Source of the DNA: Planctomycetota bacterium
GTDB taxonomy: Bacteria; Planctomycetota; Planctomycetia; Planctomycetales; Planctomycetaceae
Assembly (NCBI GenBank): GCA_003388505.1
Contig: QQVO01000015.1
Coordinates: forward strand, 319,501 to 383,500
Length of the DNA stretch: 64,000 bases
Reading direction: 5' to 3'
Shown: positions 1-64,000 of the stretch, in pieces
Layout: every line of letters begins with the position of its first letter
How positions within the stretch are numbered: position 1 is the stretch's first letter
Made by a program: the position numbers and the translations under genes
The notes under the pieces: model-generated
Told to the model about the DNA's origin: nothing
The model's database searches: none
Seen by the model: only the letters and a program-made list of their open reading frames with translations

Positions 1-449
1 GCGAACCGCCGTTCCCGGCGAAGTGCGGTTTCGGTCCGCTTGCGATCGGTCATGTCGCGGACGATGCCTGTAAACAGCCGCCTGTCGCCGACTCGAACTT
101 CGCTGACCGCCAGATCGATGGGAAACACGGCGCCGTCGCTCCGCAGCGCTTCGACCTCCCGGCCGATCCCGATAATGTGTCGCTCACCGGTCTCCAGGTA
201 GCGCCGCAGGTAGCCGTCGTGCTCGGCGGCATACGGCGCGGGCATCAGCATGCTGATGTTGCTTCCGATCAACTCGTCCGCCGCGTAACCGAAGATGCGC
301 GCCGTGGCCGCGTTGGCGAGACAGATGGTTCCGGCCTCGTCGATCGTGATGACCCCGTCCACGACCGTGTTGAGTACGGCTTCCAGAATTGCCGGGGAGG
401 CCCCCTCACTGCGGGCGACCGACCGCAAATTGGGATTCTGCTCACTCAT
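1..449 (-). CDS. PAS-domain sensor protein (3' end outside window)
   Basis: The visible part begins with about ten residues and continues as one PAS domain: a VVDGVITID start, the IFGYAADELIG helix, then NISMLMP and a GERHIIGIGREVEA segment as in FixL-type oxygen-sensing PAS domains, ending in the usual FTGIVRDMTDRKR PAC tail. The frame stays open to the left edge, so an output domain (histidine kinase or GGDEF) probably follows but is not visible. The start at 449 is preferred; an in-frame ATG at 473 is also possible. It lies about 60 bases downstream of a universal stress protein gene on the same strand, so co-transcription is likely. FixL-like oxygen or redox sensing is an inference from the sequence style; the heme ligand was not verified. 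Confidence 0.8.
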   Translation of the reverse strand, partial: MSEQNPNLRSVARSEGASPAILEAVLNTVVDGVITIDEAGTICLANAATARIFGYAADELIGSNISMLMPAPYAAEHDGYLRRYLETGERHIIGIGREVEALRSDGAVFPIDLAVSEVRVGDRRLFTGIVRDMTDRKRTETALRRERRF

Positions 450-508
450 CGCGAATTCCAATCGTGAGATCATCGCCACCGCCAACGGGACTGGCGGACA
501 CGCCGCCT

Positions 509-955
509 TCACTTCACCATCAGCACGGGACAGGCGCAGAGGATCGACACCTGGTAACTGACCGTCGTCAGGCTCTTGACCGGCTGGTCCGCATCAACCG
601 GATGCGAACTCAGAACAACGAGGTCGACATCCCGGTCGCGGGAAAACTTCACGATCTCATGCACCCGCTTGCCGCGCCAGACCTTGTACTCAACGTCCAG
701 CCCGGCGGCTTCGAATCGCTGTGAGACCGATTCGAGTTCGCTTTCCGCCCGCGCCTCGAGTTGACCGTAGAATTCCTCCAGTTCGCGATCGACCGAATCT
801 TCATCGTCCGGGGACGTTTCGATCCGTTCCACGACGTGCAGCAGACTCGTCCGGGCTCGATTCTGACTGGCCAGTTCAAAGGCAACGTCCAGCGCCATTC
901 GATTTTTGCTGCTGAAGTCGAGCGGCACCAGAATATGCTGGAATCGGGGAAGCAT
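509..955 (-). CDS. Universal stress protein, non-ATP-binding type
   Basis: This UspA-fold protein of about 148 residues opens with the typical ILVPLDFSS strand-loop and ends with the CPVLMVK strand. The C-terminal G-2X-G-9X-G(S/T) nucleotide-binding motif of ATP-binding Usp proteins is absent: the loop reads LSSHPVDADQP. It is therefore probably of the UspA subtype that does not bind ATP. The ATG at 955 is chosen because a strong AAGGAGGAGA lies just upstream; a GTG codon directly before it is the alternative. It sits between the APH/AAA fusion gene (48 bases upstream) and the PAS sensor, all on the minus strand, which suggests a stress-response operon. Confidence 0.9.
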   Translation of the reverse strand: MLPRFQHILVPLDFSSKNRMALDVAFELASQNRARTSLLHVVERIETSPDDEDSVDRELEEFYGQLEARAESELESVSQRFEAAGLDVEYKVWRGKRVHEIVKFSRDRDVDLVVLSSHPVDADQPVKSLTTVSYQVSILCACPVLMVK

Positions 956-1006
956 CACTCTCCTCCTTCTCGCGCCTCGACGAGTCGTTTCCGAAAACTC
1001 CCGCGG

Positions 1007-2533
1007 TCACACCCCCTGCGGTGTGACTCGGTGCACAAACGGTCGTTCCTCATCCATCAGCGGATCCTGCGACTGCAATTGTGCAGCGAGCACCGCGTCG
1101 TCGGCGTCCGAACTATCGTGACCAACTCGACGTCGCTCCGCCAGCCGATCGCGGAGCACTCCTTCATCGACGGCAAAATCGAGAATCTCAAACGGCGCCC
1201 GAAATCTGTCGGCCAGTTGCCGGAAACGATTCCGTTCCGCCGCGTCCAGAAACGTCGCGTCGACGATCGCGGGAAACCCGGCGGCGAGTATCTGTTCGGC
1301 ACACTCGGCCAGCCGTGTGTAAGTTCGTCTCGTCCATTCCTCCGTATAAATGCCGCTGCCGGGCGCCGCAGACGCGTCGGCCGAGGCCGGAAGTCCGGCC
1401 AGCCGCTTCCGCTCCACGTCCGAACGCACGCGGACGGCGCCTCGGGCCTCCAGCAGCGGCTGGGTGCCGGTTGTTTTTCCACTCCCCGACGGCCCGTGAG
1501 TGATGCTCAGGCGGGGCGATTCGCGGGCCGACTTCGCCTCGGCCAACCCGATGTACGCGCAGAGTTCCGCATCGGGGTCTTGTGACGGAGCCTCACCGCT
1601 GGAGTCCTGCGATCGTTTGATCGCTGTGACCTTCGCCCGCACAAGCGCCCGGTAGACGACGTAAAACCGGCAGACCGAAAGTCCGTTGTAGTCGCCGGCG
1701 CCGCTCAGGTAGGCGTCCAAGAACCGATGCGCCAGGTCGTCCCGTCCGCGGTGCATCAGATCCATCACGACAAAGCTCGCTTCGCTGATCACGTCCATCC
1801 AGCGAAACTCGTCGTTGAACTCAATGCCGTCGAACACGACGAGTCGATCGTCGTAGACCGCCATGTTTCCCAGATGCATGTCGCCGTGACATTCCCTTAC
1901 GCGTCCCGCCTGGCGCCTTTCGCTGAATCTCTCCGCACATCGCTCGTACTCGGCCGCCGTCCAGCCGCGCAGGCCTGCGATCGATTTACGCAGATCTTCG
2001 TTTTCAATAAGCCGCTCCAGTTCGTCGAAATTCTCAAACGCCTCCCGCCGGATCACGTCGGGCGTGCCGTAGCCGGAGGAAAGGTCTGCGGGTGGTTCGC
2101 TCTCATGAAACGCCGAGACGGTCGTCGCCAACTCGTCGATCCGTTCACGCGTGAGCGCACCGCGCTCAATCATCCGGCTGGCGAGGGATTCCTGAGGGAA
2201 TTCGCGCATGCGGACCGCGTACTCGATCACCGGCCCTTTGCCGCTCACCTGCGGGTGGTCGCGGGAACCGCAGATCGGAACGACGTCGAGATACAACTCC
2301 GCCGCGAGCCTCCGGTTCAGCCGGAGTTCCAGTTCGCAGCACTCGCGCCGCCGCTCCAGCGTCGAATAGTCGAGGAAATCGAGGCGAATCGGTTTCTTGA
2401 TCTTGTAGGCGTACTTCCCGGTGAGCACCACCCACGAAATGTGCGTCTCCAGCACACTTCGGTTGTTGACCGGATGCGGGAAGGCGTCCGATTGCAACAA
2501 CGACTGAATCAGGGTGGGCAACGTGTCACTCAT
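1007..2533 (-). CDS. Aminoglycoside-phosphotransferase-like / AAA ATPase fusion protein
   Basis: A two-domain cytoplasmic protein of about 508 residues. The N-terminal half is an APH/choline-kinase-like fold with the Brenner motif CHGDMHLGN (residues about 215-223) and a following FDGIEF metal-binding segment. The C-terminal third is a P-loop kinase-like AAA_33 domain with Walker A GPSGSGKTT (about 347-355). This fusion is a known widespread family (bifunctional aminoglycoside phosphotransferase/ATP-binding protein) whose substrate is unknown; antibiotic resistance should not be assumed. An ATG at 2533 is preferred over the GTG at 2554, although neither has a clear Shine-Dalgarno. It is first in a minus-strand group with the Usp and PAS genes. 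Confidence 0.87.
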   Translation of the reverse strand: MSDTLPTLIQSLLQSDAFPHPVNNRSVLETHISWVVLTGKYAYKIKKPIRLDFLDYSTLERRRECCELELRLNRRLAAELYLDVVPICGSRDHPQVSGKGPVIEYAVRMREFPQESLASRMIERGALTRERIDELATTVSAFHESEPPADLSSGYGTPDVIRREAFENFDELERLIENEDLRKSIAGLRGWTAAEYERCAERFSERRQAGRVRECHGDMHLGNMAVYDDRLVVFDGIEFNDEFRWMDVISEASFVVMDLMHRGRDDLAHRFLDAYLSGAGDYNGLSVCRFYVVYRALVRAKVTAIKRSQDSSGEAPSQDPDAELCAYIGLAEAKSARESPRLSITHGPSGSGKTTGTQPLLEARGAVRVRSDVERKRLAGLPASADASAAPGSGIYTEEWTRRTYTRLAECAEQILAAGFPAIVDATFLDAAERNRFRQLADRFRAPFEILDFAVDEGVLRDRLAERRRVGHDSSDADDAVLAAQLQSQDPLMDEERPFVHRVTPQGV

Positions 2534-2903
2534 ACGAAATCGGTTCTGCTGCACGAAGCATGCCCGACGCGCCGATCACACCGTGCGCATTTTACACGAA
2601 GCGGGCCGTCCCGAGTGGGATCAACGCCCGGCCGCAACGTCGATCTGCTGAAACTGCTTCGACCGGCACGCGGCGTGCATCGTCAGTTCTGCCGGATCGA
2701 ACGACTCCGGGGCAGCGTATTGAGTTCGGTATGGCTGCCTTGTGTCGTCAATGAAGCTACGATTGAGGCGACACTCGACAACGGGATCTGACGGGGAAGC
2801 TGGGGAGGCGAAACGCCGCAGGATTTCGGCCGAATCGAGACAGGGCGCGCGGATTCGCACATCAGTTCCCCGTCGCGCCCGTGAATAAGAAAGGGGGAAT
2901 CTG
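2534..2903. other. Divergent intergenic region
   Basis: About 370 bases separate the minus-strand APH/AAA gene from the plus-strand response regulator. It must hold promoters for both directions. I could not recognise a convincing promoter or structured RNA. The only clear signal is the GAAAGGGGG-type ribosome-binding site directly before the GTG start at 2904. Confidence 0.4.
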
Positions 2904-4274
2904 GTGCCAGCCGGACGTCCCATCGACCTGCTGATTGTCGAGGACGACGATGAGTTCCGCACGATGGCGGCTCAGTGGATGGGCCGCCAGGGTCACCGTG
3001 TGGACCAGGCCCCGAATGCGCAGGAAGCTCTCCGGCTCTGCGATCTCAAGCATTATGCCGTCGCGATCTGCGACATGAACCTGCCGGGGATCTCGGGACT
3101 GGAGTTTCTCCAGCGGATTCGAGGAGACAGCATCGACACCGAGGTCATCATTCTGACCGGCCAGGCGACGGTGCAGAACGCCGTCGAGGCCATGAAGCTC
3201 GGCGCGTCCGACTATCTGACAAAGCCCTTTCCGCTGTCGGAACTGGAACAGCGATGCCGGATGGCGGCCGAGCGCGGCCGCATGAAGCAGGAAAACCTGC
3301 AACTGAAAACGCTGCTGGAACGGGACCGCCCCGTTCCCAAACTGATCGGCGAATCCCGGGCGATGCGGGACGTGTGGCGGCTGGTCGAACGCGTCGGCCC
3401 CACCGACAAAGCCGTGCTGATTCAGGGTGACAGCGGAACAGGTAAGGAACTCGTCGCCCGCGCCATCCAGCGTCACAGTCTCCGCCTGGACAAACCGTTT
3501 GTCACCGTGAACTGCGCCGCTCTGCCCGAACAGCTCGTCGAGAGTGAACTGTTCGGGCATGAGAAGGGATCGTTCACCGGCGCAACCGGCACGAAGCCCG
3601 GACTGTTCGAGGTGGCCGACGGCGGCACGTTGTTCATCGACGAAATCGGAGAACTGGCGCCGGGACTGCAACCAAAGTTGCTGCGGGTGCTCGAAGACGG
3701 TTCACTCAGACGCGTCGGATCGCACCAGGAACGGCGCGTCGATGTGCGTCTCATCGCCGCGACCAACCGGGATCTGCAGCAGGAAGTCGAAAACGGTTGC
3801 TTCCGCGAAGACCTGTATTATCGGATCAACGTCATGTCGCTCTACCTGCCTCCCCTCACGGAGCGACGGGAGGATGTCTCTCCGTTGATCGATCATTTCC
3901 TGCCTGAAGGGTGGCAGATCGAACAGGACGCGCGGGACGCCATGCTTTCCTATCATTGGCCTGGCAATGTTCGGCAGTTGATCAACACCATCGAGCGAGC
4001 GAATATATTGGCGGACGACCAGACCATCACGATCGACGACCTTCCCCGCGAAGTCGCCGCTGCGGCCGATTCCCCTCATCACGCGGTGGATGCCAGTGCC
4101 GTACACATAGCGACGGGATCGCGCAAACTGGACGACCTTCAGCGGGCACATATCCTCTCCGTGCTCGAGGAGGAGCAGGGAAACAAAGCGCGCACGGCGC
4201 GGGCTCTTGGAATTCATCGCAGAAAACTGTACCGCTTGCTGGACCGCTATGAGATTGACTTGAAGCGGGGATAG
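2904..4274 (+). CDS. NtrC-family sigma-54-dependent response regulator
   Basis: 456 residues with the full NtrC order. The receiver domain has its acidic pocket at IVEDDDEF, phosphoacceptor D57 in ICDMNLPG, T85 and K107. The central AAA+ domain has Walker A GDSGTGKE (175-182), a GSFTGA loop (222-227, a variant of GAFTGA) and Walker B GTLFIDEIGE. A Fis-type helix-turn-helix closes the C-terminus (GNKARTARALGIHRRKLYRLL). It is expected to activate RNA polymerase with sigma-54 after phosphorylation. The start is GTG with a strong AAGGGGG upstream. No histidine kinase is adjacent; the cut PAS protein at 1-449 is a possible partner, though divergently placed. The usp gene follows 148 bases downstream. 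Confidence 0.95.
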   Translation: MPAGRPIDLLIVEDDDEFRTMAAQWMGRQGHRVDQAPNAQEALRLCDLKHYAVAICDMNLPGISGLEFLQRIRGDSIDTEVIILTGQATVQNAVEAMKLGASDYLTKPFPLSELEQRCRMAAERGRMKQENLQLKTLLERDRPVPKLIGESRAMRDVWRLVERVGPTDKAVLIQGDSGTGKELVARAIQRHSLRLDKPFVTVNCAALPEQLVESELFGHEKGSFTGATGTKPGLFEVADGGTLFIDEIGELAPGLQPKLLRVLEDGSLRRVGSHQERRVDVRLIAATNRDLQQEVENGCFREDLYYRINVMSLYLPPLTERREDVSPLIDHFLPEGWQIEQDARDAMLSYHWPGNVRQLINTIERANILADDQTITIDDLPREVAAAADSPHHAVDASAVHIATGSRKLDDLQRAHILSVLEEEQGNKARTARALGIHRRKLYRLLDRYEIDLKRG

Positions 4275-4422
4275 AGCAGATTGCTCAACTACAGACCCCG
4301 GCAAGCGGTTGTCGGCCTGTCGAGCCGGAGACTCCGCGAGGCAGATCGTAAACACCAATTCGTCGAGTGCGACAGCCGCGGCGGGTGATCGACCAGCGAC
4401 ACAACTCCACAGAGGCAGACCT

Positions 4423-4890
4423 ATGATCAAGCTCGAACAGATCCTGGTTCCCACCGACTTCAGCGAATTCGGCGGCACGGCGCTCAAGTACGGCTGTGAA
4501 TTCGCTTCCCGCTTCGGCGCTCGCCTCCACTTGCTGCACGTCGTGGAAGACAACTTCGCTTTCGTCCCTGACGGTGGACTCGTGATCGGCGCCGAATTGA
4601 TCGTCGAGACGAAACAGGCGGCCGAGAAAGCGCTCGAACAGTTGCCCGAACAGGACTGGTTGCCGGACGGCCGCGACCAGGTGCAGCGTTCCGTCGTGCA
4701 GGGGACTCCGTTCGTTGAGATTGTCCGCTACGCCAGGACGAACGAGATCGACCTGATCATCGTCGGCAGCCACGGCCGAAGCGGCCTCTCTCACATGCTG
4801 CTGGGCAGCGTCGCCGAGCGCGTGGTCCGCAAAGCCCCCTGCCCGGTCCTCACCGTACGCCCCGGCCAGCATGAGTTCGTGATGCCGTAG
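4423..4890 (+). CDS. Universal stress protein, ATP-binding type
   Basis: 155 residues. It starts IKLEQILVPTDFSEF and carries the full nucleotide-binding signature G-2X-G-9X-G-S in GSHGRSGLSHMLLGS, followed by CPVLTVR. This predicts ATP binding, unlike the other Usp at 509-955. The start ATG at 4423 has AGAGGCAG upstream; the longer open frame upstream looks non-coding. It follows the NtrC-type regulator and precedes the VIT1-like transporter, so these may respond to the same stress, but no shared regulatory site was identified. Confidence 0.93.
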   Translation: MIKLEQILVPTDFSEFGGTALKYGCEFASRFGARLHLLHVVEDNFAFVPDGGLVIGAELIVETKQAAEKALEQLPEQDWLPDGRDQVQRSVVQGTPFVEIVRYARTNEIDLIIVGSHGRSGLSHMLLGSVAERVVRKAPCPVLTVRPGQHEFVMP

Positions 4891-4944
4891 AGCGCGTTTC
4901 AATCGAGCGCTTTGCAGATCTGTGTTTGTGCTGAGGGGTCAGGT

Positions 4945-4970
4945 TCGCCGGAGTTCGTCATCTCCGGCGA
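4945..4970 (+). terminator. Hairpin, possible terminator of the usp gene
   Basis: A perfect 9-bp stem (TCGCCGGAG paired with CTCCGGCGA) with an 8-nt loop lies 55 bases after the usp stop codon. There is no U-tract after it, so intrinsic termination is uncertain; it may be a REP-type hairpin. Confidence 0.35.
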
Positions 4971-5003
4971 AGTGGCGGGTCGAGAGTCAAGGGGTCGCTA
5001 ATG

Positions 5004-5019
5004 GCTATTGGCCAATAGC
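5004..5019. repeat. 16-bp perfect palindrome with TGGCCAAT core
   Basis: GCTATTGGCCAATAGC is its own reverse complement, and TATTGG follows at once, continuing the pattern. Related TGGCCAAT units occur at 29285-29292 and 29299-29306, also between genes. It overlaps the region just before the transporter start. Confidence 0.6.
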
Positions 5020-5093
5020 TATTGGCGCGCTTGCATCCGCAAACCAGGAACGGATCGTTCTCAGGGCCACATACCGAACTGCAAAGCGCTCTC

Positions 5094-5870
5094 GTGACTC
5101 TCACTCCCCCGCATGACGGGCCCACGCTTGAATCGCTCAAAGCCGGTCATACGCCGGCGGCAATCGCCGCGCGGCTCGACCGGGGCCGCGAGCCAAGCTA
5201 TCTCCGCGACTTCGTGTATGGCGCGATCGACGGGACGATCACCACGTTTGCCGTTGTTTCGGGAGTGGCCGGCGCCGGTCTCTCGGCCAATGTCATCCTG
5301 ATCCTTGGCGTCGCCAATCTGCTCGCTGACGGCTTCAGCATGGCCGCCAGCAACTTCCTGGGCACTCGTGCAGAGGAACAGCAGCGCGAGAAGACGCGAC
5401 GGATGGAGGAACGGCACATCGCTGAGGTTCCCGACGGCGAACGCGAGGAGGTCCGACAGGTGTTTGCCCGGCAGGGATTCGAGGGGGAACAACTGGAGCA
5501 CATCGTCGACGTGATCACGGCCGACCGGGAACGTTGGGTTGAAACAATGATCAAGGAAGAACACGGACTTCCGCTCGCCGGTCCGGCGCCGCTGCGGGCG
5601 GCCCTCGCCACCTTGCTGGCATTCATCCTGATCGGCGCCGTGCCGCTCCTCCCGTTCCTGTTCGGGATCGTCACGGGGCGGGCGGTTTCCGGCGCCTTCG
5701 TCTGGAGCACGGCGCTGACGCTCGTTGCTTTCTTCGCCGTCGGGGCGGCGAAGTCGCGCTTCGTGCAGCAACGCTGGGTCACCGCCGGCCTGGAGACCCT
5801 GGCGATCGGTGGTCTCGCTGCGGCAATCGCCTATGTTTGCGGCGTGATCCTGGGCAGCATCGTTGAGTGA
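5094..5870 (+). CDS. VIT1/CCC1-family iron/manganese transporter
   Basis: About 258 residues. The family signatures are clear: YGAIDGTITTFAVVSG in the first membrane helix and NLLADGFSMAASNFLGT in the second. A charged cytosolic region rich in Glu and Met follows (about residues 85-155), as in the metal-binding domain of vacuolar iron transporters, and then three C-terminal membrane helices. Members move Fe(II) or Mn(II) out of the cytosol. The start is uncertain: GTG at 5094 fits the family length, while a TTG at 5022 would add 24 residues encoded across the repeat-rich leader. Proximity to stress genes suggests a role in metal or oxidative stress (inference). Confidence 0.9.
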   Translation: MTLTPPHDGPTLESLKAGHTPAAIAARLDRGREPSYLRDFVYGAIDGTITTFAVVSGVAGAGLSANVILILGVANLLADGFSMAASNFLGTRAEEQQREKTRRMEERHIAEVPDGEREEVRQVFARQGFEGEQLEHIVDVITADRERWVETMIKEEHGLPLAGPAPLRAALATLLAFILIGAVPLLPFLFGIVTGRAVSGAFVWSTALTLVAFFAVGAAKSRFVQQRWVTAGLETLAIGGLAAAIAYVCGVILGSIVE

Positions 5871-5973
5871 CAGGGGCAATTGCGTGCGGCGGCGGGAGGC
5901 GATTCCTTGACGGAACGCTGAGGACGTGCTCCGAACGCCGGCGTTGCGAAATGCGGAACTCGCCCGACGTGCT

Positions 5974-6309
5974 TCATCGCTCTTCGGGATTCCTTCCGTT
6001 GGTCGTCTTGCGGTCGATCGGGTCCAGGATCTTTTCAAGCGTCGAAACGGCTCCGCTCCAACTTGAAAACTCTGCAGGGTTCGCTTCCAGCCTCTGGCGG
6101 AGTTCTTGTAACTGGAGCCGGCAGGCGGAGGGCTCCGCCGGTTGTGCGTCGTCATCCCTGGCCGTCGGCGCCTCCTCGGCTCGGGGTGATCGTTCGGCCA
6201 GCGTCTGACGAATCAGTTCCACCCGGGCTCCCAACTCGCCGAATCTCGGTTGCCCCAGTTGTTCGACTTCGCGGGCCCAGGTACGCACCTCTTCGATCAA
6301 CTCCTGCAC
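5974..6309 (-). CDS. Small charged, probably coiled-coil hypothetical protein
   Basis: 111 residues from a GTG at 6309. The sequence is rich in Glu, Arg, Gln and Leu (VQELIEEVRTWAREVEQLG, RLQLQELRQRLE) and looks largely helical; no known domain is recognised. It overlaps the last 13 bases of the upstream minus-strand gene in another frame and has only a weak ribosome-binding site. It may be a translationally coupled separate gene, or the C-terminal part of the upstream protein displaced by a frameshift. The continuous open frame without a good ATG leaves both options open. Confidence 0.5.
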   Translation of the reverse strand: MQELIEEVRTWAREVEQLGQPRFGELGARVELIRQTLAERSPRAEEAPTARDDDAQPAEPSACRLQLQELRQRLEANPAEFSSWSGAVSTLEKILDPIDRKTTNGRNPEER

Positions 6310-7229
6310 TTTGCCTGTGCTTTCGGTGGTTGGCCGCCTTCTTCGGGGCCGGCATCGAGAAGTTCGGAGACGCCTGCCTTCCGCATCCCGTTCGCCGTGG
6401 CCTTCGCTCGATCGGCAGCCGCCTGGTCCCCGATATGCTTCACGAGCAGCGTATGCAATGTCGTGGCATCCACATGTGCCTGCTGTGAGTTGAACCGGTA
6501 TCGCTCGGCCGGTGCACGGGTGAGAAACGCATGGGCCGAAGGCGTCAGCCACGCATCCCTCGCGCCTCGCACGAGGCGCTCCGCGAAGCGGCGAAAATTG
6601 ACTGTCGCCGAGTCTCCCTTGGCGTCGCCGAGCCCGGCGTAGTTCATTTCCCTGTGGTCGATGCGCAGGGCGTGATCAGGATTCGCACAGATAATCCACA
6701 TTTCTGCGCCGGACTGAGTCGCCTCGTCCGTGACCAGCGGCTTCGAATGCGGCGCTGCCCACACCGATGTGCGGTCCGCAACGTAGCGGCGCACAAGATC
6801 GAGCGGCACGTCCGCGATGCTGATGACCGAAATGCGGTCCCACTCGATGCGGTCCACAATCTTCCCGGTGGCGCCGACGACTTCCAGTCCGCGTTCCGTC
6901 AGATCAACCCGATGGACCGTGTTCGTCGGTGAGAGCTGCGGCAATTTCGACTCGGGGAACGCGGCCGCCTCGATGCCCAGTGACCGGATGGCCGCGGCGG
7001 CGCGCCGGGCCTGATCCGCCGTCAACCACTCGGGGAGGATTCCGGGTAGCGAATGCAGAGCGATTCTGGCGTCGATGGGATTGAACGCCAGACACCGCCG
7101 CAGCTCGCGCAGCAGCGCGTCTCGATCATCCGGTGCGGCAAAGACTGTGAGCCGCCACCGCCCCTCCCCTGGACGGCGCTCCTTCGCATTGGGCCCCGGC
7201 ACTGCATTCCGGTTCTCTTGTTGCAACAT
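6297..7229 (-). CDS. Hypothetical planctomycete protein with a nuclease/regulator-like composition
   Basis: 310 residues from the ATG at 7229, which follows a strong GGAGGCAGCC; an in-frame ATG at 7274 lacks a good site. The protein has no signal peptide and no membrane segment. An N-terminal region (RWRLTVFAAPDDRDALLRELR, then LPEWLTADQA) could be a repeated alpha/beta module similar to ribosomal-protein-L7/L12-type adaptor folds, but I do not recognise the family. Its end overlaps the start of the small coiled-coil gene. Function unknown. Confidence 0.75.
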   Translation of the reverse strand: MLQQENRNAVPGPNAKERRPGEGRWRLTVFAAPDDRDALLRELRRCLAFNPIDARIALHSLPGILPEWLTADQARRAAAAIRSLGIEAAAFPESKLPQLSPTNTVHRVDLTERGLEVVGATGKIVDRIEWDRISVISIADVPLDLVRRYVADRTSVWAAPHSKPLVTDEATQSGAEMWIICANPDHALRIDHREMNYAGLGDAKGDSATVNFRRFAERLVRGARDAWLTPSAHAFLTRAPAERYRFNSQQAHVDATTLHTLLVKHIGDQAAADRAKATANGMRKAGVSELLDAGPEEGGQPPKAQAKCRS

Positions 7230-7342
7230 GGCTGCCTCCAACTCGTCCCGCCGAAGCCGAGCAATCGGCAACATGGGCGCCGCAGTGCGGAAGGTCGAAA
7301 ACAGAACTCGCCGAAGTTATCGTGCCGTCTGTCCCGATGGAA

Positions 7343-7822
7343 TCACCGCGAATCGGGCTGCTCTGCGACCATGATTCCCCGCACGAAGTTATGGCATTCA
7401 ATGCAACTCATCGTCGCGTCGACCCACTTGAGCGTGGCCCGGTCCATGTTCTCCTTTTCCGCCGCTTCGACGAGTTGCTGTGTGGTGGCCTGAAAGTCTC
7501 CGCTGAACTGGCGGTAAACGGCGTCATTCATGACCCGCCAGCGTTCACTGTTGCTGATCGAGTTCATCCTGGTCGCGCCTTCCTTGACCATGTCGAAATC
7601 GTCCGTGCAGAGGCCCTCCAGGACCATGTTCGACGCTTCCAACTTCTGTCGCATAAAATCCCGCAGCGGCAGATCGTCCCGTCCCGAGTCCTCTTGAGAC
7701 GGATCGGCTTTCCGGTCATCCTTCGCCTGGTCAGCGGCTCGCGTCGGCAACACACGCCCTCCGGCGAGAATCAATGCCAAGGCGATTCCTCCGCACAAGA
7801 CGGCAAACAGTTTGCGCTTCAT
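7343..7822 (-). CDS. Secreted monoheme cytochrome, class II (c'/c556)-like
   Basis: 159 residues. An N-terminal signal peptide (MKRKLFAVLCGGIALALILAG) is followed by a charged linker and a mostly helical domain. The single heme motif CIECH is at residues 140-144, near the C-terminus, which is the arrangement of class II cytochromes (four-helix c' and c556) and not of class I. Met66 is a possible axial ligand. The ATG at 7822 follows AAGGAGCACC. It is expected in the periplasm as an electron carrier; its partner is not visible in this window. Confidence 0.8.
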   Translation of the reverse strand: MKRKLFAVLCGGIALALILAGGRVLPTRAADQAKDDRKADPSQEDSGRDDLPLRDFMRQKLEASNMVLEGLCTDDFDMVKEGATRMNSISNSERWRVMNDAVYRQFSGDFQATTQQLVEAAEKENMDRATLKWVDATMSCIECHNFVRGIMVAEQPDSR

Positions 7823-8162
7823 TGAGGTGCTCCTTGAGAGAACGAATCCTGATCGCCGACCGTTCCGCAAAGCCTGTGCCGTTTTCCGGTTGCCCGGAGG
7901 CGTCCCGGCGATGCTGGACCTGCCGCGTTCCGTACCGGGGAAGCCGATCCGGCAGCGGCGGGAACCGCGCGAGCGCGTCAATCCGCACAACTGTGCGTCT
8001 ATGGCCCTCAATCTGGATCCCGGTCCGCGACTTACCGGCCGAGCCACCCTGTTGATTCAGCGGCAACATGCACTGGATCGCGGGAAACCCCTGCCAACTC
8101 GTTCGCTCAGTTTCTTGAGGCAAAAGGTCGACAACGAGAGCGGTTGCTTTGGAGACGTATGG
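7823..8162. other. Divergent intergenic region
   Basis: 340 bases between the minus-strand cytochrome gene and the plus-strand HAD gene. Open frames cross it in several phases but none has a ribosome-binding site or a recognisable product. I see no structured element; promoters for both neighbours should lie here. Confidence 0.35.
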
Positions 8163-8792
8163 GTGCGTTACAACTGGATTCTGTGGGACTTTGACGGAAC
8201 TCTCGCCGACACGCTGCCGCACGCCGCCGAGATCTACAATCGACTTGCCCCGCTGCATCGCGTCGCGCCGATTGAAGACACAGACGCCGTGCGCGACATG
8301 TCGACGAGAGAATTCCTGAAGGCGCACCGCATCCCGTTCTACAAGGCGCCACGGTTGTTTCGAGATTTCCTGCGATTGCAGCGTCAGGAACAGAGCGACC
8401 CTCCGATGTTCCCCGCAGTCGTGGACGCATTGCGCCGACTGCACGCAGCCGGGGTGAACATGGGAGTCGTCTCCTCCAACCAGACCGAGCACATCCGAAA
8501 CTGCCTCGCCAGCCACGGGGTGGCGGATTGCTTTGCGTTCTGCGTCGGCAGTTCACGCCTGCAGGGAAAGCACCGGGCGATTCGTCGAGTGCTGCGCGAC
8601 ACGGCGGCCAGTCCCGCCACCGCGCTCTACGTCGGCGACGAGATTCGTGACATTGTCGCGGCCCGGAAAGTGGAGATCGACACGGCCGCCGTGACCTGGG
8701 GACTGAACACGTCGCGGTCGCTCAGAGAACATGGCCCGACGTGGGTTGTCGAAGATCCGGGTGAACTGGTCGGCATTTGCTTGAATGAATAG
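8163..8792 (+). CDS. HAD-superfamily phosphatase (phosphoglycolate-phosphatase-like)
   Basis: 209 residues from a GTG with GGAG eight bases upstream. HAD motif I is WDFDGTLAD (nucleophile Asp9, acid Asp11), motif II lies in GVVSSNQTE, and motif IV in LYVGDEIRDIVAA. A helical cap fits between motifs I and II, as in Gph and PpaX-type phosphatases. Substrate specificity cannot be read from sequence. The frame is open further upstream, but the segment before the GTG lacks conserved features. Confidence 0.88.
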   Translation: MRYNWILWDFDGTLADTLPHAAEIYNRLAPLHRVAPIEDTDAVRDMSTREFLKAHRIPFYKAPRLFRDFLRLQRQEQSDPPMFPAVVDALRRLHAAGVNMGVVSSNQTEHIRNCLASHGVADCFAFCVGSSRLQGKHRAIRRVLRDTAASPATALYVGDEIRDIVAARKVEIDTAAVTWGLNTSRSLREHGPTWVVEDPGELVGICLNE

Positions 8793-9098
8793 TGTTCTGC
8801 GAGATGACGCCCGCAGCTACATGCCGGCGCGGCTTCGCCGCTCCGGGCCGATTCGGGTTGGGATGCGGGTGAAGCCCCGCTGGGCTACCAACGGCAAGAA
8901 TCTTCGCGTGGTGCGCAAATTCCGCTTGCAGGAGATTCCGCGTCGTGGACATCCGACTCGCCGGAGCGAGACGGCTAGCGCAAATTGCTCTACCATGTGT
9001 CCGCGTCGAGCGGTGTTTGGACTGTCGAGGACGAGAATTCGCGAGACAGATCGCCAACTCCGATCTGCAAAGCGCTATACATTGGTTACGGGCGGAGG
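8793..9098. other. Intergenic region between convergent genes
   Basis: About 300 bases. It contains a GCGGCTTCGCCGC hairpin near 8830 and, at 9062-9076, GATCTGCAAAGCGCT, the reverse complement of a motif at 4906-4920. No gene is recognised. These look like small dispersed REP-type sequences. Confidence 0.4.
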
Positions 9099-9641
9099 TC
9101 ACCCGCGCTGTGACGCGAGCCACTCTGCGAGATCCTTCACTTCGGCGGGGGTCATTCGCGAGACCAGGTTCCGTCGATGGAGGGGATGGACCGCGAGAAT
9201 GTGATTCTCATGAAAACAGACTTCGTCCCCTTCGCGGAGTTCGTGCAGCCGCGCTTCGACGAGGGGGTTATCGACGACGGCCTGAAACAGATCGCCGTCC
9301 CGCTCGGTGATGCGCACCCAGAAGTCTTCTCCCCATCCGCGCGACGGCACAGCTTGTGGTGGGATGGAAGCAAGCGAGGCCGGCTGTTCGTGACGCAGAA
9401 TCGGTTTGGATGTCTGCTCGTTGCAGTCGGGGCAGGTGCACTGCACGGGGGCGTCTTCGTGGACGGAGAAGCGCGGAGAATCGAGCCTCAATTCAACAAA
9501 CTCCCCCGGCTGAAGATGCGCTTTCAATGCGGGATGCGGAATCTGAAACCGGTCTCCGTGCGTCTGATGCATCGACACTCCGTCAACCAGCTCGTAACCG
9601 TTTGCGAAATGCTGACGTTGGAAGCGAGTCTTCAGATTCAT
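9099..9641 (-). CDS. Hypothetical protein with a short Cys motif
   Basis: 180 residues, soluble, no signal peptide. A CTCPDC cluster in the middle suggests a metal-binding knuckle. The C-terminal half (WVRITERDGDLFQAVVDNPL, then HELREGDEVCFHENHILAVHP) resembles a beta-rich domain, and the tail LVSRMTPAEVKDLAEWLASQRG is helical. The ATG at 9641 begins MNLKTRFQRQHF. I do not recognise the family; it may be planctomycete-specific. It is convergent with the HAD gene. Confidence 0.75.
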   Translation of the reverse strand: MNLKTRFQRQHFANGYELVDGVSMHQTHGDRFQIPHPALKAHLQPGEFVELRLDSPRFSVHEDAPVQCTCPDCNEQTSKPILRHEQPASLASIPPQAVPSRGWGEDFWVRITERDGDLFQAVVDNPLVEARLHELREGDEVCFHENHILAVHPLHRRNLVSRMTPAEVKDLAEWLASQRG

Positions 9642-9924
9642 GGTTGTTTGCTCAGCGACCGGGGTCGTGCGGCTGGCCGCGACGCGAACCGGTTCACGTT
9701 TGACTTGACGGAGACATTCGGCGAACTTGAAGGTCGTGCCAGTGGCACTTTATCGTGGCGGCGTCTGGTCGCGTTTTTACCTTTGCACAGGGGTTCTTAC
9801 GCCGCCAGAACCGCTACAGTCAGTGAGATGCGCTCTGAAAGCGATCCCGACCGCTCTTTGCAGAATAAGAGCTGAGTCCCGTCAATTCCAGATGGCCGCC
9901 CGACGCACCCCGTGGAGAGTCCGC

Positions 9925-10884
9925 ATGAGCCGCCTTGTTTCCCGACGTGAGTTTCTCGCTTCGAGCGCCGCCGCAGCCGGCTCCCTGGCGCTGTCGACAC
10001 CTGTCCGGCCGGCCGCGGCGGCGGACAAAGAGCAGCGGCTCTATCACATTTCGCTTGCCGAGTGGTCGCTGCACAAATCGATCTTCGGCGAAAAACTCGA
10101 CCACCTCGACTTCGCGAAGGTCGCCAGGGAAGAGTTCGGAATCGACGCGGTTGAGTACGTGAACCAGTTCTTCAAGGACAAGGCGCAGGACAAGGCCTAC
10201 CTTGCGGACATGCGGCAGCGGGCTGAAGATCACGGAGTCAACAGTCTCCTGATCATGATCGACGGCGAAGGCCGCCTCGGCGATCCGGACGACGGCAAGC
10301 GGGCCGAGGCGATTGAGAATCACAAGAAGTGGGTGGAAGCGGCGGCAGAACTCCGATGCCATTCAATCCGGGTGAACGCCGCCAGCGGCGGCAGCTACGC
10401 CGACCAGTTGGCATACGCCGCGGACGGCCTCTACCGGCTGGCGCTGTTCGCGGAACAGCACCGGTTGGCCGTCATTGTGGAGAATCACGGCGGGCTGTCT
10501 TCCAACGGCGAGTGGCTGGCCGGCGTGATGCGGCGCGTCGATCACCCCCACTGCGGCACGCTGCCCGATTTCGGAAATTTCCGGATTTCGGAGGACGAAT
10601 GGTACGACGTCTATCTGGGGGTTGAGGAGTTGATGCCCTACGCAAAGGCCGTGAGCGCCAAATCGTACAACTTCGACGAGGACCGCCCGCTGGTCACCTA
10701 CCGGGAGCGCGACGGGATGGCCCCGCTCGAAATCGACTACGGCAAGATGATGAAGATCGTCGTTGACTCAGGCTATCGCGGTCACGTCGGCATCGAGTAC
10801 GAGGGCGACAAACTCGACGAACATGCGGGGATTCTGAAGACGAAGGCCCTGCTCGAGCAGGTGCACGACGAGTTGACCGCTTGA
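9925..10884 (+). CDS. Tat-exported sugar phosphate isomerase/epimerase-like TIM-barrel protein
   Basis: 319 residues. The N-terminus has a twin-arginine signal ([18 protein letters not shown]) and an Ala-rich cleavage region. The rest is an AP-endonuclease-family-2/xylose-isomerase-like TIM barrel: [16 protein letters not shown] and HVGIEYEG hold the acidic metal ligands. The ATG at 9925 has GGAGAG just upstream. Such exported sugar isomerase-like proteins are numerous in planctomycetes; the substrate is unknown. Its stop codon overlaps the start of the next gene (TTGA), so the two are translationally coupled. Confidence 0.9.
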
Positions 10885-12146
10885 GTCCTGACGCGGCGAG
10901 ACACGACAGCACGGCACGCGTGAAGCGGCTGCAGCGCATCGTCGCCGCGGCGCTCTTGTGCCTGATCGGCGTCACCTGGAAGCTGTGGACGCCGCTGACG
11001 GAGTTTCCGCGCGTGCCGTTCGCCCAGTGGGCCACCGGGCTGCCCGCCTGGCTCGACTGGGTTCCGGCCGCTGTTGTCGTCTGCGGTTCGATTGCGGTTC
11101 TCGTGCAGCGGCGAGACTCACGATACGGCCGGGCCGGACAATGGCTGGTCGTGTTCGGGTTGCCAGTCTCGATCCTGCTTGATCAACATCGGCTCCAGCC
11201 GTGGGCGTATGAACTCTGGCTGATCCTCGCGATTCCGGCCCTCGCGCAGCCGAGCGTTTCAATTCGCTTGCTGCGAATTTTCGTGGCCAGCATTTATGTT
11301 CACTCGGCCGTGTCCAAACTGGACGTCGCGTTCTTCGAGTCTCACGGGCGATTGCTGCTGAGCGGGCTGCTGGATGTGTGTGGACTCTCAGACAGATTGC
11401 TTCCGGACGCCGCGCGAAACGCGATGATCGGGCTGTTTCCGGTCGGAGAACTCCTCGTCGGCGCCGGATTGCTGATTCCGCGAACGCGACGCTGGGCGCT
11501 GGTCGGATCGCTGGCGATGCACGCTCTGCTGCTGATCACGCTCGGGCCGCTGGGCCTCGATCACAAACCGGGGGTGCTCGTCTGGAATATCGCGTTCATC
11601 GCGCAGAATCTGGTCCTCTTTGGGGGGAGTCGGCACAACGTCGCTGCTGAGCCCGAAGGCGCGGCGGCGGCAGATTTTCGTTCGGGAAATGCCGCAGCGG
11701 TCGTCGTCGCATTTGTTGCAACAGCGGCGCCGCTGCTGCAACCGTTGGGCTGGTTCGATAACTGGCCTGCCTGGGCCGTCTATTCGGCGCGACCATCGGT
11801 TGTGGAGATCACCGTGCGTGACACGCGGGTGAACGATCTTCCAGTTTCGTTGCAGGCGCACGTCGGTCCGCCGCCGCCCCTGCAGGAATGGCGGCCGGTC
11901 AACATCGACGCCTGGTCGTTTGCTGAACTTGACTGCCCCGTCTATCCGCAGGAGCGGTACCGCCTCGCGGTGGCGCTGGCGATTGCGGACCGCGCCGGAT
12001 TGGGCGATGACATGCGTGTTGTGCTCCGCGGTCCGCCCGATCGGATCACAGGGGAACGCCGGTCGACCCGACTGAATGGACGAGATGAGATTGCAGAGAG
12101 TTGCAGCGGATTCTTTATCAACACGCAGGCGCGGCGCATTGATTAG
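10881..12146 (+). CDS. MauE/DoxX- or HTTM-like multi-pass membrane protein
   Basis: 421 residues starting at a TTG that overlaps the preceding stop. About seven hydrophobic segments span residues 15-300. The central part ([56 protein letters not shown]) resembles the MauE/DoxX and vitamin-K-carboxylase HTTM membrane folds. A C-terminal soluble domain of about 120 residues follows (residues 300-421) and is probably extracytoplasmic. Coupling to the TIM-barrel gene suggests a shared process at the cell envelope. Family assignment is tentative. Confidence 0.75.
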
Positions 12147-12229
12147 TCCGGATTATTCAACACGGAGTCGCGGAGACACGGAGGGATTTCACGGAGTCGA
12201 GTGATGAAAGGCTGACTGGCGCCCTGCCA

Positions 12230-12391
12230 GCCCGGATTATTCATGGCGAGGGCCCGGTTCACTATAAGTGTTTGCCAAACAGCAGGTTATCAAGAAGTTG
12301 CCCAAAGCGCCGCGCTTTTCGAACGCATTGCACGCCGACGCCAAGTCAACGGTGACGCACGCTGGCAGCGTGCGCTACGAATAATCCGGGC
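12230..12391. mobile_element. MITE-like element, copy 1
   Basis: A 162-base segment bounded by inverted repeats: GCCCGGATTATTC at 12230-12242 and its exact reverse complement at 12379-12391. It contains a GCACGCTG/CAGCGTGC hairpin near the right end. A second, clearly homologous 162-base copy lies at 56378-56539. It encodes nothing and lies between convergent genes. A further partial end (CCGGATTATTC) lies at 12148-12158. Confidence 0.75.
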
Positions 12392-12567
12392 CAGGGCTTT
12401 GTTTTCGGGTTGGCTGGACCACGAAGCTGGCAGTTTTCCGAGACCGTCCGGGCCGGTGGCGTCAGGGGGATCGATCACTGATGCGCATTCTGTCATCGTG
12501 CGCGTAAACAGACCCGACGCCGAATTCGGACGCCGGGTCTGAAGGAAACCTCAAGACGAAACAACAC

Positions 12568-13281
12568 TCATCGGTTCAGCGGGACGAGTTTGACCCGTCG
12601 CGCCGATTTCTCCAGATCGGCCTCGGTCGGTTCAGCCGGCACGTCCTGGGGAGGTCCGAGATCGGGCGTCGGTTCGAGCACCGGAGCGGGATGCACGACG
12701 CGGTTGGCTGTCGCCAGCTTCGGCACGACGTAGGGGATGTGCCAGTCGACCGGACGCGGAACGGGCGGAATCATGCCGGGATAGGCATGCCAGTGCGGCA
12801 CATGCTGGTAGTAGTACCCGAGCTGCGTGGTGTCGGTCGGCATGTAGATGACCGGCCGTCGGACGGGCGGTGCGGCATCCTGCAGACCGGTCCAGGTGTT
12901 GGGGAAGAACTTGTGATAGGGCACCCACGTCCGCCGCATGGGGAGACGACCGGGCTGCGTCCATCCATAGTGGGGAGAGACGAACTCCCGCCGCTCGGAC
13001 GGCGCCTTGTACTCCATGTGGCCGATCTGTTCTTCAGGAGGGAGATCGCTGATCCGCACGATGGAGGGGATGTCCTGCGAGACCGGAATGCCTTCAGAGA
13101 ACGGAATCTCCGCAGGCTCAGACCCGGGGACCGGCGGCGCGAACTCTGTGACCGGAGGGGCCGGCGGCGGCTCACCGGGCGTCTGGATGATGAACGGCGT
13201 GTCCTGAGCCGTCGCAGCAGACGCCGCGAGGCATCCGCTGACGGCGAATCCGAACAACAGACGTCGTGATGGGAAAAGCAT
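12568..13281 (-). CDS. Secreted proline-rich hypothetical protein
   Basis: 237 residues with an N-terminal signal peptide (LLFGFAVSGCLAASAATA). The mature part is about one-sixth proline, with PPPAPPVTEFAPPVPG at its start and aromatic segments (YYYQHVPHWHAYPGMIPP) in the middle. No enzyme motif is visible. It is the last of three consecutive minus-strand genes for small exported proteins and is probably an envelope structural component (inference). A Cys in the signal could act as a lipobox, but the context is poor. Confidence 0.75.
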   Translation of the reverse strand: MLFPSRRLLFGFAVSGCLAASAATAQDTPFIIQTPGEPPPAPPVTEFAPPVPGSEPAEIPFSEGIPVSQDIPSIVRISDLPPEEQIGHMEYKAPSERREFVSPHYGWTQPGRLPMRRTWVPYHKFFPNTWTGLQDAAPPVRRPVIYMPTDTTQLGYYYQHVPHWHAYPGMIPPVPRPVDWHIPYVVPKLATANRVVHPAPVLEPTPDLGPPQDVPAEPTEADLEKSARRVKLVPLNR

Positions 13282-13350
13282 GGTGGCGTCCTTACTGCAT
13301 GCGTCGTTTGAGTCGAAACGGGTTACGGGTCGGCATCGGTCGCCGATCGA

Positions 13351-14160
13351 TTACGGGGCCACGACCGGTTGGACCGGGAGCGGATGAGAGATCGGCGTCA
13401 GTCGGCTTGAAGGCACGCCCCAGCCATAGTTGTATGTGTGGCGGACGTTCGGCGCGAGGGGGACGGAGACGGGACCGCCATACCCCTGGGCAGCGTACAC
13501 CTGCCCGTCGCGAGCGTCGAAGTAACCGGGATTCACGGGATAGACCAGGCGGTACTTTCCGAGCAGCGGAACGCCGGGATCATGGCCCTTCGGAACGGGG
13601 ATGGTACCGTGATGTTTGAGCCAGTCGGGGAAGTTGATGCACCAGTCTTTCATCCGGCCGAACATGCCGGGGCAGTCGGGACCGTTGCCCAAGCCGTGGG
13701 AGGGCGGACAATCGTCGATCCAGAGCGGATTGCCGTGCGAGTCGAGGGCCCAGAAGCCGGGGCAGTCTTGCCCGTTGCCATGACCGCCGATGCCGTTGAG
13801 CAGGCGGCACTTGTGACAGCCTGGATCAAACCGGTTGCAGTGGTCCGGGCAACTGCGGCAGACGATTCCATCCGGACAGGACTGGCACGTTCCGTTCTGG
13901 CAGGTTCCGTTTTGACAGGTTCCGCACGGCTCGGCAGCGCACTGCGTCTGCTGAATCGCGGGCGCCGTCTGAAGTTCGGTCGCTTCGAGATTGATCAGCT
14001 CCGGCTCTTCCGGCGACTGGCCTCGGATGACAATTTCTTTGTTGCGGTCGGTGATGCGGACCGTCGCGAAGTCCTCGGCCTGAGCCGAACCGCAGACTGC
14101 GAGTCCGACCATCAGGCCGAGCGTCGCCCGGCAGCAGTTATGAAGGAGTGTTCGACACAT
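13351..14160 (-). CDS. Secreted cysteine-rich hypothetical protein
   Basis: 269 residues from ATG 14160, which follows AGGATG. A signal peptide ends near CGSAQA. The mature protein has a short tandem repeat GTCQNGTCQNGTCQSC and then a dense run of cysteines (CRSCPDHCNRFDPGCHKC), about sixteen in all, with no CxxCH heme motif. Later there are three DCPG or DCPP units. Cystine- and proline-rich cell-envelope protein is a long-known feature of planctomycetes, and this protein fits that composition. Cross-linking through disulfides is an inference. Confidence 0.75.
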   Translation of the reverse strand: MCRTLLHNCCRATLGLMVGLAVCGSAQAEDFATVRITDRNKEIVIRGQSPEEPELINLEATELQTAPAIQQTQCAAEPCGTCQNGTCQNGTCQSCPDGIVCRSCPDHCNRFDPGCHKCRLLNGIGGHGNGQDCPGFWALDSHGNPLWIDDCPPSHGLGNGPDCPGMFGRMKDWCINFPDWLKHHGTIPVPKGHDPGVPLLGKYRLVYPVNPGYFDARDGQVYAAQGYGGPVSVPLAPNVRHTYNYGWGVPSSRLTPISHPLPVQPVVAP

Positions 14161-14266
14161 GGCGGCATCCTGGGTCATTGATTGAGTGTTGGCTGTTGAA
14201 CGGGAGCGAAAGCCGTGGCTTCTCCGAGCACTGCGGGATGGGCGGAGAGCTTCGAGTCGATCGTCC

Positions 14267-14698
14267 TTAACGCAGGGCGGACATGATTCTTGAGAACAGG
14301 CTCGGGTGCGAACGGTACTTGACCTTGACCCGAGTTCCCTGAAGCTTCCAGCGTTCCGATTGACGAACGCCGCCGGGCGTCACGACCCAGTGTCCGTCGA
14401 CCTCGTAGAAGAACGGGCCGTACATGGCGTTGTACTCGTGCGGGTAGAGCATCTCGTGAGGCGCGAGGGCCTGGTTCGTGATGATCGTCCCGCCTGTCCA
14501 CGGCGGCGTGTATTGCACCGGGGAGGGGTAGAGCGGCGCATTGAGCCGCGGGTAGACATTCGGGTTGGCGGCCGGCGGCGGCGCGAGCGCGGCTGTGGCC
14601 GGCGGCGGAACGGCGACGTCCTGGGCCAGCGACGCCTGCTGGATCGATGCGCTCAGCAGAATCGCGAGCGATGCGAGACGGAACTGCGTCCTCAACAT
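14267..14698 (-). CDS. Secreted proline/tyrosine-rich hypothetical protein
   Basis: 143 residues from the ATG at 14698, which has GGGAGG seven bases upstream. The signal peptide is LASLAILLSASIQQASLA. The mature part starts with Pro/Ala stretches (PPPATAALAPPPAANPNVYP) and has aromatic segments (YPHEYNAMYGPFFYEVDGHWVV). No domain is recognised. It is the first of three adjacent genes for exported Pro- or Cys-rich proteins, spaced by 106 and 69 bases. Confidence 0.75.
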   Translation of the reverse strand: MLRTQFRLASLAILLSASIQQASLAQDVAVPPPATAALAPPPAANPNVYPRLNAPLYPSPVQYTPPWTGGTIITNQALAPHEMLYPHEYNAMYGPFFYEVDGHWVVTPGGVRQSERWKLQGTRVKVKYRSHPSLFSRIMSALR

Positions 14699-15283
14699 AA
14701 CGGACCTCCCTGTGTTGTGTGCGCCACTTCGTGTGACGTGAACCGCCGCGGCCTGGGCCGTCGGCCGTGTGTGCCCCCGAACTCGCGTCAACGGTCACTG
14801 GACGGGAACGTTGACGGCCGCTGATTGGTGATTCAGACTCTCGACTGCCATTGAGAGTGCGGACGCATCGGTTTGACGAACGTGAGACGGTGCGTCGAAA
14901 TCGATCGTCCGTCTTCTGATTCGGCCGGTAGCGGTCGAGCCGTCCAGTCAATTCGATCCGGATAAACGGGTTTGACCGCGTTTCGCAAATCCAACCCCTC
15001 AAACCGGTTGTAACTTCTGCGCAGTTGATGGAACCGTGCTGACCGCGCTGACCGGCAAGCTTGCTGCGACTTGCAAAACCGGCACAATCCTTACAATGTG
15101 ACGCTTCATCGGCGCTGCACAGCAGCGAGGTTGTCGCGGAGTTCTGGGCTCGGGCAGTGGTGAAAGCCGGACGCCGCCGTACGGCGTTCGAGGTCGGCCG
15201 TTGATAACTCATCGCCGGGCCGTGGCGGGACTTTAGATCAACTCGTTTCAGGCCGCCGCTGCCTGGGGCTTACGGAGGGAACC
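14699..15283. promoter_or_regulatory. 585-base divergent intergenic region upstream of topoisomerase genes
   Basis: The region separates the envelope-protein operon (minus) from the topoisomerase pair (plus). A weak sigma-70-like pair TTGCAA (15071-15076) and TACAAT (15092-15097) with 15-base spacing points to the plus strand, and GGAGGG precedes the GTG start at 15284. No other element is recognised. Confidence 0.3.
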
Positions 15284-17704
15284 GTGGCGAAACGCTCGCG
15301 CCGAACCCGGAGCAAGACCGGCGCTTCGAGAACAACCCGATCGCGAAAAAAGGACGCCGTTGATGCGGCCGGGACGAACGGCGCCCCCGATCAGGTGCGG
15401 TTTGTTTCGATCGGCGATGAAACCCGGCGTCGCTATCTCAACTACGCGATGTCGGTCATTATGTCCCGCGCTCTGCCGGACGTGCGCGACGGACTGAAGC
15501 CGGTCCAGCGGCGGATCCTGTACGTGATGCACCAGGAGTTGCGGCTTGCGCACGACGCCAAATATCGCAAGTGTGCGAAGATCTGCGGCGACACCACGGG
15601 CAACTACCATCCCCACGATCCCGGGGCGGCGTACGACGCACTGGTCCGCATGGCGCAGGACTTTACGTACCGTGAGCCGCTTGTGGACGGTCAGGGGAAC
15701 TTCGGGTCGATCATCGGCCTCCCGCCGGCCGCGATGCGGTATACGGAAGCCCGGCTGACGGCGATCGCCGAGCAACTCATGCAGGAGCTGCGCTACGACA
15801 CCGTCGAAATGCGGGCGAATTACGACGCCTCGCGGCAGGAACCGACCGTCTTCCCGGCCCGGTTTCCCAATCTGCTCGTCAACGGGGCCCAGGGGATCGC
15901 GGTCGGCATGGCGACCAGCATCCCGCCTCACAACCTGTCTGAGGTCATTCGGGGATGCATCCATCTGATCGACCACAAGGACGCCACCGTCGCGCAGGTG
16001 ATGAAACACATCAAGGGGCCCGATTTCCCGTTGGGGGGGCGAATCGTCACCGATCGCCGAGAGCTGCGCAAGGCGTACGAAGAGGGACGGGGAAGTTTCA
16101 AAGTTCGCGGAGAGTGGTCCTTCGACAAGGAGAAACGCAAAGTCGTCGAGGACCGGATGGTCATTACGTCGATTCCGTTTGGAGTCGAGACCGGCCCGCT
16201 GATGCAGACGCTGGGCGAGATTCGCGATTCGCGCAAATTGCCGCAACTGATCGACGTGGCGGACGAGTCCAACGAGGAACTCGGGCTCCGCATCGTGCTG
16301 CACATCAAATCGCCGGATGACGCGGACGCCGTCGCAGCCTACCTGTACAAGCAGACGCCGCTCGAACAGAACATTTCCTACAACGCGACTTGCCTGGTTC
16401 CCGACGAGCACGGCGCGATCGTTCCGCGACGGACGAGTCTGGTGGAACTCCTGCGGCACTTTCTCGATTTTCGTTTCGCGACGGTTCGCAGGCGTTTTGA
16501 GTATCTGCTGGCGCAGCTCGAAAAACGCATTCACATTCTGAAAGGGCTCTGCATCGTCTTTGACGGACTGGACGAAGCGCTGCGGATCATCCGGGCCAGT
16601 GAAGGCAAGCAGGACGCCTCGGAGAAACTGCAGACCGCTTTTCCGCTCGATGAGACCCAGGCCAACGCCATTCTCGAGATCCAGCTCTACCGCATCTCGA
16701 AGCTCGAAATCGGCCGACTGAAGAAAGAACTCAAGGAAAAACGGGCTGAGGCCCGGAAGATCCGCGACGTCCTCGCGTCGGACCGCAAACTCTGGGGCGT
16801 GGTCCGCAAGGAACTCAAGGAACTCGACGGCGAATTCGGCACGCCGCGGCGGACGAGCCTGGGTTCATCGCAGGAGATCACCGAATTCGACCCGCAGGCT
16901 TACATCGTTCGCGAAAACACAAACGTGGTGGTGACGACGGAGGGGTGGATCCGCCGGATGGGAAAAGTTTCGGACGTCGAGAAACTGCGGGTCCGCGACG
17001 GTGACGCCGTGCTGGACGTCGTCCCGTGCAATACGCTGGATCACGTGATCTTCTTCTGCAGCGACGGAACGGCCTACACCCTGCCGGCGACCGAGATCCC
17101 CTCCTCCACCGGTTACGGAGAACCTTTGGCGAAACACGCCAAGTTGAAAGACGGAGCAACCGTCGTCGCCGCGCTGACAACCGACGCCCGGTTCACCCCC
17201 GAGGACAAGCCGAAGCGCAACGCGCCCCCTTCGCCGTACCTGTTCGTCGCGACTGCCCGGGGCCAGATTCTCCGCATCGCACTGTCCCCGTTCCGCCAGG
17301 CCTCCACCAAGAACGGTCGCCGGTTCTGCCGTCTCGCCAAAGGCGACCGGGTTGTGCACACCGAACTCGTCGGCAACCGGGATACGATCTTCCTCATCTC
17401 CCGCTGCGCGCGTCTGATCCACTTCAAGGCGACTGAGGCGCCGGTCCTTTCGGGACCGGGCAAGGGCGTTCGCGGCCTCAAACTCGTCGACAAGGACGAC
17501 GAGGTGCTCGGCGGCCGGCGTCTGTCCCGCCCCAGCGACGCCCTGCACGTCATCAACGAACACGACCGCCGGCTCAGCTTCGGCCAGCAGAAATACACGG
17601 TCACTTCGCGCGGCGGAAAAGGGGTGAAGACGAGTCAACGGACCGGGATCACCCGCATCGTGCCGCCTGAGATCGAACTGGTCGACTGGAACGAAATCGG
17701 CTGA
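15284..17704 (+). CDS. Type IIA DNA topoisomerase subunit A (GyrA/ParC family, divergent paralogue)
   Basis: 806 residues from a GTG with GGAGGG upstream. A basic leader of about 35 residues precedes the winged-helix core ([31 protein letters not shown]). The DNA-cleaving Tyr153 lies in [10 protein letters not shown]. In the quinolone region, H111-D112-P113-G114-A-A-Y-D118 replaces the usual HGDSAVYD, so the Ser83 equivalent is Gly. A coiled-coil tower and a C-terminal propeller follow. A GyrA-box-like RGGKG lies at 776-780, at the very end and not in the first propeller blade. It is followed 57 bases later by the B subunit. Whether it acts as gyrase or topoisomerase IV cannot be decided here. 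Confidence 0.93.
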
Positions 17705-17761
17705 CCAGTCGGTGGTCGCTCAACGTGAAATCAGCTCTGAGGCCAGAACAAAAGGACATCC

Positions 17762-19687
17762 ATGGCCACTGCCGCTCCCTCTCGCAGCCGCTACGTCGCC
17801 GACGATATTGAGGTCATGGAAGGTCTCGAAGCGGTCCGGCGGCGGCCCTCCATGTACATTGGCGGCGTCGACTCGCGGGGGCTGCATCATCTGCTGTGGG
17901 AGATCGTCGACAACGCCGTTGACGAATACCTTGCCGGTGAGAGCGACCGCGTTTCGGTCACTCTGCACAAGGACGGTTGCTCCGCCACGGTCGAGGACAA
18001 CGGACGCGGCATCCCGGTCGACAAGCATCGCAAGACGAAGATGTCGGCCCTGCAGCTCATCATGACCACGCTGCACGCCGGCGGAAAATTCAGCCACAAG
18101 AACTATGCGCGCAGCGGCGGTCTGCACGGTGTCGGCTCCTCCGTCGTCAATGCTCTTTCGGAAGAGATGGTCGCCACGATCCACCGCGACGGACACGAAT
18201 GGCAGCAACGCTACAAGCGCGGCAAGCCGACGACTCCCGTCAAGAAACTGCGCAAGTTTCGGGGACGCGGCACGAAAATCTTCTTTCGTCCCGATGACAA
18301 GATCTTCCGCCGCGTCCACTTCAATTCCGACACGATCCGCCAACATCTCGAAGACATCTCCTACGTCCACGGGGGCCTGGTGCTACGGTTTGTCGACGAA
18401 CCGCATGAGACGACGTGGGAGCTTCATCACCCGGACGGGATTCGGGGCTATCTGCAGCGGATCATCGAGGACGAGAAGAAGAAGCCGGTTCACGAGCAGT
18501 TCTTCGCCGGTGAAAAGGACGAAGAGAGCGTGCGGGTGGAAGTCGCCCTCCGCTGGACCGACGCGACGGATGAGCACCTGCGGAGTTACGTCAACGGCAT
18601 TCGCACGAAGGGGGGCGGCACTCACGAATCGGGAATGCGGAGCGGGATCGCGCGCGCCGTCAAGAATTACATGGACGTCCACGAAATCAAGCAGAAGGGG
18701 CTCGACATCAGCCCGGACGACATCCGTGAGGGAGTCGTCGGCATCCTCTCGGTGTTCCTGCCTGATCCGATGTTCCAGGGCCAGACGAAGGACCGCCTGA
18801 ACAACCCGGAGATGAACTCGCTCGTCGAGAGTCTCGTGCGGCCGGGTCTGGAGAGCTGGCTCAACAACAATGCCTCGATCGCCGACGCGGTGGTCGGCCG
18901 CATCGTTCTCGCCGCGCGGGCTCGCGCCGCCAGCCGGGAGGCGATCACGCAGATCCGCAAGAAAGGCTCCAACTCCAAGAAGAGCAACCTGCCGGGCAAA
19001 CTTCTCGATTGCCGCTCCAACGATCCGGAAGTTTCAGAACTGTTCATCGTCGAAGGGGATTCGGCCGGCGGAACGGCGGCCAGCGCGCGCGACTCGCTGA
19101 CTCAAGCAGTGCTTCCGCTCCGCGGCAAGGTGCTTAACACGGAGTCGCTGTCCCTTTCCCGGGTTCTGCAGAACCAGGAAATCAAGGATCTCATCGAGTC
19201 GCTCGGCACCGGAATCGGCGCCGGCTTCGATCCGCACCGCCTCCGCTACGGCCGGGTGATCCTGCTGACCGACGCCGACAGCGACGGCTACCACATCTCC
19301 ACGCTGTTGCTGACCTTTTTCTTCCGCCACATGCGCGAGCTGATCCAGACCGGCAAGGTCTATCTCGCACAGCCGCCGCTCTACAAGATCGAGGTCGGTC
19401 AGGAACGCCACTACGCCCAGGACGACGAGGCGAAGGAAGAACTGCTCGCTTCGCTGCCCGCCAATCGCACGCCGGACGTCCAGCGGTTCAAGGGACTGGG
19501 TGAAATGAACCCGTCCCAACTCAAAGAGACGACGCTCGATCCGGAAACCCGCACCCTGCTCCGCGTCGACATCGACAATTTCATCAGTGCGGATGCAACA
19601 TTCGCGCAACTGCTCGGCAAGGACGCCTCAGAGCGCTATCGCGTCATCATGGAAGAAGCCGCCGAAGTCGACGACGTCGACCTTTGA
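17762..19687 (+). CDS. Type IIA DNA topoisomerase subunit B (GyrB/ParE family)
   Basis: 641 residues. The GHKL ATPase domain has E47, N51 and D54 in EIVDNAVDEYLAG, D79 in VEDNGRGIP, and LHGVGSSVVNALS. The TOPRIM domain has VEGDSAGGTA and the acidic pair in LLTDADSDGYHI. The C-terminal tail (RFKGLGEMNPSQLKETTLDP) is intact. The length matches the short ParE/GyrB form without the enterobacterial insertion. It forms a heterotetramer with the A subunit encoded just upstream, and the AAAGGA before the ATG is good. A longer gyrA/gyrB pair elsewhere in the genome is expected but is not visible here. Confidence 0.95.
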   Translation: MATAAPSRSRYVADDIEVMEGLEAVRRRPSMYIGGVDSRGLHHLLWEIVDNAVDEYLAGESDRVSVTLHKDGCSATVEDNGRGIPVDKHRKTKMSALQLIMTTLHAGGKFSHKNYARSGGLHGVGSSVVNALSEEMVATIHRDGHEWQQRYKRGKPTTPVKKLRKFRGRGTKIFFRPDDKIFRRVHFNSDTIRQHLEDISYVHGGLVLRFVDEPHETTWELHHPDGIRGYLQRIIEDEKKKPVHEQFFAGEKDEESVRVEVALRWTDATDEHLRSYVNGIRTKGGGTHESGMRSGIARAVKNYMDVHEIKQKGLDISPDDIREGVVGILSVFLPDPMFQGQTKDRLNNPEMNSLVESLVRPGLESWLNNNASIADAVVGRIVLAARARAASREAITQIRKKGSNSKKSNLPGKLLDCRSNDPEVSELFIVEGDSAGGTAASARDSLTQAVLPLRGKVLNTESLSLSRVLQNQEIKDLIESLGTGIGAGFDPHRLRYGRVILLTDADSDGYHISTLLLTFFFRHMRELIQTGKVYLAQPPLYKIEVGQERHYAQDDEAKEELLASLPANRTPDVQRFKGLGEMNPSQLKETTLDPETRTLLRVDIDNFISADATFAQLLGKDASERYRVIMEEAAEVDDVDL

Positions 19688-19813
19688 CCGAATCCCGTAA
19701 CACGCGCAGCCAGCGTGCGTCCCCTTGGCGAGCCGCCGGGCGTCAGCCGGCGGATGCCTCCGACCAAACGACATCGCGATCAGCCGTTCCGACCACGACC
19801 CCCTGGCAGGGCG

Positions 19814-20677
19814 CTACAGCGACATCGGTGTAATCTTCGCCACCACGTACGACGGGCGACCGAAATGGTCGGTCCGCGTCGGGTCGACTTCTCCGTCGAG
19901 CCGCACGATGTCTCCGTCCTTCAATGACGAGAACCGGGGATCGTTCGCCAGCGTCAGATAACCGGCGTAGGGATCGGCCCGGTCCGGATTGATGCTGTAA
20001 ACGATGCCCCAACTCCGGTCCTGCGGATCGTAGCTCACCATCCCCTGCACCCAGCGGTGACCGGCCACGTCATGCGCGTAAGGCAATCGGCTGACTGAAG
20101 TGACGTCGCGTTCGAAGGAAATTTCATTGAAACCGTCGATCGGTTTCTGGAAATCTTCATCACTTCCGAAATCGTCCGCCCCAAAGGACGAGTCGAAACC
20201 GTCGCCGCCGGTCGGCGTTGAAGGCGTGCTCGTCCCCAGATCGGGATTGCTGCCCAGCACGCCGGGAGAGGACGAGGAGGAGGCCGATCCTCCCGGATCG
20301 CCGAAATACGGGCTGGATCCGGCGTCATCGTAGTCCGGGACCGGCCGGTTGCCGGTGTTGTTGGTCGGATTGCTGTTGTAGTACGGGTCGCCGCCATTGG
20401 GCGCCGTCCCGCTGTCATACGTGGGCTCACCCAGATACGGCGCGGGAGTCCCCTGGTACGGCGCAGGGGTGCCTTGATAGATCGGCGCCCCCTGCGGAAC
20501 CGCCCCCGGACCGGCCGGATAGCCGTACGGCTGTCCGTAATGCGATCCGTAGCATCCGCTCAAGATGAGTGCCGTCGTCGAGAAGACGGCGGACAGCGCC
20601 AGGCGTTGGTGTCGTCGTCCGGCGGGGGACGCGACCCTCTGACGTTGTCTCGCCAGCGGTTGGATGGTCGTGGTCAT
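19814..20677 (-). CDS. Lipoprotein with low-complexity Gly/Pro/Ser/Asn region
   Basis: 287 residues from ATG 20677 (AAGGA upstream). A signal segment ends in the lipobox LSGC, so the mature protein starts CYGSHYGQPYG. Residues about 50-170 are low-complexity Gly, Pro, Ser, Tyr and Asn, including two APYQGTP/APYLGEP-like units. The C-terminal 100 residues form a more regular domain (HRWVQGMVSYDPQDRSWGIVY, then LKDGDIVRLDGEVDP), possibly an OB-like fold. An envelope function is likely, and no catalytic motif is seen. It is convergent with the topoisomerase genes. Confidence 0.8.
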   Translation of the reverse strand: MTTTIQPLARQRQRVASPAGRRHQRLALSAVFSTTALILSGCYGSHYGQPYGYPAGPGAVPQGAPIYQGTPAPYQGTPAPYLGEPTYDSGTAPNGGDPYYNSNPTNNTGNRPVPDYDDAGSSPYFGDPGGSASSSSSPGVLGSNPDLGTSTPSTPTGGDGFDSSFGADDFGSDEDFQKPIDGFNEISFERDVTSVSRLPYAHDVAGHRWVQGMVSYDPQDRSWGIVYSINPDRADPYAGYLTLANDPRFSSLKDGDIVRLDGEVDPTRTDHFGRPSYVVAKITPMSL

Positions 20678-21077
20678 GGGTCGAATCCTTCGTAAGCGCC
20701 TGCGGGGGCTCCAGTTCCGTGCGGGAACGGCATCCTGCGGTTGCCGGAATCGGAATGGAAAATCGGGAAACGGGAAGCCGGATGGCTGGGACTGCACGGC
20801 CCGAAGAATGCGGGAATCCGGGGGCCGAAACGGGGGACACCGGCAAGGACTGCCGGATAATTGGCGGCGGATTGTATGGATTGGCCAATCGGTGTCCAGA
20901 CCGGTTTGACGACTCCGAGTCGGAGATTTGCACATCACCGAAACAAAGGCTGACGGAACGCTTGCCTGACGGAGCGTTTTGCAATGCCGGTTCGCTCCCG
21001 GTTACAATCCCGGCCGGTGAATCATTCGATTTCAAACCCCCAGATCGCCCTAGCAACCGTCTCTCAGGAGCGCTTCG
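20678..21077. other. Divergent intergenic region
   Basis: 400 bases between the lipoprotein gene and the Gfo/Idh/MocA gene. It is rich in short direct runs of GGAA/CGGGAA but I recognise no gene or structured element. AGGAGC stands before the ATG at 21078. Confidence 0.35.
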
Positions 21078-22472
21078 ATGACGACTCAGACTCAATCCCG
21101 CCGCGACTTCCTCAAGAGTGCGACAACCGCCGCCGCTGCGGGGTCTCTTCTTCCATACTGGTTTACCACATCCGGACCCAGCGCGCTCGCTTACCAGAGT
21201 CCCAACGAACGTCCGGTTCTGGGGTGCATCGGCACTGGCGACCGATGGCATGCCGTCGGCCGAAACGCGATGGCCTTCTCCGATTGCGTCGCGGTGTGCG
21301 ACGTTGACGCCAACCACATGGGCGCAGCACGCGACATCGCCAAAGCCGAGGCGGAGAAACGGGGCGTTGCCAGCGAAGTCGCCATGCACGAGGACTACCG
21401 CCACATTCTTGACGATCCCAAGGTCGATGTGGTCACGATCGTCACGCCGGACCATTGGCACAGCAAGATTGCAATTGAGGCGCTGCAGGCCGGCAAAGAC
21501 ATCTACTGCGAAAAGCCGCTCACGCTGACGATTCTGGAGGGGAAGCAGATCATCAAGGTGCTCGAGGAGACGAACCGCGTCTTTCAGGTCGGCACGCAGC
21601 AGCGGAGCGAGATGGGGAACCGCTTCCTGACGGCGATCGCACTCATCCGCGACGGTCGGATTGGCAAGGTGCAGCGCGTCACCTGCGATATTGGAGGGGC
21701 GCCGGTGAGCGGTTCGATTCCCGTTGTCGACGTGCCGGAGGAGCTGAACTGGGAGCGCTGGCTCGGCCAGGCGCCGCTCGTCGAATACCGCTACAAGGAC
21801 GCGGAACCGCGGTACGGGAACTCGCGGTGTCACTACGAGTTCCGCTGGTGGTACGAATACTCCGGCGGGAAGATGACCGACTGGGGCGCGCACCACGTCG
21901 ACATCGCCCAGTGGGCGATCGACCAGAGCGGCCCCGATCAGGGCCCGGTCTCCGTCGAGGGGACGTCCGAGCATCCCGTTCCCTTCGAGAACGGCTGGCC
22001 CACTCAGGAGGACCGGTACAACACGGCGACGAAGTTCGACGTCACCGTGATGTTTCCCAACGGCGTGGAAATGCACATCGTCAGCGAGTCGCCTGACGGA
22101 AACGGAATTCTGTTCGAGGGTACGGAGGGCCGCTTCCATGTCAGCCGCGGCGCGCTCAAGGGCAAACCGGTTGAAGATCTCGAAGCCAATCCGTTGCCGG
22201 ACGGTGCGATTCAGGAAGTCTATGGCGGCAAAGAGCCCGGCAACCACATGCAGAACTTCATGGATTGTGTCAAAAGCCGCGAAACGCCGATCTCGGACGT
22301 CTGGTCGCATCACCGCGCCATGACCACCTGCCACCTCGCGAATATCGCCATCCGCCTGGACCGGCGGCTGGAATGGGATCCCGTGGAGCAGCAGATCATC
22401 GGTGACAGCGGGGCCAACCAATGGCAGACCCGCGAACAGCGCAAGGGCTACGAGATAGACGTTTCCGTCTGA
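21078..22472 (+). CDS. Tat-exported Gfo/Idh/MocA-family oxidoreductase
   Basis: 464 residues. The N-terminus carries a twin-arginine signal ([19 protein letters not shown]). The NAD(P)-binding Rossmann part begins at [11 protein letters not shown]. The family motif EKPL is present ([10 protein letters not shown]), and the C-terminal domain has [10 protein letters not shown] and [17 protein letters not shown]. Members oxidise or reduce sugars and cyclitols; export through Tat with bound cofactor is typical of planctomycete paralogues. It is the first gene of a plus-strand unit ending in the hairpin at 22505-22533. Confidence 0.92.
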
Positions 22473-22504
22473 GCAACCGTTCGATCGAGTTGACTGAATC
22501 TGGA

Positions 22505-22533
22505 AGCCCACGGGTTGCGGCCCGTGGGCTTTT
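22505..22533 (+). terminator. Rho-independent terminator
   Basis: A 10-bp perfect stem (AGCCCACGGG with CCCGTGGGCT) around the loop TTGCGG, followed by TTT. It is 30 bases after the Gfo/Idh/MocA stop. Nearly the same hairpin occurs at 25036-25063. Confidence 0.8.
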
Positions 22534-22562
22534 GCACTCTCTCTCCCCGGGGGCAACTCACG

Positions 22563-23330
22563 ATGCAACCGAATCCCGTCAAGGCGGCTGTGAACAACGG
22601 CGGCGTCTCCATCGGAACGTTCCTGTTTGAGTTCAACACTCCCGGAATCGTCCGCATCGTCGCCGAAGCAGGGGCCGATTTTGTGCTGTGCGACATGGAA
22701 CACAGCGGCTGGAGTTTTGAGACGATCCGCCGGCTGACGGCCTCCGCACCGGAGACGATCGTGCCGATCGTCCGCGTCCCGGCCGGCGACTACAACTTCG
22801 TTGCGCGTGCGCTCGACATGGGAGCCAGAGGCGTAATGGTTCCCATGGTCGGCAGCGCAGAGCACGCCCGGCGGATCGTCAATGCGGCCAAGTATCCTCC
22901 ACTGGGCCGCCGCGGGTGCGCGTTCACCATGCCGCATGACGGTTACACCGGCGGCTCGATGCAGGAAAAGATCGAGTCGGCCAACCGTGAAACGCTGATC
23001 ATCGTCCAGATCGAGACGCGGGAAGGGCTGGAGCAGGTCGATAAGATCGCCGCCGTCGAAGGCGTCGACGTGCTGTGGATCGGGCAGACCGACCTGACCG
23101 CGTCCCTTGGAATCGCCGGTCAGTTTGATTCGCCGGAGTTCTTCAAAGCGGTCGATGCCGTCGCCGCGGCGTGTGAACGGCACGGCAAGACGGCAGGCTA
23201 CATGCCGCTGAGCCATGACGAAACGAAAGACTTCCGGGACCGGGGATTCCGCATGCTGGCGTGCGGCGGGGACCTGTGGATTTTCAAGTCGGCCCTGCGG
23301 AAGGAGATTACCGCCGCCCGCGAACTCTAA
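22563..23330 (+). CDS. HpcH/HpaI-family aldolase
   Basis: 255 residues from ATG 22563. It has the class II pyruvate aldolase signatures: FVLCDMEHSGWS near the N-terminus, VPIVRVPAGD, GARGVMVPMV, VQIETREGLEQVDKIAAVEG (Glu metal ligand), and WIGQTDLTASLG with the Asp ligand. Members cleave or form 2-keto-3-deoxy acids with a divalent metal. It is separated from the upstream oxidoreductase by a terminator, so it is probably transcribed from its own promoter, though the two may act on related sugars (inference). Confidence 0.92.
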   Translation: MQPNPVKAAVNNGGVSIGTFLFEFNTPGIVRIVAEAGADFVLCDMEHSGWSFETIRRLTASAPETIVPIVRVPAGDYNFVARALDMGARGVMVPMVGSAEHARRIVNAAKYPPLGRRGCAFTMPHDGYTGGSMQEKIESANRETLIIVQIETREGLEQVDKIAAVEGVDVLWIGQTDLTASLGIAGQFDSPEFFKAVDAVAAACERHGKTAGYMPLSHDETKDFRDRGFRMLACGGDLWIFKSALRKEITAAREL

Positions 23331-23378
23331 AGGGAGCGGCGAAACCGCAAGCGGGGTCACCGAGAGGGTGCAGTCGAG

Positions 23379-23789
23379 TTACAGGTCGACGACCGCCTCT
23401 CCCAGCCATTCGTCCCCGGTCTGCTCCAGTTTCAGCATGTGATAGGTCACCGCTTTGACTTCGTGCCCGAGGCGGTGCCTGTCTGGGTCGATCGGTTCCC
23501 CCCAGGCGCGGGCGCGGATTCCGTCGTTCGACAAGTCCACGTCGAACCGGCAAAGCACGAGCCCAGTCGTCTCGAAGGTGTGCAGCAGTTCGCTCAGCCA
23601 GTCAAACAGGAGATCGTCCCCCACCGCCCCCGCCACACGCACATCGATCACTTCCGCGTCCCGCACGTCATCCAGGTTCTCCACAATCAGCCCGAACAAC
23701 GCCCGCCCGGCGTCAGCCAACAACTCCGCCAGATCCGCCGCCCGCACACGAATCCCCACATCCGCCGTATGATCAAAATACTCAAACAT
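23379..23789 (-). CDS. Archease
   Basis: 136 residues. It starts MFEYFDHTADVGIRVRA, the archease signature with the metal-binding aspartate of HTADVG, and ends DEWLGEAVVDL with the conserved C-terminal Asp. The middle matches the family (LLFDWLSELLHTFET, VKAVTYHMLKLE). Archease activates the RNA ligase RtcB by promoting guanylylation. No rtcB is present in the window, so the partner must be elsewhere. GAGGGGG lies before the ATG at 23789. Confidence 0.93.
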   Translation of the reverse strand: MFEYFDHTADVGIRVRAADLAELLADAGRALFGLIVENLDDVRDAEVIDVRVAGAVGDDLLFDWLSELLHTFETTGLVLCRFDVDLSNDGIRARAWGEPIDPDRHRLGHEVKAVTYHMLKLEQTGDEWLGEAVVDL

Positions 23790-23857
23790 CCCCAGTCACC
23801 CCCTCACATCTGACCATCTACCAGCCAAACGACCCTACACCCAACCTCTTCCTTCCC

Positions 23858-23876
23858 TTCGTTCCCTTCTGTGTCC
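23858..23876 (+). repeat. Dispersed TTCGTTCCCTTCTGTGTCC motif, copy 1
   Basis: The same 19 bases occur at 29391-29409 and a 15-base version at 61804-61818, all in intergenic DNA and in the same orientation relative to a downstream plus-strand gene. They look like pieces of a degenerate dispersed repeat. Confidence 0.55.
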
Positions 23877-24079
23877 CCCCCCTCCTGTACCCTCAAATCG
23901 GCTCTCCCTCACTGGACAGATCGCCGCCACAGTCTACACCATCATACGAGTGCGACACGCGTTTCTGGCCGGGGGTTGTCGTGTTCCCGTGTCGGTCCCC
24001 CCCGAATCGGTGACGACCGCAAGTATTTCGCGGTTTCCCAGGGACGCTCGAATTACCCCGAACGAGAAACTATGCGATC

Positions 24080-25015
24080 ATGGCTGAGGCTGAACGAATC
24101 ACCGACTCCTCGACGACCTTCGACATCGCAATCACCGGGGCGTCCGGTCTGGTGGGGAGCGCGTTGTGCAAGAGCCTCACAGGCGATGGGAAAACGATCC
24201 TGCGGCTGACGCGGAACGCCTCGGGCGCTCCTCAACCGGAGTTGGAGTGGGACGCGAAATCCGGAATCAGCGACCCGGGCCGGCTGAACGGCGTCGGGGC
24301 CGTGGTGCACCTCGCCGGAGAGAGCATCGCCGACGGCCGGTGGTCTGAAGCGAAGAAAAGGCGGATTCGCGACAGTCGGATCGACGGAACACAGACTCTG
24401 GTGGGAGCGTTGACTCAGCTTGAGAAAAAGCCTGCGGTCCTCGTGTGCGCGTCGGCGATCGGCTATTACGGCGACCGCGGGGATGAGGGGCTGGATGAAT
24501 CGAGTCCCCCCGGCAAGGGATTTCTGCCGGACGTCTGCAAAGCCTGGGAGGCGGCGACCGGGCCTGCGGCGGAAGCGGGCATCCGCGTGGTGAATATCCG
24601 CATCGGAATCGTCCTGAGCAAAGACGGCGGTGCGCTGGCCAGCATGCTGCTCCCGTTCAAACTGGGCGCGGGCGGACGGGTCGGTTCCGGGGAGCAATAC
24701 TGGAGCTGGATTCACCTGGACGACGTCGTCGGCGTGATCCGGCATGCGATCGACAGCGACAGTCTTGCGGGGCCGGTGAATACGGTTTCGCCGCAGCCGG
24801 TCACGAATGCGGAATTTACGAAAGTCCTTGGCAACGTGCTGCATCGACCGACGATCATGCCGATGCCGGCTCCCCTGGCCCGCCTTGCGCTCGGTGAAAT
24901 GGCCGACGATCTGTTGCTCGCCAGTGCCAGGGTCTTGCCGGGCAAGCTTCAAGAATCGGGCTATCGGTATCGCTACACGGATCTGAAGGGTGCGCTCTCG
25001 GCGGAGCTTGGTTGA
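24080..25015 (+). CDS. TIGR01777-family NAD-dependent epimerase (YfcH-like)
   Basis: 311 residues. The Rossmann motif is ITGASGLVGSAL, followed by VVHLAGESIADGRW and SAIGYYGDRG, all TIGR01777/YfcH hallmarks; the C-terminal DUF1731-type tail includes LGEMADDLLLASARVLP. It is an extended SDR and the reaction is undefined for most members. A few bases of leader before FDIAITG are not conserved. It ends before a terminator-like hairpin. Confidence 0.92.
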   Translation: MAEAERITDSSTTFDIAITGASGLVGSALCKSLTGDGKTILRLTRNASGAPQPELEWDAKSGISDPGRLNGVGAVVHLAGESIADGRWSEAKKRRIRDSRIDGTQTLVGALTQLEKKPAVLVCASAIGYYGDRGDEGLDESSPPGKGFLPDVCKAWEAATGPAAEAGIRVVNIRIGIVLSKDGGALASMLLPFKLGAGGRVGSGEQYWSWIHLDDVVGVIRHAIDSDSLAGPVNTVSPQPVTNAEFTKVLGNVLHRPTIMPMPAPLARLALGEMADDLLLASARVLPGKLQESGYRYRYTDLKGALSAELG

Positions 25016-25035
25016 GCCGATGCAGTTGCGCTCAA

Positions 25036-25063
25036 AGCCCACGGGTTGCGACCCGTGGGCGTT
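25036..25063 (+). terminator. Terminator-like hairpin, second copy of the AGCCCACGGG family
   Basis: The stem GCCCACGGGT/ACCCGTGGGC with a short TGCG loop, then GTTT, follows 20 bases after the epimerase stop. It differs from the hairpin at 22505-22533 at only a few positions, in the loop and at the stem ends. Confidence 0.65.
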
Positions 25064-25184
25064 TCATGGGCGTTGGTAGGTTGGCTGCTGGGAGATTGCG
25101 TTGCCGCGAATCCGTTCCATTCCTGCTATTCGGCCGCTATCTTCGATCGTGAAATGATTCACGTGACAGGAAGATGAGCCGGTT

Positions 25185-26450
25185 ATGCATCGCGCTGCCA
25201 TTGTTTCGATCTTACTGACCGCCCTGATTGCAGCCGCAGTCGCACTGGGGGCGGCGCGGCCTGAGAAAATCAGCCCGGATGACTGGCCCTGGTGGCGGGG
25301 GCCGAACGGGAACGGAATCGCCGCTGAGGGCCAGACTCCGCCGGTCGAGTGGTCGCCGGACGAAAACATCGTCTGGAAAGCGGCCGTGCCCGGTCGCGGT
25401 CACGGTTCGCCGACCGTCGTTGGCGACCAGGTGTTTCTGGCGACAGCGGATGAGAACCAGGGCATCCAGTGGATGCTGTGCTTCGACCGCGCGACGGGGG
25501 AGGAAGTCTGGAGAACTGAAGTTCACCGCGGCGGGCTGACCACGGAAGGCAACAAGAAGAGCACGCAGGCCTCGTCAACGCCCGCCTGCGACGGCGAGAT
25601 GGTTTTCATCAACTTTCTGAACAACAATGCGCTCCACACGACGGCCCTTACGCGCGACGGCGAGATCGTGTGGCAGACGAAAATCTCCGATTACGTCGTC
25701 CACCAGGGGTACGGCGCGTCGCCGGCCATCTACGGTTCGCTCGTGCTGGTCTCGGCCGATAACAAGGGGGGCGGCGCCATCGCCGGGCTGGACCGAGAAT
25801 CGGGCGAAGTTGTGTGGAAACACGCCCGGCCGGACACTCCCAACTACGCGTCTCCCATCGTGGTTCACGCTGATGGCAAAGACCAGTTGATCTTCATCGG
25901 CTGCGACCTTGTCGCCAGTTACGAACCGATTTCCGGCGAGAAACTGTGGGAAATCGAGGGGGCAACGACAGAGTGCGTGACATCGACTGTCACGGACGGA
26001 GAGGTTGTCATCAGCAGCGGCGGCTATCCCGACAACCACGTGGCGGCGATACGGGCGGACGGTTCCGGCGAGACGGTCTGGCGACACGGACAGCGCGTCT
26101 ATGTGCCGTCAATGATCATCAAGGGTGATCTGCTGCTCGCCGTCACTGACGACGGCATTGCCATGTGCTGGGAATGCGCGACGGGCGAGGAACTCTGGAA
26201 AAAACGCCTCGGCGGCACGTTCAGCTCCTCGCCGGTACTGGCGGCGGGCCACCTGTACGCGACCAACGAAGCAGGCCGCACGTTCGTGCTCAAGCCATCG
26301 CGTTCCGGATGTGAGATCGTCGCCGAGAACGAACTGGGGAACGAAGTCTTCGCGACGCCTTCCATCTGCGGGTCGCGGATTTACCACCGCGTCGCCGAGG
26401 TGGTAGACGGCGAGCGCAGGGAATTCCTGTACTGCATTGGTCAGAATTGA
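25185..26450 (+). CDS. Secreted PQQ-like beta-propeller protein
   Basis: 421 residues. The N-terminal hydrophobic segment (IVSILLTALIAAAVALGA) is a signal peptide or anchor. The protein then starts the planctomycete type DDWPWWRGPNGNG. At least five PQQ-type blades follow, with repeated elements such as DRATGEEVW, DRESGEVVW, EPISGEKLW and ECATGEELW. PQQ-like propellers in this phylum are mostly of unknown function and usually lack the dehydrogenase active site; none is obvious here. It is convergent with the FG-GAP gene. Confidence 0.9.
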   Translation: MHRAAIVSILLTALIAAAVALGAARPEKISPDDWPWWRGPNGNGIAAEGQTPPVEWSPDENIVWKAAVPGRGHGSPTVVGDQVFLATADENQGIQWMLCFDRATGEEVWRTEVHRGGLTTEGNKKSTQASSTPACDGEMVFINFLNNNALHTTALTRDGEIVWQTKISDYVVHQGYGASPAIYGSLVLVSADNKGGGAIAGLDRESGEVVWKHARPDTPNYASPIVVHADGKDQLIFIGCDLVASYEPISGEKLWEIEGATTECVTSTVTDGEVVISSGGYPDNHVAAIRADGSGETVWRHGQRVYVPSMIIKGDLLLAVTDDGIAMCWECATGEELWKKRLGGTFSSSPVLAAGHLYATNEAGRTFVLKPSRSGCEIVAENELGNEVFATPSICGSRIYHRVAEVVDGERREFLYCIGQN

Positions 26451-26510
26451 CGTTCTGGGCGTGTTGAGCGGATTCGGCTCGGCGGGAGCCTCGCCCTCCC
26501 TGGTCGGCGC

Positions 26511-27683
26511 TTACAATCTCGGATTCTCGTACCACACCACGTTCCGACTTCCCCGTCCGGCGATCAGGAGGTCGAGGTCGTCGTCTCCGTCCAGGTCGAC
26601 GGCGCGGATGTCGTAGGCCTCCTGATTCGCTCCGACGACGTGCGTGGTGAAGTTTCCTGCGCCGTCGTTTTCAAACCAAGCGGCGATCTGGTCGCCGTAG
26701 GCGCAAGTGGCGGCGTCTACGTCTCCGTCGTCGTCGAGATCGACCGCGACGAGGCAATGCGGTTCGCTCAGCGTGGCGTGGATGACGTGCGGCGTCCAGT
26801 CGGGCGCTTCGAACCACACGACGCCCTGGCCGTGCCCGCGCGACGCAATGAAATCGACTTCTCCGTCGCCGTTGACGTCGGCCGGGTGAATGTTCGTCGC
26901 CCCCGGTTGATCGTCGGCGATCAGATGCTTCGTCCAGACGTCCGTGGGATCGGCAGGCGCTTCCCACCAGGCGAACCAGTTTCCCGTGCCGGGTTCCGCC
27001 TGCGGTCCCCCTTTTGCGCCGGTTGCGGCGTCGGGACGCCCGTCACCGTTCACGTCCCCGAAACCGAGATAGTGAGTCAGTCCCGGCGCGTCCCGGTCGG
27101 CAAAGATATGGCATTCCCAGCGCTCGGCATCGCGCGGTCGCTTGGGCACGCGCAGCCAGGCGAGTGAATTTGGATAGGGCTCCAGCGGCTGGGCGCTTGT
27201 GGCCAGCAGGTCGAAATCGCCGTCGCGATCGACGTCGCCCTTGATCAAGCCGTGGATTCCGTGCACTTGATCGTCCGCGATCCGCGCCGTCCAGACATCG
27301 GTCAACGGGTCGTCCGGCTGCTCCATCCAGACGATCAGTCCCGGGTTGTAACGTGCGCCGATGTAGTCGGTGTCCCCGTCTCCGTCGACGTCGAAGAACT
27401 CGCTGTGGATGAAGGTGTGCTCCGGGTTTTCATCCAGCAGAATCTCCCGCCATTCCGGCCCCACGAACAATCGCGTCTTGCCGGCGCTGTTGCTGATGAT
27501 GTCGGCCCGACCGTCCCCGGTGAAGTCGGCCGCGACGGCCGTCACGCAATGTTCTCCTGCGTGGACGACGTGTCTCGTCCACTCGGCGCGCGAAGTTGCG
27601 GGCATCGACAGCAGCACCAGAACGCCGGTGACGCGCGCAATGATCGGAGTGGATGACGGATGTCGCATGCTCGTACGAAACAT
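26511..27683 (-). CDS. Secreted FG-GAP/VCBS repeat protein
   Basis: 390 residues with a signal peptide (ARVTGVLVLLSMPATSRA). The mature protein is a propeller of FG-GAP-type repeats, each with a calcium-binding D-x-D-G-D-x-D loop: DFTGDGRAD, DVDGDGDTD, DVDRDGDFD, DVNGDGRPD, DVNGDGEVD, DLDDDGDVD and DLDGDDDLD. Seven loops suggest a seven-bladed calcium-stabilised propeller. Function unknown; extracellular adhesion or carbohydrate binding is common for such repeats. It is convergent with the PQQ-like gene. Confidence 0.92.
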   Translation of the reverse strand: MFRTSMRHPSSTPIIARVTGVLVLLSMPATSRAEWTRHVVHAGEHCVTAVAADFTGDGRADIISNSAGKTRLFVGPEWREILLDENPEHTFIHSEFFDVDGDGDTDYIGARYNPGLIVWMEQPDDPLTDVWTARIADDQVHGIHGLIKGDVDRDGDFDLLATSAQPLEPYPNSLAWLRVPKRPRDAERWECHIFADRDAPGLTHYLGFGDVNGDGRPDAATGAKGGPQAEPGTGNWFAWWEAPADPTDVWTKHLIADDQPGATNIHPADVNGDGEVDFIASRGHGQGVVWFEAPDWTPHVIHATLSEPHCLVAVDLDDDGDVDAATCAYGDQIAAWFENDGAGNFTTHVVGANQEAYDIRAVDLDGDDDLDLLIAGRGSRNVVWYENPRL

Positions 27684-27854
27684 GACAGTCTCAACCTAAC
27701 GGAACGGAAGTGAAGACTCGCGTCAGGCGTCATACTGCCATGCTCTCGGGAAGTTCGCCAGTCTGTCGCCGGCCGGTGGCAACCAGCCGCATTGATTGGC
27801 TACGATCCCGTTGCGTGAGTTGGCGCCTCAGAAAACCCACAGCGAGAAACAACC

Positions 27855-29273
27855 ATGAAACGACGAACCGCGCTCTCCCTGATTCTGGCCGGACTGCTTC
27901 TGCCGTCGCTCGCCTCGACGGCGCTTGCGGAACTCAAGCTTCCCTCGGTCATCGGTGACAACATGGTCCTGCAACGCGACCGTGAGGTTCCGGTCTGGGG
28001 CTGGGACGACGCCGGCACGACGGTCACGGTCACTCTCGGAGTCGCCGAAGTTTCTGCCAACGCGGACGAAGAGGGCCGCTGGCTGGTCAATCTGCCTGCG
28101 ATGGAAGCCGGCGGACCGCATACGCTGACGGTCAAAGGCACCAACACCGCCGAAGTCACGAACGTCGCCATCGGCGAAGTCTGGCTCTGCTCGGGTCAGT
28201 CGAACATGGAGTGGATCGTCAATAATTCCAACAACCCGGAGGAAGAACGGGCCGCCGCCGATTACCCGATGATCCGCCACATCAAGATTCCTCATACCCC
28301 GGCCGCAACGCCGCAGAGCGACGTCCCCTCCGACGGCTGGCAGGTGACGACGCCCCAGACGGTGGGAACCTTCACAGCGGTCGGCTACTTCTTCGGCCGG
28401 CATCTGCACAAGGAACTGGACGTTCCCATCGGCCTGATTGGCTCCAATTGGGGCGGGACGAGGATCGAACCCTGGACGCCTCCGGAAGGTTTCCAGCACG
28501 TCCGCGATCTGGCTGACATCGCAGAGAATCTCGACCAGTACCCGCAGAAGAAGGAGGACGGGTCGATCAACCATCAGTCTCCGCTCGCGCTCTACAACGG
28601 GATGATCTCTCCGCTTCTTCCTTACGCGATTCGCGGCGCAATCTGGTACCAGGGCGAGTCGAACAACGGCGAAGGCATGCTCTACTACCAGAAGATGCGG
28701 GCCCTGATCCACGGCTGGCGGACCGTGTGGGACAACCCGGAGATGCCCTTCTACTACGTCCAACTCGCGCCCTTCCGTTACGGCGGCGATCCGGAACGGC
28801 TGCCGGGAATCTGGGAAGCACAAACGGCCACGCTTGCCGTCTCGAATACCGGCATGGCGGTGACCGTCGACATCGGGAACGTGGAGGACATCCATCCCCG
28901 CAACAAGCAGGACGTTGGCAAACGCCTTGCCCTCTGGGCGCTCGCGAACACCTACGGACACGACAACCTGGTCTACTCCGGCCCGATCTACCGCTCCATG
29001 GAGATCAAGGAGGACACCATTCGCATCTTCTTCGACCACACCGGCTCCGGCCTCGTCTCGCGCGATGACCAGCCGCTGACCCACTTTCAGATCGCAGGCC
29101 CGGACGGCGAGTTCGTCGACGCCACCGCCGAGATCGACGGTGACTCGGTCGTCGTCCGCGCCGAGGGCGTCGACGACCCACGCTCGGTCCGTTTCGCCTG
29201 GCACCAGGAAGCCGAGCCGAACCTCTCCAACAAGGAAGGCCTGCCGGCTTCGCCGTTTCGGACGGGACGATAG
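27855..29273 (+). CDS. Sialate O-acetylesterase-like secreted SGNH esterase
   Basis: 472 residues. The signal peptide is ALSLILAGLLLPSLASTALA. An N-terminal jelly-roll-like region (IGDNMVLQRDREVPVWGW) precedes the SGNH hydrolase domain, with nucleophile Ser116 in CSGQSNM and GAIWYQGESN. The Asp/His pair lies in VEDIHPRNKQDVGKRLA. Members remove O-acetyl groups from sialic acids or other acetylated glycans; in planctomycetes they are frequent and probably act on algal polysaccharides (inference). It precedes another secreted protein gene in the same direction. Confidence 0.93.
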   Translation: MKRRTALSLILAGLLLPSLASTALAELKLPSVIGDNMVLQRDREVPVWGWDDAGTTVTVTLGVAEVSANADEEGRWLVNLPAMEAGGPHTLTVKGTNTAEVTNVAIGEVWLCSGQSNMEWIVNNSNNPEEERAAADYPMIRHIKIPHTPAATPQSDVPSDGWQVTTPQTVGTFTAVGYFFGRHLHKELDVPIGLIGSNWGGTRIEPWTPPEGFQHVRDLADIAENLDQYPQKKEDGSINHQSPLALYNGMISPLLPYAIRGAIWYQGESNNGEGMLYYQKMRALIHGWRTVWDNPEMPFYYVQLAPFRYGGDPERLPGIWEAQTATLAVSNTGMAVTVDIGNVEDIHPRNKQDVGKRLALWALANTYGHDNLVYSGPIYRSMEIKEDTIRIFFDHTGSGLVSRDDQPLTHFQIAGPDGEFVDATAEIDGDSVVVRAEGVDDPRSVRFAWHQEAEPNLSNKEGLPASPFRTGR

Positions 29274-29276
29274 ACG

Positions 29277-29330
29277 ATGGCGGATGGCCAATAGTCAATG
29301 GCCAATGGCGGATGGATGATAGTGAATGAG
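29277..29330. repeat. Tandem-like TGGCCAAT/GATGG array
   Basis: The intergenic stretch holds two TGGCCAAT units (29285-29292 and 29299-29306) and several GATGG or GATAG units in a row, partly matching the palindrome at 5004-5019. It resembles degenerate intergenic repeat DNA and starts right after the esterase stop. Confidence 0.55.
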
Positions 29331-29390
29331 TTCACGGGTGGCTGGGGGCTTCGTTAAGCGACGCCCCCAGTCCCCCTGCTCTTCGTTGCT

Positions 29391-29409
29391 TTCGTTCCCT
29401 TCTGTGTCC
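29391..29409 (+). repeat. Dispersed TTCGTTCCCTTCTGTGTCC motif, copy 2
   Basis: Exact 19-base match to 23858-23876. It lies about 24 bases before the ATG of the downstream secreted protein gene. Confidence 0.55.
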
Positions 29410-29432
29410 TGTCGTGAGCAGTGAGTCAGCCA

Positions 29433-30515
29433 ATGTTACGCTCTGCAATCATTCTGCTGGTGGTTCTCGTCTCGTCACTCGCCGGCGCCGCGGAACCGGT
29501 TCCCAGTGAAGAGCAGGTCATCACCTGGCTGTCCGACCTCGAGCCGCTCCCCAAGGTCCACTACTCCTGGCCCGTTCCCTTCGATTCGATCTCCGACGAA
29601 CTCCTCACCGAGTACGTCCGCATCACGCACGCCGTCTCGATCAGCGGCGAATGGCATGAGTCCGATCAACTCGAGCGGGCCGTCCGGATCTGCGGCGAAG
29701 TCAACGCGAACAATCCCGACATCCCCGCCTCCATTGGCGTCAACTACTCCGTCTGGCACCGTCGGTTTGGCAAAGACCTGCCACCCACCGACACCGGCCC
29801 GACCCATCAGGCCGAACTCGACTACCTGACCGAGCGCCTCCAGTCAGTCCGCGACGCCGTCACCGCCGCCAACCAGCGCCACGGCACGAACATCGAAGTC
29901 AGCGCGATCCTCTACGATTCCGAACACTTCCACGCCAAGGACGACGACCCCGATTGGAATCGCGCCCTCACCGCCAAGTACGACGCCGCCTGGGACGTCG
30001 CCCGCGAGATTTTCCCCGGCGTCCGCATCGAGTGGTACGCCCGCGGCGCGGTCCATCCCTCGGCCTCACCCACTGGTTGGAGCCAGGCCGGCTACTTCAC
30101 TCTCGACGAGAAAGGAGACAGCTTCGGCTGCTCCCTCTACCACGGACCCGAGATCGGATACACGCGCGAAATCTTCCGCCGCACCGCCGCACTCGCGGCT
30201 GAGCACGGCTGCGACCAGGTGACCCCCTGGATCGCCCTCGCTTCCGGCTATCGCCGCCAGACCGACAAATACCATGAATTTTCGCTCGACTGGAATTACG
30301 ACCTCATTTACTCCTGGCAACTCGGCGCCGAGGTCAACCATGCCTGGTTCGGCGCTCCCGAGCGGCATGAGCGTTTCGCCCCCTGGAACAAGGCCCAGGT
30401 CGCCATCTTCTACCCCGAACCGTTCGGTCGCAGTCCGTACTGGGGCCAGCACTTCGTCGCGTACGTCCGCGGCGCTCACCTCATCCGCGAACTGCCGGAA
30501 CTCGATGACGAGTAG
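29433..30515 (+). CDS. Secreted protein of unknown function, glycoside-hydrolase-like
   Basis: 360 residues from the ATG at 29433; a GTG at 29421 is the alternative. The signal peptide is SAIILLVVLVSSLAGAAE. The mature protein has features of a TIM-barrel hydrolase: ILYDSEHFHAKDDDPDWN, RIEWYARGAVHPS, CSLYHGPEIGYTRE and VTPWIALASGYRRQ. The several acidic residues at strand ends are compatible with a retaining or inverting mechanism, but no named family is recognised. It follows the sialate O-acetylesterase gene and may process the same polysaccharide (inference). Confidence 0.75.
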   Translation: MLRSAIILLVVLVSSLAGAAEPVPSEEQVITWLSDLEPLPKVHYSWPVPFDSISDELLTEYVRITHAVSISGEWHESDQLERAVRICGEVNANNPDIPASIGVNYSVWHRRFGKDLPPTDTGPTHQAELDYLTERLQSVRDAVTAANQRHGTNIEVSAILYDSEHFHAKDDDPDWNRALTAKYDAAWDVAREIFPGVRIEWYARGAVHPSASPTGWSQAGYFTLDEKGDSFGCSLYHGPEIGYTREIFRRTAALAAEHGCDQVTPWIALASGYRRQTDKYHEFSLDWNYDLIYSWQLGAEVNHAWFGAPERHERFAPWNKAQVAIFYPEPFGRSPYWGQHFVAYVRGAHLIRELPELDDE

Positions 30516-30540
30516 TGCTTCTGCCAGCCCCCTTCAAGCG

Positions 30541-31419
30541 TCAGTCAATCCGCCACACGCACGCCAGCCGGTCAAACGCCGTTGTCGCCATCCGTGCGCC
30601 CCCGGCATTGAAAGCGAGCCCGTAAATCGTGTTCTTGTGGACCGTCAGTTCGTCCAGCTTGCGCCAGGACGTCGTCTCCCAGACGACGACGCGCCCGTCT
30701 CCCCCTCCGCTCACCAACACGCCGCCGTCGGGTGAGAAGACGAGGCACTTGACCGGCGCCGTGTGAGCTTCGAGGCGCCCGACATCGGCGCCGTCGTCTG
30801 CCGCGAGGAGTCGGATCGCATGACCGGCGTCTCCAACCGCCAGCAGGTCGCCGTCGGGAGAAACCGAGACGGCGTTGTTCGCTTCAGGCGTCGAAAAGAC
30901 TCCTGCCGATTGAGCCGTTGCGGTCTCCCAGGCGCGGACCGTATTGTCATGACTCGCTGAAAAGACGCGCTCTCCATCGGCGGAAAGCGCAACCGCAGTC
31001 ACGATGTTCGTGTGCCCCTTCAGCACGCTGCGTTGTTTCCGCCCGGCGATGTCCCAGAGAATGACATCGCTGTCGAATCCGCCCGTGGCTGCCGTCGCAG
31101 TCTCGGCGGAGAAATCCATGCACGACAGATAATTCTGGTGCCCCGACATCGCGACCTGCTGCTTTCCGGTCACCGGATCCCAGACACGAACTGACTTGTC
31201 CAACCCCGCCGAGACCAGTTGCCCGTCGTCCGCACTGTAGGCGACCCCGCACACCCCGTCGCCGTGCGCCTTCCACTTCAGCCGCTCTTCGCCCGTCTCC
31301 AGATCCCACAGCCTGATCTGGTTGTCGAGACAAGCCGTCGCCAGCGTCCGGCCATCACCCGAAAACGCCGCGTCGTAGACCGCGTTGTCATGCTCAAATC
31401 TGTAGAGCAGCTCTTTCAC
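30541..31419 (-). CDS. WD40-repeat beta-propeller protein
   Basis: 292 residues from a GTG with GAGGCGC upstream. Seven WD40 units of about 40 residues are visible, with repeated ends such as NQIRLWDLETG, KSVRVWDPVTG, SDVILWDIAGR, NTVRAWETATA and GRVVVWETTSW, which gives one closed propeller. No signal peptide is present, so it is cytoplasmic and probably a protein-interaction scaffold. It is convergent with the upstream secreted gene. Confidence 0.92.
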   Translation of the reverse strand: MKELLYRFEHDNAVYDAAFSGDGRTLATACLDNQIRLWDLETGEERLKWKAHGDGVCGVAYSADDGQLVSAGLDKSVRVWDPVTGKQQVAMSGHQNYLSCMDFSAETATAATGGFDSDVILWDIAGRKQRSVLKGHTNIVTAVALSADGERVFSASHDNTVRAWETATAQSAGVFSTPEANNAVSVSPDGDLLAVGDAGHAIRLLAADDGADVGRLEAHTAPVKCLVFSPDGGVLVSGGGDGRVVVWETTSWRKLDELTVHKNTIYGLAFNAGGARMATTAFDRLACVWRID

Positions 31420-31559
31420 GCGCCTCTACCCCTCTGTACTTGTAATTCGTGACTTGTTTGTTGGCTGCGCAGTTTTCAGCGCGAGCGAGAAGCACAATGT
31501 TGACCTGCGAGAGTCGTCGAGCACTCGTGAACTGCATGGACGGTTGTTGCTGCTTCCAA

Positions 31560-31588
31560 CCGACTCGGCTGAGCGAGTCGGCTACATT
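31560..31588. repeat. REP-like hairpin CGACTCGG...GAGTCGGCTACATT, copy 1
   Basis: An 8-bp stem CCGACTCG/CGAGTCGG around a short loop, followed by CTACATT. A second copy (GCGACTCGC...GCGAGTCGC, CTACATT) lies at 34434-34460 just beyond argC. Both are intergenic. Confidence 0.6.
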
Positions 31589-31650
31589 CGTTGCGGCCAC
31601 AGGCCGCTCTGTGCCTCCTCCGTGCTGCCTCAGTGTCTCAGTGTTGAACG

Positions 31651-33009
31651 TCAACTCACCTCGGGCAGCGGCTTGGAGTAGGCATGATCCACCAGATACT
31701 GCGGACGACCGCTCAGGTCCGGCAGCGTAGTGTGTTCGGGATCGATTCCCATGTTGTGGTACAGCGTCGCGAATACCTCCTGGAAATGGACCGGACGCTC
31801 GACGGCGTGTTCGGCCCGCTCGTTCGTCGCGCCGATCACCTGCCCGGTCCGCATGCCGCCGCCGGCCAGCAGAGCACAGGCGACCTGGGGCCAATGGTCG
31901 CGACCGCCCTTGGGATTGATCCGGGGCGTCCGGCCGAATTCTCCCCAGACGACGACCGAGCAGTCCTGGTCCAGTCCCCGCTCGACCAGATCATCCAGCA
32001 GCGCGGTCACCGCCTGGTCGAATACGGGGAAATGATCTCGCGCGTTGTCGAAGTTGGTTCCGTGCGGTTGGCCGTGCCAGTCCCACCGCCCGAAGGAGAG
32101 CGTCACCACGCGAGACCCCGCTTCCACGAGCCGCCGCGCCGCGAGCAGGTATTCATTCAGCAGCGGCCCGGCGTCGCCATAGCCGGCCGGCAGCGGTGAG
32201 CCGCGCCCGTAACGCTCACGGACGCGCTCGTCCTCGCGCTCTACGTCGAGCGCTTCCGCCAGCCGCCCGGAGAGCAGGATGTCGAACGCCTGCTGGTAGT
32301 AGGTGTCCATGCCGTCAATCACGTCGTTGGAGTCCATCGCCTGTCGCAGACGGTCCAGGCGCTGCATCAGTTCCCGGCGGTTTCCCAGGCTGGCGAGCGT
32401 GCCGTCTTTCAATGCGAGGTCAGCCGATCCGGACGCATTCGGTGTGAACGGCGCGTGAGCCAGTCCCGCGAAGCCTGCCTGCCCCGGATCGGCCCAGGTC
32501 GAGGTTCGCATCTTCGGCGAGAGGCCTATGAAAGCCGGCGTCCAGCGATTGACCGGCCCCTTGAGCCGAGACACCGCCGCCCCCAGCGCCGGCCAGCCCC
32601 CCGGCGGCTGATTCCGCACGGGATGTCCCGTCATGCATTGAAACGAAGCATGCCGTCCCTCCGAGCCAACCAGCGACCGGATCGTCGCAATCCGATCCAT
32701 CCGCTGCGCCATCAGCGGCAGCAATTCGCAGATCTGCATGCCGGAGACGTTCGTCGAGATCGGAGAAAACTCGCCGCGATACTCCACCGGCGCGTCAGGC
32801 TTCAGGTCCACCATATCCTGATGCGGCGGCCCCCCGGAGAGGAAGATCATGATCACCGACTTGTGCGACCGGCCGACGCCTGATTCCGCTTCCGCCCGCA
32901 ACAACTGCGGCAGACTCAATCCGCCCATCGCCAGCCCGCCGATCTGGAGAAACGATCGGCGCGACAATCCATCACACAATCGAAACGCCGGCCCTGGAAC
33001 TCGCAGCAT
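31651..33009 (-). CDS. DUF1501 family protein with Tat signal
   Basis: 452 residues from ATG 33009 (GGGAGC upstream). The N-terminus is a Tat signal (SRRSFLQIGGLAMGGLSLP). DUF1501 features follow: FLSGGPPHQDMVDLKPDAP, MDRIATIRSLVG, and the C-terminal VVVWGEFGRTPRIN, GGRDHWPQVACALLAGGGM. It is related to the alkaline-phosphatase/sulfatase superfamily (COG4102) and occurs in large numbers in planctomycetes. It is usually paired with a DUF1549/DUF1553 gene, but none is adjacent here. Confidence 0.93.
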   Translation of the reverse strand: MLRVPGPAFRLCDGLSRRSFLQIGGLAMGGLSLPQLLRAEAESGVGRSHKSVIMIFLSGGPPHQDMVDLKPDAPVEYRGEFSPISTNVSGMQICELLPLMAQRMDRIATIRSLVGSEGRHASFQCMTGHPVRNQPPGGWPALGAAVSRLKGPVNRWTPAFIGLSPKMRTSTWADPGQAGFAGLAHAPFTPNASGSADLALKDGTLASLGNRRELMQRLDRLRQAMDSNDVIDGMDTYYQQAFDILLSGRLAEALDVEREDERVRERYGRGSPLPAGYGDAGPLLNEYLLAARRLVEAGSRVVTLSFGRWDWHGQPHGTNFDNARDHFPVFDQAVTALLDDLVERGLDQDCSVVVWGEFGRTPRINPKGGRDHWPQVACALLAGGGMRTGQVIGATNERAEHAVERPVHFQEVFATLYHNMGIDPEHTTLPDLSGRPQYLVDHAYSKPLPEVS

Positions 33010-33119
33010 GGTCGTTGCTCCCGGTTGAGATTCGAGCAACTTCGATTCTAGCGTGCCCCGCCGTCGATGTGCAGTCCAATCAGTCAGCGGCAGAATGGCC
33101 TGATATCTGAACTCATGTG

Positions 33120-33437
33120 TCAATCGTCGTGGACGACGAGTCGCGCACGAATCGACGCCAGCAAGATGATCGCCATGATCCCCAACGCGAAGGCATACGC
33201 AAGAATGGCAAAAGCAGGGGGAAGCCTCAAGAAGAATACAACTGCCCACATGCATGGGATTCCGATGACCAGCATCCACATCCCCGCACGGCACACGGCG
33301 AACCACATTGGATCCCACGCGAGCACTCTTGAGCACGATGGGCAGGTGTGCGGCTTGCGCTTACCAAACAAGTCTCGAACTCTGGTCATCGAAGGCTTGA
33401 AGCAATAGCCACACGCCGGGCATTGCGGTTTCTTCAT
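33120..33437 (-). CDS. Small zinc-ribbon membrane protein
   Basis: 105 residues from ATG 33437. Two CPxC knuckles (CPACGYC and CPSCSR) separated by about 25 residues form a likely zinc ribbon at the N-terminus. Two hydrophobic segments follow (AGMWMLVIGIPCMWAVVFFL and AFAILAYAFALGIMAIILL), so it is anchored with the ribbon in the cytoplasm. AAGGGGAG lies about ten bases upstream of the start. No function is known. Confidence 0.8.
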   Translation of the reverse strand: MKKPQCPACGYCFKPSMTRVRDLFGKRKPHTCPSCSRVLAWDPMWFAVCRAGMWMLVIGIPCMWAVVFFLRLPPAFAILAYAFALGIMAIILLASIRARLVVHDD

Positions 33438-33490
33438 CACGGGCCATCAACTCCCCTTTGCGAACTCCGCCAACGACACCCGCCGCTAGA

Positions 33491-33562
33491 GTACGCCAAC
33501 GGCGTACCACAGCGAAGCCAGGGGTCAGCGAGCAACGCGAGCGCCACCCCTGGTTGGAAGCT
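33491..33562. repeat. 72-bp palindromic repeat, left copy
   Basis: Identical base for base to 34341-34412, with two hairpins inside (7-bp and 8-bp stems). Confidence 0.9.
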
Positions 33563-33608
33563 CCACGGATCCGTGAGAACTCTGAAAGAGTTCCACAGCA
33601 CCCCCGTC

Positions 33609-34064
33609 TCAGTCCCAGACGTACCGCTCGTCGTACTCCACCCCGTACTTCCGCAACAACCGACGAAACTCGTCCTGAAACGTCTCGCGACGATGATGCT
33701 CCGCCTGCGTCGCAATGTAAGTTCGCAACGGTTCCACATGCGAAGGACTCACCGAAAACGCCCCATATCCCGTCTGCCACGAAAACGCCTGCAGATCGGA
33801 GGAACGATCCTTCACCCACTTGGATGACTCCTTCTTCAGTTCTCGCAGCAAATCTGCGATCGTCAACACCCTTCCCAAACGACACAAAACGTGGACATGA
33901 TCCTCAACGCCTCCGACTTCAATCGCCGGACACTCCAGATTGTTGCATGCACCAGCCAGGTACGCGTGAAGCGCGCTCCGCAAATCGGCATCCTGCAAGA
34001 ACGGCCTGCGATCTTTGGTCGAGAAGATGATATGCAGATAGATTTGCGCCAACGACTGCGGCAT
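33609..34064 (-). CDS. REP-associated tyrosine transposase (IS200/IS605 TnpA-like)
   Basis: 151 residues from ATG 34064 with GGGAGC upstream. It is a Y1 HUH transposase: HUH histidines H56 and H58 in VEDHVHVL, and a probable catalytic Tyr116 in LRTYIATQAEHH. The N-terminal QIYLHIIFSTKDRRPFL and the FSWQTGYGAFSVS segment are family hallmarks. Such enzymes nick single-stranded hairpin DNA. The flanking identical 72-bp repeats and hairpins make it a RAYT that probably spreads or maintains REP sequences, and the frame is intact. No TnpB or accessory gene is present. Confidence 0.92.
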   Translation of the reverse strand: MPQSLAQIYLHIIFSTKDRRPFLQDADLRSALHAYLAGACNNLECPAIEVGGVEDHVHVLCRLGRVLTIADLLRELKKESSKWVKDRSSDLQAFSWQTGYGAFSVSPSHVEPLRTYIATQAEHHRRETFQDEFRRLLRKYGVEYDERYVWD

Positions 34065-34085
34065 TGTCCCGCTCCCATCTTGTTG

Positions 34086-34202
34086 ACAGCGCACAGGCTG
34101 TCGAACGCCTTCAGCGTTCTTGCGAATTCGCGGCTCGCGAACCGGGGGTTCGCTCCTGTCGGAGCGACCCCCGGCTGCGCTGTGCGACGCCTTCAGCGTC
34201 GC
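34086..34202. repeat. Cluster of five hairpins beside the RAYT gene
   Basis: Visible stems: GACAG/CTGTC (34086-34103); GAACGC-CTTCA-GCGTTC (34104-34120); TTCGCG-GCT-CGCGAA (34128-34142); a 14-bp stem with one bulge, CCGGGGGTTCGCTCC/GGAGCGACCCCCGG (34142-34174); and GCGACGC-CTTCA-GCGTCGC (34184-34202). Two of them share the loop CTTCA, which suggests a family relation. Confidence 0.8.
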
Positions 34203-34340
34203 TCACTTACAGCACATTTGATGGCAAGTCTCCGTCTCCCGGGTTCCGTCGATCAACGATCATGCGAATTCGGGCGGCGAAAGACCATGATCCAACACAC
34301 CGCCTGCTGTCACCACCAACGCCGGTACACGCAGCAAAAT

Positions 34341-34412
34341 GTACGCCAACGGCGTACCACAGCGAAGCCAGGGGTCAGCGAGCAACGCGAGCGCCACCCC
34401 TGGTTGGAAGCT
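34341..34412. repeat. 72-bp palindromic repeat, right copy
   Basis: Identical to 33491-33562, in the same orientation. Confidence 0.9.
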
Positions 34413-34433
34413 TCTGGACCATCCAACGCACAT

Positions 34434-34460
34434 GCGACTCGCGGAGCGAGTCGCCTACAT
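34434..34460. repeat. REP-like hairpin GCGACTCGC...GCGAGTCGC with CTACATT, copy 2
   Basis: A near-copy of 31560-31588, ending three bases before the argC stop codon. It could also serve as an argC terminator stem, although no T-run follows. Confidence 0.6.
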
Positions 34461-34462
34461 TG

Positions 34463-35473
34463 TTACACCAACAAACCCGTCGTCTCGTCGTATCCGCACA
34501 TCAGGTTGAAGTTCTGGACGGCAACCCCCGCCGCACCTTTGATGAGGTTGTCGAGCACCGCGAAGACCAGGACTCGTCCACGAACCATCCGGACCGTCAC
34601 GTCGAAATAGTTCGTGTAGGCCACGTCCTTGGTCTTGGGCAGGTGGTCGACCACCCGCACGAACGGCTTGGTTCCGTATGCGTCCCGGAGAACCTGCATC
34701 AGATCAGCCTCCGTCGAATCGCCTGTTGGAACGGCATAGATCGTCGCCAGAATGCCCCGATCCATCGGTGTCAGGTGCGGCGTGAAGATCACCTCCACCG
34801 GCTTTCCGGTGGCTTCCGCCAACACCTGCTCGATCTCCGGCGTGTGACGGTGATTGCCGACCGAATAGGCTGAGAGACTTTCGTTGCATTCCGCGTAGAG
34901 GATGTTGGTCTTCGGCGTCCGGCCCGCACCGGAGACTCCGCTCTTGGCGTCAATGATGATCCCGCTCGGCTCAATCAGTCCGGCGCTCAGCAGCGGCGCC
35001 AGCGCAAGAATCGAAGTGCTCGTATAACAGCCGGGATTCGCAATCAGCCGCTGGTCCGGAATGCGGTCTGCAAAAAGTTCAGGGAGGCCGTAGACCGTCG
35101 AACCGAGCCGCGTCGGATCGGTGTGGATGTGTCCGTACCATTGCTCATACACCGCCGGATCGCTCAACCGGTAGTCTGCCGAGAGGTCGATCACCTTGAG
35201 GTCCGCTGCCAGCAGACCGGGGATCGACTCCATGCTGGCGACGTGGGGCAGGCAGCAGAAGCAGACGTCGGCGCGTTTGCCGAGTTCCTCGGAGGAGAGG
35301 TTCTCCAGATTCAGATCGAGCCGGTCTGTCAGCGACGGGTGCACGGACGACACGTGCGCCGTCTCACTGCGACTGGTCAGGCCCGTGATCTCCACTTCGG
35401 GATGCCGCAGCAGAATCCGGATGAGTTCGAGGGCCGTGTATCCGGTCGCTCCCTGAATCGCAACTCGCGTCAT
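34463..35473 (-). CDS. argC: N-acetyl-gamma-glutamyl-phosphate reductase
   Basis: 336 residues. It starts with the NADP-binding [13 protein letters not shown] and has the catalytic Cys149 in [22 protein letters not shown], and the family end [17 protein letters not shown]. It catalyses the third step of arginine biosynthesis, reducing N-acetylglutamyl-phosphate to the semialdehyde. It stands alone: no other arg gene is adjacent. The length is normal (about 340). The RAYT unit lies immediately downstream. Confidence 0.97.
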
Positions 35474-35744
35474 GAAAATTCGCTCGTCTCGGATCGATTG
35501 ATTTGGCCCGCTGCCTGCCTGTGGCTTTGTATTGTAACGAACAGGCGTGTCACGTCATTGATCGGCGCGCACTGACCGCGCGTGACTCGACCCGCTATTC
35601 GTCGGACAGGTTCGCTCGAAGACCTGTTCGGCGATGCGGCGATGTCCTACAGTCGCTCAGATCTCGCTCTTGCATCTGAACAGACGCCTCTTGCCTCAGA
35701 CAGAGCAAAACATCGATTCTCGCGTCGCTGCGACGCCCGCGGAG

Positions 35745-36734
35745 ATGAGCCCTGCGCTCAAGGGGACGCTCTTCGGCTGCATTGCGGCCGTTGCGTACAC
35801 CATCACGAATATCGCACTCCGCGACGTCGCTGTTCGCCACGATCTCGGCTGGACCATCGGCGTCACCTCGCTCAAGGCTGTCCCGGCGACGGTGGCGGCC
35901 TGGATTCTTGTCGCCGTGCGGGCCCGCAGCGGACTCCCCGCTCTGCCGCCGCGTCGTTTCGTCCTGCCGCTGCTCGGAACGGCCGTGATTATGCAGTTCT
36001 GCGGCAATGTGCTGTTCCAACTGGCGCTCAGCCTGGGAGGGCTGGCGTTGACCGTTGCGCTCACGTTCGCTTCGCTGATCGTCAGCGGTGCGATCCTGGG
36101 GCGGATGATGCTGGGGGAACGGATCTCGCCGCGCACGGCCGTTTCGATGGCGATACTGATCGCCGCCGTGGTCGTGCTGCGTTTCGGCGCAGAGTCCGCA
36201 TCGCTGTCGATCCTCAAAGAGGCGTCACCGTGGACCGTCGCGCTCGCTGTTGTTGCCGGTTGCGGCGCAGGCATCGGCTACGGGCTCTCGGGAGTGGTGA
36301 TCCGTCAATGCCTGCAGCAGGGGATGTCGCACTCGGCCACGCTGGTCATTATTTCGTCGGCCGGCGTGTTTCTGCTGGCGCCCCTTGCGGTCATTCTGTT
36401 GGGAATCGACGAGGTGAAAGCAATCCCCGCCTCGCAAATCGCCACCGTGCTGGCCGGCGGCGTCTTCAACGCAATCGCCTTCTTCTCCGTCAGCGGCGCA
36501 TTCCGGTACCTGGAGGTGGTGCGGGTCAATCTGATCAACTCGGTTCAGGTCGCCATGGCGGCGCTGGCGGGCGTGTTTTTCTTCAGTGAAGCGGTCACGC
36601 CGTGGCTCGTAACCGGCAGCGCGTTGACCATCGGGGGACTGGTGCTCCTCGGCTTCCCGGAATCGCGACATTCCGCCGAGAACCCGGCGTCATCCGATGA
36701 GACCTTCACCGACGAACCCTCGCCAGCGACATGA
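35745..36734 (+). CDS. EamA/DMT-family transporter
   Basis: 329 residues from ATG 35745 with GGAG directly before it; a longer start at 35634 is possible. About ten hydrophobic helices are arranged as two EamA repeats (LFGCIAAVAYTITNIALR and IGYGLSGVVIRQCLQQG as repeat starts, GRMMLGERISPRTA and FFFSEAVTPWLVTGSAL as the conserved Glu-containing helices). The family exports or imports small metabolites; the substrate is unknown. Its stop overlaps the start of birA (ATGA), indicating co-translation. Confidence 0.9.
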   Translation: MSPALKGTLFGCIAAVAYTITNIALRDVAVRHDLGWTIGVTSLKAVPATVAAWILVAVRARSGLPALPPRRFVLPLLGTAVIMQFCGNVLFQLALSLGGLALTVALTFASLIVSGAILGRMMLGERISPRTAVSMAILIAAVVVLRFGAESASLSILKEASPWTVALAVVAGCGAGIGYGLSGVVIRQCLQQGMSHSATLVIISSAGVFLLAPLAVILLGIDEVKAIPASQIATVLAGGVFNAIAFFSVSGAFRYLEVVRVNLINSVQVAMAALAGVFFFSEAVTPWLVTGSALTIGGLVLLGFPESRHSAENPASSDETFTDEPSPAT

Positions 36735-37522
36735 CCCGGCCCGACGTTGACCCCCAGCGCGGTATCGATCCGCACCGCATCGAACGGGAGACGTACGTCA
36801 ACTCGGCCGAAGTGCACGAAGAACTCCCCTCCACCAACGACCACGCCCTCAAAATCGCAGCCGGTTCGACTCCACCCCAGTTGATTGCCGCGTTGCGGCA
36901 AACGTTCGGCCGCGGCCGCGGATCGAATCGCTGGTGGGCGGCCGACGGGGCGCTGACTTTCTCGCTCATCATCGAAACGCCGGCAGTCCCGATCGAGCGT
37001 CTCCCTCAAGTGTCGTTGACGGCCGGTTCCGCCATCGCCGACGCGGTCCAGTCCTTCGTCACCACAAACGAAGTCCGGCTCAAGTGGCCGAACGACGTCT
37101 ATCTGTCGGGACGCAAAGCAGCCGGGATCCTGGTTGAAGTTCCGCCCGGCGTGAAAGACCGCCTCGTCATCGGTGTCGGAGTGAACGTCAACAATTCGCT
37201 GGCCGGCGCACCGGACGATGTCCGCAAACGCGGCGCGGCACTCTGTGAATCCGCCGGCAGACCGCTCGATCTGACCGACGTCCTCGTCGCCATTCTGCAG
37301 AGACTCGAAACCGATCTGTCGCTCTTGGCGCATTCGTCAAGCGTTCTCGCGGAACGCTGGCGGTCCCTCTGCCTGCTGACCGGTCGCAGCGTCACGCTCA
37401 ATGACGGCACGCGGGCCGTCACCGGAACGTGCCGGGGCATCGAAGACGACGGGGCCCTCCTCATCGAAACCATCGCCGGGCCGATGCGGTACTACGGCGG
37501 GGTGATTGAGGAGTTTGGTTAG
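36731..37522 (+). CDS. birA: Biotin--[acetyl-CoA-carboxylase] ligase
   Basis: 263 residues. It has the biotinyl-5'-AMP loop in FGRGRGSNRWW (a variant of GRGRxGRxW), KWPNDVYLSGRKAAGILVE, and GVGVNVNNS. The N-terminal DNA-binding domain of E. coli BirA is absent, so this is the monofunctional class I ligase. It attaches biotin to carrier protein of acetyl-CoA carboxylase. It overlaps the EamA gene by four bases; a link with biotin or precursor transport is possible but not shown. Confidence 0.93.
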   Translation: MTRPDVDPQRGIDPHRIERETYVNSAEVHEELPSTNDHALKIAAGSTPPQLIAALRQTFGRGRGSNRWWAADGALTFSLIIETPAVPIERLPQVSLTAGSAIADAVQSFVTTNEVRLKWPNDVYLSGRKAAGILVEVPPGVKDRLVIGVGVNVNNSLAGAPDDVRKRGAALCESAGRPLDLTDVLVAILQRLETDLSLLAHSSSVLAERWRSLCLLTGRSVTLNDGTRAVTGTCRGIEDDGALLIETIAGPMRYYGGVIEEFG

Positions 37523-37630
37523 CGCAAAGGCAGACGGGCCAGCGCATGTTGCGACATCAGACGGCGTCCTGCGACCGCGCGACGAGGTCAAAGGAGATCC
37601 CGAGAATCGAGGATTCCTCCTCCGTCGCGC

Positions 37631-38260
37631 TCAATTTCCTGCACTTTTGGCCAACCGCAACATCTCGTTAAGCATCTGACTCAGCCGTGGGCACTTCTGA
37701 GCGGCAACGACCGGATCGAGCTTTCCGAACAACTCTCTTCCGTAGGTCGTCTTCTTGTAGTTCCGGCGTGTGCGGGCCTTGTAGACCTTATCCAGAAGCT
37801 TTGCCGGCGGTTCGTCGAAGTTGACGGCCTCCAGTTGTGCGATCTTTCCGGGGAGGGCGCTCTTGATGTCTGAAGGAAAAATCGTCGGTTGACTGAGCAA
37901 CCACGCCTCAAAATCATGGACGGCAAAGAACATGCGGAATCGATCGCGACCGACCTCCTTTTCGATGTGTCGGGTACCCCATTCATAGCGCTCGTCGGCA
38001 GTCTTCGCGTGACTCGGATAGAATTCGTGCGGACCGTACAAGTCGATCAACCCGATGACAGCGATGACTTGGCTCTGACGCGGTCCATCGAGATGCATCT
38101 GCGCCTTGGTCGCCACTTTTCGCAGCAGTTCAGAGTAGCCGCTGAATCGGACCACCTGGATGCCGACGTTCCGTTCGAGCTGCGGATTGAGCCATCGACT
38201 CAAGAAGTCGCCGGCCGCCAGTTTCTCGGTATCACCTTCAACGAGGAGGACGAACTTCAT
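37631..38260 (-). CDS. DUF4276 protein (TOPRIM-like), partner of the ATPase upstream
   Basis: 209 residues from ATG 38260, which overlaps the ATPase stop (ATGA) and has GGAGG upstream. It starts KFVLLVEGDTE, with Glu8 in the VEGxxE motif. D73 in GLIDLYG and a DFEAW box (D116, E118) follow, and the middle (RYEWGTRHIEKEVG) is charged. This is the DUF4276 pattern; an acidic site of this kind suggests a TOPRIM-type nuclease fold. The pairing with a COG4637-type ABC ATPase recurs in many genomes. A defence role is an inference, by analogy with OLD-like and PARIS systems. Confidence 0.82.
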   Translation of the reverse strand: MKFVLLVEGDTEKLAAGDFLSRWLNPQLERNVGIQVVRFSGYSELLRKVATKAQMHLDGPRQSQVIAVIGLIDLYGPHEFYPSHAKTADERYEWGTRHIEKEVGRDRFRMFFAVHDFEAWLLSQPTIFPSDIKSALPGKIAQLEAVNFDEPPAKLLDKVYKARTRRNYKKTTYGRELFGKLDPVVAAQKCPRLSQMLNEMLRLAKSAGN

Positions 38261-39453
38261 GTCATGGCCTCCAGTTCGCGAGACCGGTAAAGTTCGCCCA
38301 ACGTGTACTTCTGCAGCCAGAATTCCAACTCGTCGCCGCTCACCACACGCAGGTGCGTCTCGCCTTCGCGCCACTCGACGACAGTCGTTGTGGGAGGCTC
38401 TGCTCCAAAAGCATCGAGAAATTCAGGCGAATGTGTGGTCAAGATGACCTGCGTCCGCAGTGCCGCATCACGAGCGTATTCCGCGACAATGGGGAGCATC
38501 GACGGATGCAACCCCGTTTCGGGTTCGTCGATGGCAATCAGCGGGGGCGGCGACGGGTTCGCCAGGACCGCAAGAAGGAACAGGAAGCGTAGAGTCCCGT
38601 CGGAGAGGTCGGCCGCCGACTGCTCCCGTTGCAAACTCCGCCAACGCACGCGCAACTGAATCCGTTGGTCGGCGGCCGGAGGAAAGATCAATTCCTCGAA
38701 GTCGTCACTGAAGGCGGATCGAATCGCCGTGTTGACCTCGTTCTTGAAGTCACGATTCGAGGAATACAGAGTGTGCAATACTGCAATGAGATTCTGCCCT
38801 CCGGATTCAACGATCGTTTCGTTTCGTGCCACCGTGGCCTGACGCATCTCCGAGGCGCGATCAGTGTGAATATCCTCGTAGACACGCCAGTTCGCAAATC
38901 GCTGCTGGAATTCGTCAACATAGGGATTCGTTGAAACCGGACCCGCTGCAGCTGACAGGAGAGTCTCTTCTTCGTCAAGCTTCTCCTCAATCGTAACGAG
39001 CGCCTTTTCCTCTGAATCAAAAATCACCGCGCGAAGCGGTTCGCGTTCGAAGAGTTTGAACGGTTCTGGCCGTTCGTTGGTCTCGACTTTGTAGAAGTTC
39101 GCCAGCAGTTCAGAGTTAATCCGGTACGAACTCGATTTACCAACCTGATTCAGCACGATGTCGTAAGTCAGACTGTCACGTACTTCATCGCGGTGTTGCT
39201 CTACGGGCGACATCTTTGTTCGAAAACGAAGTCGATTGACGTGCCCGTCCCAAAGCAACGGGGATATCCCCCCTTCGCGCTGAATATACTTTCCGAGCCC
39301 ACCTCTTCCGGCAGTCGTCAACATCTCGAGCACGCGCAGCAGGTTGGACTTGCCGCTGCCGTTGGGTCCGATCACGACGTTGAGCCGATCTGGCTTCCAG
39401 GTCACGTGTCGCAACGAACGAAAGCCCTCAACTTCCAACTCCAGCATTCTCAT
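38257..39453 (-). CDS. ABC-type AAA_21 ATPase (COG4637-like)
   Basis: 398 residues. Walker A is GPNGSGKS (29-36), the ABC signature is LSDGTLRF, Walker B is LIAIDEPETGLHPS and the H-loop is LTTHSPEFLD. The start MRMLELEVEGFRSL is typical of SMC-like/OLD ATPases, and there is no membrane domain. The gene overlaps the DUF4276 gene by four bases. A 60-base sample (38941-39000) is 32/60 GC against 43/60 in leuC (40021-40080), consistent with acquisition from elsewhere. The pair sits between birA and leuC and probably senses or binds DNA ends or phage proteins (inference). Confidence 0.92.
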   Translation of the reverse strand: MRMLELEVEGFRSLRHVTWKPDRLNVVIGPNGSGKSNLLRVLEMLTTAGRGGLGKYIQREGGISPLLWDGHVNRLRFRTKMSPVEQHRDEVRDSLTYDIVLNQVGKSSSYRINSELLANFYKVETNERPEPFKLFEREPLRAVIFDSEEKALVTIEEKLDEEETLLSAAAGPVSTNPYVDEFQQRFANWRVYEDIHTDRASEMRQATVARNETIVESGGQNLIAVLHTLYSSNRDFKNEVNTAIRSAFSDDFEELIFPPAADQRIQLRVRWRSLQREQSAADLSDGTLRFLFLLAVLANPSPPPLIAIDEPETGLHPSMLPIVAEYARDAALRTQVILTTHSPEFLDAFGAEPPTTTVVEWREGETHLRVVSGDELEFWLQKYTLGELYRSRELEAMT

Positions 39454-39689
39454 TTCTGTCTACCCCTGTTTGCTCTTCACTCGTTGCTAACCAGTTTCAA
39501 CGAGTATTTCGCTGCGATTCAATGTGATCGATCACGCTGGAGCCCAGATTGGCAGCACGATACCGTTGTAGACCAATCGATCCGCGGCGAGCGGCGTGAT
39601 ATATTCTACCCTTTCCACGAACCACATGGCATTGACGGATGTCTGCGAATCTGTCCGCCGACCATCCTCGTATTCGAGAAACAGCAGCA

Positions 39690-41111
<1,422 letters not shown>

Positions 41112-41146
41112 GATTGGTATAGCGCCCAGTCGTAGGAGACCTGTCA

Positions 41147-41695
41147 ATGGCGACCGAAACGACACTCATGACTGCCGAGGAGTACGCCAAACTCCATCCG
41201 GATTCGGACTCCGAACTCGTGCGCGGAGTGGTGATTGAAACGGTTCGACCAGGAGGGCGGCACGGAGAAGTCTGCAGCAATGTCGTTATCGAAGTCGGCG
41301 TATGGGCGAGAGCGAATCAGGCTGGAACTGTCGTCTGCAACGACAGCGGCGTCATCACGGAGCGCAACCCCGACACAGTCCGCGGACTCGACGCTTACTT
41401 CATCAGCACCGATCGAATTCCGGACGAAGGTCTCCCGGAAGGCTGGCTCGAAATCCCTCCGGACCTCTGCGTGGAGGTGCTTTCACCAAACGACCGTTGG
41501 AACGACGTGCTCGCGAAGACCAGCGAGTACCTCACAATGGGAGTCCGCGAAGTCTGGATTGTTGACCCGGAGGAGGCAGGCGTCCACATCTATGTCGCCG
41601 ACGCTCCTCCCCGCGACGTTCGCTCGGGTGCGACCTTGTCATCTCCCATCCTGCCAGGATTCGCAAGCGATCCCAAGGCGTTTTTCGAGGCCTGA
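41147..41695 (+). CDS. Uma2-family (DUF820) putative endonuclease
   Basis: 182 residues from ATG 41147 with GGAG upstream. The PD-(D/E)xK-like core is visible: ELVRGVV with its Glu, then LDAYFIS, DLCVEVLSPND and the conserved lysine in LAKTSEYLTMGVREVWIVDPE. Uma2 proteins are very numerous in planctomycetes and cyanobacteria; a nuclease role is predicted by fold only. It lies 35 bases after leuC and is probably an insertion into the leuCD operon, keeping the same orientation. Confidence 0.9.
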   Translation: MATETTLMTAEEYAKLHPDSDSELVRGVVIETVRPGGRHGEVCSNVVIEVGVWARANQAGTVVCNDSGVITERNPDTVRGLDAYFISTDRIPDEGLPEGWLEIPPDLCVEVLSPNDRWNDVLAKTSEYLTMGVREVWIVDPEEAGVHIYVADAPPRDVRSGATLSSPILPGFASDPKAFFEA

Positions 41696-41701
41696 TCGGA
41701 A

Positions 41702-42208
41702 ATGCATTCGCCGCTGATGCCCATGAATCCCCGATTGATTCCGCTGCTGCTCTGCCTGTCGCTGATGGGATGCGGGCAGAGCGACGGTCAGATCAAGGAG
41801 GTCTTCGGCAGTTCGCAGGCCATCGAGACCGTCCGGAACGCCACAGCGGTCACCGCATACCGTCTCGAGTCCTATCCACAGCAGTCGTTTGACGATTACG
41901 AAATGACGGCTGGACCCGTCAGCGTTCCGGAAAATCTCTCCGCGGAGCTTCAAACTCTGCTGCTTGATCCGGGCGCCTACTTCTGGGAGACAGACGTCGC
42001 TTGCGAACCGTTGTATGGAGTGCGAATCGAGTTCCAGCGAGATGACGATCTCGTCGATGCGTTCTTCTGCTTCGAGTGCGACATTCTCACGATCTACCAC
42101 AATTATCAGGTCGTTGGTGGAGAAGAAATCGACGATATCCGCAGCGACCTCATCGAGGTCATGCAGCCGCTGTTCCCCGATGACGAAGCGATTCAATCGC
42201 TCGAATAG
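41702..42208 (+). CDS. Small lipoprotein of unknown function
   Basis: 168 residues. The signal ends in the lipobox LMGC. The mature domain (about 140 residues) has an aromatic and acidic surface (YRLESYPQQSFDDYEM, RDDDLVDAFFCFECDILTIYHNYQVVGG) and a compact size. I do not recognise the family, but similar small lipoproteins of planctomycetes read like this. Six bases separate it from the Uma2 stop, so it is part of the same transcript between leuC and leuD. Confidence 0.75.
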   Translation: MHSPLMPMNPRLIPLLLCLSLMGCGQSDGQIKEVFGSSQAIETVRNATAVTAYRLESYPQQSFDDYEMTAGPVSVPENLSAELQTLLLDPGAYFWETDVACEPLYGVRIEFQRDDDLVDAFFCFECDILTIYHNYQVVGGEEIDDIRSDLIEVMQPLFPDDEAIQSLE

Positions 42209-42239
42209 CCCCGGCCCAAAGGTTTGAAAGCCCCGCAAC

Positions 42240-42836
42240 ATGCCCAGTGAAATCACCACCGTCACCGGTACCGCCGTCCATCTCCTCCTCGACGACATCG
42301 ACACCGACCGCATCATCCCGGCCCGGTACCTGCGCTGCGTCAGCTTCGACGGTCTCCACGACCACGTCTTCAAAGACGACCGCGAGCACGACCCGAACCA
42401 TCCGTTCAACGATGAGCGGCATCAGGACGCCGAGATCCTCCTCGCCGGCCGCAACTTCGGCTGCGGGTCCAGCAGGGAGCACGCGCCACAGTCGCTGATG
42501 CGCTGGGGGATCCGCGCCATCGTCGCCGAATCCTACGCCGAGATATTCTTCGGCAACTGCACCTCGCTCGGCATCCCCGCCGTCACCGCCTCCCGCGAAG
42601 ACTTGGAGAAGCTCGTCGAAACCGTCAAAGCCGATCCCGCCGCCCAACTGACGGTCGACATCGAGAAGAAGCAACTCACCGATGGCGACACCACGATCCC
42701 GATCGACATCCCCGAAAGCGCCCGGCACGCCCTCGTCACCGGGCAGTGGGACTTCCTCAGCCAACTCGTCGAAAACCGCGACGCCGTCAAAACAACCGCC
42801 GAGCGAATCCCCTACATGAGCGGTTATGCCAACTGA
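42240..42836 (+). CDS. leuD: 3-isopropylmalate dehydratase small subunit
   Basis: 198 residues. [16 protein letters not shown] and [35 protein letters not shown] are the LeuD/aconitase swivel-domain motifs. It acts with LeuC in leucine biosynthesis and has no Fe-S ligands itself. The length matches the family (about 200). Confidence 0.96.
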
Positions 42837-43240
42837 CCGGCCGGGCGTTCCAACCGATCGGACACGTTGTGCCTGGAATCCGCAGCGCACCGCGTGACAG
42901 CGACTCTTCGCTGCGGCAAACCTCCCAAGTCCCTCAGATCTTCCGCGCCCGGTTGGCGGACCACAACGGCACAAAGAACACCAGGAAAGTGCCAGGCAAT
43001 GTGAATTCCAAAGGCCGACGAATCCACGGACCCGGCCTCGTGCCTTGGCTTCGTGTCTTCGTGGTTCACAAACGATGTCACAGCAGCGATGCGCGCGCTT
43101 ATCCAAACCTGCTACAGAAACGTCGACGCCAGGTTCGTCTGTCCCGAGAATGGAGCAGAGCCCTGGCGGCCGGAGTGACTGCTTCGGATCGAATCGCCTG
43201 CGGATGACGCGGCAGACTGGCAAATCCGGCAGCGACCCGC
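42837..43240. other. Intergenic region
   Basis: About 400 bases between leuD and a convergent small membrane-protein gene. No gene is recognised. It holds a CTTCGTGTCTTCGTGGTTCA run (43049-43068) of the dispersed CCACGAAGACACGAAG repeat type that is widespread in planctomycete and proteobacterial genomes. Confidence 0.4.
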
Positions 43241-43678
43241 TCACTCACTCAGCAGCTTCTCCGAGAGCCGGGCCATCTCGGGACGATCTCCCCGCTGGAC
43301 CGCCAGAAACAATTTCACTTCCAGCGACCAGATCAGCGTCCGTACGAAAAACAGCATCACCAGCGCGTCGCAGAAGGTCGACACACCCCGCAGTGTGTCC
43401 ACTCGAAACATTCCCGGCGCCAGCATCGCCATCACTGTCCCCCCCACCCAGAACAGGACGATGCAAAGCCACCGCGCCGCGTTGGATCCGTTGTACAGCC
43501 ACCAGAACAACAGCACTGTGAGAATGAAACGAACAATCTGCTGCGGAAGCCGATCCGTTCCCACGAACTGCAGATAGCTCACAAACACGCCGAGAGACAC
43601 GGTAAACCACAGCGCCATGTACTTCAGCAGCCGCTTCCGACCAACCTCCGCCCGACCTGCCAGAAACTCAGCGTCCAC
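43241..43678 (-). CDS. Small membrane protein of unknown function
   Basis: 145 residues from a GTG at 43678 (GAGATGG upstream). Four hydrophobic segments are visible: LWFTVSLGVFVSYLQFVG, IVRFILTVLLFWWLYNGS, WLCIVLFWVGGTVMAML, and TFCDALVMLFFVRTLIW, with a charged tail. No family is recognised. Confidence 0.65.
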   Translation of the reverse strand: MDAEFLAGRAEVGRKRLLKYMALWFTVSLGVFVSYLQFVGTDRLPQQIVRFILTVLLFWWLYNGSNAARWLCIVLFWVGGTVMAMLAPGMFRVDTLRGVSTFCDALVMLFFVRTLIWSLEVKLFLAVQRGDRPEMARLSEKLLSE

Positions 43679-43788
43679 AACGCCATCTCGCGTTCGATTC
43701 AGAGGCCCTCAACGGTGGGATCGCTTGCAGCCTCAATCCGCGGCAACCCGCCAGGCCCGCGTCATCAGCGGCCTATTCCGCAGTTCAA

Positions 43789-46557
43789 TCAGTCCCCTTT
43801 TCGCAAGAGATCCCGCAGCACCTTGTGCAGAATCCCGCCGTTGCGGTAGTACTCGACCTCGACAGGCGTGTCGATCCGGCAGGTCGTCACGAAATGCGTC
43901 TCGCTGCCGTCCGCTTTCCGGGCGGTGACTTCCACCGCCTGCCGTGGCTGGAGTTCGTCGTCGAGTGAAATCTCGAACGTCTCCGTCCCGTCCAGTTCCA
44001 GCGCCTCCCGGCTTTCCCCTTCGCGGAACTGCAGCGGCAGCACCCCCATGCCGACCAGGTTCGACCGGTGGATCCGCTCGAAGCTCTCGGCAATCACCGC
44101 GCGGATCCCCAGCAGATACGTCCCCTTCGCGGCCCAGTCGCGGGACGACCCGGTGCCGTACTCCTTGCCTGCAAGAGCGACCAGCGGCGTGTCGTCCGCC
44201 TTGTACTTCATCGCGGCTTCGTAGATCGAATTCTGTTCGCCCGTCGGCAAATAGACGGTCACTCCGCCCTCGGTGTCGGGTGCGAGCAGGTTTCGCAGCC
44301 GGATGTTGGCGAACGTCCCGCGCGTCATCACCCGGTCGTTCCCTCGCCGGGAACCGTAGCTGTTGAAGTCCAACTTGCTCACACCCTGTTCCTGCAGGAA
44401 CAGTCCTGCCGGCGAATCGGCCTTGATCGATCCCGCCGGGCTGATGTGATCGGTTGTGGTCGAGTCGCCGACCGAAACAAGACACCGCGCGCCGGAAATG
44501 CTCTCGATCGGCGCGGGTTCCACCGGCATGTCCACAAAGAAGGGCGGTTCCTGAATGTATGTGCTCGCTTCGTCCCACTCGTACAGGTCGCCGGTCGGCG
44601 CGTCGACCTGCTGCCACTCCTCCGGACCGTCGGTCGCGTGCGAGTATTCGCGCTGGAACATTTCGGGGGACATCGACGACGCCAGCGTATCGGCAATCTC
44701 TTGCTGCGACGGCCAGATGTCCTTGAGATAGACTTCGCTCCCGTCACTGCCGGTTCCAATCGGTTCGGTCGACAGGTCGATGTCGGTCGTTCCCGCCAGG
44801 GCATAGGCCACCACCAGGGGCGGGCTCGCCAGGTAGTTCGCCTTCACATGCTGGTTGACGCGGCCCTCAAAGTTTCGGTTGCCCGACAAAACCGAGCAGA
44901 CGACCAGATCGTGCTCCTGCACGGCGTCGGCGATCGGATCGGGCAGCGGTCCGCTGTTCCCGATGCACGTCGTGCAGCCGTAGCCCACCAGGTTGAACCC
45001 AAGCTGATCGAGATAGGCGTCCAGCCCTGATTTCTCCAGGTACTCGGTCACCACCCGGCTGCCGGGCGCCAGGCTGGTCTTCACCCAGGGTTGGCGCTGG
45101 AGGCCCTTGTCGACCGCGTTCCGGGCGAGCAAGCCCGCGCCCAGCATCACGGACGGATTGCTCGTGTTGGTGCAACTGGTGATGGCGGCGATCACCACGT
45201 GCCCGTGCTTGAGGTCGAACCGCTCGCCGCCATACTCGACTTCCAAGCCGTCAAGACCGGGGTCGGCGGCAACCGTTGTCGCGGTCGCCGTCGCCACCGC
45301 TCCGCCCCCCTCATCCGCCATACTCTGCGGCGTCGAGTCTTGCGTGGGGGCCGACTTGCCGAAGGTATTGCTCAGATCCTGCCGCCACTGCTGCTGCATG
45401 GCGCTCAGCAGAATCCGGTCCTGCGGCCGTTTGGGGCCCGCCATCGAAGGCTCGATCGCCGACATGTCGAGTTCGAGCGTGCTGGAGAAGCGCGGCTGCG
45501 GCGATTCCGCCGTGCGGAAGAGTTGCTGCTCTTTGTAATACCGCTCAACGAGATCGATCTGCTCCGCCGACCTGCCGGTCCGCTGCAGATACCGCAGCGT
45601 CTCGTCATCGACCGGGAAAAACCCGATCGTCGCTCCGTATTCCGGCGCCATGTTGGCGATTGTCGCGCGGTCCGGCAGGGACATGGCGTCCAGCCCGGGT
45701 CCGAAGAATTCCACGAACTTCCCGACGACGCCGTGCTGTCGCAGCATCTGCGTGACGGTCAGCACCAGGTCGGTCGCCGTCGCTCCCTCCGGAAGCCGGC
45801 CGGACAGTTTGAATCCGACCACCTCGGGCAGCAGCATGTAAATCGGCTGGCCCAGCATCACCGCCTCGGCTTCGATGCCGCCGACGCCCCAGCCGACGAC
45901 GCCGAGCCCGTTAATCATCGTTGTGTGCGAATCGGTTCCCACCAGCGAATCGGGATAGGCTGTCCCCCCTTCGGTGAGAACACCTGTCGCCAGATATTCC
46001 AGATTGACCTGATGCACGATCCCCGTCGCCGGCGGAATCACGCGGAAGTTCTCAAACGCCTGCTGCCCCCATTTCAGGAACTGATACCTCTCGGCGTTCC
46101 GCTCGAATTCCTTGTCGACGTTGAACTGCAGCGCCAGCGGCGTCGCGAACTGGTCCACCTGCACGCTGTGATCGATGACGAGATCGCACGGCACCAGCGG
46201 GTTGATCTTCTGTGGATCGCCCCCCATCCGCACCATCGCCGCACGCAGCGCCGCCAGATCGACGATCGCCGGCACGCCTGTAAAGTCTTGGAGCACCACC
46301 CGGCCCGGCTTGAACGGAATCTCGGCCGACTTCGGCGACGCGGCGTCCCACTCCGCCACGTTCACGACGTCCTCTTCACTGACGACGAATCCGTCGACGT
46401 TTCGCAGGCACGCTTCCAGCAGCACCCGCAGCGAGAAAGGCAGGCTCGCGACGTCGCCCACCCCGTCGTCGACCAGCGTCGTTAACTTGTAGATCGTAAA
46501 ATCGCCGGCAGCGGTCGACAGCTTCGCGGCCGCATGGAACGGATTGGTCTCTGGCAT
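43789..46557 (-). CDS. acnA: Aconitate hydratase
   Basis: 922 residues from ATG 46557 (GAGGGAG upstream). The Fe-S cysteines lie in [11 protein letters not shown] and [59 protein letters not shown] and [12 protein letters not shown] are AcnA/IRP-type motifs. It interconverts citrate and isocitrate in the TCA cycle. A linker of about 30 residues rich in Ala and Thr ([17 protein letters not shown]) is unusual for the family and falls between domains 1-3 and the rest. No riboswitch or iron-responsive element was recognised upstream. Confidence 0.97.
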
Positions 46558-47088
46558 GACTCTCAAACTCCCTCGATCACTCCGCGCGGAATTCGCAGGC
46601 CGCGCTCGGTCGTGCAGATTCAGAAATTCTTGAATGCTTGATTTATTCCCTATTTAGCAGAAGGGTGCGACGCCGAGAAGTGGTGCAGCTCTTGTCCACG
46701 CATGCAAGGAGCGGCAGCGCTCGGCATCCTGCGATGTCGATTTCGCGCGGCGAGCGGAGCGGCGGAAGCGGTCGACGATTTACAAGGCACTCGACGGGAT
46801 GGACCGTTTGCCAGACTCGATTCCCATTCGCCACTGCACGGGAATTGCCCGTTCCGCAGCCCGTTCCTGACGCCGGAAAAATACGTCGCGCGTCGAATTC
46901 GCGGGAGTTTTTTCGCCCGATCCAGATTCCTGGAGGGGTTTGTTAATTCCGGCCTGCCGAGGCTTGCGACCGGTTTCCGCCGGGCGTACGCTGCTTTTCG
47001 TCGGACCAGGGACGATGTCCGGGGTAAGCAGCCGGGGCGGCCGTTCGGGAACTTCCCGCTCCACCCTTCAGGAAGATGGACATCGTCG
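46558..47088. other. 530-base intergenic region between acnA and a small plus-strand gene
   Basis: It must hold the divergent promoters. An open frame covers much of it on the plus strand, but its composition (Arg and Pro rich, no ribosome-binding site) does not support coding. I see no RNA structure of note. Confidence 0.35.
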
Positions 47089-47313
47089 ATGAGCGACACC
47101 GGAACCGGACGTGAGGCGACCCCTCCCATGCGACACGTTGATGCCGAAGAGTACCTTCGCTGCGCCATCTCCCACCTGGGCTGGCGACGAGCCGTCGATA
47201 CCGACGACGGCTGGACGGCGCTCGTCAATCCCAAGAGCGGCGAAATGGTGGGCGTCGAAGTCAAAGAGTTGCATCGGTTTCGCCTGCTTTCCGGCATCGC
47301 CGCGGCGGGCTAG
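47089..47313 (+). CDS. Small hypothetical protein
   Basis: 74 residues from ATG 47089; an ATG at 47128 after GTGAGGCG is an alternative. The core MRHVDAEEYLRCAISHLGW and DDGWTALVNPKSGEMVGVEVKELHRFRLL looks like a compact beta-hairpin domain. No homologue is recognised. The open frame continues upstream, but that part lacks protein-like composition. Confidence 0.5.
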   Translation: MSDTGTGREATPPMRHVDAEEYLRCAISHLGWRRAVDTDDGWTALVNPKSGEMVGVEVKELHRFRLLSGIAAAG

Positions 47314-47434
47314 ACGTCGACGCCGGCGCCTTCGCGCAGCAAGCTTGCCAGGGATGGTGCGGCCTTCGGTGGAAATCCGACTCCGTTCTGGAGTTCGCGG
47401 ATCGTGACAGCGAGCACGAAGACGAGTCGCACCC

Positions 47435-48385
47435 GTGCAGGTTTCCCTCTCCCCTGTTGACGCAACGTCGATCCCAGCCGAGGCGGAATTGCGCCCCGCG
47501 GCCAAGTTGCTGTTCGATGACCGCGCCCGCCGCTTGCTGGAATCGATCCGCCGTTGCGTCAGGCAGAACGCCCGGCCGGAAGATGTTCACAAACTCAGAA
47601 TTGCGACTCGCCGCGTTGATGCCTTTCTGCGGACGTTCGCTGTGGTCACACCGCGCCGCCGAGCGCGAAAACTCTCAAGAGAGTTACGACGTGTCAGACG
47701 AGCCGCCGGTGACGTTCGCAACCTGGACGTCCTGATTGAACGGACCGCCCCGGAGTCGACCGATCACGATGGTTCAACTGAAGGGGACTGGGTGGTTGCG
47801 CAACTCCGGCGTCGACGGGACAGGGCAGCCCGCCGACTCTCGAAGACGCTCCGTTCAATCCATTCGAAGCGTTTCCGAGGTCAACTCGCCCGGCTGAAGA
47901 AACGACTTCGATGGCGGGGTTCTGGTTCCGAGCCTTCAATTGCCTCCGCTGCGGCGCCTTTGATTCGCCCCGAAGTCGACCGTTTCCTCGCCGCAACGAG
48001 TTGCGATCTTTCGGACATCAGCCGGTTGCACCGCATGCGTCTTCGGGGAAAACGGTTGCGCTATTCGCTGGAATTGCTGGTCGCCCTGCTTCCCCAGGAC
48101 GAAAGACTGGGCCGGCTCAAGGCGGCCCTGAAGCAAATGCAGGAGCAACTGGGCGATCTCAACGACCGGGCCACGGCCATCGAGATTCTTCGGCAGGTCC
48201 GCGACACGGCGGAGAACAGGTCGCACGAAGCGGAAGTCGACTCTCTGATCGAAATTCAACGCCGGGAACTCACCGAGCGACACCGGACGTTTCTGACATG
48301 GTGGTCGGACGATGGCCGCCGCAAACTCACTGGGGAGATCGAGGCGTCATTGATGACGCCGGCGGCGCAAGTCACCGGGGGTTGA
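47435..48385 (+). CDS. CHAD-domain protein
   Basis: 316 residues from a GTG. CHAD domains are helical and rich in His, Arg and Lys: here VHKLRIATRRVDAFLRTF, HRMRLRGKRLRYSLELL and LQRQLGDLNDR-like LKQMQEQLGDLNDRATAI. CHAD binds inorganic polyphosphate, often next to CYTH phosphatases; no CYTH gene is adjacent. The Arg-rich helices fit polyphosphate binding. The start is weakly supported, since no strong ribosome-binding site is visible. Confidence 0.88.
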   Translation: MQVSLSPVDATSIPAEAELRPAAKLLFDDRARRLLESIRRCVRQNARPEDVHKLRIATRRVDAFLRTFAVVTPRRRARKLSRELRRVRRAAGDVRNLDVLIERTAPESTDHDGSTEGDWVVAQLRRRRDRAARRLSKTLRSIHSKRFRGQLARLKKRLRWRGSGSEPSIASAAAPLIRPEVDRFLAATSCDLSDISRLHRMRLRGKRLRYSLELLVALLPQDERLGRLKAALKQMQEQLGDLNDRATAIEILRQVRDTAENRSHEAEVDSLIEIQRRELTERHRTFLTWWSDDGRRKLTGEIEASLMTPAAQVTGG

Positions 48386-48432
48386 AGAGCATCTGAAACA
48401 TCTTGACCGTGACTCTGCGGCGATGCCGTCTG

Positions 48433-49440
48433 TCAGGGGTTCGACGGGATCTCGAGATCAAACGTGTTCGAGCCCTCTTCGACCTCACGGACGATGTTCG
48501 ATCCGAATCCGAAGTCCGTCATCGGCGGAACGAGGTCGCGACCATTCTCCAGCATCTTGCTGATCGTCACCCGGTTCTTGCCGACCACGGCGCCTTCCAC
48601 CCCCTCGCGGTAGTACAACTCGTACCTTCCGTTTTCGTCCGTCGTTCCGGCGGCCGTGCCCTGCCGCAAACCATCCTTTTCGATCACCAGCGGTTCGAAC
48701 CTCACCGTGGCGCCGGCAACCGGTTGCCCCTCTTTGGTCACCACCCCCCGAACGCTCGCCAGATCGGGATAATCAACTCCCCCCCCGGTCAGGTGATAAC
48801 CGAGCCACAATGCGCCCAGAATCGCCAGCACGCACCCGATGGCAATCGGCGCAACTCGAAAACCGAGTTCGCGCACCATCTGCACATAGTCGATGCCCGG
48901 CGCCTCCGGCTCTTCCGGCATCTCCGCCGCTCGAACACGGCTTTCCTCCATCGACTTCGTCAGGAGATCCCGCGCATTATTCGCGGCGTCGGCGCTCAGC
49001 ATTTTCCGGGCGCTGCCGGCGGCAGACGAGGCTTCCGCAGGTTTGCTGCGCCGCGACTCCCGGCGCGGCGGCGGCTCGGGGGGTTCAGCAGGACTCTCGG
49101 TTGTTGGGGAATTCTCAACCGGGTCGTCCATGACTTCCGCAGCCGGTCGTTTGCGGAGGCGGCGTTTCCCGGACTTTTCGGGCGGCTCCGCCGCCGATGC
49201 GGCGGCCGGCTGCGAAGACCCCGCGTCGCCGTCCATCAGGAATGAGACCGGATCGAACTCGGCGTCTTCGGAAGCTCCACCCGGCGCGTCGCGACTTTCA
49301 GAGGGGGCGGAGGCCTCTGCCACCGCGTCGGGAACCGTGAAACTCGTTTTGCACTTCGGGCAGCGACCGTCCGTTCCCGACAGTTCGTCTTTGATCTTGA
49401 GGACCGAACCGCATTTCTCACACGTGTAACGTATTGTCAT
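48433..49440 (-). CDS. Zinc-ribbon membrane protein with extracytoplasmic carboxypeptidase-regulatory-like domain
   Basis: 335 residues. Residues 1-35 are a zinc ribbon (CEKCGSVLKIKDELSG, CPKCKTSF). A long disordered Pro, Ser and Glu linker (40-190) leads to one membrane helix (IAIGCVLAILGALWLGYHL). The C-terminal part is the transthyretin/carboxypeptidase-regulatory fold common in planctomycetes (VRGVVTKEGQPVAGATVRFEPL, GTTDENGRYELYY). The ribbon-plus-helix part resembles planctomycete MJ0042-type sensor heads. Function unknown. Confidence 0.88.
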   Translation of the reverse strand: MTIRYTCEKCGSVLKIKDELSGTDGRCPKCKTSFTVPDAVAEASAPSESRDAPGGASEDAEFDPVSFLMDGDAGSSQPAAASAAEPPEKSGKRRLRKRPAAEVMDDPVENSPTTESPAEPPEPPPRRESRRSKPAEASSAAGSARKMLSADAANNARDLLTKSMEESRVRAAEMPEEPEAPGIDYVQMVRELGFRVAPIAIGCVLAILGALWLGYHLTGGGVDYPDLASVRGVVTKEGQPVAGATVRFEPLVIEKDGLRQGTAAGTTDENGRYELYYREGVEGAVVGKNRVTISKMLENGRDLVPPMTDFGFGSNIVREVEEGSNTFDLEIPSNP

Positions 49441-49631
49441 CGACGGTCGATCTTGGACGGTCCCGACGGAAAACCCGACACCGGCGGCTCTGATGCAGAC
49501 TGAATTGCGACGGGAAGCCGACGCTGACGGAAAGTCTTCACCATGCTCACTCCGAACTCGAACCGGTCCGCCGGGAATCCGTCAGACGTGGCACGGTTCC
49601 GCTTGCCCGAATTCAAGACCCCGGCAGATCG

Positions 49632-50705
49632 TTAGAACTCCACAGGCGTGTTGTTCGTCATATTCCCCAGATTCCGCCAGGTCCGCTGGTCGATGTTGAC
49701 GCCCATCATCTTCACGCTTCCATCCGCCAGCAATACGTGGACTCCGTTATCATGTTCACTCCCGGCCTCGTCGAAGTGATCGCGCCGGCTCGGCGAATCA
49801 CGCGTCGTAAAGAGCGTCGCCGGACCGCCCCAATACCACCCGTCGCTGCTCCAGCGGTTTGGCGGCAGCTTCACCTTGAACAGAACACGCTCTGCGCACA
49901 GGATCGTATTCGACGTGCCGTCCTGAACGTCTCGGATGGCGGTATTCGAATTGACCCCGAAAATTCCCTTGTGGAACGGGTGTTGCGTGTAGGGCGAAAA
50001 GTTGTTCACGACCGTTGCCGAGAGTTGCGCGGGGGTCAACAGATAAGTCTGCCGGGCGGCCTGGGCGTCGGCGAAGGCGATCCCCGATCCCAGACACCCC
50101 GCATAGTCGTTCCCCCCCTTCGTCCAGGGACCGACCCCCTGTACCGGCTGCGTGAAGTCCGGATTGTCAATCCGGTCGCACAACAGGTAATCCTCCGTGG
50201 CTTTCATGCTGACTCGGCGGCTCGGGCAATAAAACAGCTTGATTTCGGTTCTCGCGGGAGAAATCGGAGTCAGATCGGTTGTGAGCCGCGGCAGGTCTCC
50301 GTTGGTCCGGACGTTCTGGTCGAAATTCCAGAAGCTGTAGATGCTCTGTTGATCGATGTATGGCAGGATGAACACCATCCAGCTCGTCCCGTGGAGACCG
50401 AGCGGATTAAACGCCACCCCGTTGTTCACGTTCAACATCGTCCGAGGTTCGTCGGGCGATGCATAGTTTCCGATATTGTTACTCAAGAACCGATTCGCAA
50501 TCTGCCCGGGGGGGAACATGAGGAAGCTGTCGTGGTAGTTGTGGAGCGCCAGGCCGATCTGCTTCAGATTGTTCTTGCACTCCGTGCGCCGCGCCGCTTC
50601 GCGCGCTTGTTGCACGGCCGGCAGCAACAATGCGATCAGGATCGCGATGATGGCAATCACGACCAGCAACTCAATCAATGTGAACCCGCGTCTGCGCCCG
50701 AGCAT
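49632..50705 (-). CDS. DUF1559 prepilin-like secreted protein
   Basis: 357 residues. It begins with a type IV prepilin signal ([17 protein letters not shown], Glu5 after the cleavage site) and the planctomycete-wide continuation [34 protein letters not shown]. The C-terminal DUF1559 domain ends with [26 protein letters not shown]. These H-X9-DG proteins occur in hundreds of copies in some planctomycetes; the role may be in pilus-like or secretion assemblies. GAGGG precedes the ATG at 50705. Confidence 0.97.
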
Positions 50706-50983
50706 GGTGGAACCCTCAATCGATTAGACCACGAGAAACATGCAGCCACTGAAAGTACATACGCCGCGGCCGATGAGATCCCGAGAAGGATTCCGGCCGA
50801 TGGCGAGAATCCCCCCCGTTTCCCGACTCGATTCGCCCGTAAACACCCGGCCGTAGCGTCGTTTCAGTCGGCTGTATTGCGACAACACCGCAAGGTGTTG
50901 CTTTTCCCGTCGTCAGGTCAATCAGTGAATGTTACCTGACTATCATGCGGCGTTTCGCGCCTGTCTGTCAAGCCGAATGCCAC

Positions 50984-51937
50984 TCAACGCCGGCGCGCGT
51001 TCGCTTCCGCACCACAATTCATCCCCCGCACCACCCGCACACGACAATCACGCCACTCCCGGTCCCCTTGCAGCGACTCGGACAACGTCGTCGCCGAGTC
51101 CACATCCTGCCGGCACACGCACAAGGTCGGCCCCCAGGACGTCTGCACCACGCCCCGCACCCCGGCTGCCGCCAGTCTTTCTCCCCGCTCGTCGGCAAAC
51201 ACTCCACCCTGAGCCGCCGCGAAATACTCACCCACAATCCGCCCGTACGCCTCCACACCGAGGTTGAACGCTTCCAGATCCGCAGCGCGCAGCGCCGGCA
51301 GAATTTCTCGAACGACGATCCCGCAGAGCCGGTCCGTCCTCGCCGCCTCCATTGGCGGGAAACGCTCAAACGCCGTCTGCTCCGACTGCCCCGTCATCGA
51401 TGTCCCCGACCCCGGCGTAATCAGCACGAACCGCCACCCCTCCGGAAAGCCCATCCGGCACGTCAATTCGCCCACCGCGTCGCGCTCCCGCTTCCCGGCG
51501 TCGACCAGAAACCCACCTTGTTCGAAGCCGTGAATGCCGACGGCCGATCGTCGGCCGCGTGCCACCCGCCGCGCCAACTCATCGCTCGCGACATTCGCTT
51601 CACCGTCCAGCAAAGCCAGCCCCGTCGCCACTGCCAAGGCGGTCTGCGTCCCCGAACCGAATCCGCTGTGACGGGGAATCGACTCGCTCAATTCGATCCG
51701 GCGCCCCGCCGCCGCTTGACGCGTCGCATTTCGATAGCGCTGCAGCCAACCGGCAACCCGCGCTGATTCGGTGCTCGCGATCACCTCGTCTGTTTCCGAG
51801 CGACTGACGGTCACCCGACAACGCGGCTCATCGACCATCAGCCCGATTCCGCCGAACTCGCGACCGGTCGTCGGCCTCACCGCCAGCGGACCGAAGTGCA
51901 ACCGGCTGCCCGTCGTCACTGTCACCCGTTCGATCAT
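50984..51937 (-). CDS. Beta-ribofuranosylaminobenzene 5'-phosphate synthase-like GHMP protein
   Basis: 317 residues. It belongs to the GHMP kinase fold: SRLHFGPLA and GGIGLMVDEP at the N-terminus, and the GHMP motif in PRHSGFGSGTQTALAVATGLA. This matches RFAP synthase (MptG), the first committed step of tetrahydromethanopterin synthesis, which joins 4-hydroxybenzoate or p-aminobenzoate to phosphoribosyl pyrophosphate. Planctomycetes use this cofactor in C1 transfer. It sits 9 bases after the DUF447 gene, probably as an operon. Confidence 0.87.
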   Translation of the reverse strand: MIERVTVTTGSRLHFGPLAVRPTTGREFGGIGLMVDEPRCRVTVSRSETDEVIASTESARVAGWLQRYRNATRQAAAGRRIELSESIPRHSGFGSGTQTALAVATGLALLDGEANVASDELARRVARGRRSAVGIHGFEQGGFLVDAGKRERDAVGELTCRMGFPEGWRFVLITPGSGTSMTGQSEQTAFERFPPMEAARTDRLCGIVVREILPALRAADLEAFNLGVEAYGRIVGEYFAAAQGGVFADERGERLAAAGVRGVVQTSWGPTLCVCRQDVDSATTLSESLQGDREWRDCRVRVVRGMNCGAEANARRR

Positions 51938-51946
51938 CCCGCCTGG

Positions 51947-52516
51947 TCACTCCGCTTCATCGACGTATCGACGCAGCAATTCAAACGCCTCGACCTCGCG
52001 CGATCCGGCCGTTTTCGCAACCGGGATGCGCAGCGCGTCCATCTGCGCCAGCACGTCCTCTCGCGGCAGAAGATGCAATCGAGTGCAGAGAATGGCCGCT
52101 TCCAGCACCGCGTGCCGGGCCCGGTTGAATCCGAAGAAGTCCCGCAATCGCTCCTGATGCACAATCTCCGCCTCGATCCGCGTCCGCTCCTCCGAATCGT
52201 CAAGTTCCGCCACCTGGAACTCATACCACCGGCAGGCGTCGGCCAGGACGGTCCCGTCAATCTTCCGCGCGGGGAACGTTTCGGGGATCTGCTCGAGCCG
52301 GCCGATCGCCGCCCGCGTTACCAGCAGCACGTCGTCAACCACGTGAAACACTCCGCACCGCATGCGCGCGAGGTTCCGATAGGTCGTCGACGACTGAAAC
52401 GGTCGCAGAACCAGTCGCGAAAACGAATCGCCATCGACAATCGGACCCATCGGCGCAACGTTCACCGTCCCGTCCTCGTTCCGCGTCGTACAGATTCCCT
52501 CCAGAATCAGCGGCAT
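51947..52516 (-). CDS. DUF447-family flavin-fold protein linked to methanopterin C1 metabolism
   Basis: 189 residues from ATG 52516. The sequence starts PLILEGICTTRNEDGTVNVAPMGP, the DUF447 signature, with later RPFQSSTTYRNL, GVFHVVDDVLL and RHAVLEAAILCTRLHLLP. The family has a split-barrel flavin fold and is found with tetrahydromethanopterin genes in methanogens and methylotrophs. It lies directly upstream of the RFAP-synthase-like gene and supports that assignment. The start could be the GTG 18 bases further upstream. Confidence 0.85.
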   Translation of the reverse strand: MPLILEGICTTRNEDGTVNVAPMGPIVDGDSFSRLVLRPFQSSTTYRNLARMRCGVFHVVDDVLLVTRAAIGRLEQIPETFPARKIDGTVLADACRWYEFQVAELDDSEERTRIEAEIVHQERLRDFFGFNRARHAVLEAAILCTRLHLLPREDVLAQMDALRIPVAKTAGSREVEAFELLRRYVDEAE

Positions 52517-52641
52517 CTCACCGTTCCAACTCACGAGGACCGTCCGGTTCCGACCAACAAGCCACACCCCCGCACTCTGCACCCGGCATCCTGTCCTTCC
52601 TTTCCCCTGCTGTGCATGCTCCGGCGGTTTCCGTACGTTCC

Positions 52642-54048
52642 TCACGCCACCCGTGCAATCGCCGCCTGATACCCCCCGTCCCCCGGCTGCCCCGGTGCAT
52701 GCCGCCGCTCGCACGCCAGCCGCAATCCCGCGTTCTCCCGCAGCACGGCCGCCACAACCTCTTCGTTCTCCTGCAGCTCAATGCTGCACGTCGAATAGAC
52801 GAGCCGACCCGGCGTCGCCAGTCGCGCGGCCGCCCCTTGCAACAATCGCTGCTGCAATTGCGAAAGTTCTGAGATGCCGTCCGCAGAAATCCTCCACCGC
52901 GCCTCGGGCCGTTTTCCTAACACGCCCGTGTTGGAGCACGGAACGTCCACCAGAACCCGATCAAACGACTCATCGGACAGATCACTGAGATCCGGCCTGA
53001 TGAGACGAGTTTCGATCGATTTCAAACCGAGTCGCTGCGCCCCTTCCTGCACGAGGTTCAGTCTGTTTTCATCGACATCCACCGCGAGGATGCGTCCCGA
53101 ATCCTGCATCCGCTCGGCCAGATGCGCCGTCTTTCCCCCCGGGGCCGCGCACAGGTCGAGCACTCGTTCGCCCGGTTGGGGATCGAGGAGATGAGCCGCC
53201 CCCATCGCCGATTTATCCTGCACGCTGAACCACCCTTCGGCGAATCCCGGGATGTTTTCGACCCGAACAAGTTGCCCCAAACGGATCGCTTCGGGCCATT
53301 CCCCCGCGGATGCATCCACTCCGGCAGTCCTCAGCACCTCCAGCACGGTGTCACGGTCCGTCTTGAGCAGATTCACGCGCAGCGACATCCGTCCCGGCGT
53401 CGTGAACCACGTCGCCCGCCGAACAAGCTCGTCCCCGCCGACCTGACGATTCCACCGTTCGGCCAGCCATCCCGGCAGACTGAAGGCCTGCGCGACATAG
53501 GCCGCGATGTCGTCCTGCGGCGGCGGGAAGACGGAACTCCCCAATCGCCGGTGGGTCACGCTCAATGACTCCGGTTCCAGATCAACCAGCGGCACCGCGT
53601 CGCTCCTCGGCGCGTCCCCGTACTCATCCGTCAAATCGCGCTGCACCGAACGCAGGATGCCGTTCACGAACCGCGTCCATCGCACACGGTTCAGCCGCCG
53701 CGCCAGTTCGACCGTCTCATGCACGCAGGCATGCGCCGGGATCGTCAGGAAGACCAGTTGATAGATACCGACCCGCAACAGCGTCCATAGCTCCGGCTCA
53801 ATCTCGGCCTGAGGACGCGCCGTGTGATGATTCAGCAGCGTGTCAATCGTCTGCCGGCGACGGACGACTCCCGCCGCGATCTCCCGCGCCAGGCGGCGGT
53901 CGTCTGCGGCCGGGTTGCGCGCGGCGAACAGCTCGTCCAGCACCTGGTTGACGAACACCGGCCGCTGCTCGACGGCGATCAGCGCGTCGTACGCCAGCCG
54001 CCGCGCATCCGCCACAGCCGATCGATGTCGAGTCGCCGCGCCCTTCAT
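52642..54048 (-). CDS. rsmB: 16S rRNA (cytosine-967-C5)-methyltransferase
   Basis: 468 residues from ATG 54048, overlapping the aroA stop (ATGA). The N-terminal NusB-like domain ([16 protein letters not shown]) precedes the SAM-binding domain with [10 protein letters not shown] (298-307). The catalytic pair is Cys371 (PCSNTG) and Cys421 ([12 protein letters not shown]). It methylates C967 of 16S rRNA. The arrangement with aroA is unusual, but the overlap shows co-translation. Confidence 0.95.
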
Positions 54049-55328
54049 CGCGCCCCCACGCACAACCGGTCGAGATCGGCAAAGTAATTCGGATAGGTCT
54101 TGGCAGTGCACCCCGGGTCGAGAATCCGCACGCCCGGTTGTCGCAAACCGAGAATCGCGAAGCTCATCGCCATCCGGTGATCGTCGTAGGTTGCGATGTC
54201 AGCCGCATGCATCTCACCCGGAACAATCGTCAAACCGTCCGCTCGCTCTCTGGCGTCCAGACCGAGCTTTCGCAACTCGGTCACCAGAGCGCTCACCCGG
54301 TCCGTTTCCTTGGCCCGCATATGCTCGACGTTTCGGATGTGCGTTGGACCGACTGCGAACGGCGCAACACACGCCAGCGTCTGGGCCGTATCGCTGATCG
54401 CATTCATGTCCACGTCGACGCCGCGCAGTTCGCCCCCCCGCACCGTCACCGCATCTTCCCCCCAGTCGACAGTGCAGCCCATGTTCTCGAGCACGTCGAC
54501 GAAACCGATGTCGCCTTGCAGCGAAACATTGGACAGCCCCTGCACGGTCACTTCGCCCCCCGTCACGGCCGCGGCCGCGAAGAAGTAACTTGCGGCCGAT
54601 GCATCCGGCTCAATCTTGTAATCGGTTCCCCGGTAGCCGCCGCCCTCTGTTCGAAACCGCCCGGTCTCCGCCTCCTCGATCCGTCCGCCGAACGACCGCA
54701 TCACCGCCAGAGTCATGTCCACATAGGGACGCGAAACAAGCTCCCCCTGCACCTCAATCGCGACGTTCCCGTCCGCACACGGCGCGACCATCAACAGCGC
54801 GCTCAAGTACTGGCTCGAGATTTCGCCTGAAACTTGAATCGTCGCGCCGCGCAGGCCATTCGCTCTCACCAGCACCGGTGGACAACCGGTGCCGTGCTCA
54901 CTCCGTACGTCGACCTGCCAGGACTCGAGCGCATCGATCAGCGGCTGAATCGGACGTTCCCGCATCCGTGCATTTCCGTCCAGCCGGTAGACGCCCTGCC
55001 CCAGACAGCACAACGCCGTCAGAAACCGAATGCTCGTGCCGCTGTTCTGCAATTCCAGGTCGCCTTCGTCTGCCGGGATTCTTCCCCCTCCCCCCTTTAT
55101 CTCGACACGGCAACCATCGATGTCCTGATTCACTCCCAACCCGAGTCGCCGCAGACTCTCGATCATTACTCGCGTATCGTCGCTGTCGAGGACGCCCGTC
55201 AGACGCGACTCCCCCTCCGCCAGCGCAGCCAGCACCAGCGCCCGGTTCGTCAGGCTTTTCGACCCCGGCGGCCGGATCACCCCGCACACGGGACGAGAGA
55301 CGGGACTGATCGTTCTGAATTCTGCCAT
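54045..55328 (-). CDS. aroA: 3-phosphoshikimate 1-carboxyvinyltransferase (EPSP synthase)
   Basis: 427 residues from ATG 55328, the length of E. coli AroA. Motifs: [56 protein letters not shown] and [14 protein letters not shown]. It transfers enolpyruvate from PEP to shikimate-3-phosphate in aromatic amino acid synthesis. The loop [11 protein letters not shown] (usual sequence: NAGTAxRxLTA) carries Ser in place of Ala, which may affect glyphosate binding. It is translationally coupled to rsmB. Confidence 0.96.
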
Positions 55329-55504
55329 TGCAGGTGCAAGCCACCCCTCGCCAATTCGCACCCTGCGAATCACATAAGTGATTATCTGGTTTTCCGTTAC
55401 GTAGAACCTGGACTCCGCCTTCCAGATTTCCCATCGGGGTTTCCCGACTCCCGAGTATAATCGTCGCGAACATCAGTCGCATCGAACAATCGAAAGCGCG
55501 GTGC

Positions 55505-55786
55505 ATGCATGTGATTTCGCAAAAGAAGCTGCGCGAGTTCTGGGCCGTCCATCCTGAAGCTGAACAGGCTCTCCGGGCCTGGCTCAAAGTGGTCGAAAAC
55601 TGTGACTGGGAGAATCCGCACGAGGTGACTGCCACGTTCAATCGCACGAGCTTCGTCGGCAAGTATGCCGTATTTCGCGTCCACGGCAACGCGTGCCGGA
55701 TTGTGGCCCACATTCACTTCAACCGTAAGAAGATCTATCTGCGGCACGTGGTCACGCGCACCGAATACGACGAAATGAAACTATGA
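55505..55786 (+). CDS. higB: HigB-family mRNA interferase toxin
   Basis: 93 residues. The sequence MHVISQKKLREFW starts as HigB toxins (RelE superfamily) do, with FVGKYAVFRVHGNACRIVAHIHF in the core and YLRHVVTRTEYDEMKL at the end. It cleaves mRNA at the ribosome when free. Its stop overlaps the antitoxin ATG by four bases, with toxin first, the usual higBA order. Confidence 0.92.
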   Translation: MHVISQKKLREFWAVHPEAEQALRAWLKVVENCDWENPHEVTATFNRTSFVGKYAVFRVHGNACRIVAHIHFNRKKIYLRHVVTRTEYDEMKL

Positions 55787-56214
55787 ATACGCCTGGTGCA
55801 GAGACGGTGACAGGCAGCGTTGTCGGGGATTCCTATCCCGATCTGGTCCGCGAGTTTCGTCTCCGACCGATTCATTCCGACAGCGAACTCGATGCCGCCA
55901 TTGCGATGGTCGATGCTTTGCTCGATCGAGAGTCGCTTGACGCGGGTGCGCAGGACTATCTCGACGTGCTCGCCCAACTGATCCATACCTACGAATCAAC
56001 GGAACAACCGATCGCGCTGGCGTCCGACGCCGACGTGCTCCGCCACTTGATAGATGCCAACGGAATCAGCCAGAAAGATCTCGCCGCAAGCACGGCGATT
56101 TCGGAATCGGTCGTCAGTGAAATCCTCTCCGGCAAGCGAGAGCTGAACCGCGAACAGGTCGAATCGGTCTGCCACACCTTCGGCGTCAAGAGTAGTCTGT
56201 TTTTCAGCAAATAG
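55783..56214 (+). CDS. higA: HigA-family antitoxin (XRE-type)
   Basis: 143 residues. A longer N-terminal helical part (residues 20-95) precedes the helix-turn-helix ISQKDLAASTAISESVVSEILSGKRELN. It should bind HigB and repress the operon. The frame is intact. It sits next to aroA (divergent) and before the second MITE-like repeat. Confidence 0.92.
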   Translation: MNTPGAETVTGSVVGDSYPDLVREFRLRPIHSDSELDAAIAMVDALLDRESLDAGAQDYLDVLAQLIHTYESTEQPIALASDADVLRHLIDANGISQKDLAASTAISESVVSEILSGKRELNREQVESVCHTFGVKSSLFFSK

Positions 56215-56377
56215 CGCACGCCCCACGACATGCCGAACCGGAATCGGGCAGGCGGTCGGGCGTTGAACTCGCTCCGTTGGTCCTGACGCAACCTCGCGTC
56301 GATTCGTTGCGCATCTCTGCATTTTCGCGTCTCAGCGTCAGGATCGCGCCGCCGACAATCGCGCCGTACGCCTCGAC

Positions 56378-56539
56378 GCCGGATTATTCATAACGAGGGC
56401 CCGGTTCTGTATGAGTCTTTGCCAAAGATGAGGTTATCGAAAAGTTGCCGAAATCGCCGCGCTTTTCGAACCGATTGCACGCCGACGCCACGTCAACGGT
56501 GACGCACGCTGGCAGCGTGCGCTACGAAATTACCCGGGC
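56378..56539. mobile_element. MITE-like element, copy 2
   Basis: 162 bases homologous to 12230-12391, with the left end GCCGGATTATTC and right end GAAATTACCCGGGC. It ends at the last base of the HtrA stop codon and lies between the higA and htrA genes, again convergent. The end repeats are imperfect here, so this copy has drifted more. Confidence 0.75.
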
Positions 56540-58059
56540 TATTCAGCTTTCAGCACGATAAACTGCGAGGCAGCGCCTCTGCGGATCAGCAGCACCACGC
56601 CCGACTCCAGCGAGCGCTTTTCAACGGCGCTGCGGAACTCCTCCACCGTAGAAACCGCCGTGCCGCCCACCTTCTCGATGACGTCGCCCGGTTCAATCCC
56701 CCGCTCCGCCGCCGGACTCCCCGCCTTCACCGAGGTGACGACGACGCCCTCGACGTCGGCCTCGAGTCCGTACTTCTCTGTGAGCGTCTCGTCCGGTTCG
56801 CTCACTTGCAGTCCGAGTTCGTCGAACATTGCGTTCTCACGAGCCGGCGGCGCGCTCTCGTCGTCCTTCAACCCGCGACGCAGGGCCGGTGTGAAATCGC
56901 TCGGCATCTCTTCCAGCGTCACATCGATCGACGTTTCTTCGCCGTCCCGCAGGACGACTGCTTCGTAGGTCTGACCGATTTCGAGCGCCTCCACGGTATC
57001 CTGCAACTCGCTGCGGTTCGCGATCGGCTTGCCGTTGAATTCGAGCACGACGTCGCCGACCTCAAACCCCGCTTTCGCCGCGGGAGTGCCCGGCATGACG
57101 TCCACAACCAGCGCGCCGCGTCCGACCGGCACGTTCAACCCCTGACGCAACTCGTAATCCAGATACTGCAACTGAACTCCGAGATAGGCGCGGCGAACCC
57201 GCCCGTCGGCGATCAACTGATCGGAAACCCACCGGACCATATTCACCGGAATCGCGAAGCCCACGCCGTCATAGCCTCCGCTCCGCGTCGAAATCGCCGT
57301 GTTGATGCCGACCACTTCACCCCGCATGTTGATGAGAGGTCCGCCGCTGTTTCCGGGATTGATCGCAGCGTCGGTCTGCAGATAATTCTCCCGCTCGTTG
57401 ATTCCCGGTCCGCGCATCTTCGCGCTGATGATGCCCGCCGTCACCGTCACGCCCACGTCGAACGGGTTTCCCATCGCCAGCACCCAGTCGCCGATCTCTG
57501 CTTCGTCGCTGTTGCCCAGCGGAACCGTCGGCAGCGGGGTGTCGGACTTGATGCGGATGACGGCCACGTCCGAACGAGGGTCGTACACCCACGATTCCGC
57601 CTGCACCTGGTTTCCGTCATGGAGATGCACGATCACCCGGTCAGCCCCCTCCACGACGTGACTGTTCGTCAGGATCACGCCGTCTTCGCGAATAATGAAA
57701 CCCGATCCGCGGCCCTCTGTGGGCGGCAGTTCCCGCGGCATCTGGTCCAGGAATTCACGAAACCGCGGGTCGTTGCCGAAGAACCGCCGGAACAAATCAT
57801 CTCCTGGCGCGCCGAACTCCTGGTCTTCACTATCTCCGGGCTCGGCCGCCAGCTTCCGGGCATTCGTCCGGGTCTCGATCGAGACGACCGCCGGCAGCAC
57901 GTCTCGTGCGACGCCGCGAAAGGCGACCGACAGCTCCTGCGGCGCCTCCGGTTCACTCCCCGGCTGTACCGCCTGCGAAAAACTGACCGCTCCCGCCCCC
58001 AGACAGAGCCCCGCAACCAGCGTGAGCAACCACGGACCATTGCGACGGATCAATGCCAT
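56539..58059 (-). CDS. htrA: DegP/HtrA-type periplasmic serine protease
   Basis: 506 residues from ATG 58059 (GGAGGG upstream). A signal anchor (PWLLTLVAGLCLGAGAVSFS) leads to a trypsin-like domain with the triad His134 (TNSHVV), Asp164 (RSDVAVI) and Ser238 (PGNSGGPL). Two PDZ domains follow (GALVVDVMPGTPAAKAGFEVGD and GVVVTSVKAGSPAAERGIEPGD). It degrades or refolds damaged envelope proteins. The end of the frame is the border of the MITE-like copy. Confidence 0.95.
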   Translation of the reverse strand: MALIRRNGPWLLTLVAGLCLGAGAVSFSQAVQPGSEPEAPQELSVAFRGVARDVLPAVVSIETRTNARKLAAEPGDSEDQEFGAPGDDLFRRFFGNDPRFREFLDQMPRELPPTEGRGSGFIIREDGVILTNSHVVEGADRVIVHLHDGNQVQAESWVYDPRSDVAVIRIKSDTPLPTVPLGNSDEAEIGDWVLAMGNPFDVGVTVTAGIISAKMRGPGINERENYLQTDAAINPGNSGGPLINMRGEVVGINTAISTRSGGYDGVGFAIPVNMVRWVSDQLIADGRVRRAYLGVQLQYLDYELRQGLNVPVGRGALVVDVMPGTPAAKAGFEVGDVVLEFNGKPIANRSELQDTVEALEIGQTYEAVVLRDGEETSIDVTLEEMPSDFTPALRRGLKDDESAPPARENAMFDELGLQVSEPDETLTEKYGLEADVEGVVVTSVKAGSPAAERGIEPGDVIEKVGGTAVSTVEEFRSAVEKRSLESGVVLLIRRGAASQFIVLKAE

Positions 58060-58258
58060 AATCGAACCCTCCCTCTTTCGCACCTGTTTCACAATCCGGG
58101 ATCAAGTCCGAACAACGTCGCCGGACACCTGGACGCGATCCCGATTCGTTGTGTTCTGAATTTGAGTTGAAAATCCGCCTGTTGAGGCGCGGCCCGCAGG
58201 GGTGCGCGCCGCTTCATCGGCACTGCACTTGCGAACCTGGCCCAATCGTCAATTCTGC

Positions 58259-58927
58259 TCACGATTCCGCACTTGTCAACATGCGACGCGGCACGCCGAT
58301 GCCGACCACCTCCACCGCGCCGGTGAATCTCTCTGCCCCGCTGGCGTCGAATCCGGCCTTCGCCGCCACGAACGTCACAGTCCGCTCCGCCCGGATGCAG
58401 GGACCAAGCGGCCGGCCCGTATCGCAGTCCAGGCCCGACGGCAAGTCGACGGCCAGCACGCGCGACTCCGATCGATTGATCGCCTCGATGATGCTCGCAT
58501 ACGGCTCTCGCACCTCTCCCTGTATCCCGGTCCCCAGCAGAGCATCGACGATCCACTCCGCCCGGGAAAGCCACTCGTCGAGTTGGCGGCTGTCGGTGAC
58601 GTCGGCCGTCTCCTCCAACGGCGTGCCTGCTCGCTTTAGCACCCCAAGGTTGACGCCCGCGTCGCCCTGCACCTCCTCCCCGCTCGCGAACAGCAGCACC
58701 TGCACGTCCACCCCCGCATTCTCGAGATGCCGGGCGATGACAAACCCGTCGCCGCCGTTGTTCCCCTTTCCACAGCAAATGACGACGCGGCCCGACACGC
58801 CCTCATTCAGCAGACTTTCCGCCGCGCCGCGGCCGGCGTTCTCCATCAGGACGATTCCGGGCAGGCCGAATTCCTCGACGGCCCTCCGGTCCACCTCCCG
58901 CACCTCGCTCCGCGTCAAAGCTCTCAC
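58259..58927 (-). CDS. nnrE: NAD(P)H-hydrate epimerase
   Basis: 222 residues from a GTG with AAGGA upstream. VICCGKGNNGGDGFVIARHL, VDALLGTGIQGEVREPY and VDLPSGLDCDTG are YjeF_N motifs. It repairs S/R-NAD(P)HX. The dehydratase half (NnrD) of the E. coli fusion is not attached here and is not seen nearby. It is upstream of htrA on the same strand, spaced by 199 bases. Confidence 0.93.
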   Translation of the reverse strand: MRALTRSEVREVDRRAVEEFGLPGIVLMENAGRGAAESLLNEGVSGRVVICCGKGNNGGDGFVIARHLENAGVDVQVLLFASGEEVQGDAGVNLGVLKRAGTPLEETADVTDSRQLDEWLSRAEWIVDALLGTGIQGEVREPYASIIEAINRSESRVLAVDLPSGLDCDTGRPLGPCIRAERTVTFVAAKAGFDASGAERFTGAVEVVGIGVPRRMLTSAES

Positions 58928-59092
58928 TGTCGAATTCCTTTCCACCGCCTGCCGGCACGAACCAGATCGCACGTCCGGGTCGTAAGGAAAAACGTCTCAC
59001 GCACGGTGATCTTCTGCTCTGCCGTTGTCCCCGAACCGGCCGTCTGTGCTAAGATCGCGGCCGATTCATCGTTTCGCAAGAAAAGGCGACTC

Positions 59093-59926
59093 TTGCCTGA
59101 TTCACTCGTCGATCGCTGGGCCCTCATTACCGGCGCTTCCTCCGGAATCGGAGCCGAGTTCGCCCGACAGCTTGCCGCTCGCGGCATGCACCTCGTCCTC
59201 ACGGCGCGCCGCGAAGATCGCCTGCGCGAACTCGCCGAGGAACTCGACCTCCGGCATGGCGCCAAAACCGAGTTGATTCCACTCGATCTCTCTGAGCCCG
59301 ACGCCCCCCGGCGACTCTGGGACGAAATCGTCTCCCGGAACATCCGGATGCATATTCTCGTCAATAATGCCGGCTTCTCACAGGTCAGCGAGGTCGATCG
59401 GGCCTCCCGCGAGAAACTGCTCGAGATGGTCCGGCTCAACGTGGCGGCTGTGACCGACCTCACCTACCGGGCCCTGCCGTCCATGCTTGAGGAGGGCGAC
59501 GGGGGAGTGATCAATGTCTCCTCACTCACCGGATTCCAGCCGGTCGCCTATATGGGAGTCTACGCCGCCAGCAAGGCATACATCCTGCATCTCAGCGAGT
59601 CGCTCTGGGCGGAACTTCGCGATCGCGGCGTCCACGTGATGGCCCTCTGCCCCGGAACCACGCGCACGGAACTCTTCGAGGTCGCCGGCGTCAGTGGATG
59701 GCTGAAGAAACGCCCCTCGCACAGCCCAGAGCGGGTCGTCCGCACCGCCTTGCGCGCGTTCCGCAAGAAACGCCCGGTCTGCATTCCGGGCGCACGAAAC
59801 CACCTGCTCACGCTCCTGCAGCGGTTCCTTCCACGCAAGCGAGTCGTCCGCGGTTCGATGAAGTACTTTCGCCCGCTCAACCCGAGACCGGCCGGCGAAG
59901 CGGAAGCCTCAGACCGCGCCGACTGA
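59093..59926 (+). CDS. Short-chain dehydrogenase/reductase (YqjQ/DltE-like)
   Basis: 277 residues from a TTG with AAAAGG upstream. The Rossmann motif TGASSGIG is followed by NNAGF, catalytic Ser in VINVSSLTG, and Tyr/Lys in YAASKAY. The C-terminal extension (VRTALRAFRKKRPVCIPGARNHLLTLLQRFLP) is that of the SDR_c1/YqjQ group, often membrane-associated. Substrate unknown. Confidence 0.92.
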   Translation: MPDSLVDRWALITGASSGIGAEFARQLAARGMHLVLTARREDRLRELAEELDLRHGAKTELIPLDLSEPDAPRRLWDEIVSRNIRMHILVNNAGFSQVSEVDRASREKLLEMVRLNVAAVTDLTYRALPSMLEEGDGGVINVSSLTGFQPVAYMGVYAASKAYILHLSESLWAELRDRGVHVMALCPGTTRTELFEVAGVSGWLKKRPSHSPERVVRTALRAFRKKRPVCIPGARNHLLTLLQRFLPRKRVVRGSMKYFRPLNPRPAGEAEASDRAD

Positions 59927-60589
59927 CCCGGTGCAACGGCCGTTGGAGCGCTTGGCGAGTCCGTGCCAACGATTTTGCGCTCAACAGCCCGAGAACCGCT
60001 TGACGCGGGCACGCGGCAGAGAAATCTGCTCGACTGTCGGCATTGTGGAAATCTCAGTCATTTCGCCGTGATGGCCGACTGAGATCGCTTGAGCAATTTT
60101 TCGCTGCCCCGATGCGACTGCGTGTCACGCTCATTCGCGAGAGGGCGCGCCGATTCGGCGCGCGCACATGCGGCGCGAATCTCGGACATCAGCCGGGCCG
60201 TGACAAACCAGGGACTTGTGGTCGGCATCGTGTTTGGCTCCTCGGGGCCGTTTTCTGCCGGTTGCTGCAATGCAACCGGCTCATTCTTCCCACAGTGATA
60301 GCAAGTATTGCGCCGAAGGGCGACCGAATGACTGAACAACCAGCCGGCAGGCGGAATTCCTGGTATTCACGATGCAAACAGCATACAGCGCGGTGAGGCG
60401 TTTCTGAGCCCTGCTGCCCACAAAGCCGCCACAACGTGTCCATTCGTCAACAGGCCCGCGAACCCCGAACTGCGAAGAGCCCTGCGGGTCACTGGCAGCG
60501 ACGCTTCCTTGTTTCCTCGTCCGTCCCGCCGGTAGCATGCAGGCGGCGGAGGCCTCCACTGACACCCGGAATTCCATGGGAGCTGAGCG
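59927..60589. other. 663-base gap, no gene recognised
   Basis: Small open frames exist but none has a start with ribosome-binding site and a protein-like composition. It contains a perfect 9-bp hairpin, GCCGGTTGC/GCAACCGGC (60257-60280), and a GCGCGCCGATTCGGCGCGCGC palindrome-like stretch near 60146-60166. I see no tRNA and no known RNA. Confidence 0.45.
60257..60280 (+). terminator. 9-bp hairpin in the gap
   Basis: GCCGGTTGC and GCAACCGGC pair with a 6-nt loop; a short T-rich stretch (TCATTCTT) follows. It may be a terminator of an unseen transcript or a REP unit. Confidence 0.35.
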
Positions 60590-61699
60590 ATGAAAGGAAA
60601 CACACTGTGCGGCCTGGTTGCCGCTGCTCTGTTGGCGCTGTCTGCGTCGGCAAGCCACGCGGCGGATGCGTATGGACTCGAAAAGGGGACGCCCGAACTG
60701 CAGTCGGCGTCCGTTCTGGCCTTCGGTCCCGATGGAATCCTGTTCATCGGCGACACGAAAGCGGCCCGGATCGTCGCTGTGCAGACCGGCGAGAAGTCGG
60801 GCGATCCCGACAAAGTGTCGGTCGCGATCGACGGGCTCAACGTCAAGATCGCGGAACTGCTGGGGGCCGACTCAGGCAGCGTTGAGATCGCCGATCTGGC
60901 CGTCAGCCCGCTCAGCGGTGCGATCTTTGTTTCTGTCTCCGGCCCGGACGGACCGGCGCTTGTCCGCATCTCACCCGACGGCGAACTCTCGGAGTTCGCC
61001 ATGCAGGACGTCCCCTACTCGTCTGTCGATCTCCCGAGTCCTCCGCCCGATGAAGTGGTCGGCGAGGGACGGCGGCGACGGAACCAGCGAAGCGACGCGA
61101 TCACCGATCTGGCCTTCGCAGAAGGTCAGTTGCTCGTCTCCGGTTTGAGCACCAGGGGATCGCCCTCGCACGTCTGGTCGTTCGCGTTCCCCTTTGCCGA
61201 GGACAACGCCGGCGCCAGCCTGGAAATCTATCACGGCGCGCACGGCCGAGAGGAAGACTACGCCGCAATGCGGACCTTCGTGCCGTTCATCGTCGACGGC
61301 GAACCGAACCTGCTGGCCGGCTTCGTCTGCACGCCGCTGGTCCGTTTCCCGCTTTCCGAGATCGAAACGGGTGAAATCCGCGGCACCACGGTCGCTGAAC
61401 TCGGAAATCGCAATCGTCCGCTGGACATGATCGCCTACCGGAAGGACGGCGAAGACTACCTGCTGATGATCAACAGTAACCCTGAGCGCGGCACAATGAA
61501 GATCAGCACGGCGGACCTCGCCGAGAACGCCGGCATCAACGAGCGCGTCGAAGGCGGCGGAACAGCCGGGCAGCCTTTCGAGAAGATCGAAGAATTGGCC
61601 GGCGCGATTCAACTCGACCGGCTCGGCGAAGAGCACGCCGTCGTCATTATCCAGAGTGAAGGCGGCGACACGACGCTCAAGACGATCGAACTGCCGTAG
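60590..61699 (+). CDS. Secreted NHL/SMP-30-like propeller protein
   Basis: 369 residues with a signal peptide (VAAALLALSASASHA). The sequence has regularly spaced units with a hydrophobic core and Asp/Gly turns: VLAFGPDGILFIGDTKAARI, IADLAVSPLSGAIFVSVSGPDGPALVRISPDG, ITDLAFAEGQLLVSGLS. This suggests a six-bladed propeller of the NHL/SMP-30 kind. No catalytic residues are assigned. GAGCTGAGCG lies before the ATG. Confidence 0.78.
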   Translation: MKGNTLCGLVAAALLALSASASHAADAYGLEKGTPELQSASVLAFGPDGILFIGDTKAARIVAVQTGEKSGDPDKVSVAIDGLNVKIAELLGADSGSVEIADLAVSPLSGAIFVSVSGPDGPALVRISPDGELSEFAMQDVPYSSVDLPSPPPDEVVGEGRRRRNQRSDAITDLAFAEGQLLVSGLSTRGSPSHVWSFAFPFAEDNAGASLEIYHGAHGREEDYAAMRTFVPFIVDGEPNLLAGFVCTPLVRFPLSEIETGEIRGTTVAELGNRNRPLDMIAYRKDGEDYLLMINSNPERGTMKISTADLAENAGINERVEGGGTAGQPFEKIEELAGAIQLDRLGEEHAVVIIQSEGGDTTLKTIELP

Positions 61700-61803
61700 G
61701 TTCGTCGAGGCACGTCAATTGCATCGAAGGCAACGGCCGGCTCACGCCGGCCGCTCGCCTTTCGTTGTTCTCGCCTGAGAGGGACCGACGCCCCTTGCTT
61801 GCC

Positions 61804-61818
61804 TTCGTTCCCTTCTGT
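61804..61818 (+). repeat. Dispersed TTCGTTCCCTTCTGT motif, copy 3
   Basis: A 15-base match to 23858-23872 and 29391-29405, lying 35 bases before the ATG of the next gene. Confidence 0.55.
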
Positions 61819-61852
61819 TCAACCGTCACGTCGATTGGACCTTTGGTAATTC

Positions 61853-62971
61853 ATGGACGCTGTTTACCGCATTGACGACCCTTCGCAGATCATCTCACCG
61901 GGGCTGGTCGTCTTCCGCGACCTGGTCGCCGCGAACATTGACGCCATGATCGAGATGGCCGGCGACGCGGGCCGGCTCAGGCCCCACTGCAAGACGCACA
62001 AGATGCACGAAGTCACGCGAATGCAGCTCAAGCGGGGGATCAAGAAGCACAAGGCCGCCACCTTCGCCGAAGCCGAAATGCTGGCCGAAGCGGGAGTGAA
62101 AGACGTCTTCCTCGCCTACAACCTGGTCGGCCCCAACATCCAGCGGGCCGTCCGGTATCGGCAGGCGTTCCCCGACGTGACGTTTTCGGTGACGGCTGAC
62201 GACGTTCCTTCTCTCAAACAGCTTTCGGAGGCAATGCAGTCGGCCGGCGGGGAGATCGAAGTGCTGCTCGACGTCGACCCCGGCCGGCACCGGACCGGCC
62301 TTGAGGTCGGGGACGCCGCGCGAGACCTGTACCGGATGATTGCGGACCTGCCCGGCGTGGTTCCCGGCGGCTTCCACATTTACGACGGGCATCTCGGCAT
62401 CTCCGACGTCGAGGAGCGCCGCGCGGGCGTTCTGCAGGAGTGGGAACGCACCCTGTCGTTTCGCGACCGGCTGGTCTCGGAGGGCCTGCCCGTGCCGAGG
62501 CTCGTCTGCGGGGGAACGCCCACCTTTCCGGTCTATGCGGGCCTCACCGAGCCGACGATGGAACTCAGCCCCGGCACCTGCGTTTTCCACGACTGTGGAT
62601 ACGGGGAGAAGTTCCCCGACCTGTCGCCGTTCCGGCCGGCAGCCCTCGTGCTGACGCGCGTCATCAGCCGGCCGACGGCCAACCGCGTCACGTTCGACGT
62701 CGGCACCAAGGGAGTTGCGTCGGACCCGCCGATGGGTTCCCGCGTCCTGCTGCCGGACATTCCCGACGCAGAGCAGGTGCTGCAGAACGAAGAGCACCTG
62801 GTTGTCGAGACCGCCCAGGCCGCCAGGTGGTCGCCGGGCGACGTCACGCTCGCCATACCGCGGCACATCTGCCCGACCTCCGCCCTGCACAAGCACGCCT
62901 GGGTGGTCGCGGACGGCGCGGTCATCGGCACGTGGGACGTGGCGTCACGTGACCGCTGGCTGACGATCTGA
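61853..62971 (+). CDS. D-threonine aldolase-like PLP enzyme (D-TA family)
   Basis: 372 residues. The N-terminal alanine-racemase-type barrel has the PLP lysine in RPHCKTHK, then a typical DVDPGRHRTG, GFHIYDGHLG, RLVCGGTPTFP and MELSPGTCVFHD. The C-terminal metal site is in HICPTSALHKHAWVV. D-TA enzymes cleave D-3-hydroxyamino acids to glycine and an aldehyde with a divalent metal. Substrate preference cannot be read from sequence. The ribosome-binding site is weak. Confidence 0.92.
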   Translation: MDAVYRIDDPSQIISPGLVVFRDLVAANIDAMIEMAGDAGRLRPHCKTHKMHEVTRMQLKRGIKKHKAATFAEAEMLAEAGVKDVFLAYNLVGPNIQRAVRYRQAFPDVTFSVTADDVPSLKQLSEAMQSAGGEIEVLLDVDPGRHRTGLEVGDAARDLYRMIADLPGVVPGGFHIYDGHLGISDVEERRAGVLQEWERTLSFRDRLVSEGLPVPRLVCGGTPTFPVYAGLTEPTMELSPGTCVFHDCGYGEKFPDLSPFRPAALVLTRVISRPTANRVTFDVGTKGVASDPPMGSRVLLPDIPDAEQVLQNEEHLVVETAQAARWSPGDVTLAIPRHICPTSALHKHAWVVADGAVIGTWDVASRDRWLTI

Positions 62972-62994
62972 TTCAGAACTCGCGGGCTGACCGG

Positions 62995-63987
62995 TCAATT
63001 GGCTGGAAACGGGCGAGCCGACGATCCTCCATAGTCGAAGGGGACGGCATTCTGCTGGAGCACCGGCTGCTCCATGCCGGACCGGAGCACCGGCTGCTCC
63101 ATGCTGGACCGGCGCACCGGCGTTCCCGGCGGACGCCCCAACCGGAACCGGGGCGAGTCGGGTCGATTCGGCATGGTCCACAGCGCGTCCGACGCGGCAG
63201 GCGGATTGGCGGTGATGCTGCCGGTGATCCGCATCGTCAGATTCATCCGCGACGCCGGCCAGTACAGATCAACCGTGTGCGGCAGCGTGTATTGCCCGCT
63301 GGGGTCGGAACGGTAGTCGCTCAAACGCGCAATCGCGATCAGGTCTCCCTCGCTCGTCTCCAGCCGATGCTCCATGATCCGCCCGTGACACGCGTCGACA
63401 CGAACAATCCGCCGCACCACCTGGCCGGTCGGCATGGTCCGTTCGGCCACCAGGTCGATGTGACCGGCGTCGGTCACCGGCCGCACCAGTTCGAATTCTC
63501 CGGGGTCGAGCGGCGCGACCCCCAGAACTTCCATCAGCCATTCCGGTTCCAGCGGCAACTGCATCTGCGACATCGCATAAGGCAGATCCTCATGCTTGAC
63601 GGCGATCACGCGCTTGTCCTGGGAGTTCCAGAACCACATCTCTTCGTCGTTCGCGCCGATGTCGGCCACGTCCGCTTGGGTCACCGGCATCGCGGCCTGA
63701 ATCCTGAGCCGGTGCGGCGCCTCGACGGCGATCGTTCCGTTGACGCTCGGGAAGCCGCCCACCTTCATCTTCACGCCGGTCGACCGCCAGGCCGTCAGCG
63801 GCGGCGTGGCGTCGGGCGGCGCGACGTTGCGGTTGACGTGCGCCACAACCTCCTGCGACGTCGCGCCTGCGTTAAATGTGCACGGCGCGGGCGAATGGCC
63901 GATGCCCTTGAATCTGCTCCAGAACTGGCAGCCGCATTGCGCAAGAAGAGCGGCGATCAGCAGCGGCGCGACGGCTCTTCGCAGCAT
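62995..63987 (-). CDS. Lipoprotein, LolA/DUF4292-like
   Basis: 330 residues from ATG 63987 (GGAA seven bases upstream). The signal segment ends in QCGC, a weak lipobox. The mature domain (VKMKVGGFPSVNGTIAVEAPHRLRI, DEEMWFWNSQDKRVIAVKHED, YTLPHTVDLYWPASRMNLTMRI) resembles the LolA/DUF4292 lipoprotein fold. The C-terminus has two copies of the SGMEQPVLR-type unit, coded by a 27-base tandem repeat. The gene ends close to the D-TA gene, convergent. Its upstream region is beyond the window. Confidence 0.8.
   Translation of the reverse strand: MLRRAVAPLLIAALLAQCGCQFWSRFKGIGHSPAPCTFNAGATSQEVVAHVNRNVAPPDATPPLTAWRSTGVKMKVGGFPSVNGTIAVEAPHRLRIQAAMPVTQADVADIGANDEEMWFWNSQDKRVIAVKHEDLPYAMSQMQLPLEPEWLMEVLGVAPLDPGEFELVRPVTDAGHIDLVAERTMPTGQVVRRIVRVDACHGRIMEHRLETSEGDLIAIARLSDYRSDPSGQYTLPHTVDLYWPASRMNLTMRITGSITANPPAASDALWTMPNRPDSPRFRLGRPPGTPVRRSSMEQPVLRSGMEQPVLQQNAVPFDYGGSSARPFPAN
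63057..63110. repeat. 27-bp tandem repeat within the lipoprotein gene
   Basis: Two copies of a 27-base unit (63057-63083 and 63084-63110) differing at one base, and a third partial unit after them. In frame they give the 9-residue repeat ending MEQPVL on the minus strand. Confidence 0.8.
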
Positions 63988-64000
63988 GGCGGATTCCATC

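What the first reader, a model, noticed from the sequence alone, without database searches (positions are those of the whole stretch)
33491..34460. RAYT transposase with identical 72-bp flanking repeats and a hairpin cluster
The Y1 HUH transposase (H56, H58, probable Tyr116) is flanked by two identical direct 72-bp repeats, each with two hairpins, and five further hairpins lie beside its start. Two of these share the loop CTTCA. RAYT/REP systems are best known in gammaproteobacteria; a complete and sequence-identical set in a planctomycete is worth describing. The identity of the repeats suggests recent copying or gene conversion.
Basis: partly seen in the sequence, partly recalled or inferred. 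Interest (0 to 1): 0.6.

Follow-up and report, generated by a model that had tools for sequence, protein, structure and literature searches.

The report
REPIN-like repeats with IS200-type nuclease
A small DNA-cutting enzyme gene is bracketed by two mirror-image blocks of three DNA hairpins, and the same blocks are scattered without the gene around this genome and many unrelated bacterial genomes, so an enzyme group listed as having no DNA partner very probably has one.

Summary
In detail: two identical 72-bp repeats, a Y1 HUH transposase (H56, H58, Y116), a hairpin cluster. The reading needs correcting. The enzyme is not a RAYT. It carries the DHVH / WQ / Y---Q--HH signature of TnpA(Y1) subclass 1.2 (Quentin 2018), IS200-like proteins tabulated there as having no REP. 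The 72-bp repeats are not a matched pair of ends. The element runs 33491-34202: each end is a three-hairpin module (A1, NNAG-foot + B, A2) in inverted orientation; the 72-mer is A1+B of one end, and 34341-34412 is an extra A1+B copy outside. Own genome: about 70 modules, 17 inward-facing pairs, against two cognate genes. The same layout flanks homologues in Planctomycetota, Verrucomicrobiota, Bacteroidota, Acidobacteriota and others (21/21 genomes tested; 2-148 copies), with strong compensatory base-pair changes. In 120 family genomes modules track the transposase (49/57 versus 19/63; odds ratio 14). Gene-bearing and gene-less units are absent from orthologous sites in congeners. So this is a REPIN/RAYT-like system on the IS200 side of the family: a new variant of a known kind. 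That this enzyme cleaves and spreads the modules is inferred; in one relative a TIR/9-bp-TSD element spread them instead.

The parts
33609..34064 (-). Y1 HUH transposase, 151 aa, subclass 1.2 signature (DHVH 55-58, WQ 96-97, YIATQAEHH 116-124, C-terminal DERYVW)
33491..33598 (+). Right-end module (A1-B-A2, read inwards on + strand); R1 match C1:352990-353098
33491..33562 (+). 72-nt repeat, copy 1: A1 hairpin 33491-33507, tail CACAG, foot GAAG 33514-33517, B hairpin 33518-33553
33577..33598 (+). A2 hairpin of the right end, GAACTCTGAAAGAGTTC + CACAG
   Evidence: 26 copies of this pattern in the genome, 0 for the reversed control
34098..34202 (-). Left-end module, inverted relative to the right end; R1 match C1:353598-353702, E 3.8e-16
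34098..34119 (-). A2 hairpin of the left end, GAACGCTGAAGGCGTTC + GACAG
34142..34174 (-). B hairpin of the left end, CCGGGGGTCGC...GAACCCCCGG; 5' foot GCAG at 34175-34178
34184..34202 (-). A1 hairpin of the left end, GCGACGCTGAAGGCGTCGC, tail ACAG
34341..34412 (+). 72-nt repeat, copy 2: extra A1+B fragment of a right end, outside the element, without A2; homology to copy 1 stops at both edges of the 72-mer
   Evidence: (weak match, E 4.7e-6)

Best explanation
The locus is a REPtron-like mobile unit: a single-domain Y1 HUH nuclease of TnpA subclass 1.2 between two inverted ends. Each end is a three-hairpin module: A1 hairpin with a 3' NAYA tail, then an NNAG tetranucleotide directly 5' of a GC-rich B hairpin, then an A2 hairpin with NAYA tail. 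Gene-less copies (two modules facing inwards, mostly 3-16 nt apart, or single modules) form a dispersed non-autonomous population, as REPINs do for RAYTs. Proposed working: when replication or repair exposes single strands the modules fold; a TnpA dimer binds the hairpins, uses the NNAG foot as guide, cleaves through Tyr116 with a 5' phosphotyrosine link, and rejoins, copying or moving modules. Shown: anatomy, conservation by compensatory change across phyla, dispersal, co-occurrence with the enzyme, presence/absence at orthologous sites, purifying selection on the gene. Inferred: binding, cleavage, the guide role of NNAG, and that this enzyme does the spreading.
For: Own genome: 72 R1 matches at E<=0.1; of 70 tabulated, 17 inward-facing pairs and one outward pair (the extra window copy); only two cognate genes, 88% identical, plus a 37% homologue. 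Homologues: Y---Q--HH in 106 of 107. Stem>=7 hairpins within 150 nt on both sides in 34 of 86 loci, against 0 of 86 in each of three shuffles and 2 of 86 at 500-650 nt away. Modules on both sides of the gene in most homologous loci. Structure: all 23 pairs change on both sides; 529 compensatory cells against 107 shuffled, collapsing when partners are slid; the hand-picked 20-sequence set gives 66 against 20. NNAG foot in 139 of 150. 120 family genomes: 49/57 with transposase against 19/63 without carry modules, p 4e-10; >=10 copies in 33/57 against 6/63. All 21 genomes reached through homologous loci carry modules, 2 to 148. Orthologous sites: gene plus ends in G106 and G093, absent in G031 and G116; three gene-less units within 13 kb of G106 absent from congeners. 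dN/dS about 0.12 between the two own copies and 0.11 between G106/G093 orthologues. Even the 37% homologue has its own TAG-foot hairpin on both sides, about 23 copies in the genome.
Against: No biochemistry. In G046 the abundant copies carry TIRs (CAACGCYGTGAAGG) and 9-bp target duplications, so a DDE-type enzyme probably spread them there. Exact termini and target rule in the own genome were not resolved; no clean target duplication was seen. 19 genomes without a detected transposase still have modules, often congeners of genomes that have it (relics, missed genes or mobilisation in trans). Orthologous-site absences could be losses. Alignment A2 was fitted to the model, so its pair and foot counts lean towards it.
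Confidence: 0.72

Rival explanations
1. An ordinary IS200-type insertion sequence with decayed, gene-less derivatives: the enzyme moves its own gene by peel-and-paste and the dispersed modules are MITE-like remnants.
For: Passes the IS200/IS605 model; closest folds are IS608 and ISDra2 TnpA; gene-bearing unit present/absent between congeners.
Against: Ends are inverted three-hairpin modules instead of one subterminal hairpin with a same-strand guide; gene copies are few and diverged (1-7 per genome; 88% in this genome) where subclass 1.1 averages 4.8 copies at 99.4% identity (PMC6006769 Table 1); modules far outnumber genes; purifying selection.
Confidence: 0.15
2. The modules are passengers: other (DDE) transposons capture and spread them, and the Y1 gene is incidental or serves another function.
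For: G046 copies with 9-bp duplications and TIRs.
Against: The same modules flank the gene in many phyla; the TIR pattern was found in only 14 of 265 loci then held, all from G046; modules track the Y1 gene; no clean duplications in the own genome or in E1-E3 of G106.
Confidence: 0.08
3. The hairpins are conserved for an RNA-level role (terminators or mRNA stabilisers) and their proximity to the gene is secondary.
For: Strong GC-rich stems beside genes; known REPs have been given such roles (PMC6006769).
Against: Ordered A1-B-A2 layout mirrored on both sides of the gene, conserved foot, correlation with transposase presence; no Rfam family.
Confidence: 0.05

Closest known systems
TnpA(Y1) subclass 1.2 of Quentin et al. 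2018 (PMC6006769)
   Same: DH[IV]H, WQ, YIKNQKEHH-type motif; about 150 aa; low and diverged copy number
   Different: Published as having no REP and mostly in Cyanobacteria and Bacteroidetes; here a defined module with dispersed copies, common in Planctomycetota and found in several other phyla
REPIN/RAYT (class 2 TnpA-REP; E. coli and Pseudomonas REPtrons)
   Same: Y1 HUH gene, flanking palindromes with a 5' tetranucleotide foot, inverted pairs dispersed without the gene, low gene copy
   Different: Y---Q--HH instead of Y---NP; foot NNAG instead of GTAG/GTGG; three-hairpin module of about 105 nt instead of one 20-40 nt REP
IS200/IS605 elements (IS608, ISDra2; subclass 1.1)
   Same: Fold, catalytic Tyr in a Y---Q motif, hairpin ends
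   Different: Inverted multi-hairpin ends, gene-less copies dominate, low gene copy number
TIRYT/TIRtron (Di Nocera et al. 2013, PMC3733652)
   Same: Tyrosine transposase gene flanked by longer inverted, partly self-complementary repeats with some dispersed copies
   Different: TIRYTs are RAYT-like proteins; the shared TIR motif there (GGGGWSAS) is not described as this module
TnpA class 3 (PMC6006769)
   Same: Reported in planctomycetes with atypical hairpins in high copy
   Different: Y----Q motif, CnGA foot, 178 aa; our protein has Y---Q--HH and 151 aa

Membership tests
TnpA(Y1) subclass 1.2 | DH[IV]H, WQ and Y---Q--HH motifs | tested here: met
   D55 H56 V57 H58, W96 Q97, Y116..Q120..H123 H124; catalytic residues invariant in 43 aligned homologues; signature in 106/107
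TnpA(Y1) subclass 1.2 | About 148 aa with a specific C-terminal tail | tested here: inconclusive
   151 aa with conserved DERYVW C-terminus; the published tail HMM was not available
TnpA(Y1) subclass 1.2 | Low copy number, diverged copies within a genome | tested here: met
   3 copies, 88% and 37% identical to the query
TnpA(Y1) subclass 1.2 | No associated REP, as published | tested here: not met
   Modules flank the genes and are dispersed; this departs from the published description, not from the sequence criteria that define the subclass
RAYT (class 2 TnpA-REP) | Y---NP catalytic motif | tested here: not met
   YIATQ
RAYT (class 2 TnpA-REP) | NCBIfam REP_Tyr_transpos above cut-off | tested here: not met
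   26.6 versus 80 bits
RAYT (class 2 TnpA-REP) | Cognate REPs with 5' GT[AG]G foot | tested here: not met
   Feet GAAG and GCAG in the window; GTAG in only 4 of 150 aligned modules
RAYT (class 2 TnpA-REP) | Gene flanked by palindromes also dispersed elsewhere, often in inverted pairs | tested here: met
IS200/IS605 insertion sequence | IS200/IS605 protein model and Y---Q motif | tested here: met
   56.2 versus 55 bits; 43 of 43 homologues match the model at E<=0.001
IS200/IS605 insertion sequence | Near-identical multi-copy gene | tested here: not met
IS200/IS605 insertion sequence | Single hairpin at each end, guide 5' of the hairpin on one strand | tested here: not met
   Ends are inverted three-hairpin modules
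IS200/IS605 insertion sequence | Single-strand transposition without target duplication | tested here: inconclusive
   No clean duplication in own genome or G106 E1-E3, boundaries blurred; one possible 7-bp repeat at G106 C137
IS200/IS605 insertion sequence | Single-strand cleavage by the Tyr | not testable with these tools
   Needs purified protein

The most novel reading that the evidence does not exclude
Subclass 1.2 Y1 enzymes are a separate, independently organised REP system (three-hairpin, NNAG-foot modules) spread over many bacterial phyla, possibly a living link between IS200 transposases and domesticated RAYTs, which actively copies modules in present-day genomes.
Probability: 0.5. 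Interest if true: 0.75.

Novelty: new variant of a known kind. Interest (0 to 1): 0.6.

Why it matters
Subclass 1.2 was defined as IS200-like proteins that lack IS properties and have no REP. A precise, covarying partner module lets binding and cleavage be tested at once, links a dispersed repeat family in many phyla to an enzyme, and bears on how IS200 transposases became RAYTs. It also warns that such modules can be captured and amplified by unrelated transposons.

Tried and rejected
RAYT label (motif, curated cut-off and nearest fold disagree). The 72-mers as matched ends (the left end lies between gene and second copy). A 3' ACAG tail as the conserved signature: it holds in the own genome, but elsewhere the tail is NAYA and the better conserved mark is NNAG before B. 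G046 as proof of Y1 activity: withdrawn after finding TIRs and 9-bp duplications. Target duplications in the own genome: none convincing. Motif text search for the B hairpin in papers: only unrelated hits. Rfam: nothing above threshold. Whether all modules are intergenic was not measured.

Full report
1. Check. The two 72-nt repeats are identical and placed as stated. The gene is on the minus strand (33609-34064, 151 aa), Y1_Tnp E 2.3e-23, with H56, H58 and Y116. In the genome in which the window lies (6.8 Mb, 78 contigs) the 72-mer has further copies without a gene beside them, and a second transposase, 88% identical, sits on contig C15 next to its own copy.

2. What the repeats are. Reading the copies side by side showed a larger module: A1 hairpin, tail ACAG, NNAG, large B hairpin, about 22 nt, A2 hairpin, tail NACAG. 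In the window the right end is 33491-33598 and the left end 34098-34202, inverted, so the element is 33491-34202. The second 72-mer (34341-34412) is an extra A1+B fragment outside it, next to a GTAG-type REP at 34434-34458. The two 72-mers lose similarity at both edges, which fits recent local copying or gene conversion of an A1+B unit.

3. Dispersal in the genome. A covariance model R1, built from 20 ends of several species, finds 72 modules here at E<=0.1. Of 70 tabulated, 34 form 17 inward-facing pairs with short gaps; the only outward neighbour is the extra window copy. There are two cognate genes. The population is thus overwhelmingly gene-less.

4. Conservation. Homologues from many phyla carry hairpins at matching distances on both sides of the gene: stem>=7 on both sides in 34 of 86 loci against none in shuffled flanks. 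R1 finds modules '+' just upstream and '-' just downstream in most homologous loci. Compensatory changes are far above shuffles and vanish when partners are slid. The model-fitted alignment leans towards the structure, but the starting set was aligned by MAFFT without structure and gives the same result. NNAG precedes B in 139 of 150; A tails read NAYA.

5. Link with the enzyme. In 120 genomes of the family, modules occur in 49 of 57 with a transposase (E<=1e-30) and 19 of 63 without (p 4e-10). The test ignores phylogeny, and several transposase-less genomes with modules are congeners of carriers. All 21 genomes reached through homologous loci have modules, from 2 (Kaistella, Frigoriflavimonas) to 148, near the cap (Ca. 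Anammoxibacter), with 129 in a Desulfococcaceae isolate, 110 in a Blastocatellia MAG and 97 in a Hydrogenedentota MAG (names). Assignments of single MAG contigs to phyla are as in the records.

6. Mobility. At one orthologous locus G106 and G093 have gene and ends, while G031 and G116 have about 200-256 bp of other intergenic sequence. Three gene-less units within 13 kb of G106 are missing from congeners at the orthologous sites; one of them recurs 99% identical elsewhere in G106. Gain or loss cannot be told apart at every site. In G046 the abundant copies are inside a TIR element with 9-bp duplications (for example CCCCGCAAC, CCCGTTGGG, CCCTGCCCC), while the units around its Y1 gene lack those TIRs: there another transposase most likely did the spreading.

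7. The enzyme. Motifs match subclass 1.2. Nearest solved sequences are IS608 and ISDra2 TnpA. The AlphaFold2 model (pLDDT 87.7) fits them at Z 14-15 and the RAYT structure 4er8 at 9.4. dN/dS is about 0.12 between the two own copies and 0.11 between orthologues.

8. Comparison. It works like a REPIN/RAYT system but is not a RAYT. It belongs by motif to subclass 1.2, whose published description says no REP (PMC6006769). In IS200/IS605 the guide lies 5' of the hairpin at both ends (PMC6006769; same-strand layout from general knowledge of IS608), whereas here the two ends are inverted, as in a REPIN. The module, its layout and its dispersal were not found described in the papers searched; most subscription papers are not in that library, so novelty is provisional. 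GTAG REPs in planctomycetes were already known (PMC3733652), and this genome has those too.

Noticed in passing
window 34434-34458; own genome contigs C1 and C2: Classic GTAG-REPs (hairpin + CTAC) in several families (GGCCGGCACAGCCGGCC, CGCACGCTGGCAGCGTGCG, CGCACGCAAGGCTGCGTGCG, CCGAAGTCTCACGACTTCGG): 54 CTAC tails against about 8 on average per tetramer in 744 kb. One lies beside the extra 72-mer.
   Followed up: partly
L100-L106 (G000 contigs C53, C4, C46, C22, C6, C9, C13): Seven further Y1_Tnp-family genes or fragments, several with Y---NP (RAYT type), some flanked by their own hairpins (CACTGGCGGGACGCCAGTG; CGCACGCTGGCAGCGTGCG-CTAC).
   Followed up: partly
G000:C2:132068-132685 (L097, L311, L312): Third, 37% identical subclass-1.2-like gene with a different hairpin, TAGCCGTGAGCGTCAGCTCATGG, on both sides, about 23 copies in the genome.
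   Followed up: partly
G046 loci L246-L265, L115: Two MITE-like elements share TIR CAACGCYGTKAAGG; about 340 bp (containing the hairpin modules) with 9-bp target duplications, and about 120 bp inserted into A-type hairpins with duplication CCCGTTGGG.
   Followed up: partly
own genome, e.g. G000:C2:145232-145456, C48:20514-20744: Modules extend about 55 nt outward to a shared imperfect terminal motif GTKACACACAACTC, often preceded by CTGTC of another palindrome; possible true termini or target preference.
   Followed up: partly
L164 (Desulfococcaceae HSG8), L119, L187: Several modules packed within a few kb around or near the gene.
   Followed up: no
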